DNA of 64,000 nt, taken from contig NC_017668.1 in NCBI RefSeq assembly GCF_000284515.1, positions 2,108,001-2,172,000 on the forward strand, read 5' to 3'. A program made the translations under genes and the position numbers. The notes below the pieces were generated by a model. The model worked only from the letters and a program-made list of their open reading frames with translations. It did no database searches and was not told where the DNA came from. Within the stretch, counting starts at the first letter, position 1. The number at the start of each line of letters is the position of its first letter. Origin of the DNA: Halobacillus halophilus DSM 2266 (GTDB taxonomy: Bacteria; Bacillota; Bacilli; Bacillales; Halobacillaceae). This document shows positions 1 to 64,000 of the stretch, in pieces.

Positions 1-40
1 TAGCTTTTATAACTTGTATTAATGATTAGGGGTGTTCACT

Positions 41-1081
41 GTGAATGGAACAATGAAAGCAATTGTTAAACACCATCGCGGTAAAGGAGCAGAGCTTAAG
101 GAAGTAGCGATTCCTTCAATTCGTGATGATGAAGTATTAATACGTGTGCAGGCAACTTCCATATGTGGAACAGATGTTCATATATATAATTGGGATGAGT
201 GGTCCGAGAGCCGGGTACAGCCACCTTATGTTTTCGGCCATGAATTTGCAGGTGAAATTGTTGAAGTTGGAGAAAAAGTAAATAACTTCACAGTAGGTGA
301 TTATGTAAGTGCAGAGACACACTTAGTATGCGGTCACTGTCCTCAGTGCCTGACGGGTAAATCCCATATATGTGAAAATACTAAGATTATTGGAGTAGAT
401 ACCCAAGGCTGCTTTGCAGAGTACGTAGCACTGCCAGCTAGTAACCTATGGCGCAACCCAAGCGATCTCCCGACAGATATAGCCTCCATCCAGGAGCCGA
501 TGGGCAATGCTGTACACACCGTCCTCAATGGCGATGTGGCAGGTAAATCCGTGGCTATTATTGGGTGCGGGCCTATTGGTTTAATGGCTGTGGGTGTAGC
601 TAAAGCAGCGGGAGCGTCCCAGGTCCTGGCTTTTGATCTCAACACTTATCGTCTGGAACTAGCTGAAAAAATGGGAGCTACTACAACGATTAACTCAAGG
701 GAAGAAGATCCTGTAGTTAGAGCTAAAGATTTAACCGATAGACATGGAGTAGATGTGGTTTGTGAAATGAGCGGCCATCCTGTAGCCATGGACCAGGGTT
801 TTAAGATGATCACAAACGGAGGACGTGTGTCTATATTAAGCCTGCCCACGAAAAGAGTGAGCCTTGATGTAACGAATGATATTGTTTTTAAGGGAATAGA
901 GGTTCAAGGGATCACAGGCCGTAAGATGTATGAAACGTGGCAGCAAGTTTCCCGGCTGCTTCAATCAGGGCAGGTTGATGTTAAACCAATGATTACTCAT
1001 CACTTAAAACTGGATGAGTTTGAAAAAGGATTTGAATTAATGAATCAAGGCGAGTGCGGGAAAGTTGTACTGCATCCATAA
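41..1081 (+). CDS. tdh: L-threonine 3-dehydrogenase
   Basis: Cytosolic NAD-dependent oxidation of threonine to 2-amino-3-ketobutyrate. It is a zinc-type medium-chain dehydrogenase: catalytic-zinc motif ICGTDVH near residue 42, then GHEFAGE, structural-zinc cysteines near 97, 100, 103 and 111 (CGHCPQC...C), and the Rossmann turn GCGPIG near 175. About 346 aa, the usual size. I chose GTG 41 because an AGGGGTG ribosome site lies at 28-34; the in-frame GTG at 32 is inside that site and ATG 53 is too far from it. kbl starts 19 bases after the stop, so the pair is an operon turning threonine into glycine and acetyl-CoA. Confidence 0.95.
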   Translation: MNGTMKAIVKHHRGKGAELKEVAIPSIRDDEVLIRVQATSICGTDVHIYNWDEWSESRVQPPYVFGHEFAGEIVEVGEKVNNFTVGDYVSAETHLVCGHCPQCLTGKSHICENTKIIGVDTQGCFAEYVALPASNLWRNPSDLPTDIASIQEPMGNAVHTVLNGDVAGKSVAIIGCGPIGLMAVGVAKAAGASQVLAFDLNTYRLELAEKMGATTTINSREEDPVVRAKDLTDRHGVDVVCEMSGHPVAMDQGFKMITNGGRVSILSLPTKRVSLDVTNDIVFKGIEVQGITGRKMYETWQQVSRLLQSGQVDVKPMITHHLKLDEFEKGFELMNQGECGKVVLHP

Positions 1082-1100
1082 TTGTTAAGGAGGAATTATC

Positions 1101-2276
1101 ATGAAGGGTTTTGAATATTTACAAGAACAATTAGATGAAATGAAGGATGAAGGAACATTCAGAAGTTTGATCCCGTTGGAATCAGCTCAAGGATCAAGAG
1201 TGACGATTAAAGGAAAAGAAGTCATTCAGCTTTCTTCCAATAATTATTTAGGATTAACATCTCACCCAAAGATGAAGAAAGCTGCGGAAAAAGCTAACGA
1301 AGAATTTGGTGTTGGAACTGGTTCCGTTCGTACCATTGCGGGAACATTGCAAATGCATGAAGATTTTGAAAAGAAACTTGCAAAATTCAAGCACACGGAA
1401 GCAGCTCTTGTGTTTCAATCCGGATTCACTACCAATCAGGGTGTACTTTCTTCCATTTTAGGAAAAGAAGATGTAGTTATTTCTGATGAACTGAACCACG
1501 CCTCTATTATCGATGGCATTCGCTTAACGAAGGCGGATCGAAAAATTTATAAGCATGTGGACATGAAGTCTTTAGAAGAAGCACTGCAGTCAAGTTCTGA
1601 GTACCGTACGCGCTTAGTCGTGACGGACGGGGTGTTTTCCATGGATGGTAATATTGCACCGCTCCCGGAGATTGTCGAACTTGCAGAAAAGTATAACGCC
1701 CTCATTATGGTGGATGATGCCCATGCCAGCGGTGTCCTCGGAGATAACGGACGCGGAACGGTCAATCATTTTAATCTTGATGGTCGTGTGCATATTCAAG
1801 TGGGTACCTTAAGTAAAGCGATCGGTGTCCTCGGTGGATATGTGGCCAGTACGCAAACACTCAGGGAATACTTAATTCATAAAGGACGTCCATTTTTGTT
1901 CAGCACCTCTCATCCGCCTGCAGTTACAGCAGCTAACGACACAGCTATCGATGTACTGCTGGATGAACCTGAGTTAATTGAAAAGCTTTGGGATAATACG
2001 AAATACTTTAAAGACGGACTTTCTTCTCTTGGGTTTGATACAGGCATCAGTGAAACACCAGTCACGCCTGTTATGATCGGAGACGATGCCCTAACCCATA
2101 AATTTTCTGATGAGTTATTTGATCACGGGGTATTCGCTCAAGGAATTGTCTTCCCGACTGTACAGCGCGGAAAGGGAAGAGTTCGTACCATCGTAACAGC
2201 TGAACATTCAAAAGAAGAGCTTAAAGAAGCCTTAGATGCATTTGAAGCCGTTGGTAAAAAATTAGGGATTATATAA
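1101..2276 (+). CDS. kbl: glycine C-acetyltransferase (2-amino-3-ketobutyrate CoA ligase)
   Basis: PLP enzyme that cleaves 2-amino-3-ketobutyrate with CoA to glycine and acetyl-CoA, the second step after Tdh. It is an alpha-oxoamine synthase: PLP-aspartate in MVDDAHASG near 205 and Schiff-base lysine K239 in VGTLSKAIG. The 391 aa match the family. AAGGAGG at 1087-1093 sits 7 bases before ATG. BioF and other alpha-oxoamine synthases share the fold, but the tdh neighbour decides the call. A strong terminator follows. Confidence 0.95.
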
Positions 2277-2285
2277 TTTCGTGGT

Positions 2286-2321
2286 AAGCCGCTATGATCA
2301 TCAGTCATGGTGGCTTTTTTT
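2286..2321 (+). terminator. rho-independent terminator of tdh-kbl
   Basis: A 12-bp stem with two wobble pairs (AAGCCGCTATGA against TCATGGTGGCTT), a 7-nt loop and a T tract, ten bases after the kbl stop. Confidence 0.85.
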
Positions 2322-2371
2322 CTTAAAAACTGATACTATTTTGGAGAATGAAGATAAATTCTCTATTCTAC

Positions 2372-2400
2372 TTAAAATTCAGAGAAAAACTTGATATAAT
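2372..2400 (+). promoter_or_regulatory. putative sigma-A promoter of miaB-ricA
   Basis: A perfect TATAAT at 2395-2400 follows a weak TTAAAA -35 at 17-bp spacing. It lies 38 bases before the miaB start and after the kbl terminator. Confidence 0.4.
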
Positions 2401-2437
2401 AAGACAGTTAGAAGGCTCGGCTTGAAAGGAGATCGCA

Positions 2438-4009
2438 ATGAACGAACAACAGCGAAAAGATATGTCGCAAATTCGTCAGGTTAATCCCGAAGAAGCGACA
2501 TCAGATAAAAATAATTTGAATCGTCTGAAAGAGAAGTCTAGTGAAGATTTCATGAAATATTTTGAAACTACTTACCAGCCTCCGAATATGAGGGATGCGC
2601 AGCGGAGGAAGAAGAAAGAAACAGATGTGCATTATGATTTTACAATACCTGAAGATATGGATCAGTCTGGTAAAGGGAAAAAATATATGATCCGTACATA
2701 CGGGTGTCAAATGAACGAACATGACACAGAGGTTATGGCCGGAATATTTGAAGAAATGGGATATGAGTCCACCTCGGATACGAAAGAGGCGGATATCATC
2801 CTTCTTAATACTTGTGCGATAAGAGAGAATGCCGAGAACAAAGTTTTTGGTGAAATTGGTCACTTAAAACCATTAAAAATGGAAAACCCGAATTTAATCA
2901 TTGGTGTTTGTGGATGCATGTCTCAGGAGGAATCCGTTGTGAATCGTATCCTGAAGAAGCATCCATTTATCGATTTGATTTTTGGGACACATAACATTCA
3001 CCGGCTGCCCCAGCTTGTAAAAGAAGCTATGTTCGGAAAAGAAATGGTTATTGATGTTTGGTCCAAAGAGGGAGACATCATCGAAAACCTTCCGCGTTCC
3101 CGTAAAGGCAAGATTAAAGCATGGGTTAATATCATGTACGGTTGTGATAAGTTCTGCACGTATTGCATTGTTCCATATACACGAGGCAAAGAACGCAGCA
3201 GATTACCAGCTGATATAATTCAGGAAGTAAGGCACCTGGCTGCCCAGGGATATAAAGAAGTTACTTTACTTGGTCAAAACGTGAACGCTTACGGTAAAGA
3301 CCTTGACTTAGAATATGGCCTTGGTGACTTGATGGATGAGCTTCGCAGTATAGATATCCCGCGCGTGAGGTTTACAACCTCTCACCCACGTGACTTCGAT
3401 GACCGGCTCATTGAGGTGCTTTCTAAGGGAGGTAATATGCTCGACCATATTCACCTGCCTGTCCAATCAGGTAATACGGATGTCCTTAAGATCATGGGGC
3501 GCAAATATTCAAGAGAAGAATATCTGGAGCTTGTTAAGAGAATTCGAAAATCTATGCCGGACGCTACTCTCACTACCGATATTATCGTTGGTTTCCCAAA
3601 TGAAACAGAAGAGCAGTTCCAGGATACCCTTTCACTTGTAGAAGAAGTTGGATTTGAAGCGGCTTATACATTTATCTATTCTCCAAGGGAAAACACACCA
3701 GCAGCTAAAATGAAGGATAACGTTTCTATGGAAGAGAAAAAAGATCGTCTACAACGTCTGAATAAGCTGGTTAATGAACAGTCGGCAGAGGCGATGAAGC
3801 AATATGAAGGCGAGATTGTTCATGTTCTTGTAGAAGGCGAAAGCAAGAATAATGAGGAAGTGCTGGCTGGATACACGAAGCGTAACAAGCTAGTCAATTT
3901 CCGTGCTCCTAGATCATCCATCGGTCAAATTGTACCGGTGAAAATAACTAAAGCGAAAACCTGGTCTCTAGATGGAGAAATGGTGGAAGCAAGTGTAGAG
4001 GTGAAATAA
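2438..4009 (+). CDS. miaB: tRNA-2-methylthio-N6-dimethylallyladenosine synthase MiaB
   Basis: Radical-SAM methylthiotransferase adding the ms2 group to i6A37 in tRNAs that read UNN codons. The N-terminal UPF0004 domain carries the auxiliary [4Fe-4S] cysteines C90, C126 and C160. The radical-SAM motif has C236, C240 and C243 (CDKFCTYC), and a TRAM-like C-terminus follows. The 523 aa include the long charged N-terminal extension typical of Bacillus MiaB. GAAAGGAG precedes the ATG. The substrate modification is made by MiaA, encoded at 10870. ricA starts on the next base after the stop. Confidence 0.96.
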
Positions 4010-4432
4010 ATGGCAGAGTATACTAGAAAGCAAGTAGTGGATGAAGCTCACAAACTAGCTAATATGATGGCGAATATAGAAGAAATCGACCGCTTTAAGC
4101 AGTTGGAAGCAAAGTTGAATGAGAACCAGAAAGTTCAATCTCATATAAAAAAGATTAAAGCTTTACAAAAACAAGCTGTAAACTTTCAAGCTTATGGAAA
4201 GTCAGAAGCATTAGAGCGTGTAGAAAAAGAAATTGATCGTCTGCAGAATGAGCTGGATGAAATTCCTGTAGTAGCAGAATTTAAAGAAAGTCAAACCGTC
4301 ATTAATGATATCCTGCAAATGGTTTCAAGCACCATTTCGCGTGAAGTGACAAACGAAGTCATTCGCTCTACAGGTGGAGACCTGCTTAAAGGGGAAACGG
4401 GCTCAAAAACAAAAGGAAGCAGCTGCAGCTAA
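4010..4432 (+). CDS. ricA: RicA/YmcA, RicAFT complex subunit
   Basis: Small helical protein of the RicA-RicF-RicT (YmcA-YlbF-YaaT) complex, which in B. subtilis is needed for biofilm formation, sporulation and competence and acts with RNase Y in mRNA processing. 140 aa, almost all predicted coiled helix (YlbF/YmcA family). ATG abuts the miaB TAA, so translation is coupled. The only cysteine is the penultimate residue (KGSSCS). Work on B. subtilis assigned shared Fe-S clusters to the complex through cysteines; that tail could be one ligand, by inference. Confidence 0.9.
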   Translation: MAEYTRKQVVDEAHKLANMMANIEEIDRFKQLEAKLNENQKVQSHIKKIKALQKQAVNFQAYGKSEALERVEKEIDRLQNELDEIPVVAEFKESQTVINDILQMVSSTISREVTNEVIRSTGGDLLKGETGSKTKGSSCS

Positions 4433-4481
4433 TTTCCTGATTTGATATCACAAAAAAATATTTTTTTCGCTCAAATACATG

Positions 4482-4519
4482 TCCGCCATAGGGTTTATCC
4501 CTTTGGCGGATTTTTTTTC
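4482..4519 (+). terminator. terminator of miaB-ricA
   Basis: Stem TCCGCCATAGGG against CCCTTTGGCGGA with a short loop, followed by eight T. Confidence 0.85.
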
Positions 4520-4642
4520 GTACAGTTTTTTGGGCTCTTGCATAGAATGAATTAAACACGTCCTTAGGTCTTTATCATGTTAGTAACCATTCGCCCAACC
4601 CTTGCATAGGATGGGCGGTAGAATAAGGAGGAGTGAAACCCT

Positions 4643-5215
4643 ATGTCTTTTTTTGAGCGTGATTACAGGGAGATCATTACCAAAGCTGTAATCGGGAAAG
4701 GTAAAAAGTTTACAGAATCCACGCACACGATCAGCCCCTCGCACCGCCCAACAAGTATCCTGGGTTGTTGGGTCATCAATCACATTTACAATGCAAAGAA
4801 AAAAGGGGAGCATGTGGAGGTCTCGGGAAGCTACGATGTCAATGTCTGGTATTCGTATAACGATAATACGAAAACCGAAGTAGTAACAGAACGAGTGAAC
4901 TATTGTGATCTTGTTAAACTCTCTATCAAAGATGATAACTGTATTCATGACGACGTGGAAGTAATAGCTAAAGTTGTCCAGCAGCCAAATTGTTTAGAGG
5001 CGAATATAACCGCCAATGGTCAAAAGATCGTGGTAGAAGTGGAAAGAGAATTTACCGTGGATGTTATCGGGGAAACCAAACTTTGCGTAAAAGTCGATCC
5101 TCATGGTTGTGATAAGGATGACGATTATGAATATGAGCTATCATCTGATGATTTTTCAACTATTGAAACTGATTTTCTTCCTTCTTCCAGCAGTGACGAC
5201 GATAAGCATGATTAA
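4643..5215 (+). CDS. cotE: outer spore coat morphogenetic protein CotE
   Basis: CotE assembles the outer coat of the endospore around the forespore. 190 aa, close to the family's usual length; beta-rich core, then an acidic tail ([10 protein letters not shown]) of the kind that in B. subtilis helps recruit coat proteins. AAGGAGGAG at 4627-4635 precedes the ATG. Its place between ricA and mutS matches B. subtilis. Expression should be in the mother cell (sigma-E/K); I could not make out a clear promoter in the 210 bases upstream. Confidence 0.93.
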
Positions 5216-5222
5216 ATACAGA

Positions 5223-5252
5223 TTCCTTGCTGACTTCAGCGAGGATTTTCTT
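5223..5252 (+). terminator. terminator of cotE
   Basis: Stem TCCTTGCTGA against TCAGCGAGGA with a 2-nt loop, then a broken T tract. Confidence 0.7.
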
Positions 5253-5401
5253 TTTTTAATTCAGTTAAAGTATAGGATGGATGTATTTAGGCTCTTTTAG
5301 GAATTTTCTAAAAGTAGGCGATAGAGCTTTTTTAAAATGGGTAGGGTAACATTTCCTTTTTTTAGTTGAGTATGCTTTCGTTCAAGAGAGTTAAGGTTGT
5401 G

Positions 5402-5410
5402 TGCTATAAT
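5402..5410 (+). promoter_or_regulatory. extended -10 promoter of mutSL
   Basis: TGCTATAAT is a perfect extended -10 (TGnTATAAT). No good -35 is seen 17 bases upstream, as is common for extended -10 promoters. It puts the transcript start near 5417 and excludes an in-frame TTG at 5410 as the mutS start. Confidence 0.7.
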
Positions 5411-5451
5411 TGGAACAGTATGAACACAGAACGTTTTGGAGGATTGACTTT

Positions 5452-8031
5452 ATGGCACAATATACACCTATGATGCAGCAATACTTAAAGATTAAAGCAG
5501 AAAATAAAGATGCTTTTCTTTTCTTTCGTCTTGGAGATTTTTATGAAATGTTTTTCAACGATGCGCTCCGTGCTTCCAAAGAGCTCGAAATTACATTAAC
5601 AAGCCGTGACGGTGGAGCTGAAGATCGGATACCTATGTGCGGTGTGCCTTATCATTCAGCTGAAAATTACATAAAGCAACTAGTTGAAAAAGGATTTAAA
5701 GTAGCGATCTGCGAACAAGTTGAAGATCCAAAAGTGGCCAAGGGAGTGGTGAGGCGTGAAGTAGTTCAGCTCATTACTCCCGGGACAGTCATGGAAGGCA
5801 GTATGCTTGAGGAAAAGGAAAACAACTATCTTGCTTCCCTCAGTGAGTTTAATGATGGTACGTACACGGTGAGCTACAACGACCTGACCACAGGAGAAAA
5901 CAATGTGGCATTAATCACGGGAGGATTTGATGCAGCAATCAGTGAATTGTACAGCCGTCCTGTTAAAGAAATTGTTGTAGCAAGTGACTTCAATCACGAA
6001 CAGCAGGAAATTCTTGAAGATCGACTGGGCTACACCATTTCTCATCAGGATGAGACGTACATTCAAGAAGAGTTTCAAGAGTTAGTAAAAGAGGTACGAC
6101 AGGAGAAGCTTCTTATTGGGTTCGGTCGTCTGCTACAATATATTCAATTGACGCAAAAACGCTCTCTTGATCATTTGCAGCCTGTTCGAGTGGTTGAATT
6201 AAACCAGTATATGACCCTTGATATGTATTCAAAAAGAAATCTGGAGTTAGTCGAAACTCTCCGGAAGCAAGGAAAGTCTGGCAGCTTATTGTCGGTTGTA
6301 GATAAGACAATTACAGCTATGGGAGCAAGGATGTTAAAGAAATGGATGGAACGTCCTCTTCTTACAAAGCAAGCGATAGAAGCTCGGCATGATCAGGTAG
6401 AAGGGTTATTGGATCAGTTTTTCGAACGGGAAACTCTTAGAGAGCAATTAACTTCTGTGTATGACCTCGAACGGCTCGCCGGTCGTGTAGCCTACGGCAA
6501 TGTGAATGCCAGAGATTTAATTCAAGTACGAAATTCGTTAAGAAAAATACCTGAAATTCTGGAAACGCTGGGTTCCTTCAATCATCCTTCAATGAAGAGC
6601 CTTTACGAAAAAATAGATCCGCTTCATGAACTCAAAGAATTATTAGAAGGCAGTATAGCAGAGGATCCGCCGATTACGATCAAAGAAGGTGGATTAATTC
6701 AAGATGGTTTCCACCAGCAGCTGGATGAATACCGTGATGCATCAAGAAATGGGAAGCAATGGATCGCTCAATTGGAGAAGAAAGAAAGAGAAGCCACTGG
6801 AATCAGGTCTCTTAAAATCGGCTATAATCGTGTGTTCGGATATTATATTGAAGTAACGAAAGCGAATTTGCGTCACCTGCCTGAAGGAATGTACGAACGG
6901 AAGCAGACATTGACGAATGCTGAACGATTTATTACACCTGAGTTAAAAGAAAAAGAAACCATGATCCTTGAAGCCCAGGAGAAAAGTGTAGATTTAGAAT
7001 ATGAACTTTTTCTTGAAGTAAGGGAAAAAGTAAAAACGTATGTTCAGGAGCTTCAGCGATTAGCTGAACAAATCAGTCGTATTGATGTACTTCAAGGGTT
7101 TGCTCAAATTGCTGAGACAAATGGATACGTGCGACCTTTATATGGACAAGCCAGATTAGTGGACATCAAGCAGGGACGTCATCCTGTGGTAGAAAACGTA
7201 CTTAAAGATGAAACCTTCGTTCCTAATGATATTTATATGAATGAAGAGACCGATGTGCTTCTTATTACGGGGCCGAATATGTCTGGTAAAAGTACGTACA
7301 TGAGGCAGCTTGCATTGATCGCAATTCTTGGCCAAATGGGTAGTTTTATACCATGTGAATCTGCTACTCTTCCAATATTTGATCAAATTTTTACAAGAAT
7401 AGGAGCGGCTGATGATCTTGTTTCCGGTCAAAGTACGTTTATGGTTGAAATGCTAGAAGCGAACCATGCTCTTAGTAACGCCACCGAACACAGTATGATT
7501 CTGCTTGATGAAATAGGCCGTGGTACAAGCACTTACGACGGTATGGCACTTGCTCAATCGATCGTGGAGCATATCCACGAGCATATTCGTGCAAAAACAT
7601 TGTTTTCAACTCACTATCATGAATTAACTTCACTTGAAGACCAGCTTGAGCGATTGAAAAATGTCCACGTACGTGCGGAAGAATACGAAGGAAATGTGGT
7701 GTTTCTCCATCAGATTAAAGATGGACCGGCAGATGAAAGTTACGGTATTCACGTAGCGAAACTTGCTGATCTCCCCTCCTCTTTAATTAATCGCGCCACC
7801 GCTCTTCTTACCCAATTTGAAAGTTCCAGTTCAGCTGCTGAAGAGTCGAGCGCTTCCTTAGAAGAAGAGCAGCTTACTATGTTTGTAGAAGAGCAGAAGC
7901 CCAATGCGAAAAAAGGAACGAAATCAAAGTCAAATGTAGAATCCTATCTTAAAGGACTGGATTTAATGGAAATGACACCGATGGATGCTATGAATGAGTT
8001 ATATCAATTACAAAAACGGATCAAATCGTAA
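5452..8031 (+). CDS. mutS: DNA mismatch repair protein MutS
   Basis: Recognises mismatches and small loops as a clamp, then recruits MutL. The mismatch-reading F30-x-E32 motif (GDFYEMF) is present. Connector, lever and clamp regions follow, then an ABC ATPase with Walker [10 protein letters not shown] near 607 and Walker [15 protein letters not shown]. About 859 aa from ATG 5452, which has TTGGAGG at 5437-5442. The C-terminal tail should carry the oligomerisation/clamp-binding segment. mutL follows after 13 bases. Confidence 0.97.
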
Positions 8032-8044
8032 AGGAGGAACAGAG

Positions 8045-9913
8045 ATGGCGCATGTTCAACTTATGCCTGACCATTTATCCAATAAAATAGCTGCTGGAGA
8101 AGTTGTGGAGCGGCCAGCCTCTGTTGTCAAAGAACTCGCGGAAAACAGTATTGATGCAGGAGCTTCATGGGTTACGATTGAACTAATGGAAGCTGGTTTA
8201 CAAAAGATACGCATTACAGATAATGGGGCAGGGATGGAAGAGGAAGACTGTGAAAGAGCTTTTTACCGTCATGCCACGAGTGAAATTAGTAGTGAAAATG
8301 ATCTATTCCACGTACGGACATTAGGCTTTCGTGGTGAAGCCCTGGCAAGTATTGCAGCTGTAAGCCGCCTGAGGGTGCAAACATCTACAGGAGATCAGGC
8401 GGGTACAAAACTCGACTTGGAGGGCGGAAAACTAATGAACAAAAGCAAGAGTGATGCCAGGCAGGGGACGGACATCACTGTTGAAGAATTGTTTTTTAAT
8501 ACTCCGGCCCGTTTAAAATATATGAAGACGATCCACACAGAGCTTGGCCATATTACGGATGTGCTAAACCGAATGGCACTCGCTCATCCAGAAATTAAAT
8601 TTAAATGCACTCATAATGATAAAGAAATATTTCAGACCAACGGCAGGGGAGACCTGCTACAGGTAATTGCAAAAATTTATGGTGTGAATGTAGCTAGGAA
8701 AATGATTCCTATTCAAGCAGATACTCTGGACTTTAAAGTAACGGGGTATATTGCAAAGCCCGAAGTGTACCGTGCTTCCCGTAGTTATATGTCGACCATT
8801 ATTAATGGACGTTTTATTCGAAGCATCCCCTTGAACAAAGCAGTACTACAGGGGTATCACACATTACTCCCGATTGGGAAAAGTCCAATTGTGGTGCTTA
8901 ATATCGAAATGGATCCAATACTTGTAGATGTGAATGTGCATCCAGCTAAATTAGAAGTCCGATTCAGTAAGGAAAAGGAATTGTTTGAAGCCTTGCAGGA
9001 ATCCATTACGAAAGCTTTCCGTGAGCAAAGACTGATTCCTGAGGTGCAGCATGCCAACCCTAAACCGGAAAAGAAAGAGAAATCCACTCAGGGGGCTTTT
9101 GATTTTTATACGGAGCAGAAAAGTGCAGCACAAAATGCTGGAAGACTTTCAATGGATTCGATTACAGATGAGAATTCAAAGAGAAAGGATGCCGAGGAGG
9201 CCGCTTCCTTTTCAGCTCGGCAGGATACTCTAGTTAAAGAAGAGGTTCCTGTTTTTGAAGCTGAGGAAAGCTCTGTCAATGAAGAACAGGATCGCGAGGA
9301 CATTTCATTAACAGAAGAGAAGGCCCCGAGCCGCGTACCGGCAATGCATCCTGTTGGCCAGGTGCACGGCACATATATCATTGCTCAAAATGAAGATGGG
9401 ATGTACATCGTGGATCAGCACGCCGCACAAGAGAGAATTAAATATGAATTTTTCAGAGATAAATTAGCAGAAGTAGATCATGAGGTTCAAGAATTACTAG
9501 TGCCGCTCACTTTTGATTTTAGTAAACAGGAATCATTAAAAATTGAGGAATATAAAGAAGAGCTTGAAAAAGTTGGTCTATTCTTTGAGACATTCGGAGA
9601 GCAGAGTTATATTATCCGCAGTCATCCTCAGTGGTTTCCGAAAGGTTTCGAAGAAGAAGTTATTCATGAAATAATTGATCAGTTAATGAATGAAGATCGC
9701 ATTAATGTTCTTAAATTGAGGGAAGAGGCAGCTATTCTTATGTCCTGCAAACGATCCATTAAAGCGAATCATTATTTAGATCACACAGGAATGTCACGAC
9801 TATTAGAAGATTTAAGAACGTCGACCGATCCATTTACATGTCCGCACGGACGACCAATTATTGTTCACTTTTCAGAGTATGAAATGGAGAAAATGTTTAA
9901 AAGGGTTATGTGA
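8045..9913 (+). CDS. mutL: DNA mismatch repair endonuclease MutL
   Basis: N-terminal GHKL ATPase ([25 protein letters not shown]) and a C-terminal latent endonuclease. The metal-binding [12 protein letters not shown] motif near 456 fits the DQHA(X)2E(X)4E signature, and [11 protein letters not shown] and CPHGRP complete the zinc site. That is the incising type found in organisms without MutH. About 622 aa from ATG 8045, chosen for the AAAGGAGG overlapping the mutS stop. An acidic, low-complexity linker joins the domains. Confidence 0.97.
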
Positions 9914-9926
9914 GGTACTTTTAAAA

Positions 9927-9960
9927 GGCCAACACCTATACAGAGGTGTTGGCCTTTTTT
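9927..9960 (+). terminator. terminator of mutSL
   Basis: Perfect 11-bp stem GGCCAACACCT/AGGTGTTGGCC, 6-nt loop, six T. With TTTT on the other strand it may also stop the convergent zinc-ribbon gene. Confidence 0.88.
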
Positions 9961-10171
9961 AAGATCTAGTCCATTTCTTTAACCCGTCTAATTGTTTTCT
10001 TAGCTTATTTAAAGCTTCAGAATTTTCCAGGTGAATTTTAGTCTGGCATACGGGGCAGGTGATAGTCTGGTCATTTTCAAAGACAGCACTCGTTCCAATC
10101 TCTATATCTTTATTACAATGAGGGCACTGCAAACTCACTTTTTGAGCCTTAAATTTTTCTTTAGCATCCAT
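9959..10171 (-). CDS. small zinc-ribbon protein of unknown function
   Basis: 70 aa. Two CxxC knuckles (CPHCNKD near 16 and CPVCQTK near 39) make a treble-clef or rubredoxin-like zinc ribbon, followed by a basic amphipathic C-terminal helix. A good ribosome site (AAGGAGGAG) lies before the ATG on the minus strand. It shares a terminator zone with mutL and is not part of the mutSL operon. I do not recognise a named family; zinc binding is inferred from the four cysteines. Confidence 0.75.
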   Translation of the reverse strand: MDAKEKFKAQKVSLQCPHCNKDIEIGTSAVFENDQTITCPVCQTKIHLENSEALNKLRKQLDGLKKWTRS

Positions 10172-10247
10172 AAAGAATATCTCCTCCTTAATACTAGAAT
10201 TCGACAGAGACTAATCATTTCCTTTTTATGGATATAGTTTAAATAAT

Positions 10248-10303
10248 AAAAAGCCAACATTAATTGACATAATCTGTTTATGGTCAATTAATGTTGGCTT
10301 TTT
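10248..10303 (-). terminator. long bidirectional terminator
   Basis: Perfect 21-bp inverted repeat (10248-10268 against 10283-10303, beginning AAAAAGCCAACATTAATTG) with a 14-nt loop and T tracts on both strands. It should end the XRE transcript before it enters the zinc-ribbon gene. Confidence 0.8.
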
Positions 10304-10324
10304 CCGCTTTGTAGGGGAGGGGGC

Positions 10325-10684
10325 TTACGATATATTTTTTTGCTGTAATAAGAATCGGAAGTAATTATCAATTTGTTTTATGTCATCAGGCTGGATACCG
10401 AACCAGGCTTTTTTATCAAAGAAAACCGGTTTGTCATACCCTTTCGTTTCAAGGAGCTGTTTGATCTCTCTAATTTCATCTTCTTTTTCATCGCTCATAC
10501 CCAGTAAGTAATCGGCAGTGGTTTGGAGCGCGTGAGCAATTTTAGTTAAATCACTCAAATCAGGGGAAGTGTAATTCCTTTCCCAGTTTGACACGACCTG
10601 CGGAGAGACACCGACCTTTTCAGCCAAGTTCGATTGGGTTAACCTTCGATTTTTTCTTAGTGAACGAATTCTTTCATGAACCAC
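10325..10684 (-). CDS. XRE-family transcriptional regulator
   Basis: About 119 aa. A Cro/CI-type helix-turn-helix fills the first 60 residues (RLTQSNLAEKVGVSPQVVSN, then WERNYTSPDL), followed by DYLLG and a helical C-terminus. I place the start at GTG 10684 because AAAAAGGAGG lies 8 bases upstream; the longer reading frame would start before that site. Three copies of ACTAACG-N5-CGTTAGT lie directly upstream, so the protein probably represses itself. Divergent miaA is 186 bases away and could be affected. Its target or signal is not evident. Confidence 0.85.
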   Translation of the reverse strand: MVHERIRSLRKNRRLTQSNLAEKVGVSPQVVSNWERNYTSPDLSDLTKIAHALQTTADYLLGMSDEKEDEIREIKQLLETKGYDKPVFFDKKAWFGIQPDDIKQIDNYFRFLLQQKNIS

Positions 10685-10717
10685 TGTGGACGCCTCCTTT
10701 TTTATACTATAACACAA

Positions 10718-10736
10718 ACTAACGAATCTCGATAGT
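10718..10736. promoter_or_regulatory. predicted XRE operator 1
   Basis: ACTAACG-AATCT-CGATAGT: inverted repeat with one mismatch, 34 bases upstream of the XRE start and over its likely promoter. Confidence 0.6.
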
Positions 10737-10761
10737 ATAACTAACGAATATTTTGAATCAT

Positions 10762-10780
10762 ACTAACGTATTTCGTTAGT
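10762..10780. promoter_or_regulatory. predicted XRE operator 2
   Basis: ACTAACG-TATTT-CGTTAGT: perfect 7-bp inverted repeat with 5-bp spacer, centred 44 bp from operator 1. Confidence 0.65.
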
Positions 10781-10783
10781 AGT

Positions 10784-10802
10784 GGTAACGGAATACGTTA
10801 GT
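10784..10802. promoter_or_regulatory. predicted XRE operator 3
   Basis: GGTAACG-GAATA-CGTTAGT: five inner pairs intact, centred 22 bp (about two helical turns) from operator 2. Confidence 0.6.
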
Positions 10803-10869
10803 ATATGCTCTGAGGTATGATTCCTATGCGTTTCATGTATAATGGGTATCAGTGATGGAGGTGTGAAAA

Positions 10870-11799
10870 ATGAAGCCATTAGTCATTTCTGTAGTTGGTC
10901 CTACGGCTGTTGGTAAATCAAAACTTGGGGTTGAAATTGCGAAACGTTTTGAAGGAGAAGTCATCAGCGGAGATTCAATGCAGATTTATAAGTCGATGGA
11001 TATTGGAACGGCTAAGGTTACGGAACAGGAAATGCAAGGTATTCCTCATCACCTGGTTGATATTAAAGAACCGGACGAAAGTTTTTCTGTAGCTGAATTT
11101 CAGAATAAGGTTCAAAGTCTTATACGGACGATCGGTTCTCGGGGGAAGGTACCCGTGATTGTTGGCGGGACCGGATTATACATACAGGCTACGCTTTACA
11201 ATTTTAATTTTTCTGAGGAAAAAAGGGATGAGCAGGTGATCAAGCGCCTGGAAAAGGAAGCTTCCGAATATGGTATAGAAGCTCTGTACCAACGTTTGCA
11301 ATCGGTCGATCCTGAACAGGCGGAAAAAGTCCACCCAAACAATGAGCGGCGTGTATTGAGAGCGCTAGAAGTTTTTGAAACTACAGGCAAAGTGATGAGT
11401 GATTATCAGAAACAACAGAGCAATGAATCGCCTTTCCGCCCTGTAATTATAGGTCTTGAGATGGAAAGAGAAGAGTTGTATAACCGGATTAATCGCAGGG
11501 TCGATCAAATGGTAGAACAGGGTTTAATTGCTGAGGTGAAACGTTTATACGATAAAGGGTATGAACATACGCAGGCGATGAAGGCCATTGGTTACAAAGA
11601 GTTTCTTCCATACTTTAATGGAGAATACAGTTTGGATCGTGCTGTAGAGCTGCTGAAAAGGAATTCCAGACGCTATGCTAAGAGGCAGTACACTTATTTT
11701 CGTAATAAAATGAATGTTCGTTGGTATTCGATTTCAGAGCAGGGGTATGAGGAGAAATTTGAAACAATTTTAAATGATTTAGCAGGAATGATGAAGTGA
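10870..11799 (+). CDS. miaA: tRNA dimethylallyltransferase MiaA
   Basis: Transfers dimethylallyl to N6 of A37 in tRNA, making the i6A that MiaB thiomethylates. P-loop VVGPTAVGKSKL at the N-terminus, GDSMQIYKSMDIGTAK, and VIVGGTGLYIQA are family signatures. 309 aa, usual length. ATGGAGGTG lies before the start and a TATAAT at 10838-10843 gives a likely promoter. hfq follows after 45 bases. Confidence 0.96.
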   Translation: MKPLVISVVGPTAVGKSKLGVEIAKRFEGEVISGDSMQIYKSMDIGTAKVTEQEMQGIPHHLVDIKEPDESFSVAEFQNKVQSLIRTIGSRGKVPVIVGGTGLYIQATLYNFNFSEEKRDEQVIKRLEKEASEYGIEALYQRLQSVDPEQAEKVHPNNERRVLRALEVFETTGKVMSDYQKQQSNESPFRPVIIGLEMEREELYNRINRRVDQMVEQGLIAEVKRLYDKGYEHTQAMKAIGYKEFLPYFNGEYSLDRAVELLKRNSRRYAKRQYTYFRNKMNVRWYSISEQGYEEKFETILNDLAGMMK

Positions 11800-11844
11800 G
11801 AAATAGAATGGTACTAATACAGATAGAATAGAGGAGGAAAATCC

Positions 11845-12069
11845 ATGGCTCAATCCGTAAATATCCAAGATAACTACTTAAACCAACTGAGAAAAGAACG
11901 TATGCAAGTGACTGTCTTTCTGCTTAACGGTTTCCAGCTTCGGGGGACTGTTAAGGCATTTGATAATTTCACTGTCCTTCTCGAGACCGATGGGAAGCAG
12001 CAATTAATTTTCAAACATGCAATTTCAACGTTTGCTCCGATGAAAAACGTGTCATTGGAGAAAGAATAG
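11845..12069 (+). CDS. hfq: RNA chaperone Hfq
   Basis: Sm-like hexameric RNA-binding protein. 74 aa: Sm1 core ([23 protein letters not shown] region) and the Sm2 signature FKHAIS that lines the uridine pocket. Short C-terminus as in Gram-positives. GAGGAGG upstream. Transcribed with miaA as in many bacteria, with a terminator after. Confidence 0.96.
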
Positions 12070-12080
12070 AATTTTAAAAG

Positions 12081-12110
12081 AACGGATGCTGTATAAGCGT
12101 CCGTTTTTAT
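12081..12110 (+). terminator. terminator of miaA-hfq
   Basis: 9-bp stem AACGGATGC/GCGTCCGTT with one wobble pair, 7-nt loop, five T. Confidence 0.8.
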
Positions 12111-12200
12111 TTTGATCGTTTTCTGGCCCCTGTTATATAGGCTGCTGTCACAGGTTTGGTTTTAAATGCGTATGATGAATGGAAACGAGGAGGGATCCAT

Positions 12201-13139
12201 GTGCACTCGCAAGCAAAAACAGCTAAGCCAGGAACAATTAACATTGTTCTTAATGATACGAAGTCTAAAGCTGTGCCCATCCAGCACGTTCGCCCTAAAG
12301 AGCAGCCCTTAACACCTTTTCGTAGAATTGATGATTTCTTTTCATCGATCGTGGGTCTTGGGGATTTGAAAGTTCGTATTAAGGAAATTTATGCTCAGGT
12401 ATTAATTGCTCATAAAAGGAAAGAACTAGGTTTAAAATCTGATCAACAGGTACTTCATATGGTTTATAAAGGAAACCCGGGTACAGGAAAAACAACGATC
12501 GCCAGAATGGTAGCCCAGCTTTTTTATGAAATCGAAGTACTTGAGAAGGGGCATTTTATAGAAGTGGACCGCAGTGATCTTGTCGGAGAATATATAGGCC
12601 ATACAGCAAAAAAAACAAAAGACTTAATCCATAAGGCACTCGGCGGCGTCCTTTTTATTGATGAAGCTTATTCTCTGGCAAGAGGCGGGGAAAAAGACTT
12701 CGGGAAGGAAGCTATTGATACGATCGTGAAATGCATGGAGGATCATCATAATCAATTCATCATCATTCTAGCGGGATACCCGGATGAAATGGATGATTTT
12801 TTACAAATTAATCCCGGCTTAGCCTCCCGCTTTCCAATCCAGTTATCTTTTTCCAATTATTCCGCCTCCGAATTAGCAGCTATTGCTCACGGCATGATCC
12901 GTGATCGCGATTACTGTTTGACAGCTGACGCAGAAAGGAAATTATATCAGCATTTATCCTATGTTTGTTCCCGTAGAGCTGGAAATTTTTCCAACGCTCG
13001 ATATGTTCGCAATGTAATAGAAGAAGCCATACGCAAACACGCCTGGCGGGTAATTAGCAGCCCAAATCAAAAGAAAGCAGCCTTAATGACTTTAGAGGAG
13101 GAAGATTTTTCGGTAACGAACTCGTTTCCGTCTCCATAA
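12201..13139 (+). CDS. spoVK: stage V sporulation AAA+ ATPase SpoVK
   Basis: CbxX/CfqX-type AAA+ ATPase; in B. subtilis SpoVK is needed for spore maturation. Walker A GNPGTGKTT, GEYIGHTAKKT pore-side segment, Walker B GVLFIDEAYS, then LARGGEKDFGKEAIDT. About 312 aa from GTG 12201, chosen for GAGGAGGG at 12187-12194; a longer frame starting at TTG 12156 has no ribosome site. Sits between hfq and hflX as in B. subtilis. A larger two-domain relative lies at 35289. Confidence 0.92.
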   Translation: MHSQAKTAKPGTINIVLNDTKSKAVPIQHVRPKEQPLTPFRRIDDFFSSIVGLGDLKVRIKEIYAQVLIAHKRKELGLKSDQQVLHMVYKGNPGTGKTTIARMVAQLFYEIEVLEKGHFIEVDRSDLVGEYIGHTAKKTKDLIHKALGGVLFIDEAYSLARGGEKDFGKEAIDTIVKCMEDHHNQFIIILAGYPDEMDDFLQINPGLASRFPIQLSFSNYSASELAAIAHGMIRDRDYCLTADAERKLYQHLSYVCSRRAGNFSNARYVRNVIEEAIRKHAWRVISSPNQKKAALMTLEEEDFSVTNSFPSP

Positions 13140-13219
13140 TGGTACCGTTATCTATCTACGGTACTTTTTGGTATGATGGGAATGGAATCATTCAGGTATA
13201 TAGAAAAGAAGGTGGAATT

Positions 13220-14455
13220 ATGCAAGGTAAAGAGCGAGTGATCCTAGTAGCCAGAAAAGATCCTAACGAGGAAGAAAAGCGGTTTAACTCTTCACTTGAG
13301 GAACTCCAATCGTTAACGGAAACTGCGGATGGAGATATATGCAGAGTTATCACGCAAAAAAGGGACCGGGTACACCCGGCTACATATTTGGGTGAAGGGA
13401 AGTTAGAAGAGATAAAAGCTGCGGCTTTGGAAACAGATGCTGAGCTAATTATCTTTAATGACGAACTTACTCCCGGCCAGCTTAGGAATATTTCGGATAA
13501 AGTTGAACGACGTGTGCTGGACAGAAGTCAGCTTATTTTAGATATATTCGCCAGCCGCGCACGCACTAAGGAAGGTAAACTTCAAGTAGAATTAGCCCAG
13601 CTCCAGTATTTATTGCCTCGTCTGGCAGGACAGGGGACGGAGCTCTCCCGATTGGGCGGAGGAATCGGAACGCGTGGTCCAGGAGAGACAAAACTCGAAA
13701 CCGATCGCCGTCACATAAGACGCAGAATCGATGACATTAAGAAGCGTTTGAACGCTGTAGTCAAGCAGAGGGAACAGTATCGCCAGCGTCGTAAAGAAAA
13801 CCGGGCTTTTCAAATTGCGATTGTAGGCTATACCAACGCAGGGAAATCCACATTTTTTAATCGTGTGACGGAAAGTGATTCATATGAAGAAAATCTGTTG
13901 TTTGCTACTCTTGATCCTTTGACGAGACAGATGAGTCTTCCATCAGGATTTCAAGCCCTTATTTCCGATACTGTAGGTTTTATTCAAGACCTTCCGACTA
14001 CCCTGATAGCTGCTTTCAGGTCCACACTTGAAGAAGTGACAGAAGCTGATTTTATTCTGCATATGGTGGATGCTTCTCACCCTGACCACCTGCAGCAAGA
14101 AAAAACAGTTCTGCGGCTGCTTGATGAATTAGGAGCGGGTCAGTTGCCAATGCTTACGGTTTATAACAAAAAGGATTTACTTCGTGAGGATTTCATCCCC
14201 GAAACTCATCCATCCTTAACCGTTAGTGTACACGACCGGATCGATTTGAAGCGGATCTTAGATAAGATAGAAGTAGTGTTAAAGGAAGAGTGGCATGAAT
14301 ACGATGTGTTTATTCCTGCATCAGAAGGTAAACGTCTTCAGCAATTCAAAAAATTCAGCATGATTACCAGCATGGATTTCTACGAGGATAAAGAGGGATA
14401 TGCTCTTCATGGATTCATCCATCCGGACCACCCGTTGAAACATCAGATACTATAA
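13220..14455 (+). CDS. hflX: GTPase HflX
   Basis: Ribosome-splitting/rescue GTPase acting on stalled 70S or the 50S subunit. HflX N-domain with DRSQLILDIFA; glycine-rich linker LSRLGGGIGTRGPGETKLE; G1 GYTNAGKST; G3 DTVGF; G4 NKKD. About 411 aa from ATG 13220 with AGAAGGTGG before it. The open frame runs back to an ATG that overlaps the spoVK stop, but no ribosome site supports that start. Confidence 0.94.
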   Translation: MQGKERVILVARKDPNEEEKRFNSSLEELQSLTETADGDICRVITQKRDRVHPATYLGEGKLEEIKAAALETDAELIIFNDELTPGQLRNISDKVERRVLDRSQLILDIFASRARTKEGKLQVELAQLQYLLPRLAGQGTELSRLGGGIGTRGPGETKLETDRRHIRRRIDDIKKRLNAVVKQREQYRQRRKENRAFQIAIVGYTNAGKSTFFNRVTESDSYEENLLFATLDPLTRQMSLPSGFQALISDTVGFIQDLPTTLIAAFRSTLEEVTEADFILHMVDASHPDHLQQEKTVLRLLDELGAGQLPMLTVYNKKDLLREDFIPETHPSLTVSVHDRIDLKRILDKIEVVLKEEWHEYDVFIPASEGKRLQQFKKFSMITSMDFYEDKEGYALHGFIHPDHPLKHQIL

Positions 14456-14475
14456 AAAGTTAGGAAGACACCATC

Positions 14476-15729
14476 ATGAATATCGAAACCATTAAAATGC
14501 AAAGTGAACAAGAAATAACACCTGAACATAAACGAATTGATGAGATTGTTGAATTTAATCAGGAGAAAGTACTCCATGCTTTTCAAAAATTAAGGGTTAG
14601 TGATTCTCATTTCAACCCAACAACTGGCTATGGCTACGATGACTTTGGGAGAGATACACTTGAATCTCTTTATGCAGAAATTTTCAAGGCAGAGGACGCC
14701 CTTGTCCGCCCGCAATTAATTTCAGGCACCCATGCGATTACAACTGCTTTGTTCGGCGTCCTGCGGCCAGGGGACGAGCTTTTATATATCACTGGCGAGC
14801 CCTACGACACTCTCAGGGACGTTATAGGGACAGGCAGGAAAAAGGATATGGGATCGCTGAGAGATTTCGGGGTTTCTTATCAGTCCATACCTTTAACCAA
14901 GGGGGGAGATTTTCAGGTTGAGGAAATCCTTTCGTCCATCTCTTCTGCTACGAAGATGGTAGGAATTCAGCGTTCAAAAGGATATGAGGATCGGCCGTCA
15001 TTCACTATAAAACAAATCTCTTCTATAATCGAACGGATACGGGAAGTAAAAAGTGACATCATTATTTTTGTCGACAATTGCTATGGAGAGTTTGTGGAAA
15101 TGAAAGAGCCGCTTGAAGCAGGAGCTGATTTAATCGCCGGGTCATTAATCAAAAACCCTGGAGGCGGGATCGCAAGAATGGGCGGATACATAGCCGGTAA
15201 AGAAGAACTCATTGAACTTTGCAGCTACCGCTTAACGGCTCCAGGGCTGGGTAAAGAAACGGGGGCGAGCCTGAATAGTCTTCAAGAAATGTATCAAGGC
15301 ATCTTTCTAGCGCCTCATGTAGTAGGAGAAGCTCTAAAGGGAGCGGTGTTTACTGCTCACTTTCTTAACTTGCTGGGTTTTGACACAAACCCTGCCTATA
15401 ATGCTGAGCGAACAGATTTAATTCAGTCTGTAAATTTTGATTCTGCCGAGCAAATGATTCGATTTTGCCAGTCCATTCAACATGCTTCTCCGGTTAATTC
15501 ACATGTCAGCCCAGAGCCCAGCCCAATGCCCGGATATGATGATCATGTCATCATGGCTGCAGGAACCTTTATCCAGGGGGCTAGTCTTGAGCTGACGGCC
15601 GACGGCCCTATAAGGCCTCCTTACACGGCTTTTGTCCAAGGCGGATTAACTTATTCTCACGTAAAGATAGCTGTAACTGCAGCAATCAAACGTCTGTTAG
15701 AAGAAGGGTATGTGAAGGTGAGAGTTTAA
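14476..15729 (+). CDS. ynbB: PLP-dependent 'aluminium resistance'/methionine gamma-lyase-like protein YnbB
   Basis: Fold-type I PLP enzyme. Family signatures: LISGTHAITTALFGVLRPGDELL, FVDNCYGEFVE, and the probable Schiff-base lysine in GSLIKNPGGGIARMGG. 417 aa, usual length. The family is often annotated as aluminium resistance or Met_gamma_lyase; the true substrate is not established. It sits 20 bases after hflX and upstream of glnR, as in B. subtilis. Confidence 0.88.
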   Translation: MNIETIKMQSEQEITPEHKRIDEIVEFNQEKVLHAFQKLRVSDSHFNPTTGYGYDDFGRDTLESLYAEIFKAEDALVRPQLISGTHAITTALFGVLRPGDELLYITGEPYDTLRDVIGTGRKKDMGSLRDFGVSYQSIPLTKGGDFQVEEILSSISSATKMVGIQRSKGYEDRPSFTIKQISSIIERIREVKSDIIIFVDNCYGEFVEMKEPLEAGADLIAGSLIKNPGGGIARMGGYIAGKEELIELCSYRLTAPGLGKETGASLNSLQEMYQGIFLAPHVVGEALKGAVFTAHFLNLLGFDTNPAYNAERTDLIQSVNFDSAEQMIRFCQSIQHASPVNSHVSPEPSPMPGYDDHVIMAAGTFIQGASLELTADGPIRPPYTAFVQGGLTYSHVKIAVTAAIKRLLEEGYVKVRV

Positions 15730-15777
15730 CTAGAAAATGAGAGGTTTTCTTACCTTTTTACTATTTCAATATATATG

Positions 15778-15794
15778 TGTGAACATTCCTCACA
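15778..15794. promoter_or_regulatory. GlnR/TnrA box of glnRA
   Basis: TGTGAACATTCCTCACA matches TGTNAN7TNACA exactly and lies 4 bases upstream of the -35 of the glnRA promoter, where it fits nitrogen autorepression. Confidence 0.85.
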
Positions 15795-15798
15795 TATG

Positions 15799-15826
15799 TT
15801 GACATATCCTCTACTTATCGTATAAT
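15799..15826 (+). promoter_or_regulatory. sigma-A promoter of glnRA
   Basis: TTGACA (15799-15804), 16-bp spacer, TATAAT (15821-15826): both hexamers are consensus. Confidence 0.85.
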
Positions 15827-15862
15827 TAAAGCAGTATCATTCTTATGGGGAGGTGGCACACG

Positions 15863-16267
15863 ATGAGTGATGAGATTCGTCGTTCCATGCCGTTATTCCC
15901 GATGGGGATTGTTCAATCACTGACAGACCTTTCTGCCCGGCAGATCCGCTATTATGAGCAGCACCAGCTAGTACAACCTGCCCGTTCAGAAGGGAACCGC
16001 CGGCTGTTTTCATTCAATGATGTAGATCGACTGCTGGAAATTAAAGACCTCATTGAACAAGGCGTTAATATGGCAGGGATAAAGCAGGTTCTTAAGCTGA
16101 CAGATCAGCCGGAGAACGAGGCATATGACGAGAAGCGAGTTGAGGAAGTTCATAGTGAACTAACTGAAAAAGAACTGCGTCGTATGCTGCAGCAAGAACT
16201 TTTCACCGCGGGAAGGCAAGGTAAACTTGGAATTAGGCAGGGGGAATTATCTAGATTCTTCCATTAA
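15863..16267 (+). CDS. glnR: glutamine synthetase repressor GlnR
   Basis: MerR-family repressor of nitrogen genes that is activated by feedback-inhibited GlnA. N-terminal winged HTH ([34 protein letters not shown] region), helical dimer segment and the short GlnR-type tail ending SRFFH. About 134 aa from ATG 15863 with GGGGAGGTGG upstream. glnA follows by 25 bases; the shared promoter carries a GlnR box. Confidence 0.94.
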
Positions 16268-16292
16268 ATTGTGTTGAGAGGAGACTGGAATT

Positions 16293-17624
16293 ATGGGGTT
16301 AACCAAAGAAGAAATTTACAAGAAACTTGATGAGGAAAATGTCCGTTTTATTCGATTGCAGTTTACGGATATGCTGGGAACTATCAAAAATGTCGAAATC
16401 CCGCTTAGTCAACTGGATAAGGCTTTAGAGGGTATGATGATGTTTGATGGTTCATCTATCGAAGGGTTCGTACGCATCGAGGAATCTGACATGTACTTAG
16501 TACCAGATCTGGATACATTCGTGGTCTTTCCTTGGACATCTGAAAAAGGAAAAGTAGCACGCTTCATTTGTGACATTTACAACCCGGACAAGACTCCTTT
16601 TGAAGGGTGCCCGCGTTATAACTTAAAACGTAACATCAAAAAAATGGAAAAGCTTGGTTTTTCCGCGTTTAACATAGGCACAGAGCCTGAGTTCTTTTTG
16701 TTTAAACTTGATGAAAAAGGCGAACCAACGATGGAGCTGAATGACAAAGGTGGTTATTTCGACCTTGCTCCAACTGATTTAGGTGAAAATTGCCGACGGG
16801 ATATTGTGCTTGAACTTGAAGAAATTGGATTCGAAATAGAAGCATCCCACCACGAAGTGGCTCCCGGGCAGCACGAAATTGATTTCAAATACTCAGATGC
16901 TGTGAAGCACTGTGATGATATTCAGACATTTAAACTAGTTGTAAAAACGATCGCGCGTCAGCATGGTCTTCACGCAACTTTCATGCCAAAGCCTCTATTT
17001 GGTGTGAACGGTTCCGGGATGCATGCAAACATGTCTTTGTTTAACGAGGATGGAAATGCTTTTTATGATGAAAACGGTGATAAAGAATTATCCGAAGTTG
17101 CTTATCAGTTTACAGCTGGGATCATTAAACATGCCACAAACTTCACGGCTATCACAAACCCTACGGTAAACTCTTACAAACGTTTAGTACCTGGTTATGA
17201 AGCACCTTGCTACGTTGCCTGGTCCGGCCAGAACCGCAGTCCGCTCGTACGTGTTCCTACCTCCCGTGGATTAAGCACTCGTATAGAGGTAAGAAGCGTA
17301 GACCCTGCCGCAAACCCTTATATGGCGATGTCTGTGTTACTAGCCGCAGGGCTTGACGGTGTGGAGAATAAATTGAAAGCCCCAACTCCAGTTGACCGAA
17401 ACATTTATGTGATGAACAAAAAGGAACGTGAAGCACACGGCATTAAAGATCTGCCAGCCACGCTGTTCAATGCGCTGGAAGAACTGCAGGAAGATCCAAT
17501 TATGGTCGAAGCTCTTGGAGAGCACCTGTTTGAACACTTTATTGAAGCGAAAGAAATCGAATGGGATATGTTCCGTACGCAAGTACACCCTTGGGAGCGG
17601 GAACAATATCTACAAACATATTAA
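16293..17624 (+). CDS. glnA: type I glutamine synthetase
   Basis: ATP-dependent synthesis of glutamine from glutamate and ammonia; a dodecamer that in Bacillaceae also signals to GlnR and TnrA. 443 aa, the GSI-alpha length, without an adenylylation loop. Signatures: [20 protein letters not shown] (with the Arg tied to feedback inhibition), the glutamate flap [20 protein letters not shown], and [24 protein letters not shown] precedes the ATG. Operon with glnR. Confidence 0.97.
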
Positions 17625-17632
17625 TCCTCATC

Positions 17633-17665
17633 AAGCCCTGGCGCTCTAAGCGCTGGGGCTTTTCT
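17633..17665 (+). terminator. terminator of glnRA
   Basis: 13-bp stem AAGCCCTGGCGCT/AGCGCTGGGGCTT with two wobble pairs, 3-nt loop, TTTTCTTAT. Confidence 0.85.
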
Positions 17666-17710
17666 TATATTGTGGGATAAATTATATTTATAAATGTTTC
17701 ATCTTTCTAA

Positions 17711-17911
17711 CTCATCCTCTATTTCCACCTGAAAGTTCCGATACCCTGTGTTAAATTCTTAGAGAATATAAAGTCCGTTAATTTAGTATTTATTAATGCT
17801 CTTAATGCGTATTCGGATATACAAGATAATGAATTTAATGACTCCGACAATAAATATTGGATTGAATACCTATCAAAATTAAGCAACCCTCCGGATAGAA
17901 TTACAATATAG
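17711..17911 (+). pseudogene. possible C-terminal fragment of an unknown protein
   Basis: A stop-to-stop frame of 66 codons without a start codon reads like real protein near its end (VNLVFINALNAYSD; YWIEYLSKLSNPPDRITI) and stops at TAG 17909. There is no ribosome site. I read it as the tail of a deleted gene; no family recognised. It opens the variable island after glnA. Confidence 0.4.
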
Positions 17912-18095
17912 GGTTTGCAATTAAATTATTGTGTTTACTTAAGCGAATATTTGCAGGAGTAATTGAATTGTACATCAAACAGCGGCCCCTCAGAAGCTGG
18001 GTAAACTTTTAGTTATCCCCAGATTGACCTACCTGTGCTCCCGACTAAACGGGACCTGACCTCACGATAATTTTAATTGTTTTAAACCATTTCAT

Positions 18096-18254
18096 CTAAA
18101 TTTTTGAGTGGGACTTATTCTTGATTTTAAGTATATCCATCAATTGTTTATTTTTTGATGTACCCATAATTTCAACAGGACAACATTTCTTCCCCTTATT
18201 GGATAACATTAATTGCGTCTCATCTGTCAAGCAAGTCTGACAAATAGCCAGAAG
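18096..18254 (-). pseudogene. possible fragment of a Cys-rich small protein
   Basis: Minus-strand open frame of 52 codons bounded by stops. It shows a CQTC knuckle, then KKCCPVEIMGTSKN and a lysine-rich tail. No start codon with a ribosome site is visible. Could be a degraded gene or chance; noted for composition. Confidence 0.25.
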
Positions 18255-18425
18255 TTAATGTAATAAAAAAGTTAGCTTCCTTTCATAAAAATAACTCTTT
18301 TGACAATTTGCATAAAAAGACGGCGTCTGCTTAAAAACGACAGCGTCCAGCGCTTTGGATATGGAGCATTTTTTAGTTTAAAAATGTTCAATAATCTTAG
18401 ATTCAACCTACTTTAAAGTGTATCG

Positions 18426-18437
18426 CAACACGTGTTG
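18426..18437. promoter_or_regulatory. 12-bp perfect palindrome upstream of HTH gene
   Basis: CAACACGTGTTG, 44 bases before the HTH start and overlapping the likely promoter zone (TATGAT at 18441-18446). A plausible operator, perhaps for the adjacent protein. Confidence 0.45.
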
Positions 18438-18481
18438 TGTTATGATTTATATACAACAATTGATTTGTTAGGGGATGTAGA

Positions 18482-19030
18482 ATGGAACAATATACTGTCG
18501 ATCAAGCATTGGAAAAATTGAAGCAATATAAAATTACGACACATAAGGAGAGCCTTCGACGGTGGCTGCGAAATGGCACTATTAAAGGGGTCGAACCTGC
18601 AACGCGTAAGGACGGCTGGCGAATAAACAAAGATGATTTATGGTCGTTTATCGAAGAACGTACACTGGTTAATGAAACGCAAGAACCTAATGCAACAAAT
18701 GTTGTTAAAGAGGATGATGTACGAGAATTTTATAGATCGGAAATGTGGTGGGAAATTGCTCGCAAAAATATGTTCGAAGGATCCGTTGAAGTGAAAAAAA
18801 CAGACGTACGCTCATGTATTAAACAAAAAAACTATTCCGAAAAATTTGAAATATATATATGGAATAGGATTACAGAACATACTTGGCAAGCTACGCCCCG
18901 CATCTTTTATTTGCATGATGCTTTTCTTTTTAGTAGCCAGCGTATAAAGATGGACACTAATTATAAGGAACGTAAAGAGCAAATTTTGTTCGCTTTAATT
19001 GAGTACTTAAGAAATAACGGTATTAAGTAA
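18482..19030 (+). CDS. helix-turn-helix (excisionase/MerR-like) protein
   Basis: 182 aa. The first 60 residues look like an excisionase-type winged HTH (LRRWLRNGTIKGVEPATRK, then GWRINKDDLWSFIEE), as in AlpA/Xis-like or plasmid control proteins. The rest contains FYRSEMWWEIARKN and a helical C-terminus with no recognised domain. TTAGGGGATG lies before the ATG. It stands alone in the island, which suggests a remnant regulator of a mobile or plasmid element; the DNA-binding call is firm, the role is not. Confidence 0.7.
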   Translation: MEQYTVDQALEKLKQYKITTHKESLRRWLRNGTIKGVEPATRKDGWRINKDDLWSFIEERTLVNETQEPNATNVVKEDDVREFYRSEMWWEIARKNMFEGSVEVKKTDVRSCIKQKNYSEKFEIYIWNRITEHTWQATPRIFYLHDAFLFSSQRIKMDTNYKERKEQILFALIEYLRNNGIK

Positions 19031-19174
19031 ATAGAGCGACTAGCAAAGAAGTTTAAACATAATAACAAAAGTCCTTCTGAGGTATAGAGTGACCACTGAA
19101 ATGAGACGTAAAAAACATCTGCAAAGTTGTAACAATACACTTGGAGGTGTATTCCTTATAAGTTACAAAAGTAA

Positions 19175-19566
19175 GTGGTTCAATTTAAATTTAAGAACGG
19201 GGGAACCCACCGGTTCTCTTAACCTACAGATAAACAATATTCTCATGTGAAAGGACCGGAAAACGAGGATGAAATGCCCAGCTGAAGAAAATAAGATAGC
19301 TCATTATGAAGCAAAGACGAAATGATGAAATAGTTACCGGTAAATCGAAAGGAAGTGGTTCCAAGAGTATTTATCCAAACCGTAGAAGCATTTAAGCGCA
19401 AGTCCTCTAAAGATATTTTTAATGCTTTGGTATAGCTAAAGCCCCTTGATCGCTTGCGGAGAAAGTCGTGGGGACCATCGGTTCTGGAGAAGGATATCAT
19501 TGAGTTGTGTGAGGAGAAAACCATACTCTGGCGTAATGAACATTAAATAAAAGTTAATTGAACCAC
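19175..19566 (+). mobile_element. degenerate IS or MITE-like element with terminal inverted repeats
   Basis: 392 bp bounded by inverted repeats starting GTGGTTCAATT (16 of 19 match between 19175-19193 and the reverse complement of 19548-19566). Inside, a plus-strand frame before 19547 has one in-frame TAG and reads as protein on both sides (VVPRVFIQTVEAFKRKSS; RRKSWGPSVLEKDIIELCEE), ending TAA. I infer a deleted transposon with a coding relic; family not identified, no clear target duplication. Confidence 0.5.
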
Positions 19567-20128
19567 ATTTCAAAAATCATGCAGAAATAACATAACATAT
19601 TCAATGTCGCGTAAACCTAAGAGATAGTGTTTTATCGCAGGAGAAAGTAAGATTGTGGTACCGAATTCTTTAGAGCAAAACTTTACGGCTATTAAGCCCA
19701 TTAAAATGTGTAACATGTATTTTCTAACTTTATGATGAGTATTTTATTACGATTAAGGACTTATATCATAACGAAATCCTCTCTTACTATAACATTGATA
19801 GACAAGGTACATCCTTTGAATTAGAAATGTTAAGGAAAGGTATGTGAAGGACACGGTGACATATATGAGGTTTTACAGTACGCGTATGTCCTATCAGTCT
19901 CAAGAAGAGGCAAATAAAGAGGCACTATCAAAGCATGTCCCGACGAGCGAACTGCTTTGATAGTGCCATCATCGGGATCCTTCTACTCCACGTTAAAATC
20001 AGAATAATCCAGTCCTCTAGACTGACCTTTTCAAAAACTAAACTGCCAAACTCACATTGATTCAAATTAATGGCAGCCTGGATGTTTTATGGAGTCTTAT
20101 TTAACTGTGTCACTCCAGTGAACACAAA
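19567..20128. other. island DNA without intact genes
   Basis: No frame of note. Contains the 15-bp-stem hairpin at 19921 and a few short frames with stops. Confidence 0.5.
19921..19980. ncRNA. strong hairpin with possible pseudoknot
   Basis: Perfect 15-bp stem GGCACTATCAAAGCA (19921-19935) with 19953-19967, 17-nt loop. Loop bases TCCCGA (19938-19943) can pair with TCGGGA (19972-19977) just after the stem, so an H-type pseudoknot is possible. There is no T tract, so it is not an ordinary terminator. Could be a structured RNA or a transposon end. Confidence 0.35.
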
Positions 20129-20161
20129 GGCTATTATTGCTTGTTTACAGTAATAATAGCC
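20129..20161 (-). terminator. terminator of the small basic protein gene
   Basis: 10-bp stem GGCTATTATT/AATAATAGCC directly after the minus-strand stop codon; the T tract is weak (TTTGTGTT). Confidence 0.5.
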
Positions 20162-20162
20162 T

Positions 20163-20306
20163 CTATTTAAAAATCTTACTAATGAGCTTCCCACTGACTT
20201 TACCAGCAGCTCTTCTGCCGACTCGCTGGCCAATTCGGTTATTACGAACAGCATCCACGTCGTTCCAGATTCTAAGAATTTTTGAGAGCTTTGATTTTAA
20301 GCCCAT
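20163..20306 (-). CDS. 47-aa basic protein of unknown function
   Basis: Minus-strand gene with ATG at 20306, a good ribosome site (AAGGAG, 9 bases upstream) and TATAAT at 20331-20326. The product is rich in Lys/Arg and ends in a glycine-spaced helix (VGRRAAGKVSGKLISKIFK). I recall similar short RRAAGKVSGKL-type proteins from Bacillales genomes as uncharacterised; that is memory, not a search. Amphipathic, possibly membrane or nucleic-acid binding. Confidence 0.6.
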   Translation of the reverse strand: MGLKSKLSKILRIWNDVDAVRNNRIGQRVGRRAAGKVSGKLISKIFK

Positions 20307-20600
20307 ATTAATCAACTCCTTATCTATTATAGGTCAAGCTTTGCGGATCGTTTTAGGAATCAGTGAGTCGGTTTATTAAATAGGTTCCCTGAATGAAATC
20401 CTTGGTAAACCAGCACTTTTCTAGAAAAAGATTAATCTTGCGAGGATTAAGAAAGGAAACTGATGGTATAAGCAGTTCAATTAGGCATGGGAACCTCAGT
20501 CTCGGATAGAACTTTTCAGCTGCTCTTTTTGTTCGTCTACAAATTAGTAATAAACGTTTTTTTATATTTTTTCTTCTGAATATTAATAGGATGGATTAAT
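20307..20600. other. intergenic DNA left of the ISL3 element
   Basis: Holds the presumed promoter of the 47-aa protein gene (minus-strand TATAAT 20331-20326). Nothing else supported. Confidence 0.4.
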
Positions 20601-20608
20601 AAAAAAAT

Positions 20609-21984
20609 GGTTCTAAGTCAATTGTTGGGGTAGGAGGCAAGCTCCTGCCCCTTAACCAACTTGAAAATTTCTTATATGTTTGTATTGATGATGAAGGAGG
20701 ACCTTCAATCGAAGACGATCATATCTCCTGAAACCAAAGGCATTTCGTTTAATAACCTTCGTCTGATTGTTTAGTCCCTCCACGAATCCATTGCTATAAT
20801 TGAAAGTAAAGCTATTCAAGATTTCTTTCTGCCAATTCTTCAAAGTATTAATCCCCTGCATAAACTCCCATACACCTGCTTTTTCTACCTGCTTATAGAA
20901 GTTATGTAACTCTTTCTTAACCTGAGACGGTTGTTCAACTCCAATGTTCTTCGCTCTCTCAAACCATTCTCTAAAAGATTCCTTCAATTCATAGGAGGTA
21001 CGCATGTCTTCCGACATGCTTAGGTAGCGTTCTAGATGCCAGCGTTGCCTTTCCGTTAAGTTCTCTTCACGCTTATAAAAGACATGCTTTTTTCGCTTAC
21101 ACTGCTTCCTATCGTAATGATGAAATTCTTTCTGAACACGCCTTCTCACTCGTTCGAGAGCCCAGTAGATGTAGCGACAGAAGTGAAAACGATCAGCCAC
21201 AATGATAGGGCTGCCCAAGGCTTTTTGGACGGCCGATTTGAAGGCGTGACTCATATCCATAATCACCATCTCGACCTCCGATCCCTTCTCGCGAAGATAA
21301 TCTCGCACGGTATCCACGGAACGATCCGGAAGAATATCCAAGAGTTGACCGGTGTCTCCGTCGGCAATGACGACTTGGTACTTTCCTGCACTCGTATCTC
21401 CTTTGTATTCATCAATCGCAATCACAGGCGGAAGGGTTTCCACCTTCTCCAACATAGGCATGGCCAACTCATCAAAGCGGCGCATAACTGTGGTTGGAGA
21501 AGTACGAAATAAGTCAGCTGTATCTTTGAAGTTCTTTCCCTGAATGACTCGAAGGCCTAAGGCCTGGTTCCACTCCTTCGAGTGACGCTGATACCGCTCA
21601 ACCAGGTCGTTATCTTCAAAAAATCGTTTCCCGCACCTACAACGGTAACGACGTTTTCGGTAGAAGAGGGAGGTGGTACGTTCAAAGATTTTAAGGTGTT
21701 GGATTTTCTGTATTCTGTAGTCGTGGATGCGATCGGTCCATTCTCCGCAATCCTTACACCTGTGATTCTTTCTCGGCAATTCCACATGAAGATGAAATCC
21801 CCCTTCTACTTCTTCACTTTTCTTTATTATCGCCTTTTGTAGTCCTGGTATGGGCATGTTAGAATACACGTACACGCAACTCCTTTACTGCTTGTTTCTC
21901 GACAATTCAAGTGTAGTAAAGATTGGAGCTTGCGTGTTTTTTTATACCAAATTTTTTATCTACCCCAACAAATATTCTAGAGCC
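20609..21984 (-). mobile_element. complete ISL3-family insertion sequence
   Basis: 1376 bp with 25-bp imperfect terminal repeats (19 of 25 match) that start GG and share the inner TTGTTGGGGTAG, at 20609-20633 and 21960-21984. It is flanked by a perfect 8-bp target duplication AAAAAAAT (20601-20608 and 21985-21992), the ISL3 length. One full transposase inside. The right-hand copy of the target lies in the T tract of the lexA terminator. Confidence 0.93.
20652..21875 (-). CDS. ISL3-family transposase
   Basis: 407 aa. N-terminal zinc finger (CKDCGEW near 40, CRCGKRF near 79), an HTH region, then the DDE catalytic core: D155 (VIAIDEYKG), D207 (VIMDMSHAF), E366 (NGFVEGLNNQ), with ADRFHFCRY between. 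No frameshift or stop, so probably active. Start: GTG 21875 gives full length but is only 4 bases from GGAGT; GTG 21869 is also possible. Confidence 0.93.
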   Translation of the reverse strand: MYVYSNMPIPGLQKAIIKKSEEVEGGFHLHVELPRKNHRCKDCGEWTDRIHDYRIQKIQHLKIFERTTSLFYRKRRYRCRCGKRFFEDNDLVERYQRHSKEWNQALGLRVIQGKNFKDTADLFRTSPTTVMRRFDELAMPMLEKVETLPPVIAIDEYKGDTSAGKYQVVIADGDTGQLLDILPDRSVDTVRDYLREKGSEVEMVIMDMSHAFKSAVQKALGSPIIVADRFHFCRYIYWALERVRRRVQKEFHHYDRKQCKRKKHVFYKREENLTERQRWHLERYLSMSEDMRTSYELKESFREWFERAKNIGVEQPSQVKKELHNFYKQVEKAGVWEFMQGINTLKNWQKEILNSFTFNYSNGFVEGLNNQTKVIKRNAFGFRRYDRLRLKVLLHHQYKHIRNFQVG

Positions 21985-21993
21985 AAAAAAATG

Positions 21994-22024
21994 AAAAAAA
22001 GGGCAGCTCTTAAGAGCTGCCCTT
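21994..22024 (-). terminator. terminator of lexA
   Basis: Perfect 10-bp stem GGGCAGCTCT/AGAGCTGCCC; on the minus strand it is followed by seven T and then, after CA, the target-site copy of the ISL3 element. Confidence 0.88.
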
Positions 22025-22033
22025 AATATTTAA

Positions 22034-22657
22034 TTAATGAACTGTACGGTATAAACCTACAACACGTCCGAGAATAGCAACATCATTCAGAAGAATAGGT
22101 TCCATCGTAGCATTTTCAGGCTGTAACCGAATATGGTTTCTTTCTTTGAAAAAGCGCTTAACGGTAGCTTCCTCATCCTCAGTCATGGCTACTACAATGT
22201 CGCCGTTTTGAGCAGTCTGCTGTTGTCTTACAATGACCATGTCACCATCCAGAATACCAGCTTCAATCATACTTTCACCCTGTACCACAAGTACAAACGT
22301 GTTATCGTCCGTACCGGCTAAAGAGTCCGGAAGGGGCACGTATTCTTCTATATTCTCTACTGCGGTAATCGGAGAACCAGCTGTAACTTTACCAATGACA
22401 GGTGCATAGGAGGCTTCGCTTCTTGGGATACTGTGATCTTCCTCTAACTCTATCACTTCGATAGCTCTTGGTTTAGTAGGGTCTCTACGAATGTATCCCT
22501 TTTTTTCTAAACGCGATAGGTGTCCGTGAACCGTTGAACTGGATGCCAGGCCAACGGATTGACCGATCTCACGGACTGAAGGCGGATAACCTTTCATAAT
22601 TACTTGCTCTTTAATAAAATCTAATATTTCTTGTTGTCTCTTTGAAAGTTTACTCAT
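22034..22657 (-). CDS. lexA: SOS repressor LexA
   Basis: Represses DNA-damage genes and self-cleaves with RecA*. 207 aa: winged HTH ([20 protein letters not shown]), cleavage site A93-G94 (VTAGSP), catalytic S129 (QGESM) and K167 (ATVKRF). GAGGTG lies before ATG on the minus strand. A LexA box at 22721-22734 in its own upstream region gives autorepression; the divergent operon carries three more boxes. Confidence 0.97.
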
Positions 22658-22720
22658 AGATTTACACCTCGTACATAGGATTTATAGTAACCACATTGTA
22701 CCATGCTTACTTAAATAATA

Positions 22721-22734
22721 CAAACAAGCGTTCG
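22721..22734 (-). promoter_or_regulatory. LexA box 1 (lexA side)
   Basis: CGAACGCTTGTTTG on the minus strand, 64 bases upstream of the lexA start and just upstream of its likely promoter (TACAAT -10). Confidence 0.75.
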
Positions 22735-22744
22735 AAAAACCCGG

Positions 22745-22772
22745 TTGACAAGAACTGTTGTTCGTATATAAT
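22745..22772 (+). promoter_or_regulatory. sigma-A promoter of the yneA-like/yneB/ynzC operon
   Basis: TTGACA (22745-22750), 16-bp spacer, TATAAT (22767-22772). LexA box 2 fills the spacer. Confidence 0.85.
22751..22764. promoter_or_regulatory. LexA box 2
   Basis: AGAACTGTTGTTCG, GAAC-N4-GTTC core, lying between the -35 and -10 of the divergent promoter. Confidence 0.85.
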
Positions 22773-22787
22773 TAGAATTAGAAAAAG

Positions 22788-22801
22788 CGAACATTAGTTC
22801 T
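22788..22801. promoter_or_regulatory. LexA box 3
   Basis: CGAACATTAGTTCT, just after the predicted transcript start of the SOS operon. Confidence 0.82.
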
Positions 22802-22803
22802 TA

Positions 22804-22817
22804 AGAACGTTCGTTCC
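22804..22817. promoter_or_regulatory. LexA box 4
   Basis: AGAACGTTCGTTCC, 16 bp from box 3 and 8 bp before the ribosome site of the small peptide gene. Confidence 0.8.
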
Positions 22818-22837
22818 TAAAATTGGAGGGTCTAATC

Positions 22838-22933
22838 ATGTTCAACAAACTGTCAAAGCTTGATATTACGTACCTGGTGCTGTTTATCGCAAGTTTAGCC
22901 TTTCTTTACTTTTCAATGGTCTCCATTGGATAA
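22838..22933 (+). CDS. 31-aa SOS-controlled membrane peptide in the yneA position
   Basis: Too short for most gene finders. ATG 22838 follows GGAGGG by 7 bases, behind a consensus promoter and three LexA boxes. The peptide has a short charged head (MFNKLSKLD) and one hydrophobic segment (YLVLFIASLAFLYFSMVSIG) that would span the membrane. In B. subtilis this slot, between lexA and yneB, holds YneA, a membrane-anchored LysM protein of about 105 aa that halts division after DNA damage. Here only a membrane segment remains and no LysM domain follows. I infer a minimal division or membrane effector; function untested. Confidence 0.72.
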   Translation: MFNKLSKLDITYLVLFIASLAFLYFSMVSIG

Positions 22934-22965
22934 TCTATTATATGATGAATGAGAACACTTAATAG

Positions 22966-23646
<681 letters not shown>

Positions 23647-23652
23647 ATAAGT

Positions 23653-23682
23653 GACAAGGGTCTTCAGGCCACTTGTCTTTTT
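23653..23682 (+). terminator. terminator after yneB
   Basis: Stem GACAAG-GGTC/GGCC-A-CTTGTC around TTCA, followed by TTTTTC. May be partial, leaving ynzC on its own or on readthrough. Confidence 0.55.
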
Positions 23683-23741
23683 CTTGTTCGCACATGAATC
23701 GATCCTGTAAGTCACAATATATATATAAAGGGGTATGATCT

Positions 23742-23975
23742 ATGTTATCTAAAGAAAAAATTGATCGTATAAATGAACTGGCTAATAAATCTAAGCAAGA
23801 AGAATTAACCGCTAAGGAAAAAGAAGAACAACAGGAGTTAAGACAGGAATATCTGAAGAATGTTCGTAAATCCTTTAAGAATCAGTTAAAGGGTGTTACT
23901 GTTATTGACCCTGAAGGAAAAGATGTTACACCTAAAAAATTAAGAGAAATGCAGGAAAATGAAAAGAAAAACTGA
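23742..23975 (+). CDS. ynzC: UPF0291 protein YnzC
   Basis: 77 aa, highly charged helical hairpin ([20 protein letters not shown]). Conserved family with a known three-helix fold and unknown function. AAAGGGG precedes the ATG. Same place as in B. subtilis, after yneB and before tkt. Confidence 0.88.
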
Positions 23976-23980
23976 TTTAT

Positions 23981-24014
23981 AAATCCGTACAGCTTATGTA
24001 CGGATTTATTTTGT
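23981..24014 (+). terminator. terminator of ynzC
   Basis: Perfect 11-bp stem AAATCCGTACA/TGTACGGATTT, 5-nt loop, ATTTTGTTT. Confidence 0.8.
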
Positions 24015-24154
24015 TTAAAAAACCCTTTTCAGGGAAAGTTAAACAAGGGCATTGGATTTTTCTTGAAATATCGTCCCCAAGCTTGTTTCAAACGAAATTT
24101 CATTATAGGATAATACATGTACATATTTACGAAAGAGAAAGGGGAATGGCGATT

Positions 24155-26164
24155 ATGGCAAATAGCCTTGAACAAACTTCAATAAATACAATTCGCACAC
24201 TTACTATCGATGCTGTTGAAAAAGCAAGCTCCGGTCATCCAGGAATGCCAATGGGGGCAGCTCCTATGGCGTATACCCTTTGGACGCAGTTTATGGATCA
24301 CAATCCTAAGAACTCTGACTGGTTTAACCGCGACCGCTTTGTACTATCTGCGGGGCATGGATCTATGCTTCTATACAGTCTCTTACATTTATCAGGATAT
24401 AAAGTGACAATAGATGATCTTAAGTCTTTCCGTCAGTGGGACTCTAAAACTCCGGGGCACCCTGAATTTGGACATACAGACGGTGTAGAGGCAACTACGG
24501 GTCCACTTGGTCAAGGTTTGTCTATGGCTACCGGTATGGCAATGGCTGAAGCACATCTAGCTGCTAAATACAATCGTGACAACTATAATGTAGTAGACCA
24601 TTACACCTTTGCTATTTGTGGTGATGGAGATCTGATGGAAGGCGTTTCTCAAGAAACAGCTTCTTTAGCGGGACATCTTGGACTTGGAAAGTTAGTCGTA
24701 CTGTATGACTCAAACGACATTTCCTTAGATGGAGATTTAGACCGTTCCTTCAGCGAAAGCGTTGAAAAGCGCTACGAAGCTTATGGCTGGCAAGTTATTC
24801 GTGTTGAGGACGGAACAGATACCGAAGAAATTGCAAAGGCGATTCAAGAAGCCAAGCAAAATACAGATCAACCGACGATGATCGAAGTTAAAACAGTAAT
24901 TGGCTATGGTTCACCTAATAAATCTGGGAAGTCTGATTCTCACGGGGCTCCACTTGGAGAAGAAGAAGTTACTGCAGCGAAAGCTCACTATGAGTGGGAG
25001 CATGAAGAGCTATTTCACGTTCCAGAGGAAGTATATCAGGATTTCAATGAAAAAGTTCAACAAAATGGAGAAGAGAAAGAACAATCCTGGAATGAACTTA
25101 TGAAACAGTATAAAGAAAGCTACCCTGAGCTGGCTGCTGAACTTGAAGCGGCTATTAAAGGAGAACTTCCTGAAGGATGGAAGCACGAACTTCCAACATA
25201 TCAAGCTGGTGAAGACAGCCCGGCAACCCGTGCTGCTTCAGGTGATGTTATTAATGCCCTTTCTGCTAAAGTTCCATATTTCTTTGGAGGCAGCTCAGAC
25301 TTGGCAGGTTCAAACAAAACAAGTGTTAAAGAAGAAGAAGACTTCTCTCGTAATAATTATGCCGGCCGTAATATTTGGTTTGGCGTTAGAGAATTCGCAA
25401 TGGCCGCAGCTTTAAATGGTATGGCCTTACATGGCGGACTTAAAGTATATGGCGGAACATTCTTTGTATTTAGTGATTACCTGAGACCAGCTCTTCGTCT
25501 ATCTGCACTAATGAATCTTCCGGTAAACTATGTCTTTACTCACGATTCTGTCGCTGTTGGAGAAGATGGACCGACTCATGAGCCAATCGAGCAGTTACCT
25601 TCTCTTCGTGCCATGCCAAATCTATCGGTAATCCGTCCTGCTGATGGAAATGAAACCAGTGCGGCATGGCAGTTGGCTCTGGAATCTAATACCACTCCAA
25701 ACGCATTAGTATTAACTCGCCAGGGTCTGCCAACTCTTGAAGGCACGGCAGAAAACGCTTATGAAGGTGTTAAACATGGTGCGTATATATTAAGTGATTC
25801 CGATAAGGAAGAGCCGGATGCTATTCTGTTAGCTTCTGGATCTGAAGTGCAGTTGATTGCAAAAGCTCAAAATGAACTGAAGAAAAAAGGTTATGACGTT
25901 CGCGTTGTAAGTATTCCTTCTTTCGATCGCTTTAATGCTCAAAGCAGAGAATATCAAGAGAGCGTCCTTCCTTCCAATGTTCGTAAACGTTTAGCTGTAG
26001 AGATGGCTGCATCATTTGGCTGGGAACGCTACGTAGGTCTCGACGGTACGGTGCTCGGCATCGACCGCTTTGGAGCTTCAGCCCCAGGTGATACTATTAT
26101 CGAAAACTTTGGTTTCACTGTAGATAATGTAGTTAAACACGCTGAGAATTTAATGAATTCCTAA
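24155..26164 (+). CDS. tkt: transketolase
   Basis: TPP enzyme moving two-carbon units between sugar phosphates in the pentose phosphate pathway. About 669 aa. Sites: [13 protein letters not shown], the TPP motif [20 protein letters not shown], and [16 protein letters not shown] start at ATG 24155 (MANSLEQ), 10 bases after GAAAGGGG; ATG 24146 is too close to that site, and the frame upstream is the ynzC terminator. A terminator follows. Confidence 0.95.
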
Positions 26165-26173
26165 GATCAGTTA

Positions 26174-26210
26174 AACAAGCTGTTGGTATGCTACCGACAG
26201 CTTGTTTTTA
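26174..26210 (+). terminator. terminator of tkt
   Basis: Stem AACAAGCTGTTGGTA/TACCGACAGCTTGTT with one T-G wobble pair, then five T. Confidence 0.88.
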
Positions 26211-26610
26211 TATATCAGCCGCTGAGTAGTAGACAGAATACGTATGGAATAATCATTTTTCAAATTTTCTCTCCATAACCTTCTCATAGATCCAAGAAGT
26301 AAAATGCGATAAAAAATTGCCTAATAGCTAAGCTTCCGTTCTTCGATAAAAGCTCACAATATGATATAATAATGAATAAGAATTATTGTTGTCTTTTTCA
26401 GTGTGAAAGTCTGTGGCAGGCAGAGAATGTCGTGTTTAAGCCATTATAGGATGTCTTCCCGCTCAATTTTAACGTCAAATGGACGAAGATCATTATGGCT
26501 GGGTATTCCCATTGGCAGGCGAAAGTTTATTATCGTAAACGACTATTGTATTTCTGTGAACCATTTACTATACTGTTATGGGAGATAACACGAAGGAGGA
26601 AGACGAAGAC
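26211..26610 (+). other. tkt-yneF intergenic region; sirA not found
   Basis: B. subtilis has sirA (yneE) here. I see no intact sirA. Frames are short; one (MAGYSHWQAKVYYRKRLLYF, from 26494) runs into yneF but has no ribosome site. TATAAT near 26365 may belong to the yneF promoter. Confidence 0.5.
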
Positions 26611-26835
26611 ATGACTTTGGGTATTATATGGGTTATCGTCATTGCTGTACTCACTCTCATCGGAGGAGTAGCTCTTGGCTTTTTCATCGCAAGAAAGTAT
26701 ATGATGAACTATTTGAAGAAAAACCCGCCAATTAATGAACAAATGCTTCGCACATTGATGATGCAGATGGGGCAGAAGCCATCACAGAAGAAAATCAATC
26801 AAATGATGCGTTCCATGAACAACCAAATGAAATAA
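26611..26835 (+). CDS. yneF: UPF0154 membrane protein YneF
   Basis: About 74 aa. One N-terminal membrane helix ([20 protein letters not shown]), then the conserved cytoplasmic [20 protein letters not shown] and [12 protein letters not shown]-type tail. AAGGAGGA at 26593-26600 picks ATG 26611 over the longer frame. Function unknown; single-pass membrane protein. Confidence 0.92.
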
Positions 26836-26843
26836 TCAAAATA

Positions 26844-26880
26844 AAGCCTTCTTTCTGTTTGGGGAAAGAAGGCTTTTCTT
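26844..26880 (+). terminator. terminator of yneF
   Basis: Perfect 12-bp stem AAGCCTTCTTTC/GAAAGAAGGCTT, then TTCTT. Confidence 0.8.
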
Positions 26881-26978
26881 ATGGTCCCGTTAATTCTGAG
26901 AAGTTCACACTTGTTTCATCGTTTTTTGAAATATGGTTTGGTACAATAGGAGTCTAGTATAATTTTGGAGGAAGCATT

Positions 26979-27683
26979 ATGTCAGAAATAAACATATTTA
27001 TTGCCTTCGGGGCTGGTTTCTTATCATTTATATCTCCGTGTGTACTCCCCTTATATCCTGCATTCCTCTCGTACATAACAGGAATGAGTGTAAGTGAGTT
27101 AAAAGACGATAACGCCATGCTGAGGCGTAAAAGCTTATTGCACACGATATCATTTTTAATAGGTTTTACTACAATTTTTCTTGTACTAGGGTTTTCGGGA
27201 TCATTTTTATCCCAGTTCCTCATTCAGAATGATACGATCATAAGGCGTTTAGGTGCTATTTTAATTATTTTCTTTGGTTTTGTAATCATTGGTGTATTCA
27301 ATTTCCAATTCCTAATGAAAGATCGAAAAATAGCGTTTAAAAATAGACCGGCAGGCTTTATTGGTTCTTTTTTAATTGGACTGACCTTTTCTTTAGGGTG
27401 GACACCCTGTACGGGCCCGATCTTATCAGCCGTATTAGTCTTAGCTGCGGATAGTCCTGAGTTATTTATGGTCATGATGCTTGCCTATTCACTTGGCTTT
27501 TCTGTGCCTTTCCTAGTGCTATCCTTCTTTGTAGGGAAATTAAACTGGGTAAGAAAGCATAGTGGTACTATTGTGAAAATAGGTGGTTATATTATGATTA
27601 TGATGGGAATTGCTTTATATTTTGACTGGATGACAGACTTAACCTCTTATTTAGTTGGCTTATTCGGTTTTCAGGGCTTTTAA
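26979..27683 (+). CDS. ccdA: cytochrome c biogenesis protein CcdA
   Basis: Six-helix membrane protein that carries reducing power outward to extracytoplasmic thioredoxins (cytochrome c maturation, spore cortex via StoA). The two redox cysteines are in ISPCVLPLYPAFLSYITG and LGWTPCTGP. 234 aa. TTGGAGG precedes the ATG. A TlpA/ResA-type partner is encoded at 32676. Confidence 0.94.
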   Translation: MSEINIFIAFGAGFLSFISPCVLPLYPAFLSYITGMSVSELKDDNAMLRRKSLLHTISFLIGFTTIFLVLGFSGSFLSQFLIQNDTIIRRLGAILIIFFGFVIIGVFNFQFLMKDRKIAFKNRPAGFIGSFLIGLTFSLGWTPCTGPILSAVLVLAADSPELFMVMMLAYSLGFSVPFLVLSFFVGKLNWVRKHSGTIVKIGGYIMIMMGIALYFDWMTDLTSYLVGLFGFQGF

Positions 27684-27750
27684 GAAATGGATTTTGAAGA
27701 AACTTTATATTATGATGAAATCAGGAATTAAACAATAAAGGAGTATGAAT

Positions 27751-28179
27751 ATGACCCGCACCAATGACATTATTTTACGAGCAACGACTACATTAATCGC
27801 GTTTATTATTTTAGGATTTTCCATTTACTTATTCTTTGCAGGCCACAATGCCCCTGGAGGCGGTTTTATCGGCGGATTAATGACGTCTGCTGCTTTTGTA
27901 CTTATGTATATGGCATATGGAATACGTTCTATGGAAAAGATTCTGCCGATTAACTTTCGCTATATCATTCCTGTTGGATTAATTATAGCTTTAGGAACAG
28001 GCATCGGTTCATTTATTTTTGGTCAGCCTTTTTTGAGTCAGACATACGCTTACTTTCAACTTCCGATCTTAGGCAAAACTGAACTTGCTACAGCATTATT
28101 GTTTGATCTGGGTGTGTATCTAACGGTTGTTGGAATAACAATGACTATTATACTGACAATTGCAAACGATCGAAGTTGA
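27751..28179 (+). CDS. MnhB/MrpB-family Na+/H+ antiporter subunit, orphan
   Basis: About 142 aa, four hydrophobic segments and the MnhB signature GHNAPGGGFIGGLMTSAAFVL. MrpB is normally one of seven subunits of the Mrp antiporter; no other mrp gene is near. AAAGGAG at 27738 fits ATG 27751 rather than ATG 27745. Inserted between ccdA and yneI relative to B. subtilis. It may serve a complex encoded elsewhere or act alone. Confidence 0.82.
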   Translation: MTRTNDIILRATTTLIAFIILGFSIYLFFAGHNAPGGGFIGGLMTSAAFVLMYMAYGIRSMEKILPINFRYIIPVGLIIALGTGIGSFIFGQPFLSQTYAYFQLPILGKTELATALLFDLGVYLTVVGITMTIILTIANDRS

Positions 28180-28199
28180 GATCTTGAGGGAGAGTTTGT

Positions 28200-28559
28200 A
28201 TGGCTCGGATACTAGTGGTGGACGACGCGAAGTTTACACGCTTGACGCTCACCAATATTCTGCAAAAAGCGAATCACGAAGTCGTAGGAGTAGCGGCAGA
28301 TGGTAAGTAAGAGGTAGAATTGCATCTTATGATTCAGCCAGAATTGACAACCATGAACATTACCATGCCTGAAATGAACGTGCTTGAAGCTCTGAAACAA
28401 ATAAAAACTCAGTCTCAGCATGCCGAAGTAGTGATGTGTTCTGCTTTGGGTCAGCAAAAATTGATTGTTGAAGCGCTAGAAAACGGTGCTAAAGATTTCA
28501 TTGCTAAGCCTTTTGATGAAAGAATGGTACTCGAGTCCATTGAACGTGTGTTAAGTTAA
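28200..28559 (+). pseudogene. yneI: decayed CheY-like response regulator (yneI relic)
   Basis: Reads as a 119-residue receiver domain from ATG 28200 (GAGGGAG upstream) but has TAA after residue 36 (AADGK-stop-EVELH). Receiver hallmarks are partly lost: the acidic pair VVDD is intact, the phosphoacceptor reads MNITMPEMN where TMDITMPEMNG is usual (Asp to Asn), and the next Gly is Val. The C-terminal Lys (IAKPF) remains. Position between ccdA and ccdC matches yneI. The second half could only be made from an internal start. Confidence 0.85.
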
Positions 28560-28587
28560 GTACGGACGATCAGAAAAGAAAGTGTGA

Positions 28588-29061
28588 ATGTTTATGTTTT
28601 GGTTAATAGCAAGCACACTGGTTGCGGCGTGTATGGCTACTGCTATGATTTTTATTAGAATGCGGGCAGCCAGGCAGCCGGCCAGTATAAAAAAAATCAT
28701 TCTCCCGCCGTTTTTTATGAGTACCGGTGCTTTTATGTTCATTTTTCCTGTTTTCCGAGTGGAGTGGACACAGGTGATTGAAGCTGTAGCAGTAGGTATG
28801 CTTTTTTCTATTTTTTTAATTAGAACTTCCAAGTTGGAGGTACGAGATGGTGATATCTATCTTAAGCCTTCGAAAGCGTTTGTATTTATTTTATTTGGAT
28901 TACTCATTCTCCGCGTTATCCTGAAGCTAATAATTGGTCAAACCATTTCCTTTGGAGAAACGAGCGGAATGTTCTTTTTACTTGCTTTAGGAATGATTCT
29001 TACCTGGAGACTCGCTATGCTCAGGCAATTTTTGCGGCTTGAAAAAACGTTAGAAACATAA
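28588..29061 (+). CDS. ccdC: CcdC family membrane protein
   Basis: 157 aa, four to five membrane helices (MFWLIASTLVAACMATAMIF; VFILFGLLILRVILKLIIG). CcdC/YneJ follows ccdA in Bacillus and is tied to cytochrome c maturation, though in B. subtilis it was reported as dispensable. Ribosome site weak (AAAAGAAAG). Confidence 0.88.
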   Translation: MFMFWLIASTLVAACMATAMIFIRMRAARQPASIKKIILPPFFMSTGAFMFIFPVFRVEWTQVIEAVAVGMLFSIFLIRTSKLEVRDGDIYLKPSKAFVFILFGLLILRVILKLIIGQTISFGETSGMFFLLALGMILTWRLAMLRQFLRLEKTLET

Positions 29062-29094
29062 AAGAAGACCCGGCAGATTATGCCGGGTCTTCTT
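29062..29094. terminator. bidirectional terminator ccdC/yneK
   Basis: Perfect 14-bp stem AAGAAGACCCGGCA/TGCCGGGTCTTCTT with a 5-nt loop between convergent genes; it includes the last bases of yneK. Confidence 0.82.
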
Positions 29095-29521
29095 AACGAT
29101 CAAATAATGGCTGATATGGTTCCAAATCGATATCTTTTTCTTCAAGTTTTTTAATAAGAAATTTATGATCCCGTTTAGGAGTGGCTAAAATATAACCTTC
29201 AATAATCACTTCTTGGGTTATTTTTTTTCGTTTTTTTTCCAAAGCTACCTGACCGATTCTTCCGGCAATTTTCTGCCGGGCTACATCACGAAATAATTCT
29301 GGAACCGGAGAAACTAATTCTTCCAAGAGATCTTTTTGTTCCTGAGTCCACATTTTACGTGTTTTATCGACATAGTATTCTTCCCAGTCAATGATCGATT
29401 TCCCATCTTCTTTAGGGAGACGTTTTAAGAACTTACGAAACATAAAGAAGCCGCCGATCCCCATTAACGTAATTAAAACAACGGTCCAAGCAACGATAAA
29501 AAGGGCAAATCCGCCTGACAT
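29093..29521 (-). CDS. yneK: DUF2621 membrane protein YneK
   Basis: About 142 aa. One N-terminal membrane helix (FALFIVAWTVVLITLMGIGG), then a charged cytoplasmic domain (DWEEYYVDKTRKMWTQEQKD). Start at ATG 29521 is set by AGGTGAT on the minus strand; an upstream ATG lacks one. Same position as B. subtilis yneK. Function unknown. Confidence 0.88.
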   Translation of the reverse strand: MSGGFALFIVAWTVVLITLMGIGGFFMFRKFLKRLPKEDGKSIIDWEEYYVDKTRKMWTQEQKDLLEELVSPVPELFRDVARQKIAGRIGQVALEKKRKKITQEVIIEGYILATPKRDHKFLIKKLEEKDIDLEPYQPLFDR

Positions 29522-29813
29522 ATTATCACCTGTTTCATTCATATATAAACTTACTTTAATTATAAAAGGAACCTCCAGGAAATACAAGGTCGTTGATGGC
29601 GAAAAGAAGGCTGCTACTTGTATTTTCCAAGGAAGTCGAAATATAAAAAATAGTGTCTAATTATTTTACTTATAAATCGTTTTCATTTACAATAAGGGGT
29701 GCAGATTTGTGAACTTATACAATTTAAGGTCGCAAATGTACATTAATTGGGGAATGGGGAAGCCATTTTTACAGGGCTCTCCATTAAATTATAATGAGGG
29801 GGTAAAAGGAAGT
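29522..29813 (+). other. yneK-acnA intergenic region
   Basis: Divergent leader for yneK and acnA. cotM, sspP and sspO, found here in B. subtilis, are absent. A TACAAT at 29688-29693 and AT-rich dyads may hold the acnA promoter; I could not fix a CcpC site. Confidence 0.4.
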
Positions 29814-32519
29814 ATGGCTAGCAATCCATATAATTCTCGCAAACAATTTGACCTAAATGGCCAAACGTACAACTATTACGACTTAAAAGCCTTAGAAGAT
29901 GCGGGGCAGGGCAAGATTTCCCGTCTGCCTTTCTCTATTCGTATTCTGCTTGAATCTCTTCTGCGCCAGCATGACGGCCGTGTGATTAAAGACGAACACG
30001 TTGAGAGTCTAGCAAACTGGGGAACCAGTAAATCAAAAGGGGAAGATGTTCCATTTAAACCTTCCCGTGTAATTCTGCAGGATTTCACTGGGGTACCAGC
30101 TGTAGTTGATCTTGCTTCACTTAGAAAAGCAATGGTGGACATGGGCGGAAGTCCTGAAAAGATTAACCCGGAAGTGCCGGTAGATCTCGTTATTGACCAC
30201 TCTGTACAGGTTGATAAATACGGTACAGCAGATGCACTTAACATTAATATGGAGCTGGAGTTTGAACGTAACCAGGAACGTTACGAATTTCTTCACTGGG
30301 CGCAAAAAGCCTTTGATAACTACCGCGCCGTACCACCAGCAACGGGTATCGTTCACCAGGTAAACCTTGAATATATCGCTAATGTTGTCCATGCCAAAGA
30401 GGATGGCAACGGTGCTTATGATACTTATCCCGATACACTTGTCGGTACAGATTCTCACACCACCATGATCAACGGACTAGGAGTTCTTGGCTGGGGTGTA
30501 GGAGGAATCGAAGCCGAAGCAGGCATGCTTGGACAGCCTTCATACTTCCCGGCACCGGAAGTTATTGGTGTGAAGTTAAATGGAAGCTTCCCTCAGGGAA
30601 CAACAGCTACCGACTTAGCTTTAAAAGTTACGCAAAAACTTCGTGAGCAGAATGTAGTTGGGAAATTTGTTGAATTCTTTGGTCCTGGGTTACAGGAAAT
30701 GCCGCTGGCTGATCGTGCTACGATCTCAAACATGGCTCCTGAATACGGAGCAACTTGCGGATTCTTCCCAGTAGACGGAGAATCACTTGAATACTTACGT
30801 TTAACAGGCCGCAGCGAAGAACAAATTTCTCTTGTGGAAACGTACTGTAAAGAAAACCAGCTATGGTATGATCCAGCACAGGAAGATCCTGAATTCACTT
30901 CATTAGTTGAAATCGATCTTGGAGAACTGGAACCAAACCTGTCTGGTCCAAAGCGTCCACAGGATTTAATTCCACTTTCCAAAATGAAAAACTCTTTTGA
31001 AGATGCTGTAACAGGTCCGGCCGGAAATCATGGTTTTGGTCTTGATAAATCAGAATTCAAAAAAGAAGCAGAAGTTCAATTTGAAAGTGGAGAAAAAGCG
31101 GTTATGAAGACAGGAGCATTGGCTATTGCTGCCATTACTTCCTGTACGAATACGTCGAACCCCCACGTAATGCTTGGAGCAGGACTTGTAGCTAAGAAAG
31201 CTATTGAAAAGGGTCTTGATGTTCCGGCTTACGTAAAAACTTCTCTTGCGCCGGGATCTAAAGTAGTTACCCGCTATCTTGAGGATTCAGGTCTGATGGA
31301 GCACTTAAATACATTAGGCTTTAACCTGGTAGGTTACGGTTGTACTACATGTATAGGTAACTCCGGACCACTGCTTCCTGAAATTGAAGAAACGATTGCG
31401 GATAATGACTTGATCGCTTCTTCTGTACTTTCCGGAAACCGAAATTTCGAAGGTCGTATTCATCCGCTTGTTAAAGCGAACTATTTGGCTTCACCGCCAT
31501 TAGTAGTGGCTTATGCACTGGCAGGTACCGTGGATATTGACCTGAAAAATGAAGCAATCGGTAAAGATCAGAATGGAAATGATGTATTCTTTGACGATAT
31601 CTGGCCTTCTCAGGAAGAAATTAAAGCTGAAATTGCACGAGTTGTTACTCCAGAGATTTTCCGTAAAGAATATGAAAATGTCTTCGATTCCAATGATAAA
31701 TGGAACGAGATTGACACAACGGATGAGCCGCTTTACGACTGGAATGATGATTCTACCTATATTCAGAACCCGCCGTTCTTTGAAGGATTATCCAGTGACC
31801 CTGAATCCGTTAAACCAATTAACGGCATGAGGGTTGTCGGTAAATTCGGTGACTCTGTAACGACAGACCACATTTCTCCAGCGGGCGCTATCCCTAAAGA
31901 TATGCCAGCGGGCGAATATTTACAGGAAAAAGGTGTAAGTCCACGTAACTTTAACTCCTACGGCTCAAGACGTGGTAACCATGAGGTCATGATGCGTGGT
32001 ACATTCGCTAACATTCGTATCCGTAATGAGTTAGCTCCAGGTACAGAGGGTGGTTTTACTACTTATTGGCCTACAGAAGAAGTTATGCCGATTTATACGG
32101 CTGCTATGAAATATCAGCAGGATGAAACCCCCCTTCTCGTTATCGCAGGTGATGATTACGGAATGGGAAGTTCCCGTGACTGGGCAGCTAAAGGTACTGA
32201 TCTTTTAGGTATTAAGACGGTAATCGCTCAAAGCTTTGAGCGTATTCACCGCTCTAACCTAGTTATGATGGGCGTTCTACCTCTTCAGTTTAAATCAGGG
32301 GATACAATTGAATCTCTAGGGTTAACTGGCCGTGAAACTTACGATGTGCAAATTGGGGAAGATGTTAAACCACACGATCTTGTTAAAGTTACAGCAACTG
32401 ATGAAGATGGAAACAAGAAAGAATTTGAAGTTGTAGCTCGTTTTGATAGTGAAGTTGAAGTTGACTACTATCGTCACGGTGGAATTCTTCAAATGGTTTT
32501 GCGTAACAAAATGAGTTAA
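29814..32519 (+). CDS. acnA: aconitate hydratase (aconitase A)
   Basis: TCA-cycle isomerisation of citrate to isocitrate; the apo form can bind mRNA. 901 aa, AcnA length. [4Fe-4S] ligands in SCTNTSNP and [13 protein letters not shown]; substrate motifs [13 protein letters not shown] and [12 protein letters not shown]. The frame extends 35 codons upstream, but MASNPYNS matches the family N-terminus and AAAAGGAAG precedes ATG 29814. Confidence 0.95.
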
Positions 32520-32530
32520 GTTTCATATGG

Positions 32531-32562
32531 AAAAGCCGCCTTATTCTTAAGGCGGCTTTTTT
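32531..32562 (+). terminator. terminator of acnA
   Basis: 13-bp stem AAAAGCCGCCTTA/TAAGGCGGCTTTT, then TT. Confidence 0.88.
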
Positions 32563-32675
32563 ACATAGGAGTGTGACAATATTTCTAGAATTTCTTCATT
32601 TATCTTTACAGACATATTTGGATTTCTATATTCTTATACTTAGTACATGAAGAATGATTAGGGGAGTGGACCAGT

Positions 32676-33272
32676 TTGGTTAAACAAGTGCTCGCTTCTG
32701 TATTTTTATTGGCTCTATTATCTCTTGTGGCGTACAACGTCTGGAGCGAAAGAGAGACAAGTCCTGCAGACAGCGAATTACAGACATATGAATCCAATAA
32801 AGAAGAAAAAGGAGCAGGTATGACTGCTCCAAACGCCCCGAGTGGATTAAAAGAAGGTGAGAAAGCCCCGAATTTCAAAGTAGAGACCTTAAAAGGTGAA
32901 GTTGTTCAGCTTTCAGATTACAAAGGGAAGAAAGTTTTTCTGAATTTCTGGGCCACGTGGTGTCCGCCTTGTCGTGACGAGATGCCTGAAATGGAACGAT
33001 TTCAACAGAAGTATGGTGAGGAAGTCGCAGTACTTGCCGTAAATGGAACAGGATCTGAAACCAGTATAGATGAGGTCCGGTCATATATAGATAAGGGGGG
33101 TTACAGCTTTCCCATACTCTTGGATAAAGATTTGGAGTTGCACCAGACTTATCAAACGATTTCCATTCCTACCACTTATTTTATAGGAACAGATGGAGTG
33201 ATTCAGGAATCCAGGAAAGTTGGTCCGATGACCTATGAGTTTATGATAGAAATGAAAAATGCTTTAGAATAG
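32676..33272 (+). CDS. membrane-anchored thiol-disulfide oxidoreductase (TlpA/ResA-like, YneN position)
   Basis: 198 aa. An N-terminal membrane anchor (VLASVFLLALLSLVAYNVW), a low-complexity linker, then a thioredoxin fold with active site WATWCPPCRDEMPEM near 94-98 and cis-Pro in SIPTTYFIG. TTG 32676 is the start, 7 bases after AGGGGAGTG. Likely reduces extracytoplasmic cysteines with electrons from CcdA. The place after acnA matches yneN. Confidence 0.9.
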   Translation: MVKQVLASVFLLALLSLVAYNVWSERETSPADSELQTYESNKEEKGAGMTAPNAPSGLKEGEKAPNFKVETLKGEVVQLSDYKGKKVFLNFWATWCPPCRDEMPEMERFQQKYGEEVAVLAVNGTGSETSIDEVRSYIDKGGYSFPILLDKDLELHQTYQTISIPTTYFIGTDGVIQESRKVGPMTYEFMIEMKNALE

Positions 33273-33323
33273 GTATAATACAGGTTCTCAATGGAAATCC
33301 TTAACAAAAAAGGAGAGATTTCC

Positions 33324-33482
33324 GTGAGAAAACAGAGAACCTTATCGTTTGAAGATCTTGTTAAAGAGAACATTCGCTCTATAGAGGAAGATGAGCAGTT
33401 AATGGATCAAATTGATGAGCGGATAGAACAAAGACATAATGAACGATTGAACTACCCCCACTTACTCGCTGACACTCCTTGA
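33324..33482 (+). CDS. FbpB-like small basic protein, 3' end replaced by IS sequence
   Basis: 52 aa. GTG 33324 follows AAAGGAGAG by 6 bases. The core LSFEDLVKENIRSIEEDEQ fits the FbpB family (Fur-regulated basic proteins tied to the iron-sparing response). After residue 43 (ERLN) the frame enters the TnpB element and ends in about nine IS-encoded residues (YPHLLADTP). The native terminator lies beyond the element at 34817. No clear Fur box was seen upstream. Confidence 0.65.
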   Translation: MRKQRTLSFEDLVKENIRSIEEDEQLMDQIDERIEQRHNERLNYPHLLADTP

Positions 33483-33650
33483 AGTTGGGGGATTCCTAAG
33501 AGCACGAACCTAACGGTTCGTTCAAATGATTAGGCTAGCCCCGTCGCACCGACGGTTGTAAGGATTCTTTGAATCTCCTTCAATATATTGAAGCTCGCAT
33601 TTAGGTCGCGGTCGTGGTGGCAGCCGCAATCTGGGCAATCCCACGTTCGA
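33455..33650 (-). ncRNA. predicted omega (reRNA) region of the TnpB element
   Basis: By knowledge of TnpB systems the guide RNA covers the 3' part of tnpB and the element's right end. Here that is the tnpB tail plus the hairpin at 33455-33491; the guide would continue leftward into fbpB-like sequence. Extent is inferred. Confidence 0.45.
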
Positions 33651-34651
33651 ACAGCGAGATTCTTTACCTCACGGTTTTGGTATCCGCACTTGGAACACAG
33701 CTGTGAACTCGCAAAAACTTTCGATACGGTTACCAACTGCTTCCCGTACCACTTTGCTTTGTATTCGAGCATAGACGTGAACATCGACCAGCTCACATCA
33801 CGAATCGATTTGGATCGTTTTCGGTTTTTGAGCATATTGGAAATTTGGAGATTTTCTACACCGATCACATCGTGGTTTTTGATGATTTCGGTAGAAATCT
33901 TATGCAGATAATCTTTGCGGGAGTTCGCTATCTTCTCGTGAAGTCTAGCTACTTTAATACGTTGCTTATGCCAATTCGAAGATCCCTTTTCCCTTCGGGA
34001 AAGGATACGTTGAGCTTTTGCTAGTTTCTTTTCGGTCTTACGTAGGTATCGTGGATTTTGATAGGTGGTGCCATTCGAGAGAGCAGCGAAGTCTTTCAAT
34101 CCGAGATCAATGCCAACATAAGTTTTGGATTTAGGAAGTTCCTGAATATCTGTTTTAACAAGAATGGATACAGAATATTTTCCGGTCGGATTGCGGCGAA
34201 CCGTCGCACTCAAGATGCGACCTTTCACTTCACGGCTCTTGGCAAATCTCACAAGCCCCAGCTTAGGCAGCTTGATTTTGCGATCCTGGATGGCAATATT
34301 TCCGTTTGTGCATTTTGTGGTGTAGGACTGGACTCTGTTCTTCTTTGATTTGAACCGTGGAGCTTGGTTTTGCTTTTTGAAAAACCGTTTATAAGCGTCA
34401 GAAAGATGTTTGACGGAAGTTTGGATGGCCGTGCTATCCACTTCCTTTAACCAAAGGAATTCTCTTTTAAGCTTGGGTAGTTGTTTGGAACAAGTAGAGT
34501 AACTCAAACCTTTTCCGGTTTCCTTGTAGGCACTGCTCCATTCGGAGAGGAAATGATTGAAGACAAAACGAGCGCAACCGATTGTCTTAGCGATGAGCGA
34601 TTCTTGGGTTTTATTTGGATAGATACGAAAGTTATACGCTTTATGCTTCAA
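33530..34651 (-). CDS. tnpB: RNA-guided endonuclease TnpB (OrfB)
   Basis: About 373 aa. RuvC residues are all present: D182 ([10 protein letters not shown]), E266 (GVENLQIS) and D349 (DRDLNASFN), with a four-Cys zinc finger (CSKCGYQN...CPDCGCHHD). N-terminal [13 protein letters not shown] is typical. TTG 34651 sits 8 bases after AGGAGG; the frame's earlier GTG overlaps that site. No stop or shift, so nuclease activity is plausible. Confidence 0.93.
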
Positions 34652-34816
34652 CCTTTCCACCTCCTAATCAGGAACATACGTTCTTACTTTAGGATATCAC
34701 GGAAGGGAGAATATTCAAAGGCATTCGCCTTACGGCGACGGCATTCATCTCCCCCTTGCCACCGGTCTTCGACACGGCGCTTGAAGAGGGAGTCTTCTGC
34801 CGATGAATGATAAAAC

Positions 34817-34845
34817 AAATCCCATCATAACAAGGTGGGATTTTT
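34817..34845 (+). terminator. displaced terminator of the fbpB-like gene
   Basis: Stem AAATCCCA/TGGGATTT with five T in TGGGATTTTTG. It immediately follows the TnpB element and would have ended the fbpB-like transcript before insertion. Confidence 0.65.
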
Positions 34846-34931
34846 GCATGGTATAAAAGATTGTAAGGTGGAAAAAATAAGGATTGGCTTTATTAAGTAA
34901 AGTCAACTCAGGTTTAAAAGGAGGCCACCAC

Positions 34932-35153
34932 ATGACTCATCGTTCTAATCCAGATAACCGGTCGGACAATGTAGGAAAATTGCAAGAAAAAGTAACGAAT
35001 ACCATTGAAAACATCGAAGCTTCTCATGATTCTCTAAAGTTTGCTACGGAAGAAGAAAAGAGGAACATCGAAGATAAGAACAAACGAAGAAACCAATCCA
35101 TCAATGCAATGCGTGAAGAGATCAAAGACGAGGCTCGTAATCAGAATTATTAA
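34932..35153 (+). CDS. tlp: small acid-soluble spore protein Tlp
   Basis: Thioredoxin-like spore protein made in the forespore. 73 aa, hydrophilic: SNPDNRSDNVGKLQEKVTN, then TIENIEASHDS and EEEKRNIEDKNKRRNQSI. AAAGGAGG before ATG 34932 sets the start. Position before yneP agrees with B. subtilis; sigma-G control is expected but the promoter was not clear. Confidence 0.92.
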   Translation: MTHRSNPDNRSDNVGKLQEKVTNTIENIEASHDSLKFATEEEKRNIEDKNKRRNQSINAMREEIKDEARNQNY

Positions 35154-35160
35154 TGTTAAG

Positions 35161-35192
35161 AAACCGCTTCTAGCTTAGCTGGAGCGGTTTTA
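35161..35192 (+). terminator. terminator of tlp
   Basis: Stem AAACCGCTTCTAGC/GCTGGAGCGGTTT with a bulge, then TTAT. Confidence 0.75.
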
Positions 35193-35288
35193 TCATGTAA
35201 TGGAAGAATAGATTGGAAATCGAGTTCATCTACATAGACAGTTCACTATGATAAAATAAATATCGGTGATAGGAAAGGAAGTGAAAAT

Positions 35289-37547
35289 ATGATCGAACAG
35301 TTAAAACATTGGAAAAGTATAGATGAAAAGCCTCCGCTTTCAGAAGTAGAAGCTCTTCGTTATTTTAATCAAGAGGAAATACAAGACACAGAACTAAAGG
35401 CCCTCCTATATGTGACGTTAGCCTATCATCGGATCAAACGCCATCCAGAGCATGAGAAATTAGCTGATCAATTTATTGATGAAGCAAGGGTGCTCGCAGG
35501 TAATCATTCACTGGTCACGGATTTATATGAATCGAAGCAGATGATGCAAGCTTATACTCATTTAAAGCGCACACCACTTGAACAGTGGGTGCTTCATGAG
35601 ACAGATCACGATTCAGCTAAAGCAAAAAAGGCTCGATTTATACATGAAGATGTAACTAAATTGAAAGCCCAATGGGATTCAGAATTAGCTTCTAAAACGC
35701 TAATAGACGCGACTAACCGCATGAAATTATATCAGAAAGTGTATGAACAATTAGACGCTCTAGAAAAGATAATGGCTGAGGCGCTTAATTCAGTTGAAAA
35801 TCGTCGAATTCGTCTTCCTGTTAAAGAAATTAACGAACGTACTAGAGAACTTTCAGACCACCAGGATGAGCTGTATAAAAGACTACCCCGCTTTTTAACG
35901 GATGCTTCTTCCGGTAATCCATTGGAAGCTTTTGATCAGATGGTAGGTCTAAAAGACGTTAAGACGTATATTAGACGATATTATCATTTTCTAAAATACC
36001 AGCAGCACAGAAAGAATTTTGGTTTCTCTATGGTAGATGAACCAGGGCTGCACATGATTATTACCGGCAATCCTGGAACAGGCAAAACGACGATGGCACG
36101 CTTACTGGCAAATATTTATCATGAATTGGGAATTCTCGATACAAAAGAAGTCGTTGAAGTCAACCGGTCTCATTTGGTTGGCTCTTATGTCGGTCAAAGT
36201 GAAGAAAATACAATGAACTATGTCAAGCAGGCTATTGGTGGAGTTCTCTTTATTGATGAGGCCTACAGTTTGAAGCGTGAAGGCCAGACGGGTAATGATT
36301 ATGGGCAAGCTGTGATCGACACGTTGGTTTCGGCCATGACCGGAAAAGAATTTGGTGGAAAATTCGCCGTAATATTAGCAGGATATCCAGAAGAGATGCG
36401 GCAATTTTTATGGTCAAATCCTGGGCTGCGCAGCCGTTTTCCTGAACAAAATCATATTTCTCTACCCGATTATAAAATGGAAGAATTGATTACTATTGCA
36501 GAACAGACTGCTATTGATAATGATTTCTTTTTTACGACAAACGCACTAAATGAGTTTACCTCTCTCATTGATCGAGAGCGTGTGGATGATTCCTTTGGCA
36601 ATGCTCGTACTGTAAAAAATCTGGTCATGAAAACCATTTTCCAAAAAGGGGCCAAGGAGGCAGAGCGGGATAAAACCCACTGGATCGATCATATGAGAAT
36701 TGATGAAAATGATCTGGCATGGGACACTTCGGCTGCCGATGAGAAGCTCTCTCCCAGGAATCGCCTAGATGAATTAATCGGCCTGGATAACGTAAAGGCA
36801 GAGGTGCGAAAATTATCTTCTTTTGTCCAAGCTCAGCAAAAGAGGAAAGAGAATGGATATCCTGTCGTACCTATTCAATTACATTCTGTGTTTTCAGGAA
36901 ATCCAGGCACGGGTAAGACGACGGTTGCAGAAATCTATTCGGATATTTTAAAGCAGTGTGGTCTTCTTAAAAGAGGTCATATGGTTGTTGTATCCAGAAG
37001 CGATCTTGTTGCCGGTTATGTCGGCCAAACAGCAATGAAAACGAAGCGAAAAATCCGGGAAGCACTAGGGGGAGTTCTTTTTATTGATGAAGCTTATTCT
37101 CTCTATAACGGAGGAAGAGATGAATTTGGTAAAGAGGCGATCGAAACCATTGTTGATGAAATGACCAAACATAATGAAAACCTCGTAGTGATTCTTGCCG
37201 GATACCAGCGTGAAATGGAACAGCTTGTAGAAAGTAATCCAGGACTATCTTCAAGGTTTAAGAAATATTTCCATTTCCCCGATTACAATGAACAGGAACT
37301 ATTGGAAATGACACATTTTCAAGCGTACCAATTCGGCTACACCTTTAACGAGTGGGCTGAAGAGTTCCTTCTTGAGAAATATAAAGATCATCGAATTCGC
37401 GGAAATGGACGGTTTGTAAATAATCTTGTTAATGAAGCCATTCAGTATCAGGCGACGAGAATTGTAGAAGATGAATCAGCAGATATGAATGAATTAGTAG
37501 TAAACGATCTTGAAAAAGCCTGGCAAGCCGTTCGAAGGGAGTCATAA
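35289..37547 (+). CDS. two-domain CbxX/SpoVK-type AAA+ ATPase
   Basis: 752 aa. A helical N-terminal 200 residues, then two AAA+ modules of CbxX type: Walker A GNPGTGKTT near 258 and 536, Walker B GVLFIDEAYS near 317 and 595, with YVGQSEENT and YVGQTAMKT pore-side segments and arginine fingers in LRSRFPE and LSSRFKK. AGGAAAGGAAG precedes the ATG. yneP starts on the next base. It is related to SpoVK (12201) but more than twice as long. Role unknown; a remodelling ATPase by family. Confidence 0.85.
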   Translation: MIEQLKHWKSIDEKPPLSEVEALRYFNQEEIQDTELKALLYVTLAYHRIKRHPEHEKLADQFIDEARVLAGNHSLVTDLYESKQMMQAYTHLKRTPLEQWVLHETDHDSAKAKKARFIHEDVTKLKAQWDSELASKTLIDATNRMKLYQKVYEQLDALEKIMAEALNSVENRRIRLPVKEINERTRELSDHQDELYKRLPRFLTDASSGNPLEAFDQMVGLKDVKTYIRRYYHFLKYQQHRKNFGFSMVDEPGLHMIITGNPGTGKTTMARLLANIYHELGILDTKEVVEVNRSHLVGSYVGQSEENTMNYVKQAIGGVLFIDEAYSLKREGQTGNDYGQAVIDTLVSAMTGKEFGGKFAVILAGYPEEMRQFLWSNPGLRSRFPEQNHISLPDYKMEELITIAEQTAIDNDFFFTTNALNEFTSLIDRERVDDSFGNARTVKNLVMKTIFQKGAKEAERDKTHWIDHMRIDENDLAWDTSAADEKLSPRNRLDELIGLDNVKAEVRKLSSFVQAQQKRKENGYPVVPIQLHSVFSGNPGTGKTTVAEIYSDILKQCGLLKRGHMVVVSRSDLVAGYVGQTAMKTKRKIREALGGVLFIDEAYSLYNGGRDEFGKEAIETIVDEMTKHNENLVVILAGYQREMEQLVESNPGLSSRFKKYFHFPDYNEQELLEMTHFQAYQFGYTFNEWAEEFLLEKYKDHRIRGNGRFVNNLVNEAIQYQATRIVEDESADMNELVVNDLEKAWQAVRRES

Positions 37548-37976
37548 ATGATGAAAGTGGTAGAAACACCGATACAGGTAAGGTATCAAGAAACAGATAT
37601 GATGGGCGTAGTTTACCATGCCAATTATCTCGTATGGTTTGAGATTGGTCGAACTGCTTTTATTGAAGAGCTTGGTTTTAAATATTCAGAAATTGAGAAA
37701 CAAGGGGTCGTTTCCCCTGTTATTGATGCCAATATAAGTTTTAAACATCCAGTTTGCTATGGTGATGAAGCCTTTGTGAAAACCTGGGTCGATGAGTATG
37801 ATGGTCTGCGCGTTACCTATGGATACGAAGTCGTTCATGGAGATGGAAGATTAGCCGTGTCTGGACAAACGAAACACGTCATTGTAAAAAAAGAAAATTT
37901 CCGGCCAGTATCAATAAGACGGAGCTTCCCAGAGTGGCACGAAGCTTATTTAGCGGCTATGGAAGGGGAGCACTAA
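37548..37976 (+). CDS. yneP: acyl-CoA thioesterase, hotdog fold (YneP)
   Basis: 142 aa. The 4-hydroxybenzoyl-CoA thioesterase signature YQETDMMGVVYHANYLVWFE includes the catalytic Asp. Coupled to the AAA+ gene upstream (TAA then ATG) and overlaps yneQ by one base. Natural substrate not known. Confidence 0.9.
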   Translation: MMKVVETPIQVRYQETDMMGVVYHANYLVWFEIGRTAFIEELGFKYSEIEKQGVVSPVIDANISFKHPVCYGDEAFVKTWVDEYDGLRVTYGYEVVHGDGRLAVSGQTKHVIVKKENFRPVSIRRSFPEWHEAYLAAMEGEH

Positions 37977-38281
37977 TGGCTTTTGGCGTGAAAAGAAAAG
38001 AATTAGTTGACTGGAAAAGAAAAGTAGAGAAAGGTGAAATAGCTTTCTTAACCCATTTCTGGCTTGATGACCGTTTCCCGGGATGCGATACGGTTACTAA
38101 AGTTGGCTGTTGTGATCTTGAGAAATTAAGCCAATGGGGAGCTCAATATGGGCTGGACCCCCGTTGGATTCATCATGATCCACGCTTTCCACACTTTGAT
38201 TTATTTGGGGGCCACCAATATAAAATCTTAATGAAAGAACAAAAATGGGAACATATTGAACGCTTCAATTTAAGTCCTTAA
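37976..38281 (+). CDS. yneQ: YneQ family protein
   Basis: About 101 aa. ATG 37976 shares its first base with the yneP stop and has GGAAGGGGAG upstream. Contains HFWLDDRFPGCDTVTKVGCC and HHDPRFPHFDLFG. Conserved in Bacillaceae at this place, function unknown. Confidence 0.88.
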   Translation: MAFGVKRKELVDWKRKVEKGEIAFLTHFWLDDRFPGCDTVTKVGCCDLEKLSQWGAQYGLDPRWIHHDPRFPHFDLFGGHQYKILMKEQKWEHIERFNLSP

Positions 38282-38292
38282 TTATATTGCCG

Positions 38293-38320
38293 AGCTGCCC
38301 TTTTAGGGCGGCTTTTTTTA
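38293..38320 (+). terminator. terminator of yneP-yneQ
   Basis: 9-bp stem AGCTGCCCT/AGGGCGGCT with one wobble, then T tract. Confidence 0.85.
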
Positions 38321-38365
38321 TCCAAACGAAGGGGGGAATGAGGGGAACCCCTTTAATAGGAAAAT

Positions 38366-38407
38366 AAAAACCAGAAACTCAGCTTAGAGCTGAAGAGTTT
38401 CTGGTTT
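38366..38407 (-). terminator. terminator of yneR
   Basis: Stem AACCAGAAACTC with GAGTTTCTGGTT and an inner AGCT pairing; T tract on the minus strand. Confidence 0.75.
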
Positions 38408-38417
38408 GATTGAAGGA

Positions 38418-38705
38418 CTATTGATATTGGAAGTCTGGTTCTTCCCATTTAGAGCTGAACTCTACCTGGAGAGAACGACCTCCGAAGTACCATTCATCAT
38501 CTTCCTCTATAAAATAAGTAATCTTTCCAACTTTTGTTTCCGCAATAGGTTCAGATGGTTCTTCTATTCGAATCGCTAGAGAAAACCCTGGCTGAAGACC
38601 ACCTGTTCCTCCATAACGGACATAAAATCGAAGGTTTGTATTGTCATCTACATCTAGTTCTTCTTCATACCATTTAGCTGCTTCTTCTGTAACGGTAAGA
38701 TCCAT
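38418..38705 (-). CDS. yneR: HesB/YneR-family protein
   Basis: 95 aa. IscA/HesB-like fold (DLTVTEEAAKWYEEELD; FYVRYGGTGGLQPGFSLA; YFIEEDDEWYFGG). It has no cysteine, so it lacks the usual Fe-S ligands of A-type scaffolds, as seen in YneR relatives. AAGGAG precedes ATG on the minus strand. Function unknown. Confidence 0.88.
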   Translation of the reverse strand: MDLTVTEEAAKWYEEELDVDDNTNLRFYVRYGGTGGLQPGFSLAIRIEEPSEPIAETKVGKITYFIEEDDEWYFGGRSLQVEFSSKWEEPDFQYQ

Positions 38706-38783
38706 TATTTATTCAACTCCTTCTATTCTACGGTCGTCCCATATGGTGTATCCGTAAATGGGTATAGATAAACCTACTAAAAT

Positions 38784-38824
38784 AGAAAGACAACCACAAT
38801 TCACCTACAGATGGTTGTCTTTCT
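38784..38824 (-). terminator. terminator of folE2-yidD
   Basis: Perfect 13-bp stem AGAAAGACAACCA/TGGTTGTCTTTCT; the promoter-proximal arm is the last codons and stop of yidD. Confidence 0.75.
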
Positions 38825-39041
38825 TGTGCTTATCAGGAACCGGATCAAAACCACCTTTATGAAAAGGATGGCACTTCAAGATCCGCTTAATGGTCAAATA
38901 GGCCCCTTTAAAAAAACCAAACCGTTTGAAAGCTTCAAGTCCGTACTCCGAACAAGTAGGCTGGAAACGGCAGCTGGGTGGAAAAAAAGGACTGATTCCT
39001 TTACGGTAAAAATTTATAAGGCCAATCATGACATGCTTCAT
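38805..39041 (-). CDS. yidD: membrane protein insertion efficiency factor YidD
   Basis: 78 aa. YidD signature [20 protein letters not shown] and [12 protein letters not shown] with conserved cysteines, ending [13 protein letters not shown]. Peripheral inner-membrane helper of Sec/YidC insertion. AAGGAC precedes ATG; it starts 11 bases after the folE2 stop, an unusual pairing. Confidence 0.92.
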
Positions 39042-39052
39042 AAATCAAGTCC

Positions 39053-39985
39053 TTACTCTGCCTCTTGTTTTTTATCATAACTCAGAGTTGCTACGGCATC
39101 GTGAAGATGGATAGATTCTTCATTCCGGCAAGTTACGGAAAAAGCTTCTACAAATTCAAGTTCATATAAATCAGCTGCAACCAGACGAACGATGTCTTCT
39201 ACAAAGCGAGGGTTCTCATACGCTTGTTCTGTAACCATTTTTTCATCTGGTCTTTTCAGAACGGGATGAATGCGGGCACTTGCATTACTTTCGGCCGCCT
39301 CAAGTAAAGCCGCTTTCCAATCAATTTCCTGCTCGTCGAAATCATCCGTTAATGTAACAGTCATGGATACGTTACCTCGCTGGTTATGGGCGCTGTATTC
39401 ACTGATTTCTTTTGAACAAGGGCAAAGAGTAGTAATTTTACCAGTTAACGTAACCGTAACATCATGCCCGGTTTCTTCCCTATATTCATCACGAATCGTA
39501 GCATCTGCGTAGTTCATACCAGCAAGATCTGAGTAAGGCCCTTTTCTTTCAAAGAACCATGGAAAATGTACTTCCACTTCAGCATCTTTTTCTTTTAAAC
39601 GACCGGCAAGTTCCTCGGTAAAGCCTTTTAAGGTTGCAATATCTATGGCAAACCCTTCATTGTGATATTTATCTAATTGTTCTGTGAAGCGGCTCATATT
39701 TGTACCTTTACTACCTTTCACAATAGAGGAACCAAAGGAGAACGTGCCAATCGTTGTCTGAATTTCCGGCGTCAGTTTACTTGGAATGCGAATAGGGTGC
39801 TTCACGTTTGAAATTCCCACCATATCAATATCGAAAAGGAAATCTTTTTTTGAATTTTGTAAATCCGCCATTTTATCTTTATCCACCGGTTTTGTACGTG
39901 GACCTGGGTTCACAGATCCAAATAATTGGTGGCGCTCTTCTTTGGAAGGTAATTGCTTATTATGGTTTAGTTCAGTTTTGTTCAT
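39053..39985 (-). CDS. folE2: GTP cyclohydrolase FolE2 (type IB)
   Basis: Makes 7,8-dihydroneopterin triphosphate from GTP for folate or queuosine pathways, using metals other than zinc. 310 aa; metal-site cysteine region CPCSKEIS near 188-195 and SAHNQRG. AAAGGAG lies before the ATG. The upstream TTGTAT-18-TATACT on the minus strand is a likely promoter. I saw no Zur box, though folE2 is Zur-controlled in B. subtilis. Confidence 0.93.
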   Translation of the reverse strand: MNKTELNHNKQLPSKEERHQLFGSVNPGPRTKPVDKDKMADLQNSKKDFLFDIDMVGISNVKHPIRIPSKLTPEIQTTIGTFSFGSSIVKGSKGTNMSRFTEQLDKYHNEGFAIDIATLKGFTEELAGRLKEKDAEVEVHFPWFFERKGPYSDLAGMNYADATIRDEYREETGHDVTVTLTGKITTLCPCSKEISEYSAHNQRGNVSMTVTLTDDFDEQEIDWKAALLEAAESNASARIHPVLKRPDEKMVTEQAYENPRFVEDIVRLVAADLYELEFVEAFSVTCRNEESIHLHDAVATLSYDKKQEAE

Positions 39986-40128
39986 AGTAAAAGACTCCTT
40001 TCAGGCCTTCATTTCTAAGTCAAAGTATACAATATGTAAATCTATTTATACAATTTAATGCTTTTATTAATGTGTTGGTAAAAACAGGATAAAACCTATC
40101 CCTACGGTTGTTTTACTATCGTTTCCAT

Positions 40129-40162
40129 AAAAAAGAAGGTCTATGCTTTTTAGCACAGACCT
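40129..40162 (-). terminator. terminator of plsY
   Basis: 10-bp stem AGGTCTATGC/GCACAGACCT (one mismatch); minus-strand T tract. Confidence 0.8.
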
Positions 40163-40175
40163 CGTGAAAAGCAGG

Positions 40176-40757
40176 TTACATCCAAGTGATTTTTGGTTCA
40201 GTTTTATTCATAATCCTTTTAATATTCGATCGATGACGGTAGATCACGAATAGCGTGAAAAGAGTAATTACAATGGTCAACCCAAAGTCTCGGACAATCA
40301 GAGTAGCAACTATCCCGACGACACCACTGATCATAGAAGATAGAGATACGTATTTACTAATGTATAAAGCCAGGAAGAAAGTGGCTAGTAGTATAAAGAA
40401 AATAATAGGATTAACTCCCAATATAACGCCTCCGGAAGTTGCAACAGCTTTTCCACCTTTAAAACCTGCAAAGATTGGATACATATGACCAATCACAGCA
40501 AAGATCCCAATGATTAATGTAATGACTTCGGCTCCAAACAATAAAGGAAGAGCTGTTGCCAGAGTTCCCTTAAGGATATCTGCTGAAGTTACAATTAAAC
40601 CTGCTTTAATGCCTAATACACGAAAAGTGTTGGTTCCGCCCAAATTACCGCTTCCGTGCTCTCTAATATCAGTATCATAGCCATATTTCCCTATTATCAG
40701 ACCTGATGGAATGGACCCAAGCAAGTACGCGATAATAGCAAATAAAGCGTATTCCAT
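40176..40757 (-). CDS. plsY: acyl-phosphate:glycerol-3-phosphate acyltransferase PlsY
   Basis: Membrane enzyme making lysophosphatidate from acyl phosphate. About 193 aa, five or more membrane helices. Signatures: [29 protein letters not shown], and [16 protein letters not shown] 40757 is 9 bases after AAGGAG; an ATG three codons earlier overlaps that site. B. subtilis yneS ortholog by position near yneR and yneT. Confidence 0.94.
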
Positions 40758-41057
40758 GCAACTCATCTCCTTCGCTGCTTTATTCTATTTTACCATGAGA
40801 GGTTTGAGGAAAGAACCCGACCGCTTCATTGTAAAGGTTAAACTTATTAATTTAAGGGATAAGGAGATTTAGAGTCCCTTTATAATATACGATCAATAGA
40901 TTTAAACTTATGTACTAAACTCCAATGCTGTAACAACTTCCTATTATACCAATTCAGCATCGTGTGACAAGAAATTTCTTGCCAAGTGCCAGGATAGAGA
41001 AGATATAATATTAGTTTCTCAATGTGTTCCAAATGATTTCGAATCTTTGCAAAATGT
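40758..41057. other. plsY-opuFA intergenic region
   Basis: Divergent leader, AT-rich. No gene with a ribosome site; a 70-codon antisense frame at 40880-41092 is not supported. TTGTGGAAT repeats just inside the promoter spacer to the right. Confidence 0.4.
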
Positions 41058-41086
41058 TTGAAATTGTGGAATTGTGGAATTATAAA
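41058..41086 (+). promoter_or_regulatory. sigma-A promoter of the compatible-solute ABC operon
   Basis: TTGAAA, 17-bp spacer, TATAAA. The spacer holds a tandem ATTGTGGA repeat that could be a regulator site. Confidence 0.65.
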
Positions 41087-41121
41087 ATTCATATTTTATT
41101 AGAATAAAGAGGGGGAAAACC

Positions 41122-42186
41122 ATGATTACGTTCCAAGACGTAACGAAGACGTATCCTGATGGGACAACAGCTCTTAAAGACATCGCCTTGCACGTGAAGG
41201 ACGGAGAGTTGTTAACTTTAATTGGTCCCAGTGGCTGCGGTAAGACTACAATGATGAAGATGATCAACCGATTGATCCATCCTACAGAAGGATCAATAAC
41301 TATACATAATAAAGATATTCGCGAATATAACATTCACGAGCTCCGCTGGAATATTGGTTATGTATTACAGGAAATTGCATTGTTTCCTCATATGACGATA
41401 GAAGAGAACATATCTATTGTTCCTGAAATGAAGAAGTGGAAAAAGAAAGACCTTTCTAACCGTATTGATGAACTAATGCATATGGTGGGGTTAGATGCTG
41501 AAAAGCACCGGAAGCGGAAACCTAGCGAATTATCGGGCGGGCAGCAGCAAAGGGTAGGCGTTATAAGGGCTCTGGCTGCTGATCCGGATATTATATTAAT
41601 GGACGAACCATTTAGTGCCCTGGATCCCATTAGTCGTGAGCAGCTGCAGAAAGATATCAGACAGCTGCAACAGGAAATTCAGAAAACCATTGTGTTTGTG
41701 ACTCATGATATGGATGAAGCTATGGCTCTTGGAGACAGAGTTTGTGTCATGCAAGCTGGAGAGATTGTTCAATTAGACACTCCTCAGAATCTAATACTAC
41801 ATCCTGCAAATGAGTTTGTGAAAGATTTCATAGGAAGCCGTAAAACTCCATGGGAAACAGCGGTAGACGTCATTATGGACCGAACAAAAAATCAAATGTA
41901 TCCTGTTGATGAACTAGAGAAAGGAACGATTCCAAAAAAGGGAACATTCGCGTTAAAAAATCCCGATGGAACGTATGCCACTGCGATTCATGATGGCGAG
42001 ACAATGGATCTTCCTGCTCTAGAAAATGGAATGACTTTAAAAGAGGCTACAGCCGTTTTTGAAAAAACAGATTATCCAATGCTGCCGGTAGTAAAACAGG
42101 ATCAGCTTCTAGGTACTCTTTCTTATAAAGATATCGTCTTTTATTTGAAAGAAAACCACCATGAAAAAGGGGTGGGACAGCTATGA
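41122..42186 (+). CDS. opuFA: betaine/choline-type ABC transporter ATPase (OpuFA/OpuCA-like)
   Basis: 354 aa. Walker A GPSGCGKTTM, signature LSGGQQQR, Walker B IILMDEPFSALDP, H-loop VTHDMDEA. The C-terminal 100 residues hold a CBS-like domain (MLPVVKQDQLLGTLSYKDI). Family imports compatible solutes under salt stress. Overlaps the next gene by ATGA. Symbol by analogy with the OpuF type; OpuC is the alternative. Confidence 0.85.
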   Translation: MITFQDVTKTYPDGTTALKDIALHVKDGELLTLIGPSGCGKTTMMKMINRLIHPTEGSITIHNKDIREYNIHELRWNIGYVLQEIALFPHMTIEENISIVPEMKKWKKKDLSNRIDELMHMVGLDAEKHRKRKPSELSGGQQQRVGVIRALAADPDIILMDEPFSALDPISREQLQKDIRQLQQEIQKTIVFVTHDMDEAMALGDRVCVMQAGEIVQLDTPQNLILHPANEFVKDFIGSRKTPWETAVDVIMDRTKNQMYPVDELEKGTIPKKGTFALKNPDGTYATAIHDGETMDLPALENGMTLKEATAVFEKTDYPMLPVVKQDQLLGTLSYKDIVFYLKENHHEKGVGQL

Positions 42187-43709
42187 ACGAATTTAAAGAG
42201 GTTTTTATTCAACGACAGGATGTCTTACTTGAGAAGATCTGGGAACACTTACAGATTTCTATTATTGCTCTAGTCATTGCCACACTCATTTCCGTGCCTC
42301 TAGGATTGTTATTAACACGAAAACAAAAGGTTGCGGAACCGGTTATCGGGGCAACCGCCATTTTACAAACAATACCCAGTCTTGCAGTCTTAGCGTTTTT
42401 AATTCCTTTATTCGGAATTGGGCAGACGCCTGCCGTTATTGCCTTAACAGCGTATGGACTTCTGCCTATACTCAGAAATACCTACACCGGGATTAAAGAA
42501 GTAGATCCTGCTCTTAAGGAAGCGGCTACAGGAATGGGAATGAATTCTTTTCGCCGCTTATCCCGAGTAGAGTTACCACTGGCTATGCCGGTCATTATGG
42601 CTGGAATTCGTACATCTATGGTCTTAATAGTCGGGACTACTACAATTGCTGCTTTAATAGGGGCTGGGGGTTTAGGTGATTTAATTCTCCTTGGTCTTGA
42701 CCGCGGTGGTGATGTGAATCTTATTCTTCTCGGTGCTATTCCAGCCGCTCTGTTAGCTATTATTTTAGATGTGATCCTTCGACTATTTGAGAGAACATCC
42801 GCAAAGTCTGGTTTCCGCTCTCTTGTAAGTCTTTTGGTTATTGCCGCATTAATTGCTGTAGGTCCATTAGCGTTTGGGGGCAAGGCGAAAAACGATCTCG
42901 TCCTTGGAGCAAAATTAGGTTCGGAACCTGCTATTTTAATTAACATGTACGAAATGCTTATTGAAGAAGAAACGGATCTTTCTGTAGGATTGAAACCAAA
43001 CTTAGGGAAAACAGATCTTGTATTTGGGGCATTGCAAGAGGGCAGCATAGACATATATCCTGAATTTACAGGGACGGCTATCGTATCCTTGCTGGATGAA
43101 CAGGCGAACAGTAATGAGCCGCAGGAAGTATATCAGCAGGCAAAAGAAGGCATGGCTGAAACATATGATATGGCGTTCTTAGAGCCCATGCAATTTAATA
43201 ATACGTATGCTGTAGCTACTACGCAGGAGCTTGCTGAAAGATATAACTTAGAAACCATTGGGGATTTAAAACAAGTGGAAGATCAATTCACAGCGGGTTT
43301 TACTCTTGAGTTCAATGATCGTCAGGACGGCTATCAGGGAATGAAAGAGGTTTATGACCTCAATTTTGGCGAAGTAAAAACGATGGACCCTGGCTTGCGT
43401 CAGGATGCCATTAAGAACGGACAAGTAGATGTTATCGATGCATATGCCACTTCAGGATATATGATAGACTTAAACTTGAAGGTTCTTGAAGATCCTGAGA
43501 ATCTGTTCCCTCCTTACCAGGGTGCACCCCTTATGAGGCAGGAAACTTTGGATAGATATCCTGAAGTAAAAGATGCTCTTAATCAATTAGGCGGAAAAAT
43601 AACCGGAGATAAAATGCGTCAAATGAACTATGAAGTCGATTATGAAGATCGAAGCCCTGAAGAAGTCGCACGCGAGTATTTAGTGAGCGAAGGCTTAATT
43701 GAAGAATAG
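42183..43709 (+). CDS. opuFB: fused permease/substrate-binding protein of compatible-solute ABC transporter
   Basis: 508 aa. Residues 1-225 are a BPD-type permease (EAA-like GIKEVDPALKEAATGMGMN; several helices). Residues 235-508 are an OpuC/OsmX-type binding domain (LGSEPAILINMYEML; IDIYPEFTGTA). One polypeptide thus replaces separate permease and lipoprotein, the arrangement described for OpuF. AAAGGGGTGGG before the ATG. Likely ligand glycine betaine or related solute, by family. Confidence 0.87.
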   Translation: MNEFKEVFIQRQDVLLEKIWEHLQISIIALVIATLISVPLGLLLTRKQKVAEPVIGATAILQTIPSLAVLAFLIPLFGIGQTPAVIALTAYGLLPILRNTYTGIKEVDPALKEAATGMGMNSFRRLSRVELPLAMPVIMAGIRTSMVLIVGTTTIAALIGAGGLGDLILLGLDRGGDVNLILLGAIPAALLAIILDVILRLFERTSAKSGFRSLVSLLVIAALIAVGPLAFGGKAKNDLVLGAKLGSEPAILINMYEMLIEEETDLSVGLKPNLGKTDLVFGALQEGSIDIYPEFTGTAIVSLLDEQANSNEPQEVYQQAKEGMAETYDMAFLEPMQFNNTYAVATTQELAERYNLETIGDLKQVEDQFTAGFTLEFNDRQDGYQGMKEVYDLNFGEVKTMDPGLRQDAIKNGQVDVIDAYATSGYMIDLNLKVLEDPENLFPPYQGAPLMRQETLDRYPEVKDALNQLGGKITGDKMRQMNYEVDYEDRSPEEVAREYLVSEGLIEE

Positions 43710-43719
43710 GAGGTAGAAT

Positions 43720-44133
43720 ATGACGTTTAAAAACCCGTCACGCGAAGTGATTGCGGAAGTATTAAAAAACTCTAAAACGATTGCGGTCGTCGGTCTATCA
43801 GACAAACCGCATCGCACTTCTTACCAGATTAGTAAAGCTATGCAGGAAGCGGGATACCGCATTATTCCTGTTAATCCGACCATCAATGAAGCATTAGGTG
43901 AAAAGGCTGTTGCTCAATTAAGCGATATTACTGAATCCATCGATATCATAAACGTGTTTAGAAGGTCAGAATTCCTTCCGGACGTCGCTAAAGAGGCTTC
44001 TGCTATTCCTGCTCAAGCTTTTTGGGGGCAGCAAGGGGTTATTCACGAAGAAGCCTACGAAGAGTTAAAGGATAAAGATATGACTGTGATCATGGATGTC
44101 TGCATTAAAGTTGCCCATGCTGTTTATATGTAA
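43720..44133 (+). CDS. yneT: CoA-binding domain protein YneT
   Basis: 137 aa, a single Rossmann CoA-binding domain (IAVVGLSDKPHRTSYQISK; RIIPVNPTI; MDVCIKVAHA). Same family as YccU. AGGAGG lies before ATG. Upstream of parE as in B. subtilis. Function unknown. Confidence 0.9.
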   Translation: MTFKNPSREVIAEVLKNSKTIAVVGLSDKPHRTSYQISKAMQEAGYRIIPVNPTINEALGEKAVAQLSDITESIDIINVFRRSEFLPDVAKEASAIPAQAFWGQQGVIHEEAYEELKDKDMTVIMDVCIKVAHAVYM

Positions 44134-44148
44134 AAGAATATACTTTTT

Positions 44149-44179
44149 AAAAAAATCCCTGTTTAAACAGGGGTTTTTT
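44149..44179 (+). terminator. terminator of yneT
   Basis: AAAAAATCCCTGTTT against AAACAGGGGTTTTTT, near-perfect stem closing on TTTAAA, T tract. Confidence 0.8.
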
Positions 44180-44253
44180 CATGTTGATAGTAGAATAATG
44201 TTTGCGAAACCTTATAAAATCGCTACAATATAACAAGCAGCATTTTTTATTGA

Positions 44254-46281
<2,028 letters not shown>

Positions 46282-46296
46282 AAGGGGGATATTCTG

Positions 46297-48756
46297 TTGG
46301 CAGAGGCAGAGAAGTATTTAGATTTACCATTGGAAGAAGTTCTTGGAGATCGTTTTGGACGGTATAGTAAATATATTATCCAGGAACGTGCTCTTCCCGA
46401 TGCAAGAGACGGCTTGAAACCGGTCCAGCGTCGTATTTTATATGCCATGCATCAGGAAAGAAATACACATGATAAGGCATATAGAAAGTCAGCTAAAACA
46501 GTCGGTACTGTAATTGGTAATTACCACCCACACGGAGACTCTTCCGTTTATGAAGCGATGGTACGTCTAAGCCAGACGTGGAAATTGCGGAAACCTCTCG
46601 TAGAAATGCACGGAAATAATGGAAGTGTGGACGGAGATCCGCCAGCCGCTATGCGTTACACCGAAGCCAGACTTTCCGCTATTTCATCAGAACTGCTGAG
46701 GGATATTGAAAAAGAAACGGTAGAATTCATCCCAAACTTTGATGACACAATTGAAGAACCGACTGTTCTACCGGCTAAATTTCCAAATCTTCTTGTGAAT
46801 GGTTCTACAGGTATTTCGGCTGGTTATGCCACCGAAATACCTCCTCATAATCTCGGCGAGGTTATTGATGCCGTTATTATGAAGATTGATAAGCCAAATG
46901 CAGAAGTACCTGAATTAATGACTAAGCTGAAAGGTCCTGATTTCCCAACCGGAGGTACGATTCAGGGTGTGGAAGGCATTCAGAAAGCGTATGAGAACGG
47001 AAAAGGAAAAATCGTACTTAGAGGACGTGCAGAAATTCAGGAGCTCCGCGGCGGACGAGAGCAGATTGTCATCGACGAAATTCCTTTTGAAGTTAATAAA
47101 GCTACCATGGTTAAACGGATGGATGAACTTCGCATTGACCGTAAAGTAGAGGGTATTTCTGAAGTACGTGACGAAACAGATCGGACAGGTCTCAGGGTCG
47201 TTATTGAATTAAAAAAAGACGCTAACAGTGAAGGTGTGCTTAACTACCTTTATAAGCATACAGATCTTCAAATATCGTACAGTTTTAACATGGTAGCTAT
47301 ACATGATCGGACCCCTACACTTCTGAGTTTGCCAACGATGCTGGATGCGTATATATCCCACCAGAAGGAAGTGGTCACCCGACAGTCCGTCTATGATTTG
47401 AACAAAGCTAAAAGACGGGCGCATATTGTCGAGGGGCTGATCAAAGCCATCTCGATTCTCGATGATGTCATAGCGACCATTCGCGGCTCTAAAGACAAGC
47501 AGGATGCCAAACAGCAATTAATGAATCAGTATTCGTTTACAGAAGCTCAAGCAGAGGCCATTGTCACGCTTCAGCTTTATCGTTTAACGAATACGGATAT
47601 TACGGCACTTGAAGCGGAAGCAGAAGAGCTGCGCAAACAAATATCTTACCTGGAGAAATTACTTGCCAGTGAACATGAGCTTATGAAAGTTATCAAGTCC
47701 GACCTCAGGAGCATGAAAAAACAATACAGCGAAGACCGGAGAACCAAAATAGAAGATGAAGTACAAGAACTTAAAGTTGATCTTGAAGTAACGGTAGCCA
47801 GCGAAGACGTACTTGTTACTGTTACAAAAGACGGATACCTGAAGCGTACAAGCCTTCGGTCATACGCAGCCTCCAATGGAGCGGATTTCGCTCTTAAAGA
47901 TGGGGATCATCTCTTGAGACTGCTTGAAATGAATACAACGGACACCATTTTGTTGTTTACGAATCTCGGTAAATACTTATTCCTGCCTGTTCATAAACTT
48001 CCAGACATCAGATGGAAGGATTTAGGGCAGTATATTTCGAACATTGTCCAGGTGGAGAAAGATGAGCATATTGTGGAAGCCATCCCGGTCCGCGAATTCA
48101 AGGAAGACCAATATTTACTTTTCTTTACAAAAAACGGGATGGTTAAGAAAAGTGAATTGAAGCTGTATCAGGCTCAGCGACATTCAAAGGCTCTCGTAGC
48201 TATTAATCTAAAAGGAAATGATGAAGTTGTGGATGTCCACGTCACGGATGGCCACTCCGAAATCTTTATTGCCAGTAACAAGGCTTATGGTCTATGGTAT
48301 TCCGAAGAGGAAGTTAATGCTGTTGGTCAGCGTGCTGCCGGGGTGAAAGCCATTCATTTGAAAGAAGAAGAAGAGGTCATTTCAGGGCAGATCTTCCAAA
48401 AAGATGAAGACCCTTCCGTGTTTCTTTCTACACATCGTGCTGCAGTTAAACGTATGCGTTTGAAAGAATTTGAAAAGGCTTCTCGTGCTAAACGGGGTGT
48501 CATTATGCTGCGTGAATTAAAAAACAATCCTCACCGCCTGATTGATGTTCATCTAGTCCATCGAGATGATCAGGTGATATTGAAAACGGAAAAAGAGGAA
48601 TCGACTACGCTGAACGTAATGGACTACAAAGCTAATGATCGGTACAGTAACGGCTCTTATGTTATGGATACAGACCAGAATGGAAAAATTTCAGAAGCCT
48701 GGGTTAAACCTTTATATGAAAATCCGTTTCATTCCGAGGACCCAGATAGCGATTAA
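46297..48756 (+). CDS. parC: topoisomerase IV subunit A (ParC)
   Basis: DNA breakage-reunion subunit. 819 aa: catalytic Tyr in AAMRYTEARLS, quinolone region HPHGDSSVYEAM with the usual Ser and Glu, and a C-terminal beta-pinwheel. TTG start 7 bases after AAAGGGGGAT, 15 bases behind parE. Distinguished from GyrA by its ParE partner. Confidence 0.95.
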   Translation: MAEAEKYLDLPLEEVLGDRFGRYSKYIIQERALPDARDGLKPVQRRILYAMHQERNTHDKAYRKSAKTVGTVIGNYHPHGDSSVYEAMVRLSQTWKLRKPLVEMHGNNGSVDGDPPAAMRYTEARLSAISSELLRDIEKETVEFIPNFDDTIEEPTVLPAKFPNLLVNGSTGISAGYATEIPPHNLGEVIDAVIMKIDKPNAEVPELMTKLKGPDFPTGGTIQGVEGIQKAYENGKGKIVLRGRAEIQELRGGREQIVIDEIPFEVNKATMVKRMDELRIDRKVEGISEVRDETDRTGLRVVIELKKDANSEGVLNYLYKHTDLQISYSFNMVAIHDRTPTLLSLPTMLDAYISHQKEVVTRQSVYDLNKAKRRAHIVEGLIKAISILDDVIATIRGSKDKQDAKQQLMNQYSFTEAQAEAIVTLQLYRLTNTDITALEAEAEELRKQISYLEKLLASEHELMKVIKSDLRSMKKQYSEDRRTKIEDEVQELKVDLEVTVASEDVLVTVTKDGYLKRTSLRSYAASNGADFALKDGDHLLRLLEMNTTDTILLFTNLGKYLFLPVHKLPDIRWKDLGQYISNIVQVEKDEHIVEAIPVREFKEDQYLLFFTKNGMVKKSELKLYQAQRHSKALVAINLKGNDEVVDVHVTDGHSEIFIASNKAYGLWYSEEEVNAVGQRAAGVKAIHLKEEEEVISGQIFQKDEDPSVFLSTHRAAVKRMRLKEFEKASRAKRGVIMLRELKNNPHRLIDVHLVHRDDQVILKTEKEESTTLNVMDYKANDRYSNGSYVMDTDQNGKISEAWVKPLYENPFHSEDPDSD

Positions 48757-48758
48757 TG

Positions 48759-48789
48759 AAAAGACAGTCTCTTTAGAGGCTGTCTTTTA
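48759..48789 (+). terminator. terminator of parEC
   Basis: Stem AAAAGACAGTCTC/GAGGCTGTCTTTT with one wobble, loop TTTA, short T run. Confidence 0.8.
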
Positions 48790-48834
48790 CTATATTCCAA
48801 AAGTTCATCACTTCCAATATTTCCTTAGATTCGT

Positions 48835-48862
48835 TTGTATTTTCAAAAAATTATGCTAAAAT
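48835..48862 (+). promoter_or_regulatory. putative promoter of tetR gene
   Basis: TTGTAT, 16-bp spacer, TAAAAT; it covers the in-frame ATG at 48861, which is therefore unlikely to be the start. Confidence 0.5.
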
Positions 48863-48893
48863 GAATGTAAGTTCAGCGGATTGGGGATGGTGT

Positions 48894-49529
48894 ATGAGAG
48901 ATTTAAAAGAAGACATAATTCAAACCTCGCTTGAATTATTTGATCGCTATGGTTTTCACGGTGTGAGCGTCAATCAAATTGTAGAATTATCTCGTACGTC
49001 TAAAGGCGGTTTTTACCATCACTTCAGCTCTAAAGACGAACTCCTTTTCGTCATTCACGATACCTTTATTACATATGTATTGAAAGAAGCTCAATCGGCC
49101 AATGTCATTCACTCATCTCCTGTCAAGAAGATTCAAGCTATCATTCATGCGTTTGTTCAAGTTTTTGATCTATATAAACCTCATATATCTGTCTTCTATC
49201 AGGAGAGCAATTATCTTAAACCTGAATACGAACGACAGATTAAGCAAAAACGTGATGAATTTAAAAAGATGGTTTTTCAAGTCATCGAAGAAGGACAGGA
49301 GTCAGGACATTTTCGCAAAGAACTGCCAGTGTCTATTACAGGTATGGCGATACTGGGTATGGTGAATTGGATTTATAAGTGGTATAAACGGGATGGTCCA
49401 CATTCGATCCATGAGATTTCAGATGTTTTCACGGATCTGATTTTACACTTTTTACTGCCTGGGGGGAAAGAAGAGACGGATTACTTGAACCAGCTGCTCC
49501 ACGTTCCTTTTTTTTACGAAAATAAGTAA
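48894..49529 (+). CDS. TetR/AcrR-family regulator
   Basis: About 211 aa. N-terminal HTH (FDRYGFHGVSVNQIVELSRT, then SKGGFYHHFSSKDEL), helical ligand domain. ATG 48894 follows GGGGATGGTG. It heads the leucine/acyl-CoA operon, and the only TetR-type palindrome nearby (49558-49575) lies at that operon's start, so it is the likely repressor with an acyl-CoA ligand. Confidence 0.88.
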   Translation: MRDLKEDIIQTSLELFDRYGFHGVSVNQIVELSRTSKGGFYHHFSSKDELLFVIHDTFITYVLKEAQSANVIHSSPVKKIQAIIHAFVQVFDLYKPHISVFYQESNYLKPEYERQIKQKRDEFKKMVFQVIEEGQESGHFRKELPVSITGMAILGMVNWIYKWYKRDGPHSIHEISDVFTDLILHFLLPGGKEETDYLNQLLHVPFFYENK

Positions 49530-49539
49530 ACGCTTTCAT
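49524..49539. promoter_or_regulatory. probable cre site (CcpA)
   Basis: AAGTAAACGCTTTCAT fits WTGNAANCGNNNNCAW at all but one fixed position. It suggests glucose repression of the downstream operon. Confidence 0.55.
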
Positions 49540-49557
49540 TTATTTTTTTGACTACGT

Positions 49558-49575
49558 ACCGACCAACCAGTCGGT
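49558..49575. promoter_or_regulatory. TetR-type operator
   Basis: ACCGAC-CAACCA-GTCGGT, perfect 6-bp arms, just downstream of TTGACT (49548-49553), a likely -35. ACCGAC...GTCGGT palindromes are common for TetR regulators of CoA-ester catabolism. Confidence 0.65.
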
Positions 49576-49599
49576 CTTAATTCCCTGAGGAGGAATCAT

Positions 49600-50742
49600 A
49601 TGAATTTTGAATTGACGAAAGAACAGGAAATGACTAGGAAAATGGTTCGTGATTTTGCTGAGGAGGTTATTCATCCGCGTGCGGTAGACATTGATACAAA
49701 AGCGGAATTTCCAGAAGATATTTTTAAGGAGATGGGCAAGCTCGGGCTTCTTGGTATCCCATTTCCAGAAGAATATGGGGGATCCGGCGGGGACACGGTT
49801 ACGTATGCCCTGGCTGTAGAAGAAATCGGCCGTGTCTGCGGTTCTACAGGCCTTAGCTACGCAGCGGCAGTTTCTCTAGGGGCCAGCCCCATCTATTATT
49901 TTGGTACAGAAGAACAAAAACAGGAATTCTTAACTCCACTGGCGAAGGGAGAGGCACTCGCTTCTTTTGGACTAACCGAACCGAATGCTGGTTCTGATGC
50001 AGGGGGGACGAAAACACGAGCTGAACTTAAAGGAGATCATTACGTCATCAACGGTGAAAAGTGCTGGATTACGAATGCGGAATATGCTCGGTCTATTACC
50101 GTTACGGCGGTTTCAGGGAAACGGGACGATGGTAAAAACATTATTTCGGCTTTTATCATCCCTAAAGATACTCCAGGCATGAAGATCAGCAGTCCTTATG
50201 AAAAGATGGGCGTCCGGGGGTCCAACACTTCAGAAATCATCCTGGAAGATGTGAAAGTACCCAAGGAAAACCTGCTGGGAGATCCTGAAAAAGGGTTTAA
50301 ACAGTTCCTTTACACGCTTGATGGAGGGAGAATTTCCATTGCTGCGCTTGCGGTCGGTATCGCGCAGGCTTCCCTGGATCGTGCTCTTGCTTATGCAAAA
50401 GAAAGAAAGCAATTTGGTCAGTCGATTTCCAGTTTTCAAGCCATTCAGTTTAAATTAGCGGATATGGCCATGGAAGTGGAACTGGCACGTAATATGGTAC
50501 TAAAATCCGCCTGGTTAAAAGATCAAGGGAAAAACTTCACGAAGGAATCAGCGTATGCTAAGCTGTTCGCTTCTGAAACCGCTTTCCGATCATCTAATCA
50601 AGCCATCCAAATACACGGAGGCTACGGTTATATGAGGGAATATGAAGTAGAGCGTTATCTGCGTGATGCTAAACTGCTTGAAATTGGAGAGGGAACGTCT
50701 GAGATTCAACGTTTGGTTATCGCTCGTCAGTTAGGCTGCTAA
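49600..50742 (+). CDS. yngJ: acyl-CoA dehydrogenase (probable isovaleryl-CoA dehydrogenase)
   Basis: FAD enzyme oxidising acyl-CoA to enoyl-CoA. 380 aa: [43 protein letters not shown], and [10 protein letters not shown] near 362. Operon context with biotin carboxylase and HMG-CoA lyase points to isovaleryl-CoA in leucine breakdown; the sequence alone would also allow short-chain substrates. GAGGAGG upstream. First gene of the operon. Confidence 0.9.
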
Positions 50743-50766
50743 TAAATACAGAGGAGGAATGGGTAT

Positions 50767-52407
50767 ATGTCCCTTTTGGAAACAACTGTAGGAGAACTTT
50801 TAGAGGAACAGGCTCGTCAATTTCCTGATCAGGAAGCTTTTGTTTACCCGGAGAAGAAGCTGCGAAAAACCTATAAGGAATTTAACGACATGGCTGATGA
50901 AACAGCTAAAGGCCTCATGGCATTAGGGGTAGAAAAAGGGGAACACGTAGCTATATGGTCTGATAATAAGCCGGAGTGGCTTCTTTCCCAGTTTGCCACA
51001 GGAAAAATGGGCGGGGTTCTTGTTACGGTAAATACAAATTACAGAGCACAGGAACTCGAGTACCTTTTAAAACAATCAGATGCGACCACTTTAATACTAG
51101 CAGAAGATTTTAGAGGCACCTCGTATATTGATATTTTGAAAGAGATCTGCCCCGAGCTTTCCTCCTCATTAAAAGGAGATCTTCAAAGCGAGCGGCTCCC
51201 TCATTTAAAAAACATCATTACCTTAAGTGATAAGGAACATCCAGGGTGCTACACGTGGAATGACTTAATCGATATGGGCCGATCAACAAGTGATGAAAAA
51301 CTTGAAGAACGTAAACGCTCTCTATCCTATCAAGATGTGATCAATATGCAGTACACGTCAGGAACTACAGGCTTTCCTAAAGGTGTGATGCTGAGCCATT
51401 ATAATATCGTCAACAATGGTAATCAGGTAGCGGATTGCATGCGGCTTACCAATGAAGATCGTTTGTGCATTCCTGTTCCCTTTTTTCATTGCTTCGGCTG
51501 TGTATTAGGAACGCTTGCTGCGGTATCTAAAGGAGCCACTATGGTTATTCTTGAGCAATTCGAACCTTTACAGGTTTTAAAGGCAGTAAAAGAAGAAGCT
51601 TGTACAGCGCTTCATGGAGTACCTACGATGTTTATTGCCGAACTCAATCACTCTGAGTTTGAAAACTGGAAACCCACCACTCTTCGTACAGGTATTATGG
51701 CAGGATCCACCTGTCCAATGGAAGTCATGAAAAGTGTCATCGAGGATATGGGGGCACAGGAAATTACCATTGCCTATGGTCAAACGGAATCCTCTCCTGT
51801 GATTACCCAGACAAAGGCGGATGATCCGATTGAACTTCGTGTTTCCAGTGTCGGAAAGGCACATCCAAACGTAGAAGTAAAAATCATTGACCCGGCTATT
51901 GGAGATGAAGCAGAAGCGGGAATACCTGGAGAACTCTGCACACGGGGTTATCTCGTTATGGAAGGTTATTACAAGAACCAGGAAGCTACAGAAACAGCCA
52001 TTGATCCAGAAGGATGGCTTCATACGGGTGATATCGCCGTGATGGATGAGGATGGCTATATTGAAATTACCGGGCGCATGAAAGATATGATCATTCGTGG
52101 CGGAGAAAATGTCTATCCACGCGAAATTGAAGAGTTTTTATATCAGCATCCCGATGTGCTGGATGTCCAAGTGGTCGGTGTGCCCGACCAGAAATACGGA
52201 GAAGAGATCATGGCCTGGATCATTCCTAAAGAAGGAAAGTCAATTGAAGAAAACGATATAAGGGATTTCTGTGAAGGACAAATTTCCAAGCATAAAATTC
52301 CAAGGTACATCATGTTTACCGATGAGTACCCGATGACAGCGAGCGGGAAAATTCAAAAGTTTAAACTGCGGGAAGATGCGCTGGACATGATGGATTTGAA
52401 ATCGTAA
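50767..52407 (+). CDS. yngI: AMP-dependent acyl-CoA ligase
   Basis: 546 aa. ANL superfamily: YTSGTTGFPKGVMLSH P-loop, AYGQTESSPV, GYYKNQEATE, and the C-terminal hinge and lysine in GRMKDMIIRGGENVYP and TASGKIQK. Activates a fatty or branched acid to CoA ester; substrate not readable from sequence. 24 bases after yngJ, strong AGAGGAGG. Confidence 0.88.
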   Translation: MSLLETTVGELLEEQARQFPDQEAFVYPEKKLRKTYKEFNDMADETAKGLMALGVEKGEHVAIWSDNKPEWLLSQFATGKMGGVLVTVNTNYRAQELEYLLKQSDATTLILAEDFRGTSYIDILKEICPELSSSLKGDLQSERLPHLKNIITLSDKEHPGCYTWNDLIDMGRSTSDEKLEERKRSLSYQDVINMQYTSGTTGFPKGVMLSHYNIVNNGNQVADCMRLTNEDRLCIPVPFFHCFGCVLGTLAAVSKGATMVILEQFEPLQVLKAVKEEACTALHGVPTMFIAELNHSEFENWKPTTLRTGIMAGSTCPMEVMKSVIEDMGAQEITIAYGQTESSPVITQTKADDPIELRVSSVGKAHPNVEVKIIDPAIGDEAEAGIPGELCTRGYLVMEGYYKNQEATETAIDPEGWLHTGDIAVMDEDGYIEITGRMKDMIIRGGENVYPREIEEFLYQHPDVLDVQVVGVPDQKYGEEIMAWIIPKEGKSIEENDIRDFCEGQISKHKIPRYIMFTDEYPMTASGKIQKFKLREDALDMMDLKS

Positions 52408-52420
52408 AAAGGGGTGGAGA

Positions 52421-53779
52421 ATGGTGTTTACAAAAATACTCATTGCCAATCGAGGAGAAATAGCAGCTCGTGTCATACGTACGTGCAAACAGATGAATAT
52501 TAGTACCGTAGCCGTCTATTCTGAGGCAGACCAGGAGGCCCCCTATGTAAAAGAAGCGGACGAAAGTTACTTAATAGGTAAACCAAGGGTCAACGAATCT
52601 TATTTGAACATCGATAAGATTTTGAAAGTTGCCAAGGAATCCGGCTCAGAGGCCATTCATCCAGGCTACGGGCTTCTTAGTGAAAGTGCTGAGTTTGCTG
52701 AAAAAGTAACCCAGGCCGGGCTTGTATTTATAGGACCAAGACCAGAAGTCATTGCTAAGATGGGGGACAAAATTGCGGCTCGTCATGAGATGAGCCAGGC
52801 TGATGTGCCGATTGTACCCGGGACGGATGAAGCGGTAGCATCAGCAGAGGCTGCCTTATCCATCGCTCAATCATTTGGTTATCCCGTTATGCTAAAAGCG
52901 GCAGCAGGTGGAGGCGGCATAGGAATGCAGGCGGTCTACTCTGATGAAGAGCTTGGAAAAGCCTTTGAAGGGAATTCCAAGCGGGCTGAGACGTTTTTCG
53001 GAGACGGGAAAATGTTTATTGAAAAATTAATCGAAAATCCAAGGCACATCGAAATGCAAGTACTTGCTGACCATCATGGTAATGCTGTGCATCTATTTGA
53101 AAGAGAATGTTCGATTCAAAGGCGACACCAAAAAGTGGTGGAAGAAGCTCCTTCCCCAGTACTTTCTGAGGAAACACGACGTCAAATGGGAGAAAGTGCT
53201 TTAAAAGCTGTAGAAAGACTAGGTTACTCCAATGCAGGAACCATTGAATTTTTAGTGGATGAACAAGAAAACTATTATTTTCTTGAGATGAATACACGTC
53301 TCCAGGTGGAGCACCCGGTAACAGAAGAAATTACAGGGGTAGATTTGGTCGAGCAGCAGTTAAGAGTCGCTTCAGATGAGGTTCTTTCTCTTAAACAGGA
53401 AGACCTTTCGATTCAAGGTCACGCGATTGAAGTTCGTATTTATGCAGAAGATCCGAATACCTTTTATCCTTCTCCGGGACAGCTGACAAAACTGGAATTG
53501 CCAGAAGGTGAAAACATCCGCCATGAATTAGCTGTAAATGGAAGTTCGAAGGTAACCCCTTTCTACGACCCTATGATTGCGAAACTCGTAGTACATGGCG
53601 AGACGAGAGAGCAGGCGATTGATCTGATGGCACAGGCTCTCCATAAATATGAAATTGAAGGAATTAAATCCAACTTAACCATGTTAAAACGGATTATTAC
53701 GCACGATCAATTTAAAAAAGGAAATACAAAAACAACCTTTATCCAGGATTATTACTTACCTACGTTAACCAACCAATAA
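52421..53779 (+). CDS. yngH: biotin carboxylase subunit of acyl-CoA carboxylase
   Basis: 452 aa. ATP-grasp biotin carboxylase: KILIANRGEIAARVIRTCK, glycine-rich loop KAAAGGGGIGM, ECSIQRRHQKVVEEAPSP, and FLEMNTRLQVEHPVTEE. With the carrier and YngE it should make a 3-methylcrotonyl-CoA carboxylase. AAAAGGGGTGG before the ATG. Shorter than MccA because the carrier is a separate gene. Confidence 0.92.
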   Translation: MVFTKILIANRGEIAARVIRTCKQMNISTVAVYSEADQEAPYVKEADESYLIGKPRVNESYLNIDKILKVAKESGSEAIHPGYGLLSESAEFAEKVTQAGLVFIGPRPEVIAKMGDKIAARHEMSQADVPIVPGTDEAVASAEAALSIAQSFGYPVMLKAAAGGGGIGMQAVYSDEELGKAFEGNSKRAETFFGDGKMFIEKLIENPRHIEMQVLADHHGNAVHLFERECSIQRRHQKVVEEAPSPVLSEETRRQMGESALKAVERLGYSNAGTIEFLVDEQENYYFLEMNTRLQVEHPVTEEITGVDLVEQQLRVASDEVLSLKQEDLSIQGHAIEVRIYAEDPNTFYPSPGQLTKLELPEGENIRHELAVNGSSKVTPFYDPMIAKLVVHGETREQAIDLMAQALHKYEIEGIKSNLTMLKRIITHDQFKKGNTKTTFIQDYYLPTLTNQ

Positions 53780-53792
53780 GGAGAGATGGATT

Positions 53793-54005
53793 ATGAATGA
53801 AGTAAAAGCATCAATGGCAGGAAGTGTATGGAAATTAGTCGTACAGCAGGGCGAAGAAGTCAGTGAAGGGCAGGACATTGCTATCTTAGAATCTATGAAA
53901 ATGGAAATCCCCATCCCTTCAGAAGCCTCTGGAAGTGTAAAAGAATTAAAAGTCAGTGAAGGTGATTTTGTAAATGAAGGCGACGTTATTGCCATTATAG
54001 AATAA
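53793..54005 (+). CDS. biotin carboxyl carrier protein
   Basis: 70 aa, a lone biotinyl domain: ILESMKMEIPIPSE with the biotin lysine in ESMKM, and flanking SEGDFVNEGDVI. Second carrier besides the usual AccB, specific to this operon. AAGGAGAG upstream, 13 bases after yngH. Confidence 0.93.
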   Translation: MNEVKASMAGSVWKLVVQQGEEVSEGQDIAILESMKMEIPIPSEASGSVKELKVSEGDFVNEGDVIAIIE

Positions 54006-54019
54006 CAGGAGCGGATAGT

Positions 54020-54922
54020 ATGCTGGAGTTACCAGAAGAAGTGACGATCAAAGAGGTCGGACCCCGGGATGGACTACAGAATGAGTCCAGGGAAGTTCCG
54101 ACAGAAGATAAAATTTCCTGGATAAATCAATTGTCAGAAGCCGGTTATTCCTACATTGAATTCAGTTCTTTCGTCCATCCGAAATGGATTCCCCAGTTAA
54201 AGGATGCGAAACAAGTAGCTTCATCTATTGAGAGAAACCCTGGTATAACGTACGCAGCACTGGTACCCAATATGAAAGGGCTTGAAGCAGCGCTGGAAAC
54301 AGATGTAGATGAAGTATCCGTGTTTATGTCAGCCAGTGAAAGTCATAATAAAAAAAATATAAACAAGTCGATTGAAGAAACTTACCCTGTTCTTAGGGAA
54401 GTCGTTCAGGAAGCAAAGGGCGCGGGAAAAACGGTCCGCGGCTATGTATCAACCGTCTTTGGTTGTCCTTATGAAGGGAATATTCCGATTGGACAGGTCA
54501 TAGACGTCAGCAAACATATGCTGGATATGGGCATAGATGAACTTTCGTTAGGGGATACCATCGGGGTTGCCAATCCTAAGCAGGTGGATAAGGCCTTACA
54601 TGAAATTCAGAAGCAGTTATCCTTCAAGGATATAGCTATGCATTTTCATAATACGAGAGGAATGGCTCTAGCAAATGTTCTGGTGTCGTTAAATCATGGG
54701 ATTACCACGTTTGACAGTTCGCTTGGTGGACTCGGAGGCTGTCCCTATGCAAAGGGTGCTTCAGGCAATCTTGCTACCGAGGATCTCGTTCATATGCTGC
54801 ACCAGATGGGTGTATCGACGGGAATAGATGAACATAAACTCAGACAGGCTGCTTCATTTATTCAAGATACATTAAATAAACCGCTATCCAGTCATGTGAT
54901 GCAAATAGAAAGATCAAGGTAA
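54020..54922 (+). CDS. yngG: hydroxymethylglutaryl-CoA lyase
   Basis: Cleaves HMG-CoA to acetoacetate and acetyl-CoA, the last step of leucine breakdown. 300 aa TIM barrel: VGPRDGLQNE, the metal site HFHNTRGMALAN, and the catalytic-cysteine loop GGLGGCPYAKGASGN. ACAGGAG before ATG. Confidence 0.94.
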   Translation: MLELPEEVTIKEVGPRDGLQNESREVPTEDKISWINQLSEAGYSYIEFSSFVHPKWIPQLKDAKQVASSIERNPGITYAALVPNMKGLEAALETDVDEVSVFMSASESHNKKNINKSIEETYPVLREVVQEAKGAGKTVRGYVSTVFGCPYEGNIPIGQVIDVSKHMLDMGIDELSLGDTIGVANPKQVDKALHEIQKQLSFKDIAMHFHNTRGMALANVLVSLNHGITTFDSSLGGLGGCPYAKGASGNLATEDLVHMLHQMGVSTGIDEHKLRQAASFIQDTLNKPLSSHVMQIERSR

Positions 54923-54938
54923 GAAAGGAGGTTGTGAG

Positions 54939-55721
54939 ATGAGCGAACTTGTTACGTTAAAAGAGGTAAATGAACACGTCTTATTACTAACTTTAAATCG
55001 TCCAGAAGCGGCAAATGCTCTTTCCAGAGAACTACTGGATCAGTTAGCAGCTCGAACAGAAGAAATTAACCAGCGGACCGACGTGCGGGCAGTATTGATT
55101 ACTGGAAGCGGAACGAAAGTGTTTTGCGCTGGAGCTGACTTAAAGGAACGGGCGGATATGTCCGAGCAGGAAGTTATCCAAACGGTTGAAAAAATCGGTG
55201 ATACCATCCAATTGATTGAACAAATCTCCGTGCCTACCATCGCCGTAATTAATGGGGTCGCTTTTGGAGGGGGGCTTGAACTTGCTTTAGCTTGTGATTT
55301 GCGCATTATGAGTAATTCAGCAAGAGTGGGGCTTACTGAAACCTCTCTTGGAATTATCCCTGGAGCGGGAGGCACCCAGCGACTCAGCCGTTTAATTGGA
55401 CTCGGAAAAGCGAAAGCAATGATCTACACAGCACGCCCCATCGAAGCTCAGCGGGCCCATGCGATCGGACTTGCGGAATATGTGTACGAGCCTCAGTTGC
55501 TGTTAGAAGAAGCCAAGGATATTGCGTTCTCCATTGCACGCAATGCGCCTATTGCGCTTAGACAGGCTAAAAAAGCTATACATGACGGATACGATAAGGA
55601 ATTATCTGCAGGACTTCAAATTGAAAAGGAGTGCTATCAAAAGACGATTGACACGGAAGACCGTCTGGAAGGCCTGAAAGCATTTAAAGAGAAAAGGAAA
55701 CCAGATTATAAAGGAAAGTAA
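54939..55721 (+). CDS. yngF: enoyl-CoA hydratase, probable methylglutaconyl-CoA hydratase
   Basis: 260 aa crotonase: oxyanion-hole segments AGADLKER and INGVAFGGGLELALACDLRI, catalytic Glu region LTETSLGIIPGAGGTQRL. Context (HMG-CoA lyase before, carboxyltransferase after) supports 3-methylglutaconyl-CoA as substrate. GAAAGGAGG upstream. Confidence 0.9.
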   Translation: MSELVTLKEVNEHVLLLTLNRPEAANALSRELLDQLAARTEEINQRTDVRAVLITGSGTKVFCAGADLKERADMSEQEVIQTVEKIGDTIQLIEQISVPTIAVINGVAFGGGLELALACDLRIMSNSARVGLTETSLGIIPGAGGTQRLSRLIGLGKAKAMIYTARPIEAQRAHAIGLAEYVYEPQLLLEEAKDIAFSIARNAPIALRQAKKAIHDGYDKELSAGLQIEKECYQKTIDTEDRLEGLKAFKEKRKPDYKGK

Positions 55722-55733
55722 GGTGGGGAAAAG

Positions 55734-57263
55734 ATGGCGAAGAATCAGACGTTAGAAGAAAAAAGAAAGCATATTTCCTCGGGTGGAGCAGAAAAGTATC
55801 ATGCTAAAAATGCAGAAAAAGGAAAAATGTTTGTACGAGAGCGCCTTCAGTTATTATTCGACGATGATATGAATATTGAAGATGCCTTTTTTGCCAATAA
55901 TCAGGACGATAAACTTCCTGCTGATGGAGTGGTCACAGGCATAGGAAAAATCAATGGAGAACAGGTTTGTGTTATGGCCAATGATTCTACTGTTAAAGCA
56001 GGATCATGGGGAGCACGCACTGTTGAAAAGATCATTCGAATTCAGGAAACAGCTATGAAACTGCAGCTTCCAATGCTTTACCTCGTAGATTCAGCTGGAG
56101 CAAGGATCACCGATCAAGTAGACATGTTTCCCAATAGAAGGGGAGCCGGCCGTATTTTTCATAACCAGATAAAGTTATCCGGTCGGGTTCCTCAAGTCTG
56201 TTTGTTATTCGGACCCTCAGCTGCTGGAGGAGCTTACATACCTGCTTTTTGCGACATCGTAGTTATGGTCGACGGGAATGCTTCGATGTACCTGGGATCA
56301 CCGAGAATGGCGGAGAAAGTGATTGGAGAAAAAGTCTCCCTTGAAGAGATGGGAGGGGCAAAAATGCATTGCTCCGTCTCGGGATGTGGGGACGTACTTG
56401 CTAAGGATGAGAAGGAAGCTATATCATTCGCACGGAAATACATGAGCTATTTTCCGGCAAATTATCGAAAAGCTCCTGCTCAAAAAGAAAGTATTGACCC
56501 TGTAGCGTTTGAAAAGTCCATAGAAGAATTGATTCCAGAAAATCAGAATGCCCCTTTTGATATGTACCAGTTGATTGACCGTATTATTGACGAAGATTCT
56601 TTTTGCGAAATTAAAAAGAAATTCGCTCCGGAACTTATTACCGGTTTATCGAGAATAGACGGTCGTGTGGTCGGTATCATTGCTAATCAGCCCAGAGCGA
56701 AGGGCGGGGTGCTGTTTCCGGATTCGGCCGATAAATCCGCTAAATTTATTCAGCTTTGTGATGCCTTTAATATTCCTTTATTATTCCTGGTAGATATTCC
56801 AGGATTCATGATTGGAACGAAGGTGGAACGGGCAGGTATCATTCGGCACGGAGCCAAAATGTTATCAGCCATGAGTGAAGCGACCGTTCCTAAGATCTCC
56901 GTTATTGTAAGAAAAGCTTACGGAGCTGGACTTTATGCTATGGCAGGTCCAGCCTTTGAGCCGGATGCATGTATAGCTCTTCCAACAGCCCAAATTGCTG
57001 TGATGGGTCCTGAAGCGGCTGTGAATGCGGTATATGCAAACAAAATAGCTGAACTTCCTGAAGAAGAAAGACCTGCGTTTATTAAAGAGAAACACGAAGA
57101 ATACAAAGAAAATATCGATATTTATCGCTTAGCTTCTGAGCTGGTGATCGATGATATTATTCAGCCTGACCGGCTGAGAGAAGAACTTTCTATTCGATAT
57201 GAAGCTTACCAAAATAAAGACGTAACCTTTACTGAAAGAAAACACGGAGTATATCCTGTATAA
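55734..57263 (+). CDS. yngE: acyl-CoA carboxylase carboxyltransferase subunit (methylcrotonyl-CoA type)
   Basis: 509 aa, two crotonase-like halves: ARITDQVDMFPNRRGAGRIF, FGPSAAGGAYIPAFCDIVV, and in the C-half VDIPGFMIGTKVERAGIIR and AYGAGLYAMAGPAF. Moves carboxyl from carrier biotin to the acyl-CoA. Propionyl-CoA is an alternative substrate. Last gene of the seven-gene operon; terminator follows directly. Confidence 0.92.
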   Translation: MAKNQTLEEKRKHISSGGAEKYHAKNAEKGKMFVRERLQLLFDDDMNIEDAFFANNQDDKLPADGVVTGIGKINGEQVCVMANDSTVKAGSWGARTVEKIIRIQETAMKLQLPMLYLVDSAGARITDQVDMFPNRRGAGRIFHNQIKLSGRVPQVCLLFGPSAAGGAYIPAFCDIVVMVDGNASMYLGSPRMAEKVIGEKVSLEEMGGAKMHCSVSGCGDVLAKDEKEAISFARKYMSYFPANYRKAPAQKESIDPVAFEKSIEELIPENQNAPFDMYQLIDRIIDEDSFCEIKKKFAPELITGLSRIDGRVVGIIANQPRAKGGVLFPDSADKSAKFIQLCDAFNIPLLFLVDIPGFMIGTKVERAGIIRHGAKMLSAMSEATVPKISVIVRKAYGAGLYAMAGPAFEPDACIALPTAQIAVMGPEAAVNAVYANKIAELPEEERPAFIKEKHEEYKENIDIYRLASELVIDDIIQPDRLREELSIRYEAYQNKDVTFTERKHGVYPV

Positions 57264-57303
57264 AAAAACAACTCCTGATCAAATTAGATCAGGAGTTGTT
57301 TTT
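57264..57303. terminator. bidirectional terminator yngE/acyl-CoA synthetase
   Basis: Perfect 17-bp inverted repeat starting AAAAACAACTCCTGATC, 6-nt loop, T tracts both ways, between convergent genes. Confidence 0.9.
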
Positions 57304-57305
57304 AT

Positions 57306-59267
57306 TTAAGTAGAAGAAGTAGCCTTTTTACCGATCGTCTGGATCTGTTCTATGGTGTTCGGGTTTTCAAGAGCACTTAAATCACCTGCAGGTTTATTTA
57401 AATAAGCAGATTTAATAGCTCTCCTCATTACTTTTGCATTTCTCGTTTTAGGCAGATCATCAACGATGTACACTTTTTTAGGAGCAAGAGCTTTTCCTAA
57501 TTTATCAGCTAAGTGACTTTTGAATTCACTTATAAGTTCCTCTGATTCTTTTACATTAGGATTAAGGACAACAAACGCTATAGCCTCTTCACCTTTAATT
57601 TCATGCGGAACGCCGATGACCCCAGCTTCTGTAATAGAAGGATGTTCAACCAGCACAGATTCAACTTCTGCGGGACCAAGTCTTTTGCCGGCTACATTAA
57701 GGACATCATCAGAGCGTCCTGTAATCGTATAAAAGCCTTCATCATCAAGGATGACCCAGTCACCATGAACCCACGTATCTTTGAAGCGGTTCCAATAGGT
57801 ATCTTCATATCGTTCATTTTCATTATAGAAGCCACTGGTCATGCCTATCCACGGTTTTCGTAATACTAATTCACCTACTTGATTCTTGAGAGAATCTCCA
57901 GTTACATCATATACATCTACGTCCATACCAGGTAAAGCAGCATTAAATGTAACCGGTTGAATAGGCTTAATTAGTACATTCCCAAGGATACCGCCAGAGA
58001 TTTCAGTACCGCCTGAGTAGTTAAAGATAGGGACGTTCGAGTTGCCTGCCTGCTTGAAAAGCCAGCGCCAGGGCTCAGGATTCCAGGGCTCTCCAGTGGT
58101 GCCGATAAGTTTAAGAGAGCTTAAGTTATGCTTTTGAATCCATTTTTCCCCATGCTTCATCATGGATCGAACAAGAGTAGGAGAGATGCCTAAATGAGTG
58201 ACTTGATATTTTTCTACTAAACTCCATAAACGATCAGGCTCAGGGAAATCAGGGGTTCCTTCAAACATGACTATAGAAGAACCGTTAACCAGCCCGCCAT
58301 AAACTAGAAAGGGGCCCATCATCCACCCCATATCCGTGTACCAAAATAGAATGTCTTCGCTCGTAACATCCATGCATACTCCAGCATCAAATGCTGCTTT
58401 TGTTGGAAAGCCTGAATGCGTATGCACAGCCCCTTTCGGTCTCCCAGTGGTGCCGGAAGTATAAATAATCATAAAAGGATCATCAGCTTCCATACTTTCT
58501 GTTTTGAAAACGGTTTCATTTTCTAGCAAACGAGACCACGGTGTATCTCTGTATTCATTCCAATCAATTTCACAATCAGCACGCTCTACTACAATTACAT
58601 GTTCTAAAGAAGGGCATTGATCACAGGCGAGGTCTGCTTCCATTTTCATCGGAATGGTTTTTCCTCTTCTAAAGAAACCGTCTGCTGTGATAAGAGCTTT
58701 GGAGCGGGCAGCCTGTATTCTTGTAGCAATCGCATCTGCTTTATAGCCTGAAAACGCTGGAGAGAATATTGCACCAACTTTTGAGATAGCCAGCATTGAA
58801 ATGAGTGTTTCCGGAATCATAGGCAAGTAAAGCGTAACAATATCTCCTTTGCCAATACCCAGTTTGTGTAATCCATTTGCGACACGATTTACTTCATGGA
58901 ATAACTCCTCATACGTAAATTGAATCGTATCTCCGTTATCACCCTCCCAGTAAAGCGCAACGGTATCCTGTTTGTCGTCACTTAAAGCCCATTTATCGAG
59001 AGCGTTGTGAGCTACATTCATCTTTCCACCGGTAAACCACTTAGGATAAGCTATTCCCCTGGATAAATCCACCGTTTTTTCATACGATTGATCCCATACT
59101 ATTCCTAGTTCTTTCAAGGCTTCATCCCAGAACCATTCTATATCTTCAGTAGATTCTTTGTGGAAAGCATCATAATTTTCGTATCCTAGTTTTTGCATCC
59201 ATTGAAATAGTCTTGTACTTTTAATTTGACTTTCCGAGGGAACCCAGGCTTTTTCATATGTATTCAT
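57306..59267 (-). CDS. acetyl-/acetoacetyl-CoA synthetase-like AMP-forming ligase
   Basis: About 653 aa with the acetyl-CoA synthetase N-domain (IEWFWDEALKELGIVWD). MIIYTSGTTGRPKGAVHTH, GTTGEPWNPEPWRWL, NYSGGTEISGG, the hinge GRSDDVLNVAGKRLGPAE and the acetylatable lysine in KTRNAKVMRR. ATG 59267 is chosen for the GGAGG/GGAGAT upstream. Convergent to the leucine operon, whose product acetoacetate could be its substrate; acetate or propionate also possible. Confidence 0.85.
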   Translation of the reverse strand: MNTYEKAWVPSESQIKSTRLFQWMQKLGYENYDAFHKESTEDIEWFWDEALKELGIVWDQSYEKTVDLSRGIAYPKWFTGGKMNVAHNALDKWALSDDKQDTVALYWEGDNGDTIQFTYEELFHEVNRVANGLHKLGIGKGDIVTLYLPMIPETLISMLAISKVGAIFSPAFSGYKADAIATRIQAARSKALITADGFFRRGKTIPMKMEADLACDQCPSLEHVIVVERADCEIDWNEYRDTPWSRLLENETVFKTESMEADDPFMIIYTSGTTGRPKGAVHTHSGFPTKAAFDAGVCMDVTSEDILFWYTDMGWMMGPFLVYGGLVNGSSIVMFEGTPDFPEPDRLWSLVEKYQVTHLGISPTLVRSMMKHGEKWIQKHNLSSLKLIGTTGEPWNPEPWRWLFKQAGNSNVPIFNYSGGTEISGGILGNVLIKPIQPVTFNAALPGMDVDVYDVTGDSLKNQVGELVLRKPWIGMTSGFYNENERYEDTYWNRFKDTWVHGDWVILDDEGFYTITGRSDDVLNVAGKRLGPAEVESVLVEHPSITEAGVIGVPHEIKGEEAIAFVVLNPNVKESEELISEFKSHLADKLGKALAPKKVYIVDDLPKTRNAKVMRRAIKSAYLNKPAGDLSALENPNTIEQIQTIGKKATSST

Positions 59268-59483
59268 GTAGATCTCCGCCTCCAGTTTAATGTACTTTAA
59301 TCTCACCTTCTATTATACCGGAGATGGAGTCTATAATGAATGATTGTACTTTTTTCACAAGGGTGATTCGTGGTATAAAAACACTAATAGAAAGTGTATT
59401 CTAAAAAAATTTGGTAATAATAACATTCAAAGATTCGGGTATTTAACATATGTAAAAAGATAGTGCTTCGCATAAAAATTTCC

Positions 59484-59511
59484 ATCATTTGGAGATTGGA
59501 CTCCAAATGAT
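59484..59511. promoter_or_regulatory. 11-bp-arm inverted repeat
   Basis: ATCATTTGGAG-attgga-CTCCAAATGAT, perfect arms, no T tract. Operator or leader structure for either divergent gene. Confidence 0.4.
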
Positions 59512-59540
59512 TAAAATATCGACTTCTTTCGAGTTACTTT

Positions 59541-59558
59541 AACAATTAATTAATTGTT
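59541..59558. promoter_or_regulatory. 18-bp perfect palindrome
   Basis: AACAATTAATTAATTGTT, about 115 bp before the sqdB -10. Candidate dimer-binding site. Confidence 0.4.
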
Positions 59559-59713
59559 TCAAACTTGAATTAATGGTAAAGTCAAAATCGGAGATACTCA
59601 TTACTGTTGTAGAATAAGGCTCAAGAGTCCGCATTAAAACATTACCATTCATTAAGAAAAGAATGTTATTCTATAATGGGAATACGATAAGGCTAGATGT
59701 AACTAGGAGGTAG

Positions 59714-60865
<1,152 letters not shown>

Positions 60866-60878
60866 GGAGTTTTCCACT

Positions 60879-62042
60879 TTGAAGATCGCCATCATTACTG
60901 AAACATTCCTCCCATCAACAGATGGAGTGGTAACCAGACTGAAGGAAGCCATCAAATACCTGCAAAGTCAAGAACATCAAGTGGTCGTGATAGCTCCAGA
61001 CCTTGGTGTGAAGGAGTATGAAGGTGCGATTGTAGAAGGGGTTAAAGCAACAAAATTGCCTTTTTATCGTTCGAAAGAGTTCTCCTTACCTCAGCGGAAG
61101 GTAAAAGGCTTACTGCAAAAACATAATCCGGATCTTGTCCATGTAGTGAACCCGGCTATCGTGGGGGTATCAGGAGTGTATTACGCAAATAAGCTTAATT
61201 ATCCGTTAATTGCTTCTTATCACACGCATGTACCTAAGTATCTGGATTTTTATCGACTGTATCCCTTCAAGCCTCTCGTGTGGTGGTATTTCCGTAAACT
61301 TCATAATTATGCTCACGTTAACTTATGCACCTCTCAAGCCATCAAGAGTGAGCTGGACGAAAAGAATTTCCATAATGTAAACGTGTGGGACCGCGGGGTT
61401 GCAGTAGATCATTACCATCCTAAGCATAAGACAAAAGAAATGCGCGAGCGTCTTTCTGGCGGGAAACCTGAAAATAAACTACTCGTATTTGTCGGCCGTT
61501 TAGCACCTGAAAAAGAAATTCACAAGATCAGACCATTACTTGACCAAAGAGATGACCTTTCATTAGCTATTGTTGGCGATGGACCTGTTAAGGACGAACT
61601 TGAGTACACTTTTGAGGGCACCAATACCGTCTTTACTGGTCTATTACATGGTGAAGAACTAAGAGAAGCTTTTTCTTCATCTGACGCTCTGATTTTTCCT
61701 TCTGTAACGGAAACTTTAGGACTCGTCATCTTAGAATCCATGGCTTCAGGTCTGCCGGTTATTGCTGCAAAAAGCGGTCCTACGATGGAACAGGTGGAAG
61801 ACGGTAAAACAGGCATTCTGTTTGAAAATGAGAATACAGATAGTATGATCGATGCGATTAACCGTCTGGAAGACGAAGTGCTTTATAAGTACTTATGTAA
61901 AAACGCAAGAGCCGAAGCAGAAAAACACAGTTGGCAAAAACCTTCTGAACAGATACTGGATTATTACCATGAAACTTTACGGGTATTTGGAGAAAACGAA
62001 GAGTACTCGACTAAAAAATCAAAGGTTAAAGTCACAGAGTAA
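60879..62042 (+). CDS. GT4 glycosyltransferase, probable sulfoquinovosyltransferase (SqdX-like)
   Basis: About 387 aa GT-B enzyme: N-terminal ITETFLPSTDGVVTRL, FVGRLAPEKEI, and the EX7E motif in SVTETLGLVILESMASG. TTG 60879 is 8 bases after AAGGAGT. The SqdX/SQD2 family transfers sulfoquinovose to diacylglycerol; the sqdB neighbour makes this likely, though a glucosyl- or mannosyl-lipid role cannot be excluded. Confidence 0.88.
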   Translation: MKIAIITETFLPSTDGVVTRLKEAIKYLQSQEHQVVVIAPDLGVKEYEGAIVEGVKATKLPFYRSKEFSLPQRKVKGLLQKHNPDLVHVVNPAIVGVSGVYYANKLNYPLIASYHTHVPKYLDFYRLYPFKPLVWWYFRKLHNYAHVNLCTSQAIKSELDEKNFHNVNVWDRGVAVDHYHPKHKTKEMRERLSGGKPENKLLVFVGRLAPEKEIHKIRPLLDQRDDLSLAIVGDGPVKDELEYTFEGTNTVFTGLLHGEELREAFSSSDALIFPSVTETLGLVILESMASGLPVIAAKSGPTMEQVEDGKTGILFENENTDSMIDAINRLEDEVLYKYLCKNARAEAEKHSWQKPSEQILDYYHETLRVFGENEEYSTKKSKVKVTE

Positions 62043-62058
62043 ATACTCTGTGACTTTT
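62028..62058 (+). terminator. terminator of sqdB operon
   Basis: AAAGTCACAGAGT/ACTCTGTGACTTTT stem; the stop codon lies in the loop. Confidence 0.82.
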
Positions 62059-62107
62059 CATTTGAGCGAGCATTTTCCAATAAATTGGAGAGGTAGTTCT
62101 GCAAATT

Positions 62108-62123
62108 ACTTAGTAGCAACTCC
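62108..62123 (+). repeat. ACTTAGTAGCAACTCC repeat, copy 1
   Basis: 16-bp core shared with copies at 62213 and 62457; followed by an A-rich stretch in each case. Confidence 0.7.
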
Positions 62124-62201
62124 GAAGTAAAAACAAAAACCAAGTTATATCGAACGTTCTCTATAACGAATTAATAGCAATAGGGATTCGAATTTAAGCA
62201 T

Positions 62202-62228
62202 TTTTACTTAAAACTTAGTAGCAACTCC
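62202..62228 (+). repeat. ACTTAGTAGCAACTCC repeat, copy 2
   Basis: The 16-bp core (62213-62228) preceded by ACTTAAA, shared with copy 3. Confidence 0.75.
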
Positions 62229-62445
62229 AATTATATAAACAAAAAAACAAATTACATATTCAAACAGAAGAAAAGCAACAAACAGCAGCGCCAGAAGGGG
62301 CGAAACATAGAAGTGCATGGTGTTTACAGTAGGATCCAGACAAGCTTAAAGAAAGTAAAGCCTAATAAAACGGTTTGGCTAACCGGTTCATAAATTCCAC
62401 TTAATTCAGAAACAGATCATTAATAGGGGAGAATTATAAGAATAA

Positions 62446-62472
62446 TTTGACTTAAAACTTAGTAGCAACTCC
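62446..62472 (+). repeat. ACTTAGTAGCAACTCC repeat, copy 3
   Basis: Same extended unit as copy 2 (ACTTAAA plus core), 244 bp further on. Confidence 0.75.
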
Positions 62473-62830
62473 AAAACCAAAATAGAAAAACAATCTATAA
62501 GTACGATAAACATTTAACAACAAAGAAGTTTAAAGCAATGACATTTGACTGACAATTAAAAATTAATTCAGAGATAAAAGGTTCCAGAGAATATATATTA
62601 TTGGATAGACACATAAAACGCAAACTCAGTATATAAAAAAGAAGAGCTAGTAAAATGCTTGGCTGGAATGAATATATAGGAACGAAAAAATAATAATTAT
62701 TTAGGTAACAATCGTACATAGAGAATCTAAAGCTGAAGAGTGCTAAAACCGTAAGTCATAATATAAGTTTTTCGTTTAGATATTATTTTGATTTGAACTG
62801 ACTTATAACAAGCAGTATGGATACGATACC

Positions 62831-63468
<638 letters not shown>

Positions 63469-63966
63469 CCCGAAGTTTACATAAAGTAAAGAATCCTTCC
63501 CTTTTGCTTCTAAAAATATTTCTCCTATATATTATGGCTGGTTTCACTCGTTCTGCAGGCTTCTCATTAAAACTTTTTTAAACAGCTGGGGCTAATTTGT
63601 TAAATAAATGAAGCAAAAAAGTCACCCTTATTTAAAGGATGACTTTTTTTACGTTAAAACGGAACATTTGTTCTACCCCCGCGAATTTAGCATTTCACCT
63701 GCATTTCATCTAAATAATATACAACAAACTAACCCAAATTTACCTTTTCTATATAATAAATCATTCATTATCCATTTCAAAAAATCTGAATTATAAGCTT
63801 TTTTTAAAAAAATATCCTATATTCGAAAAATAATCGGTGATATATTTCCTATTTCTAGCTGTTTTCGGTTTAAAATAGTTTTTATTTAAGAAATTGGGGT
63901 AAGCTTTGCCTTGTGCCTTATAATAATCGAGTCTTTTATAGATGTTAAAATATGGAGGTTTTGAAA
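63469..63966. other. AT-rich DNA before the last gene
   Basis: No intact gene. Contains the hairpin above, a stretch at 63661-63697 resembling 63284-63320 of the relic, and TATAAT at 63919-63924, a likely -10 for the last gene. Confidence 0.4.
63615..63649. terminator. terminator-like hairpin
   Basis: AAAAAAGTCACCCTT against AAGGATGACTTTTTT with one mismatch; T tracts on both strands. No intact gene on either side; may belong to a lost gene. Confidence 0.55.
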
Positions 63967-64000
63967 TTGTTTACTTTAAGTGATTTACCGATGTTCTTTA
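63967..64000 (+). CDS. start of a gene cut by the window edge
   Basis: TTG 63967 follows GGAGG (63954-63958) by 8 bases and opens MFTLSDLPMFF. Only 11 residues are visible, so the product cannot be named. Confidence 0.5.
   Translation, partial: MFTLSDLPMFF

Follow-up and report, generated by a model that had tools for sequence, protein, structure and literature searches.

The lexA-yneB gap of Halobacillus halophilus DSM 2266 raises the question of what is encoded at the position that holds the division inhibitor YneA in Bacillus subtilis, and how such a product could act. The window, as used here, is the whole stretch of 64,000 nucleotides analyzed (NC_017668.1, positions 2,108,001 to 2,172,000). 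An earlier note, made from the letters alone, had described in this gap a 31-codon gene with a charged head and one membrane segment, preceded by a clear ribosome site, a consensus promoter, and three LexA boxes. All of these elements are found in the window, together with a fourth, weaker box. The reading frame extends from ATG at 22838 to TAA at 22933 on the plus strand and translates to MFNKLSKLDITYLVLFIASLAFLYFSMVSIG (31 aa). The features of the locus are as follows, in window coordinates.

22034..22657, minus strand: lexA, SOS repressor gene, transcribed away from the peptide gene (TIGR00498, 262 bits; cut-off 110.95)
22721..22734, no strand: LexA-type box with one mismatch, lexA-proximal (motif scan, CGAACN4GTTCG)
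22745..22772, plus strand: promoter of the peptide gene, TTGACA-16 nt-TATAAT (12 of 12 consensus matches)
22751..22764, no strand: LexA-type box with one mismatch, within the promoter spacer (motif scan, CGAACN4GTTCG)
22788..22801, no strand: LexA-type box with one mismatch, downstream of the -10 element (motif scan, CGAACN4GTTCG)
22804..22817, no strand: LexA-type box with two mismatches (same site in locus L011)
22825..22829, plus strand: ribosome site GGAGG (sequence; a GGAGG-like site in 41 of 42 family loci)
22838..22933, plus strand: gene of the 31-aa single-span membrane peptide (translation, homologue searches, alignments; topology read from the sequence)
22981..23646, plus strand: yneB, resolvase-like (NF049883, 349 bits)
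23742..23975, plus strand: DUF896 (ynzC-type) gene downstream of yneB (PF05979, E 3.2e-31)

A conserved gene under probable LexA control

The sequence of the peptide indicates a charged head (residues 1 to 9), a hydrophobic helix (residues 10 to 28), and an outer end of three residues. NCBIfam and Pfam searches with the peptide return no match, hence none to the YneA model NF010723 at its cut-off of 60 bits. A LysM domain is absent from the 31 residues, and the 47 nt up to yneB are too short to encode one. Because of this short distance, and because a scan of 22600-23050 found no terminator-like sites, yneB is probably cotranscribed with the peptide gene. An ISL3 family transposase gene lies just downstream of lexA (20652-21875, minus strand; NF033550, 353 bits).

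In the family, which takes in Halobacillus and Thalassobacillus, a search with the peptide is positive in 43 of 44 genomes (E ≤ 2.9e-7), and YneB is likewise present in 43 of 44. The genome G019 (1000 contigs, 6% contamination) shows no yneB match and a peptide match at chance level only. All 42 complete lexA-yneB loci encode exactly 31 aa with zero indels, in an extraction that listed ORFs starting with MF first; the 43rd locus is split by a contig end. The earlier note had named a lack of conservation of the start, ribosome site, and frame in relatives as grounds for abandoning its reading, and all three are kept in the family loci. The 41 distinct nucleotide sequences show minor-base frequencies of 0.18, 0.10, and 0.41 at the three codon positions. 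Across 820 pairs, pN/pS is 0.21; in the 71 pairs that are unsaturated, it is 0.17. The peptide is under purifying selection, and the gene is real rather than a chance ORF.

The LexA motif is not enriched in the genome as a whole, with 56 sites at no more than one mismatch compared to 119 for a reversed-pattern control, so that isolated sites carry little weight. LexA control of the peptide gene is instead suggested by the clustering of three one-mismatch boxes within 81 bp beside lexA. The box at 22721 is more probably the operator of lexA itself. The arrangement recurs in relatives, with boxes counted up to two mismatches. In 42 family gaps, the promoter (at most two mismatches) is present in all 42, each gap contains three to four boxes, and 39 have a box in the spacer; 27 further named peptide gaps (from L152 on) all carry the promoter, with two to three boxes each and a spacer box in 15. 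In nine named relatives that lack an inhibitor ORF, the gap has shrunk to 130-191 nt and retains one to two boxes, with the promoter in two of the nine; the box that persists near lexA is mostly of the CAAAC type. Since ORF-less gaps mostly lose them, the promoter and the additional boxes accompany the gene.

Elsewhere in the genome, 15 other LexA-type sites were retrieved, 4 of which precede tested proteins: a YolD protein, two Y-family polymerases, and a GyrB/ParE-type ATPase read as ParE. YolD, Y-family polymerases, and ParE are the kinds of genes expected in an SOS regulon. Within the window, a LexA-type box at 44267-44280 precedes a GyrB/ParE-type gene, and at another, at 63285-63298, no ORF passed the filter used. 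In the H. halophilus genome, LexA-type boxes also stand before three copies of a related small gene of ∼73-77 aa (L323, L328, and L329), two of which are divergent from a 72-aa gene; these are possible unrecognized SOS genes.

Distribution and relationship to YneA

Of 96 named lexA-yneB loci found, 80 were kept: 48 contain a peptide of 30-31 aa, 21 a LysM-type YneA frame (one of them, L193, is shorter and was left out of the extraction), 2 a tailed form described below, and 9 none of these. Peptide loci belong to Halobacillus, Thalassobacillus, Sediminibacillus, Oceanobacillus, Virgibacillus, Terribacillus, Gracilibacillus, Lentibacillus, and one metagenome-assembled genome, and LysM-type YneA loci belong to Bacillus, Metabacillus, Neobacillus, Mesobacillus, Cytobacillus, and Priestia. 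The ORF-less gaps (L178, L179, L185, L190, L197, L204, L207, L209, and L210) indicate an apparent loss of the inhibitor ORF in Halolactibacillus, Streptohalobacillus, Gottfriedia, Ectobacillus, and others. A further 18 loci have the peptide beside lexA and yneB, two with 34 aa (L117 and L118) and one with 27 aa (L127). One of the 48 named peptide loci, Virgibacillus-like, comes from a record titled Roseburia sp. (L176, NZ_QWLJ01000003.1), which is probably mislabeled or contaminated.

Across 299 genomes of the order, 37 encode the peptide, 187 have a YneA above the cut-off, and none has both (lists compared by eye), compared to about 23 genomes expected to have both under independence with kinship ignored. 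The count of 37 (E ≤ 1.1e-6) was taken from 42 matching genomes; the five dropped had E values of 0.0036-0.0082, and one of these, G224, may carry a diverged true copy. A copy was seen beside lexA or yneB in 35 of the 37 genomes; G162 has it beside yneB, and G279 is the remaining one. A full YneA encoded elsewhere in H. halophilus, which would have spoken against the earlier note, did not appear: NF010723 run on the whole genome reaches 39.1 bits at its best place, which is not at the peptide, compared to the cut-off of 60, and none of 29 LysM matches passes that cut-off. No earlier description of the peptide was found in the open-licence PMC literature.

The relationship to YneA is not apparent from direct comparison. 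The peptide profile scores 16.0 against 20 Bacillus-type YneA N termini, a value reached by 109 of 500 shuffles, and by 63 of 500 if shuffling is confined to the helix. A mapping onto YneA residues K5, E6, F10, V11, and F14 is plausible by eye, but its register is ambiguous and it is given no weight here. The set of YneA N termini and the tailed proteins aligned over just four columns.

The tailed forms provide an indirect connection. These proteins of 58-94 aa at the lexA-yneB position consist of a peptide-like head and helix followed by a hydrophilic tail with no LysM domain, a layout resembling that of SosA. They are found in Halalkalibacterium and Halalkalibacter (L206 and L208, start codons picked by eye) and at ten further loci (L280-L282, L284, L285, L288, L290, L292, L293, and L304). 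The peptide profile scores 39.4 against 11 of the 12 tailed N termini (L288, nearly identical to L284, was omitted), with a null of 11.6 (standard deviation [sd] 2.9) and 0 of 300 shuffles reaching the score. Used as queries, the tailed proteins L206 and L208 gave weak hits at the peptide locus of five genomes (E 0.001-0.006). The 27 loci of the tailed-form search comprise 10 tailed forms, 5 with the peptide itself, 1 LysM-bearing form (L294), 3 at lexA-yneB without an ORF passing the ribosome-site filter, and 8 dropped as having no lexA nearby. The ten further tailed loci all lack a LexA-type box at one mismatch or fewer. The open-licence PMC literature covered by a search aimed at the peptide contained no description of tailed forms.

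L294 lies at lexA-yneB in genome G087 and contains a LysM domain (PF01476, 31.7 bits). Its N terminus scores 50.0 against the tailed proteins (null 14.4, sd 3.2; 0 of 300) and 23.0 against the peptide (null 10.8, sd 2.1; 0 of 300); its source assembly consists of 680 contigs with 5% contamination and is the sole genome of its family in the sample. A search with the L294 N terminus led to L346 (G241), a LysM-bearing protein at lexA-yneB in a genome with YneA above the cut-off at that place. Against the tailed set, L346 reaches a weak 25.4 (1 of 150); its score of 16.5 against the peptide (9 of 150) is not significant. In G084, the frame of L352 at lexA-yneB stops right after the helix and has a tailed-type head (SGEEIG), and L343, with no lexA nearby, is a second helix-terminated frame with such a head (SKQEIG). 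L352 is possibly a second independent helix-only form and L343 its copy.

As the LysM-less intermediates and the LysM-bearing L294 share head and helix with it, the peptide is most likely a YneA of which only the N-terminal head and the transmembrane helix are left. The earlier note had offered this as its alternative, a YneA cut down to its anchor; the idea gains from the tailed intermediates and L294, and loses from the direct comparison with YneA and from the weak or negative scores of L346. The bridge to LysM-bearing YneA is thin and rests mainly on L294. The simplest history suggested by these similarities would be that YneA lost LysM and then the tail, possibly more than once. The history may also have run in the opposite direction, as growth with gain of LysM.

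The helix is more conserved here than its counterpart in YneA. At equal YneB divergence, peptide identity exceeds that of the N-terminal and LysM parts of YneA in seven of seven bins of nonindependent pairs. In the bin of 65-70% YneB identity, it is 49%, compared to 22.5% and 37% for these two parts, and below 75% YneB identity it is about twice that of the YneA N terminus. Among 61 distinct peptides (the 34-aa peptides L117 and L118 were excluded from the column counts), D9, F16, and Y24 are invariant. Conservation at positions 2, 4, and 6 and at the aspartate is partly by construction, since the regular expression used for extraction demanded F/L at position 2, K/N/R at position 4, S/T/A/N/P at position 6, and D after the head; F16 and Y24 were unforced. 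In the Halobacillaceae list and the list of named loci, D9 likewise never varies. The helical conservation moment at 100 degrees is 7.19, compared to a null mean of 2.92 (p 0.0026), and the conserved face comprises D9, Y12, F16, S19, L20, L23, and M27, with the invariant Y24 alongside. Higher conservation would be expected if the helix had assumed the whole task via one contact face.

Copies in prophages, viral contigs, and a plasmid

Homologues on mobile elements are a new addition to the first observation. Eleven copies outside lexA-yneB (L069-L079) have 28-34 aa and nearly fit LD..Y..LF.....LY; they were kept from 16 further matches, of which L080 is weak and L081-L084 were dropped as chance. 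Ten of the eleven lie in what we take to be prophage early operons, ahead of exonuclease, RecT, and replication genes. A gene of 89-104 aa stands directly upstream of the copy in all seven prophage loci whose ORFs were examined, and one of two such genes tested matches YqaH (PF17448, E 7e-6, below its cut-off). Plasmid NZ_CP129017.1 of Halobacillus litoralis carries one copy beside ArdA, and four IMG/VR viral contigs each contain one. L338, from another family of the order, follows a similar-looking gene and completes the mobile set of L069-L079, L211-L214, and L338.

Mobile copies are strongly homologous to the chromosomal peptide (score 66.6; null 13.1, sd 3.5; 0 of 300), the copies themselves having been found by similarity. 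The 300 bp on either side of the eleven copies L069-L079 contain no LexA-type box at one mismatch or fewer. Two peptide queries found no match in the INPHARED phage collection, and PHROGs gives a weak match to phrog_12200 (E 1e-4), of unknown function. The phage copies are possibly a division-control gene of the phages.

Proposed action and alternative readings

A putative minimal division inhibitor, the first of the two readings in the earlier note, is the best account of the peptide. It fits the locus, the LexA-type boxes, the exclusion with YneA, the one-faced conservation, and the capture by phages. SOS induction, topology, target, and division inhibition are inferred. Following DNA damage, LexA would be cleaved and the peptide gene transcribed together with yneB. 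The peptide would insert in the membrane with its K/K/D head on the inside, and the conserved face (D9, Y12, F16, S19/L20, L23, and M27) would dock on one of the membrane helices of the late divisome, with FtsW as the likeliest partner. This contact alone would halt septal wall synthesis, as proposed by analogy with the 29-residue SidA of Caulobacter. We consider it reasonably probable that a 31-residue, probably LexA-repressed helix of the YneA lineage blocks septal wall synthesis in this SidA-like manner through contact with a divisome helix.

The precedents of SidA, the YneA helix, and Gp11 are the reason for favoring such an action. SidA of Caulobacter crescentus is described as a 29-residue membrane protein that blocks division and acts on FtsW and FtsN (PMC4211646). 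It is likened here by description: size, membrane location, and SOS control agree, whereas SidA comes from another phylum, and the target of the peptide is a proposed one. Gp11 of phage PhiNM1 is a 53-residue early membrane protein that blocks division of Staphylococcus aureus and disturbs FtsW (PMC11237401). As a small early phage membrane protein with this effect, it forms a precedent for the prophage copies, again likened by description; it differs in its two predicted helices and in targeting MurG and DivIC. For B. subtilis YneA, it is reported that the helix binds FtsW at transmembrane segment 7 (TM7) and thereby takes YneA to midcell, that LysM blocks division, and that YneA is degraded by CtpA and DdcP (PMC13396833). 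YneA shares with the peptide its position between lexA and yneB, the LexA-type boxes and promoter, and a head with one helix; it differs in its length of ∼100-108 aa with LysM, compared to 31 aa with no outer domain and a more conserved helix. The peptide thus has no outer domain on which CtpA or DdcP could act.

Inhibition by a helix alone runs against findings on truncated YneA and SosA. According to the same source, the YneA anchor by itself reaches the division site and binds FtsW, yet it is inactive in blocking division (PMC13396833). SosA of S. aureus (77 aa) resembles the peptide, by description, as an SOS gene product encoded beside lexA with one helix and no LysM, but it requires an outer segment (D44) for activity; SosA cut to its membrane part, minus 40 residues, gives no division block (PMC6851548).

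The finding on the YneA anchor lends some weight to the reading of the peptide as a noninhibiting anchor, which docks on the divisome and recruits a separate wall-binding partner, as a split YneA, or merely competes. The 29 LysM matches in the genome are possible partners for it. A LysM match within 500 bp occurs at 0 of 50 listed LexA-type sites (56 found; compared by eye), though, and no LysM gene was recognized by eye among the ORFs near the prophage and plasmid copies. This reading is considered unlikely, yet it stands first among the rivals.

Slightly more doubtful is an SOS membrane toxin like TisB of Escherichia coli, with the short helix depolarizing the membrane and inducing dormancy. 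TisB is a short SOS-controlled membrane peptide of 29 aa under LexA control, so that size and regulation agree. It is the toxin of a type I pair whose antitoxin is an RNA, whereas the peptide locus shows no sign of one: the minus strand of 22600-23050 contains no promoter-like or terminator-like site, there is no Rfam match, and the leader fold is ordinary (z -0.34). Together, these results reveal nothing like an antitoxin RNA or a locked leader, weakly so as the strand scan also missed the promoter of lexA. Against a TisB-like toxin, the helix also has no charge beyond D9, its conservation is one-faced, and its locus is that of a division inhibitor.

Of the same low probability is a role after DNA damage in regulating another membrane protein, for example a protease, a transporter, or a stress sensor, with no link to division. 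Regulation of larger membrane proteins is a common role of short single-span peptides. The TM7 residues important to YneA are moreover not conserved: in a comparison of 15 genomes, which used the SEDS gene other than the mur-cluster paralogue (the copy presumed to be FtsW from gene order), proline occupies the P206 column in 5 of the 11 species with the peptide, and H. halophilus has serine there. Such a regulator is countered by the locus, the kind of control region, the exclusion with YneA, and the intermediates, all of which tie the peptide to a division inhibitor. For the preferred division inhibitor, the one-faced conservation agrees with a contact to FtsW, but the same comparison speaks against it; the target could be another divisome helix.

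An untranslated or leader ORF acting only in yneB expression, to which the position 47 nt ahead of yneB in the same direction would be suited, is very improbable given a pN/pS of ∼0.2, a length nearly fixed across many genera, and the same amino acids preserved in phage copies within a different operon.

Selection on the 31-residue form and its uptake by viruses suggest that one helix alone can stop division. In a wider and more tentative proposal, to which we give a little less than even weight, one large branch of the Bacillales lost the wall-binding domain that was the effector of the two-part YneA, the bare helix became a self-sufficient inhibitor of septal wall synthesis acting within the membrane, and temperate phages and a plasmid of these hosts took up this helix, independent of LexA, to halt host division. 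If true, these elements would stop division of the host early in infection with the same helix. A natural helix-only lineage, more conserved than the YneA helix, would allow a direct test of whether contact within the membrane suffices, and such a test could show which residues stop the septal wall synthase. The prophage copies supply further natural variants as a second set, and they suggest that the same switch is used by phages. An inhibitor this short, 31 residues with a defined face, would also serve as a compact tool for probing FtsW.
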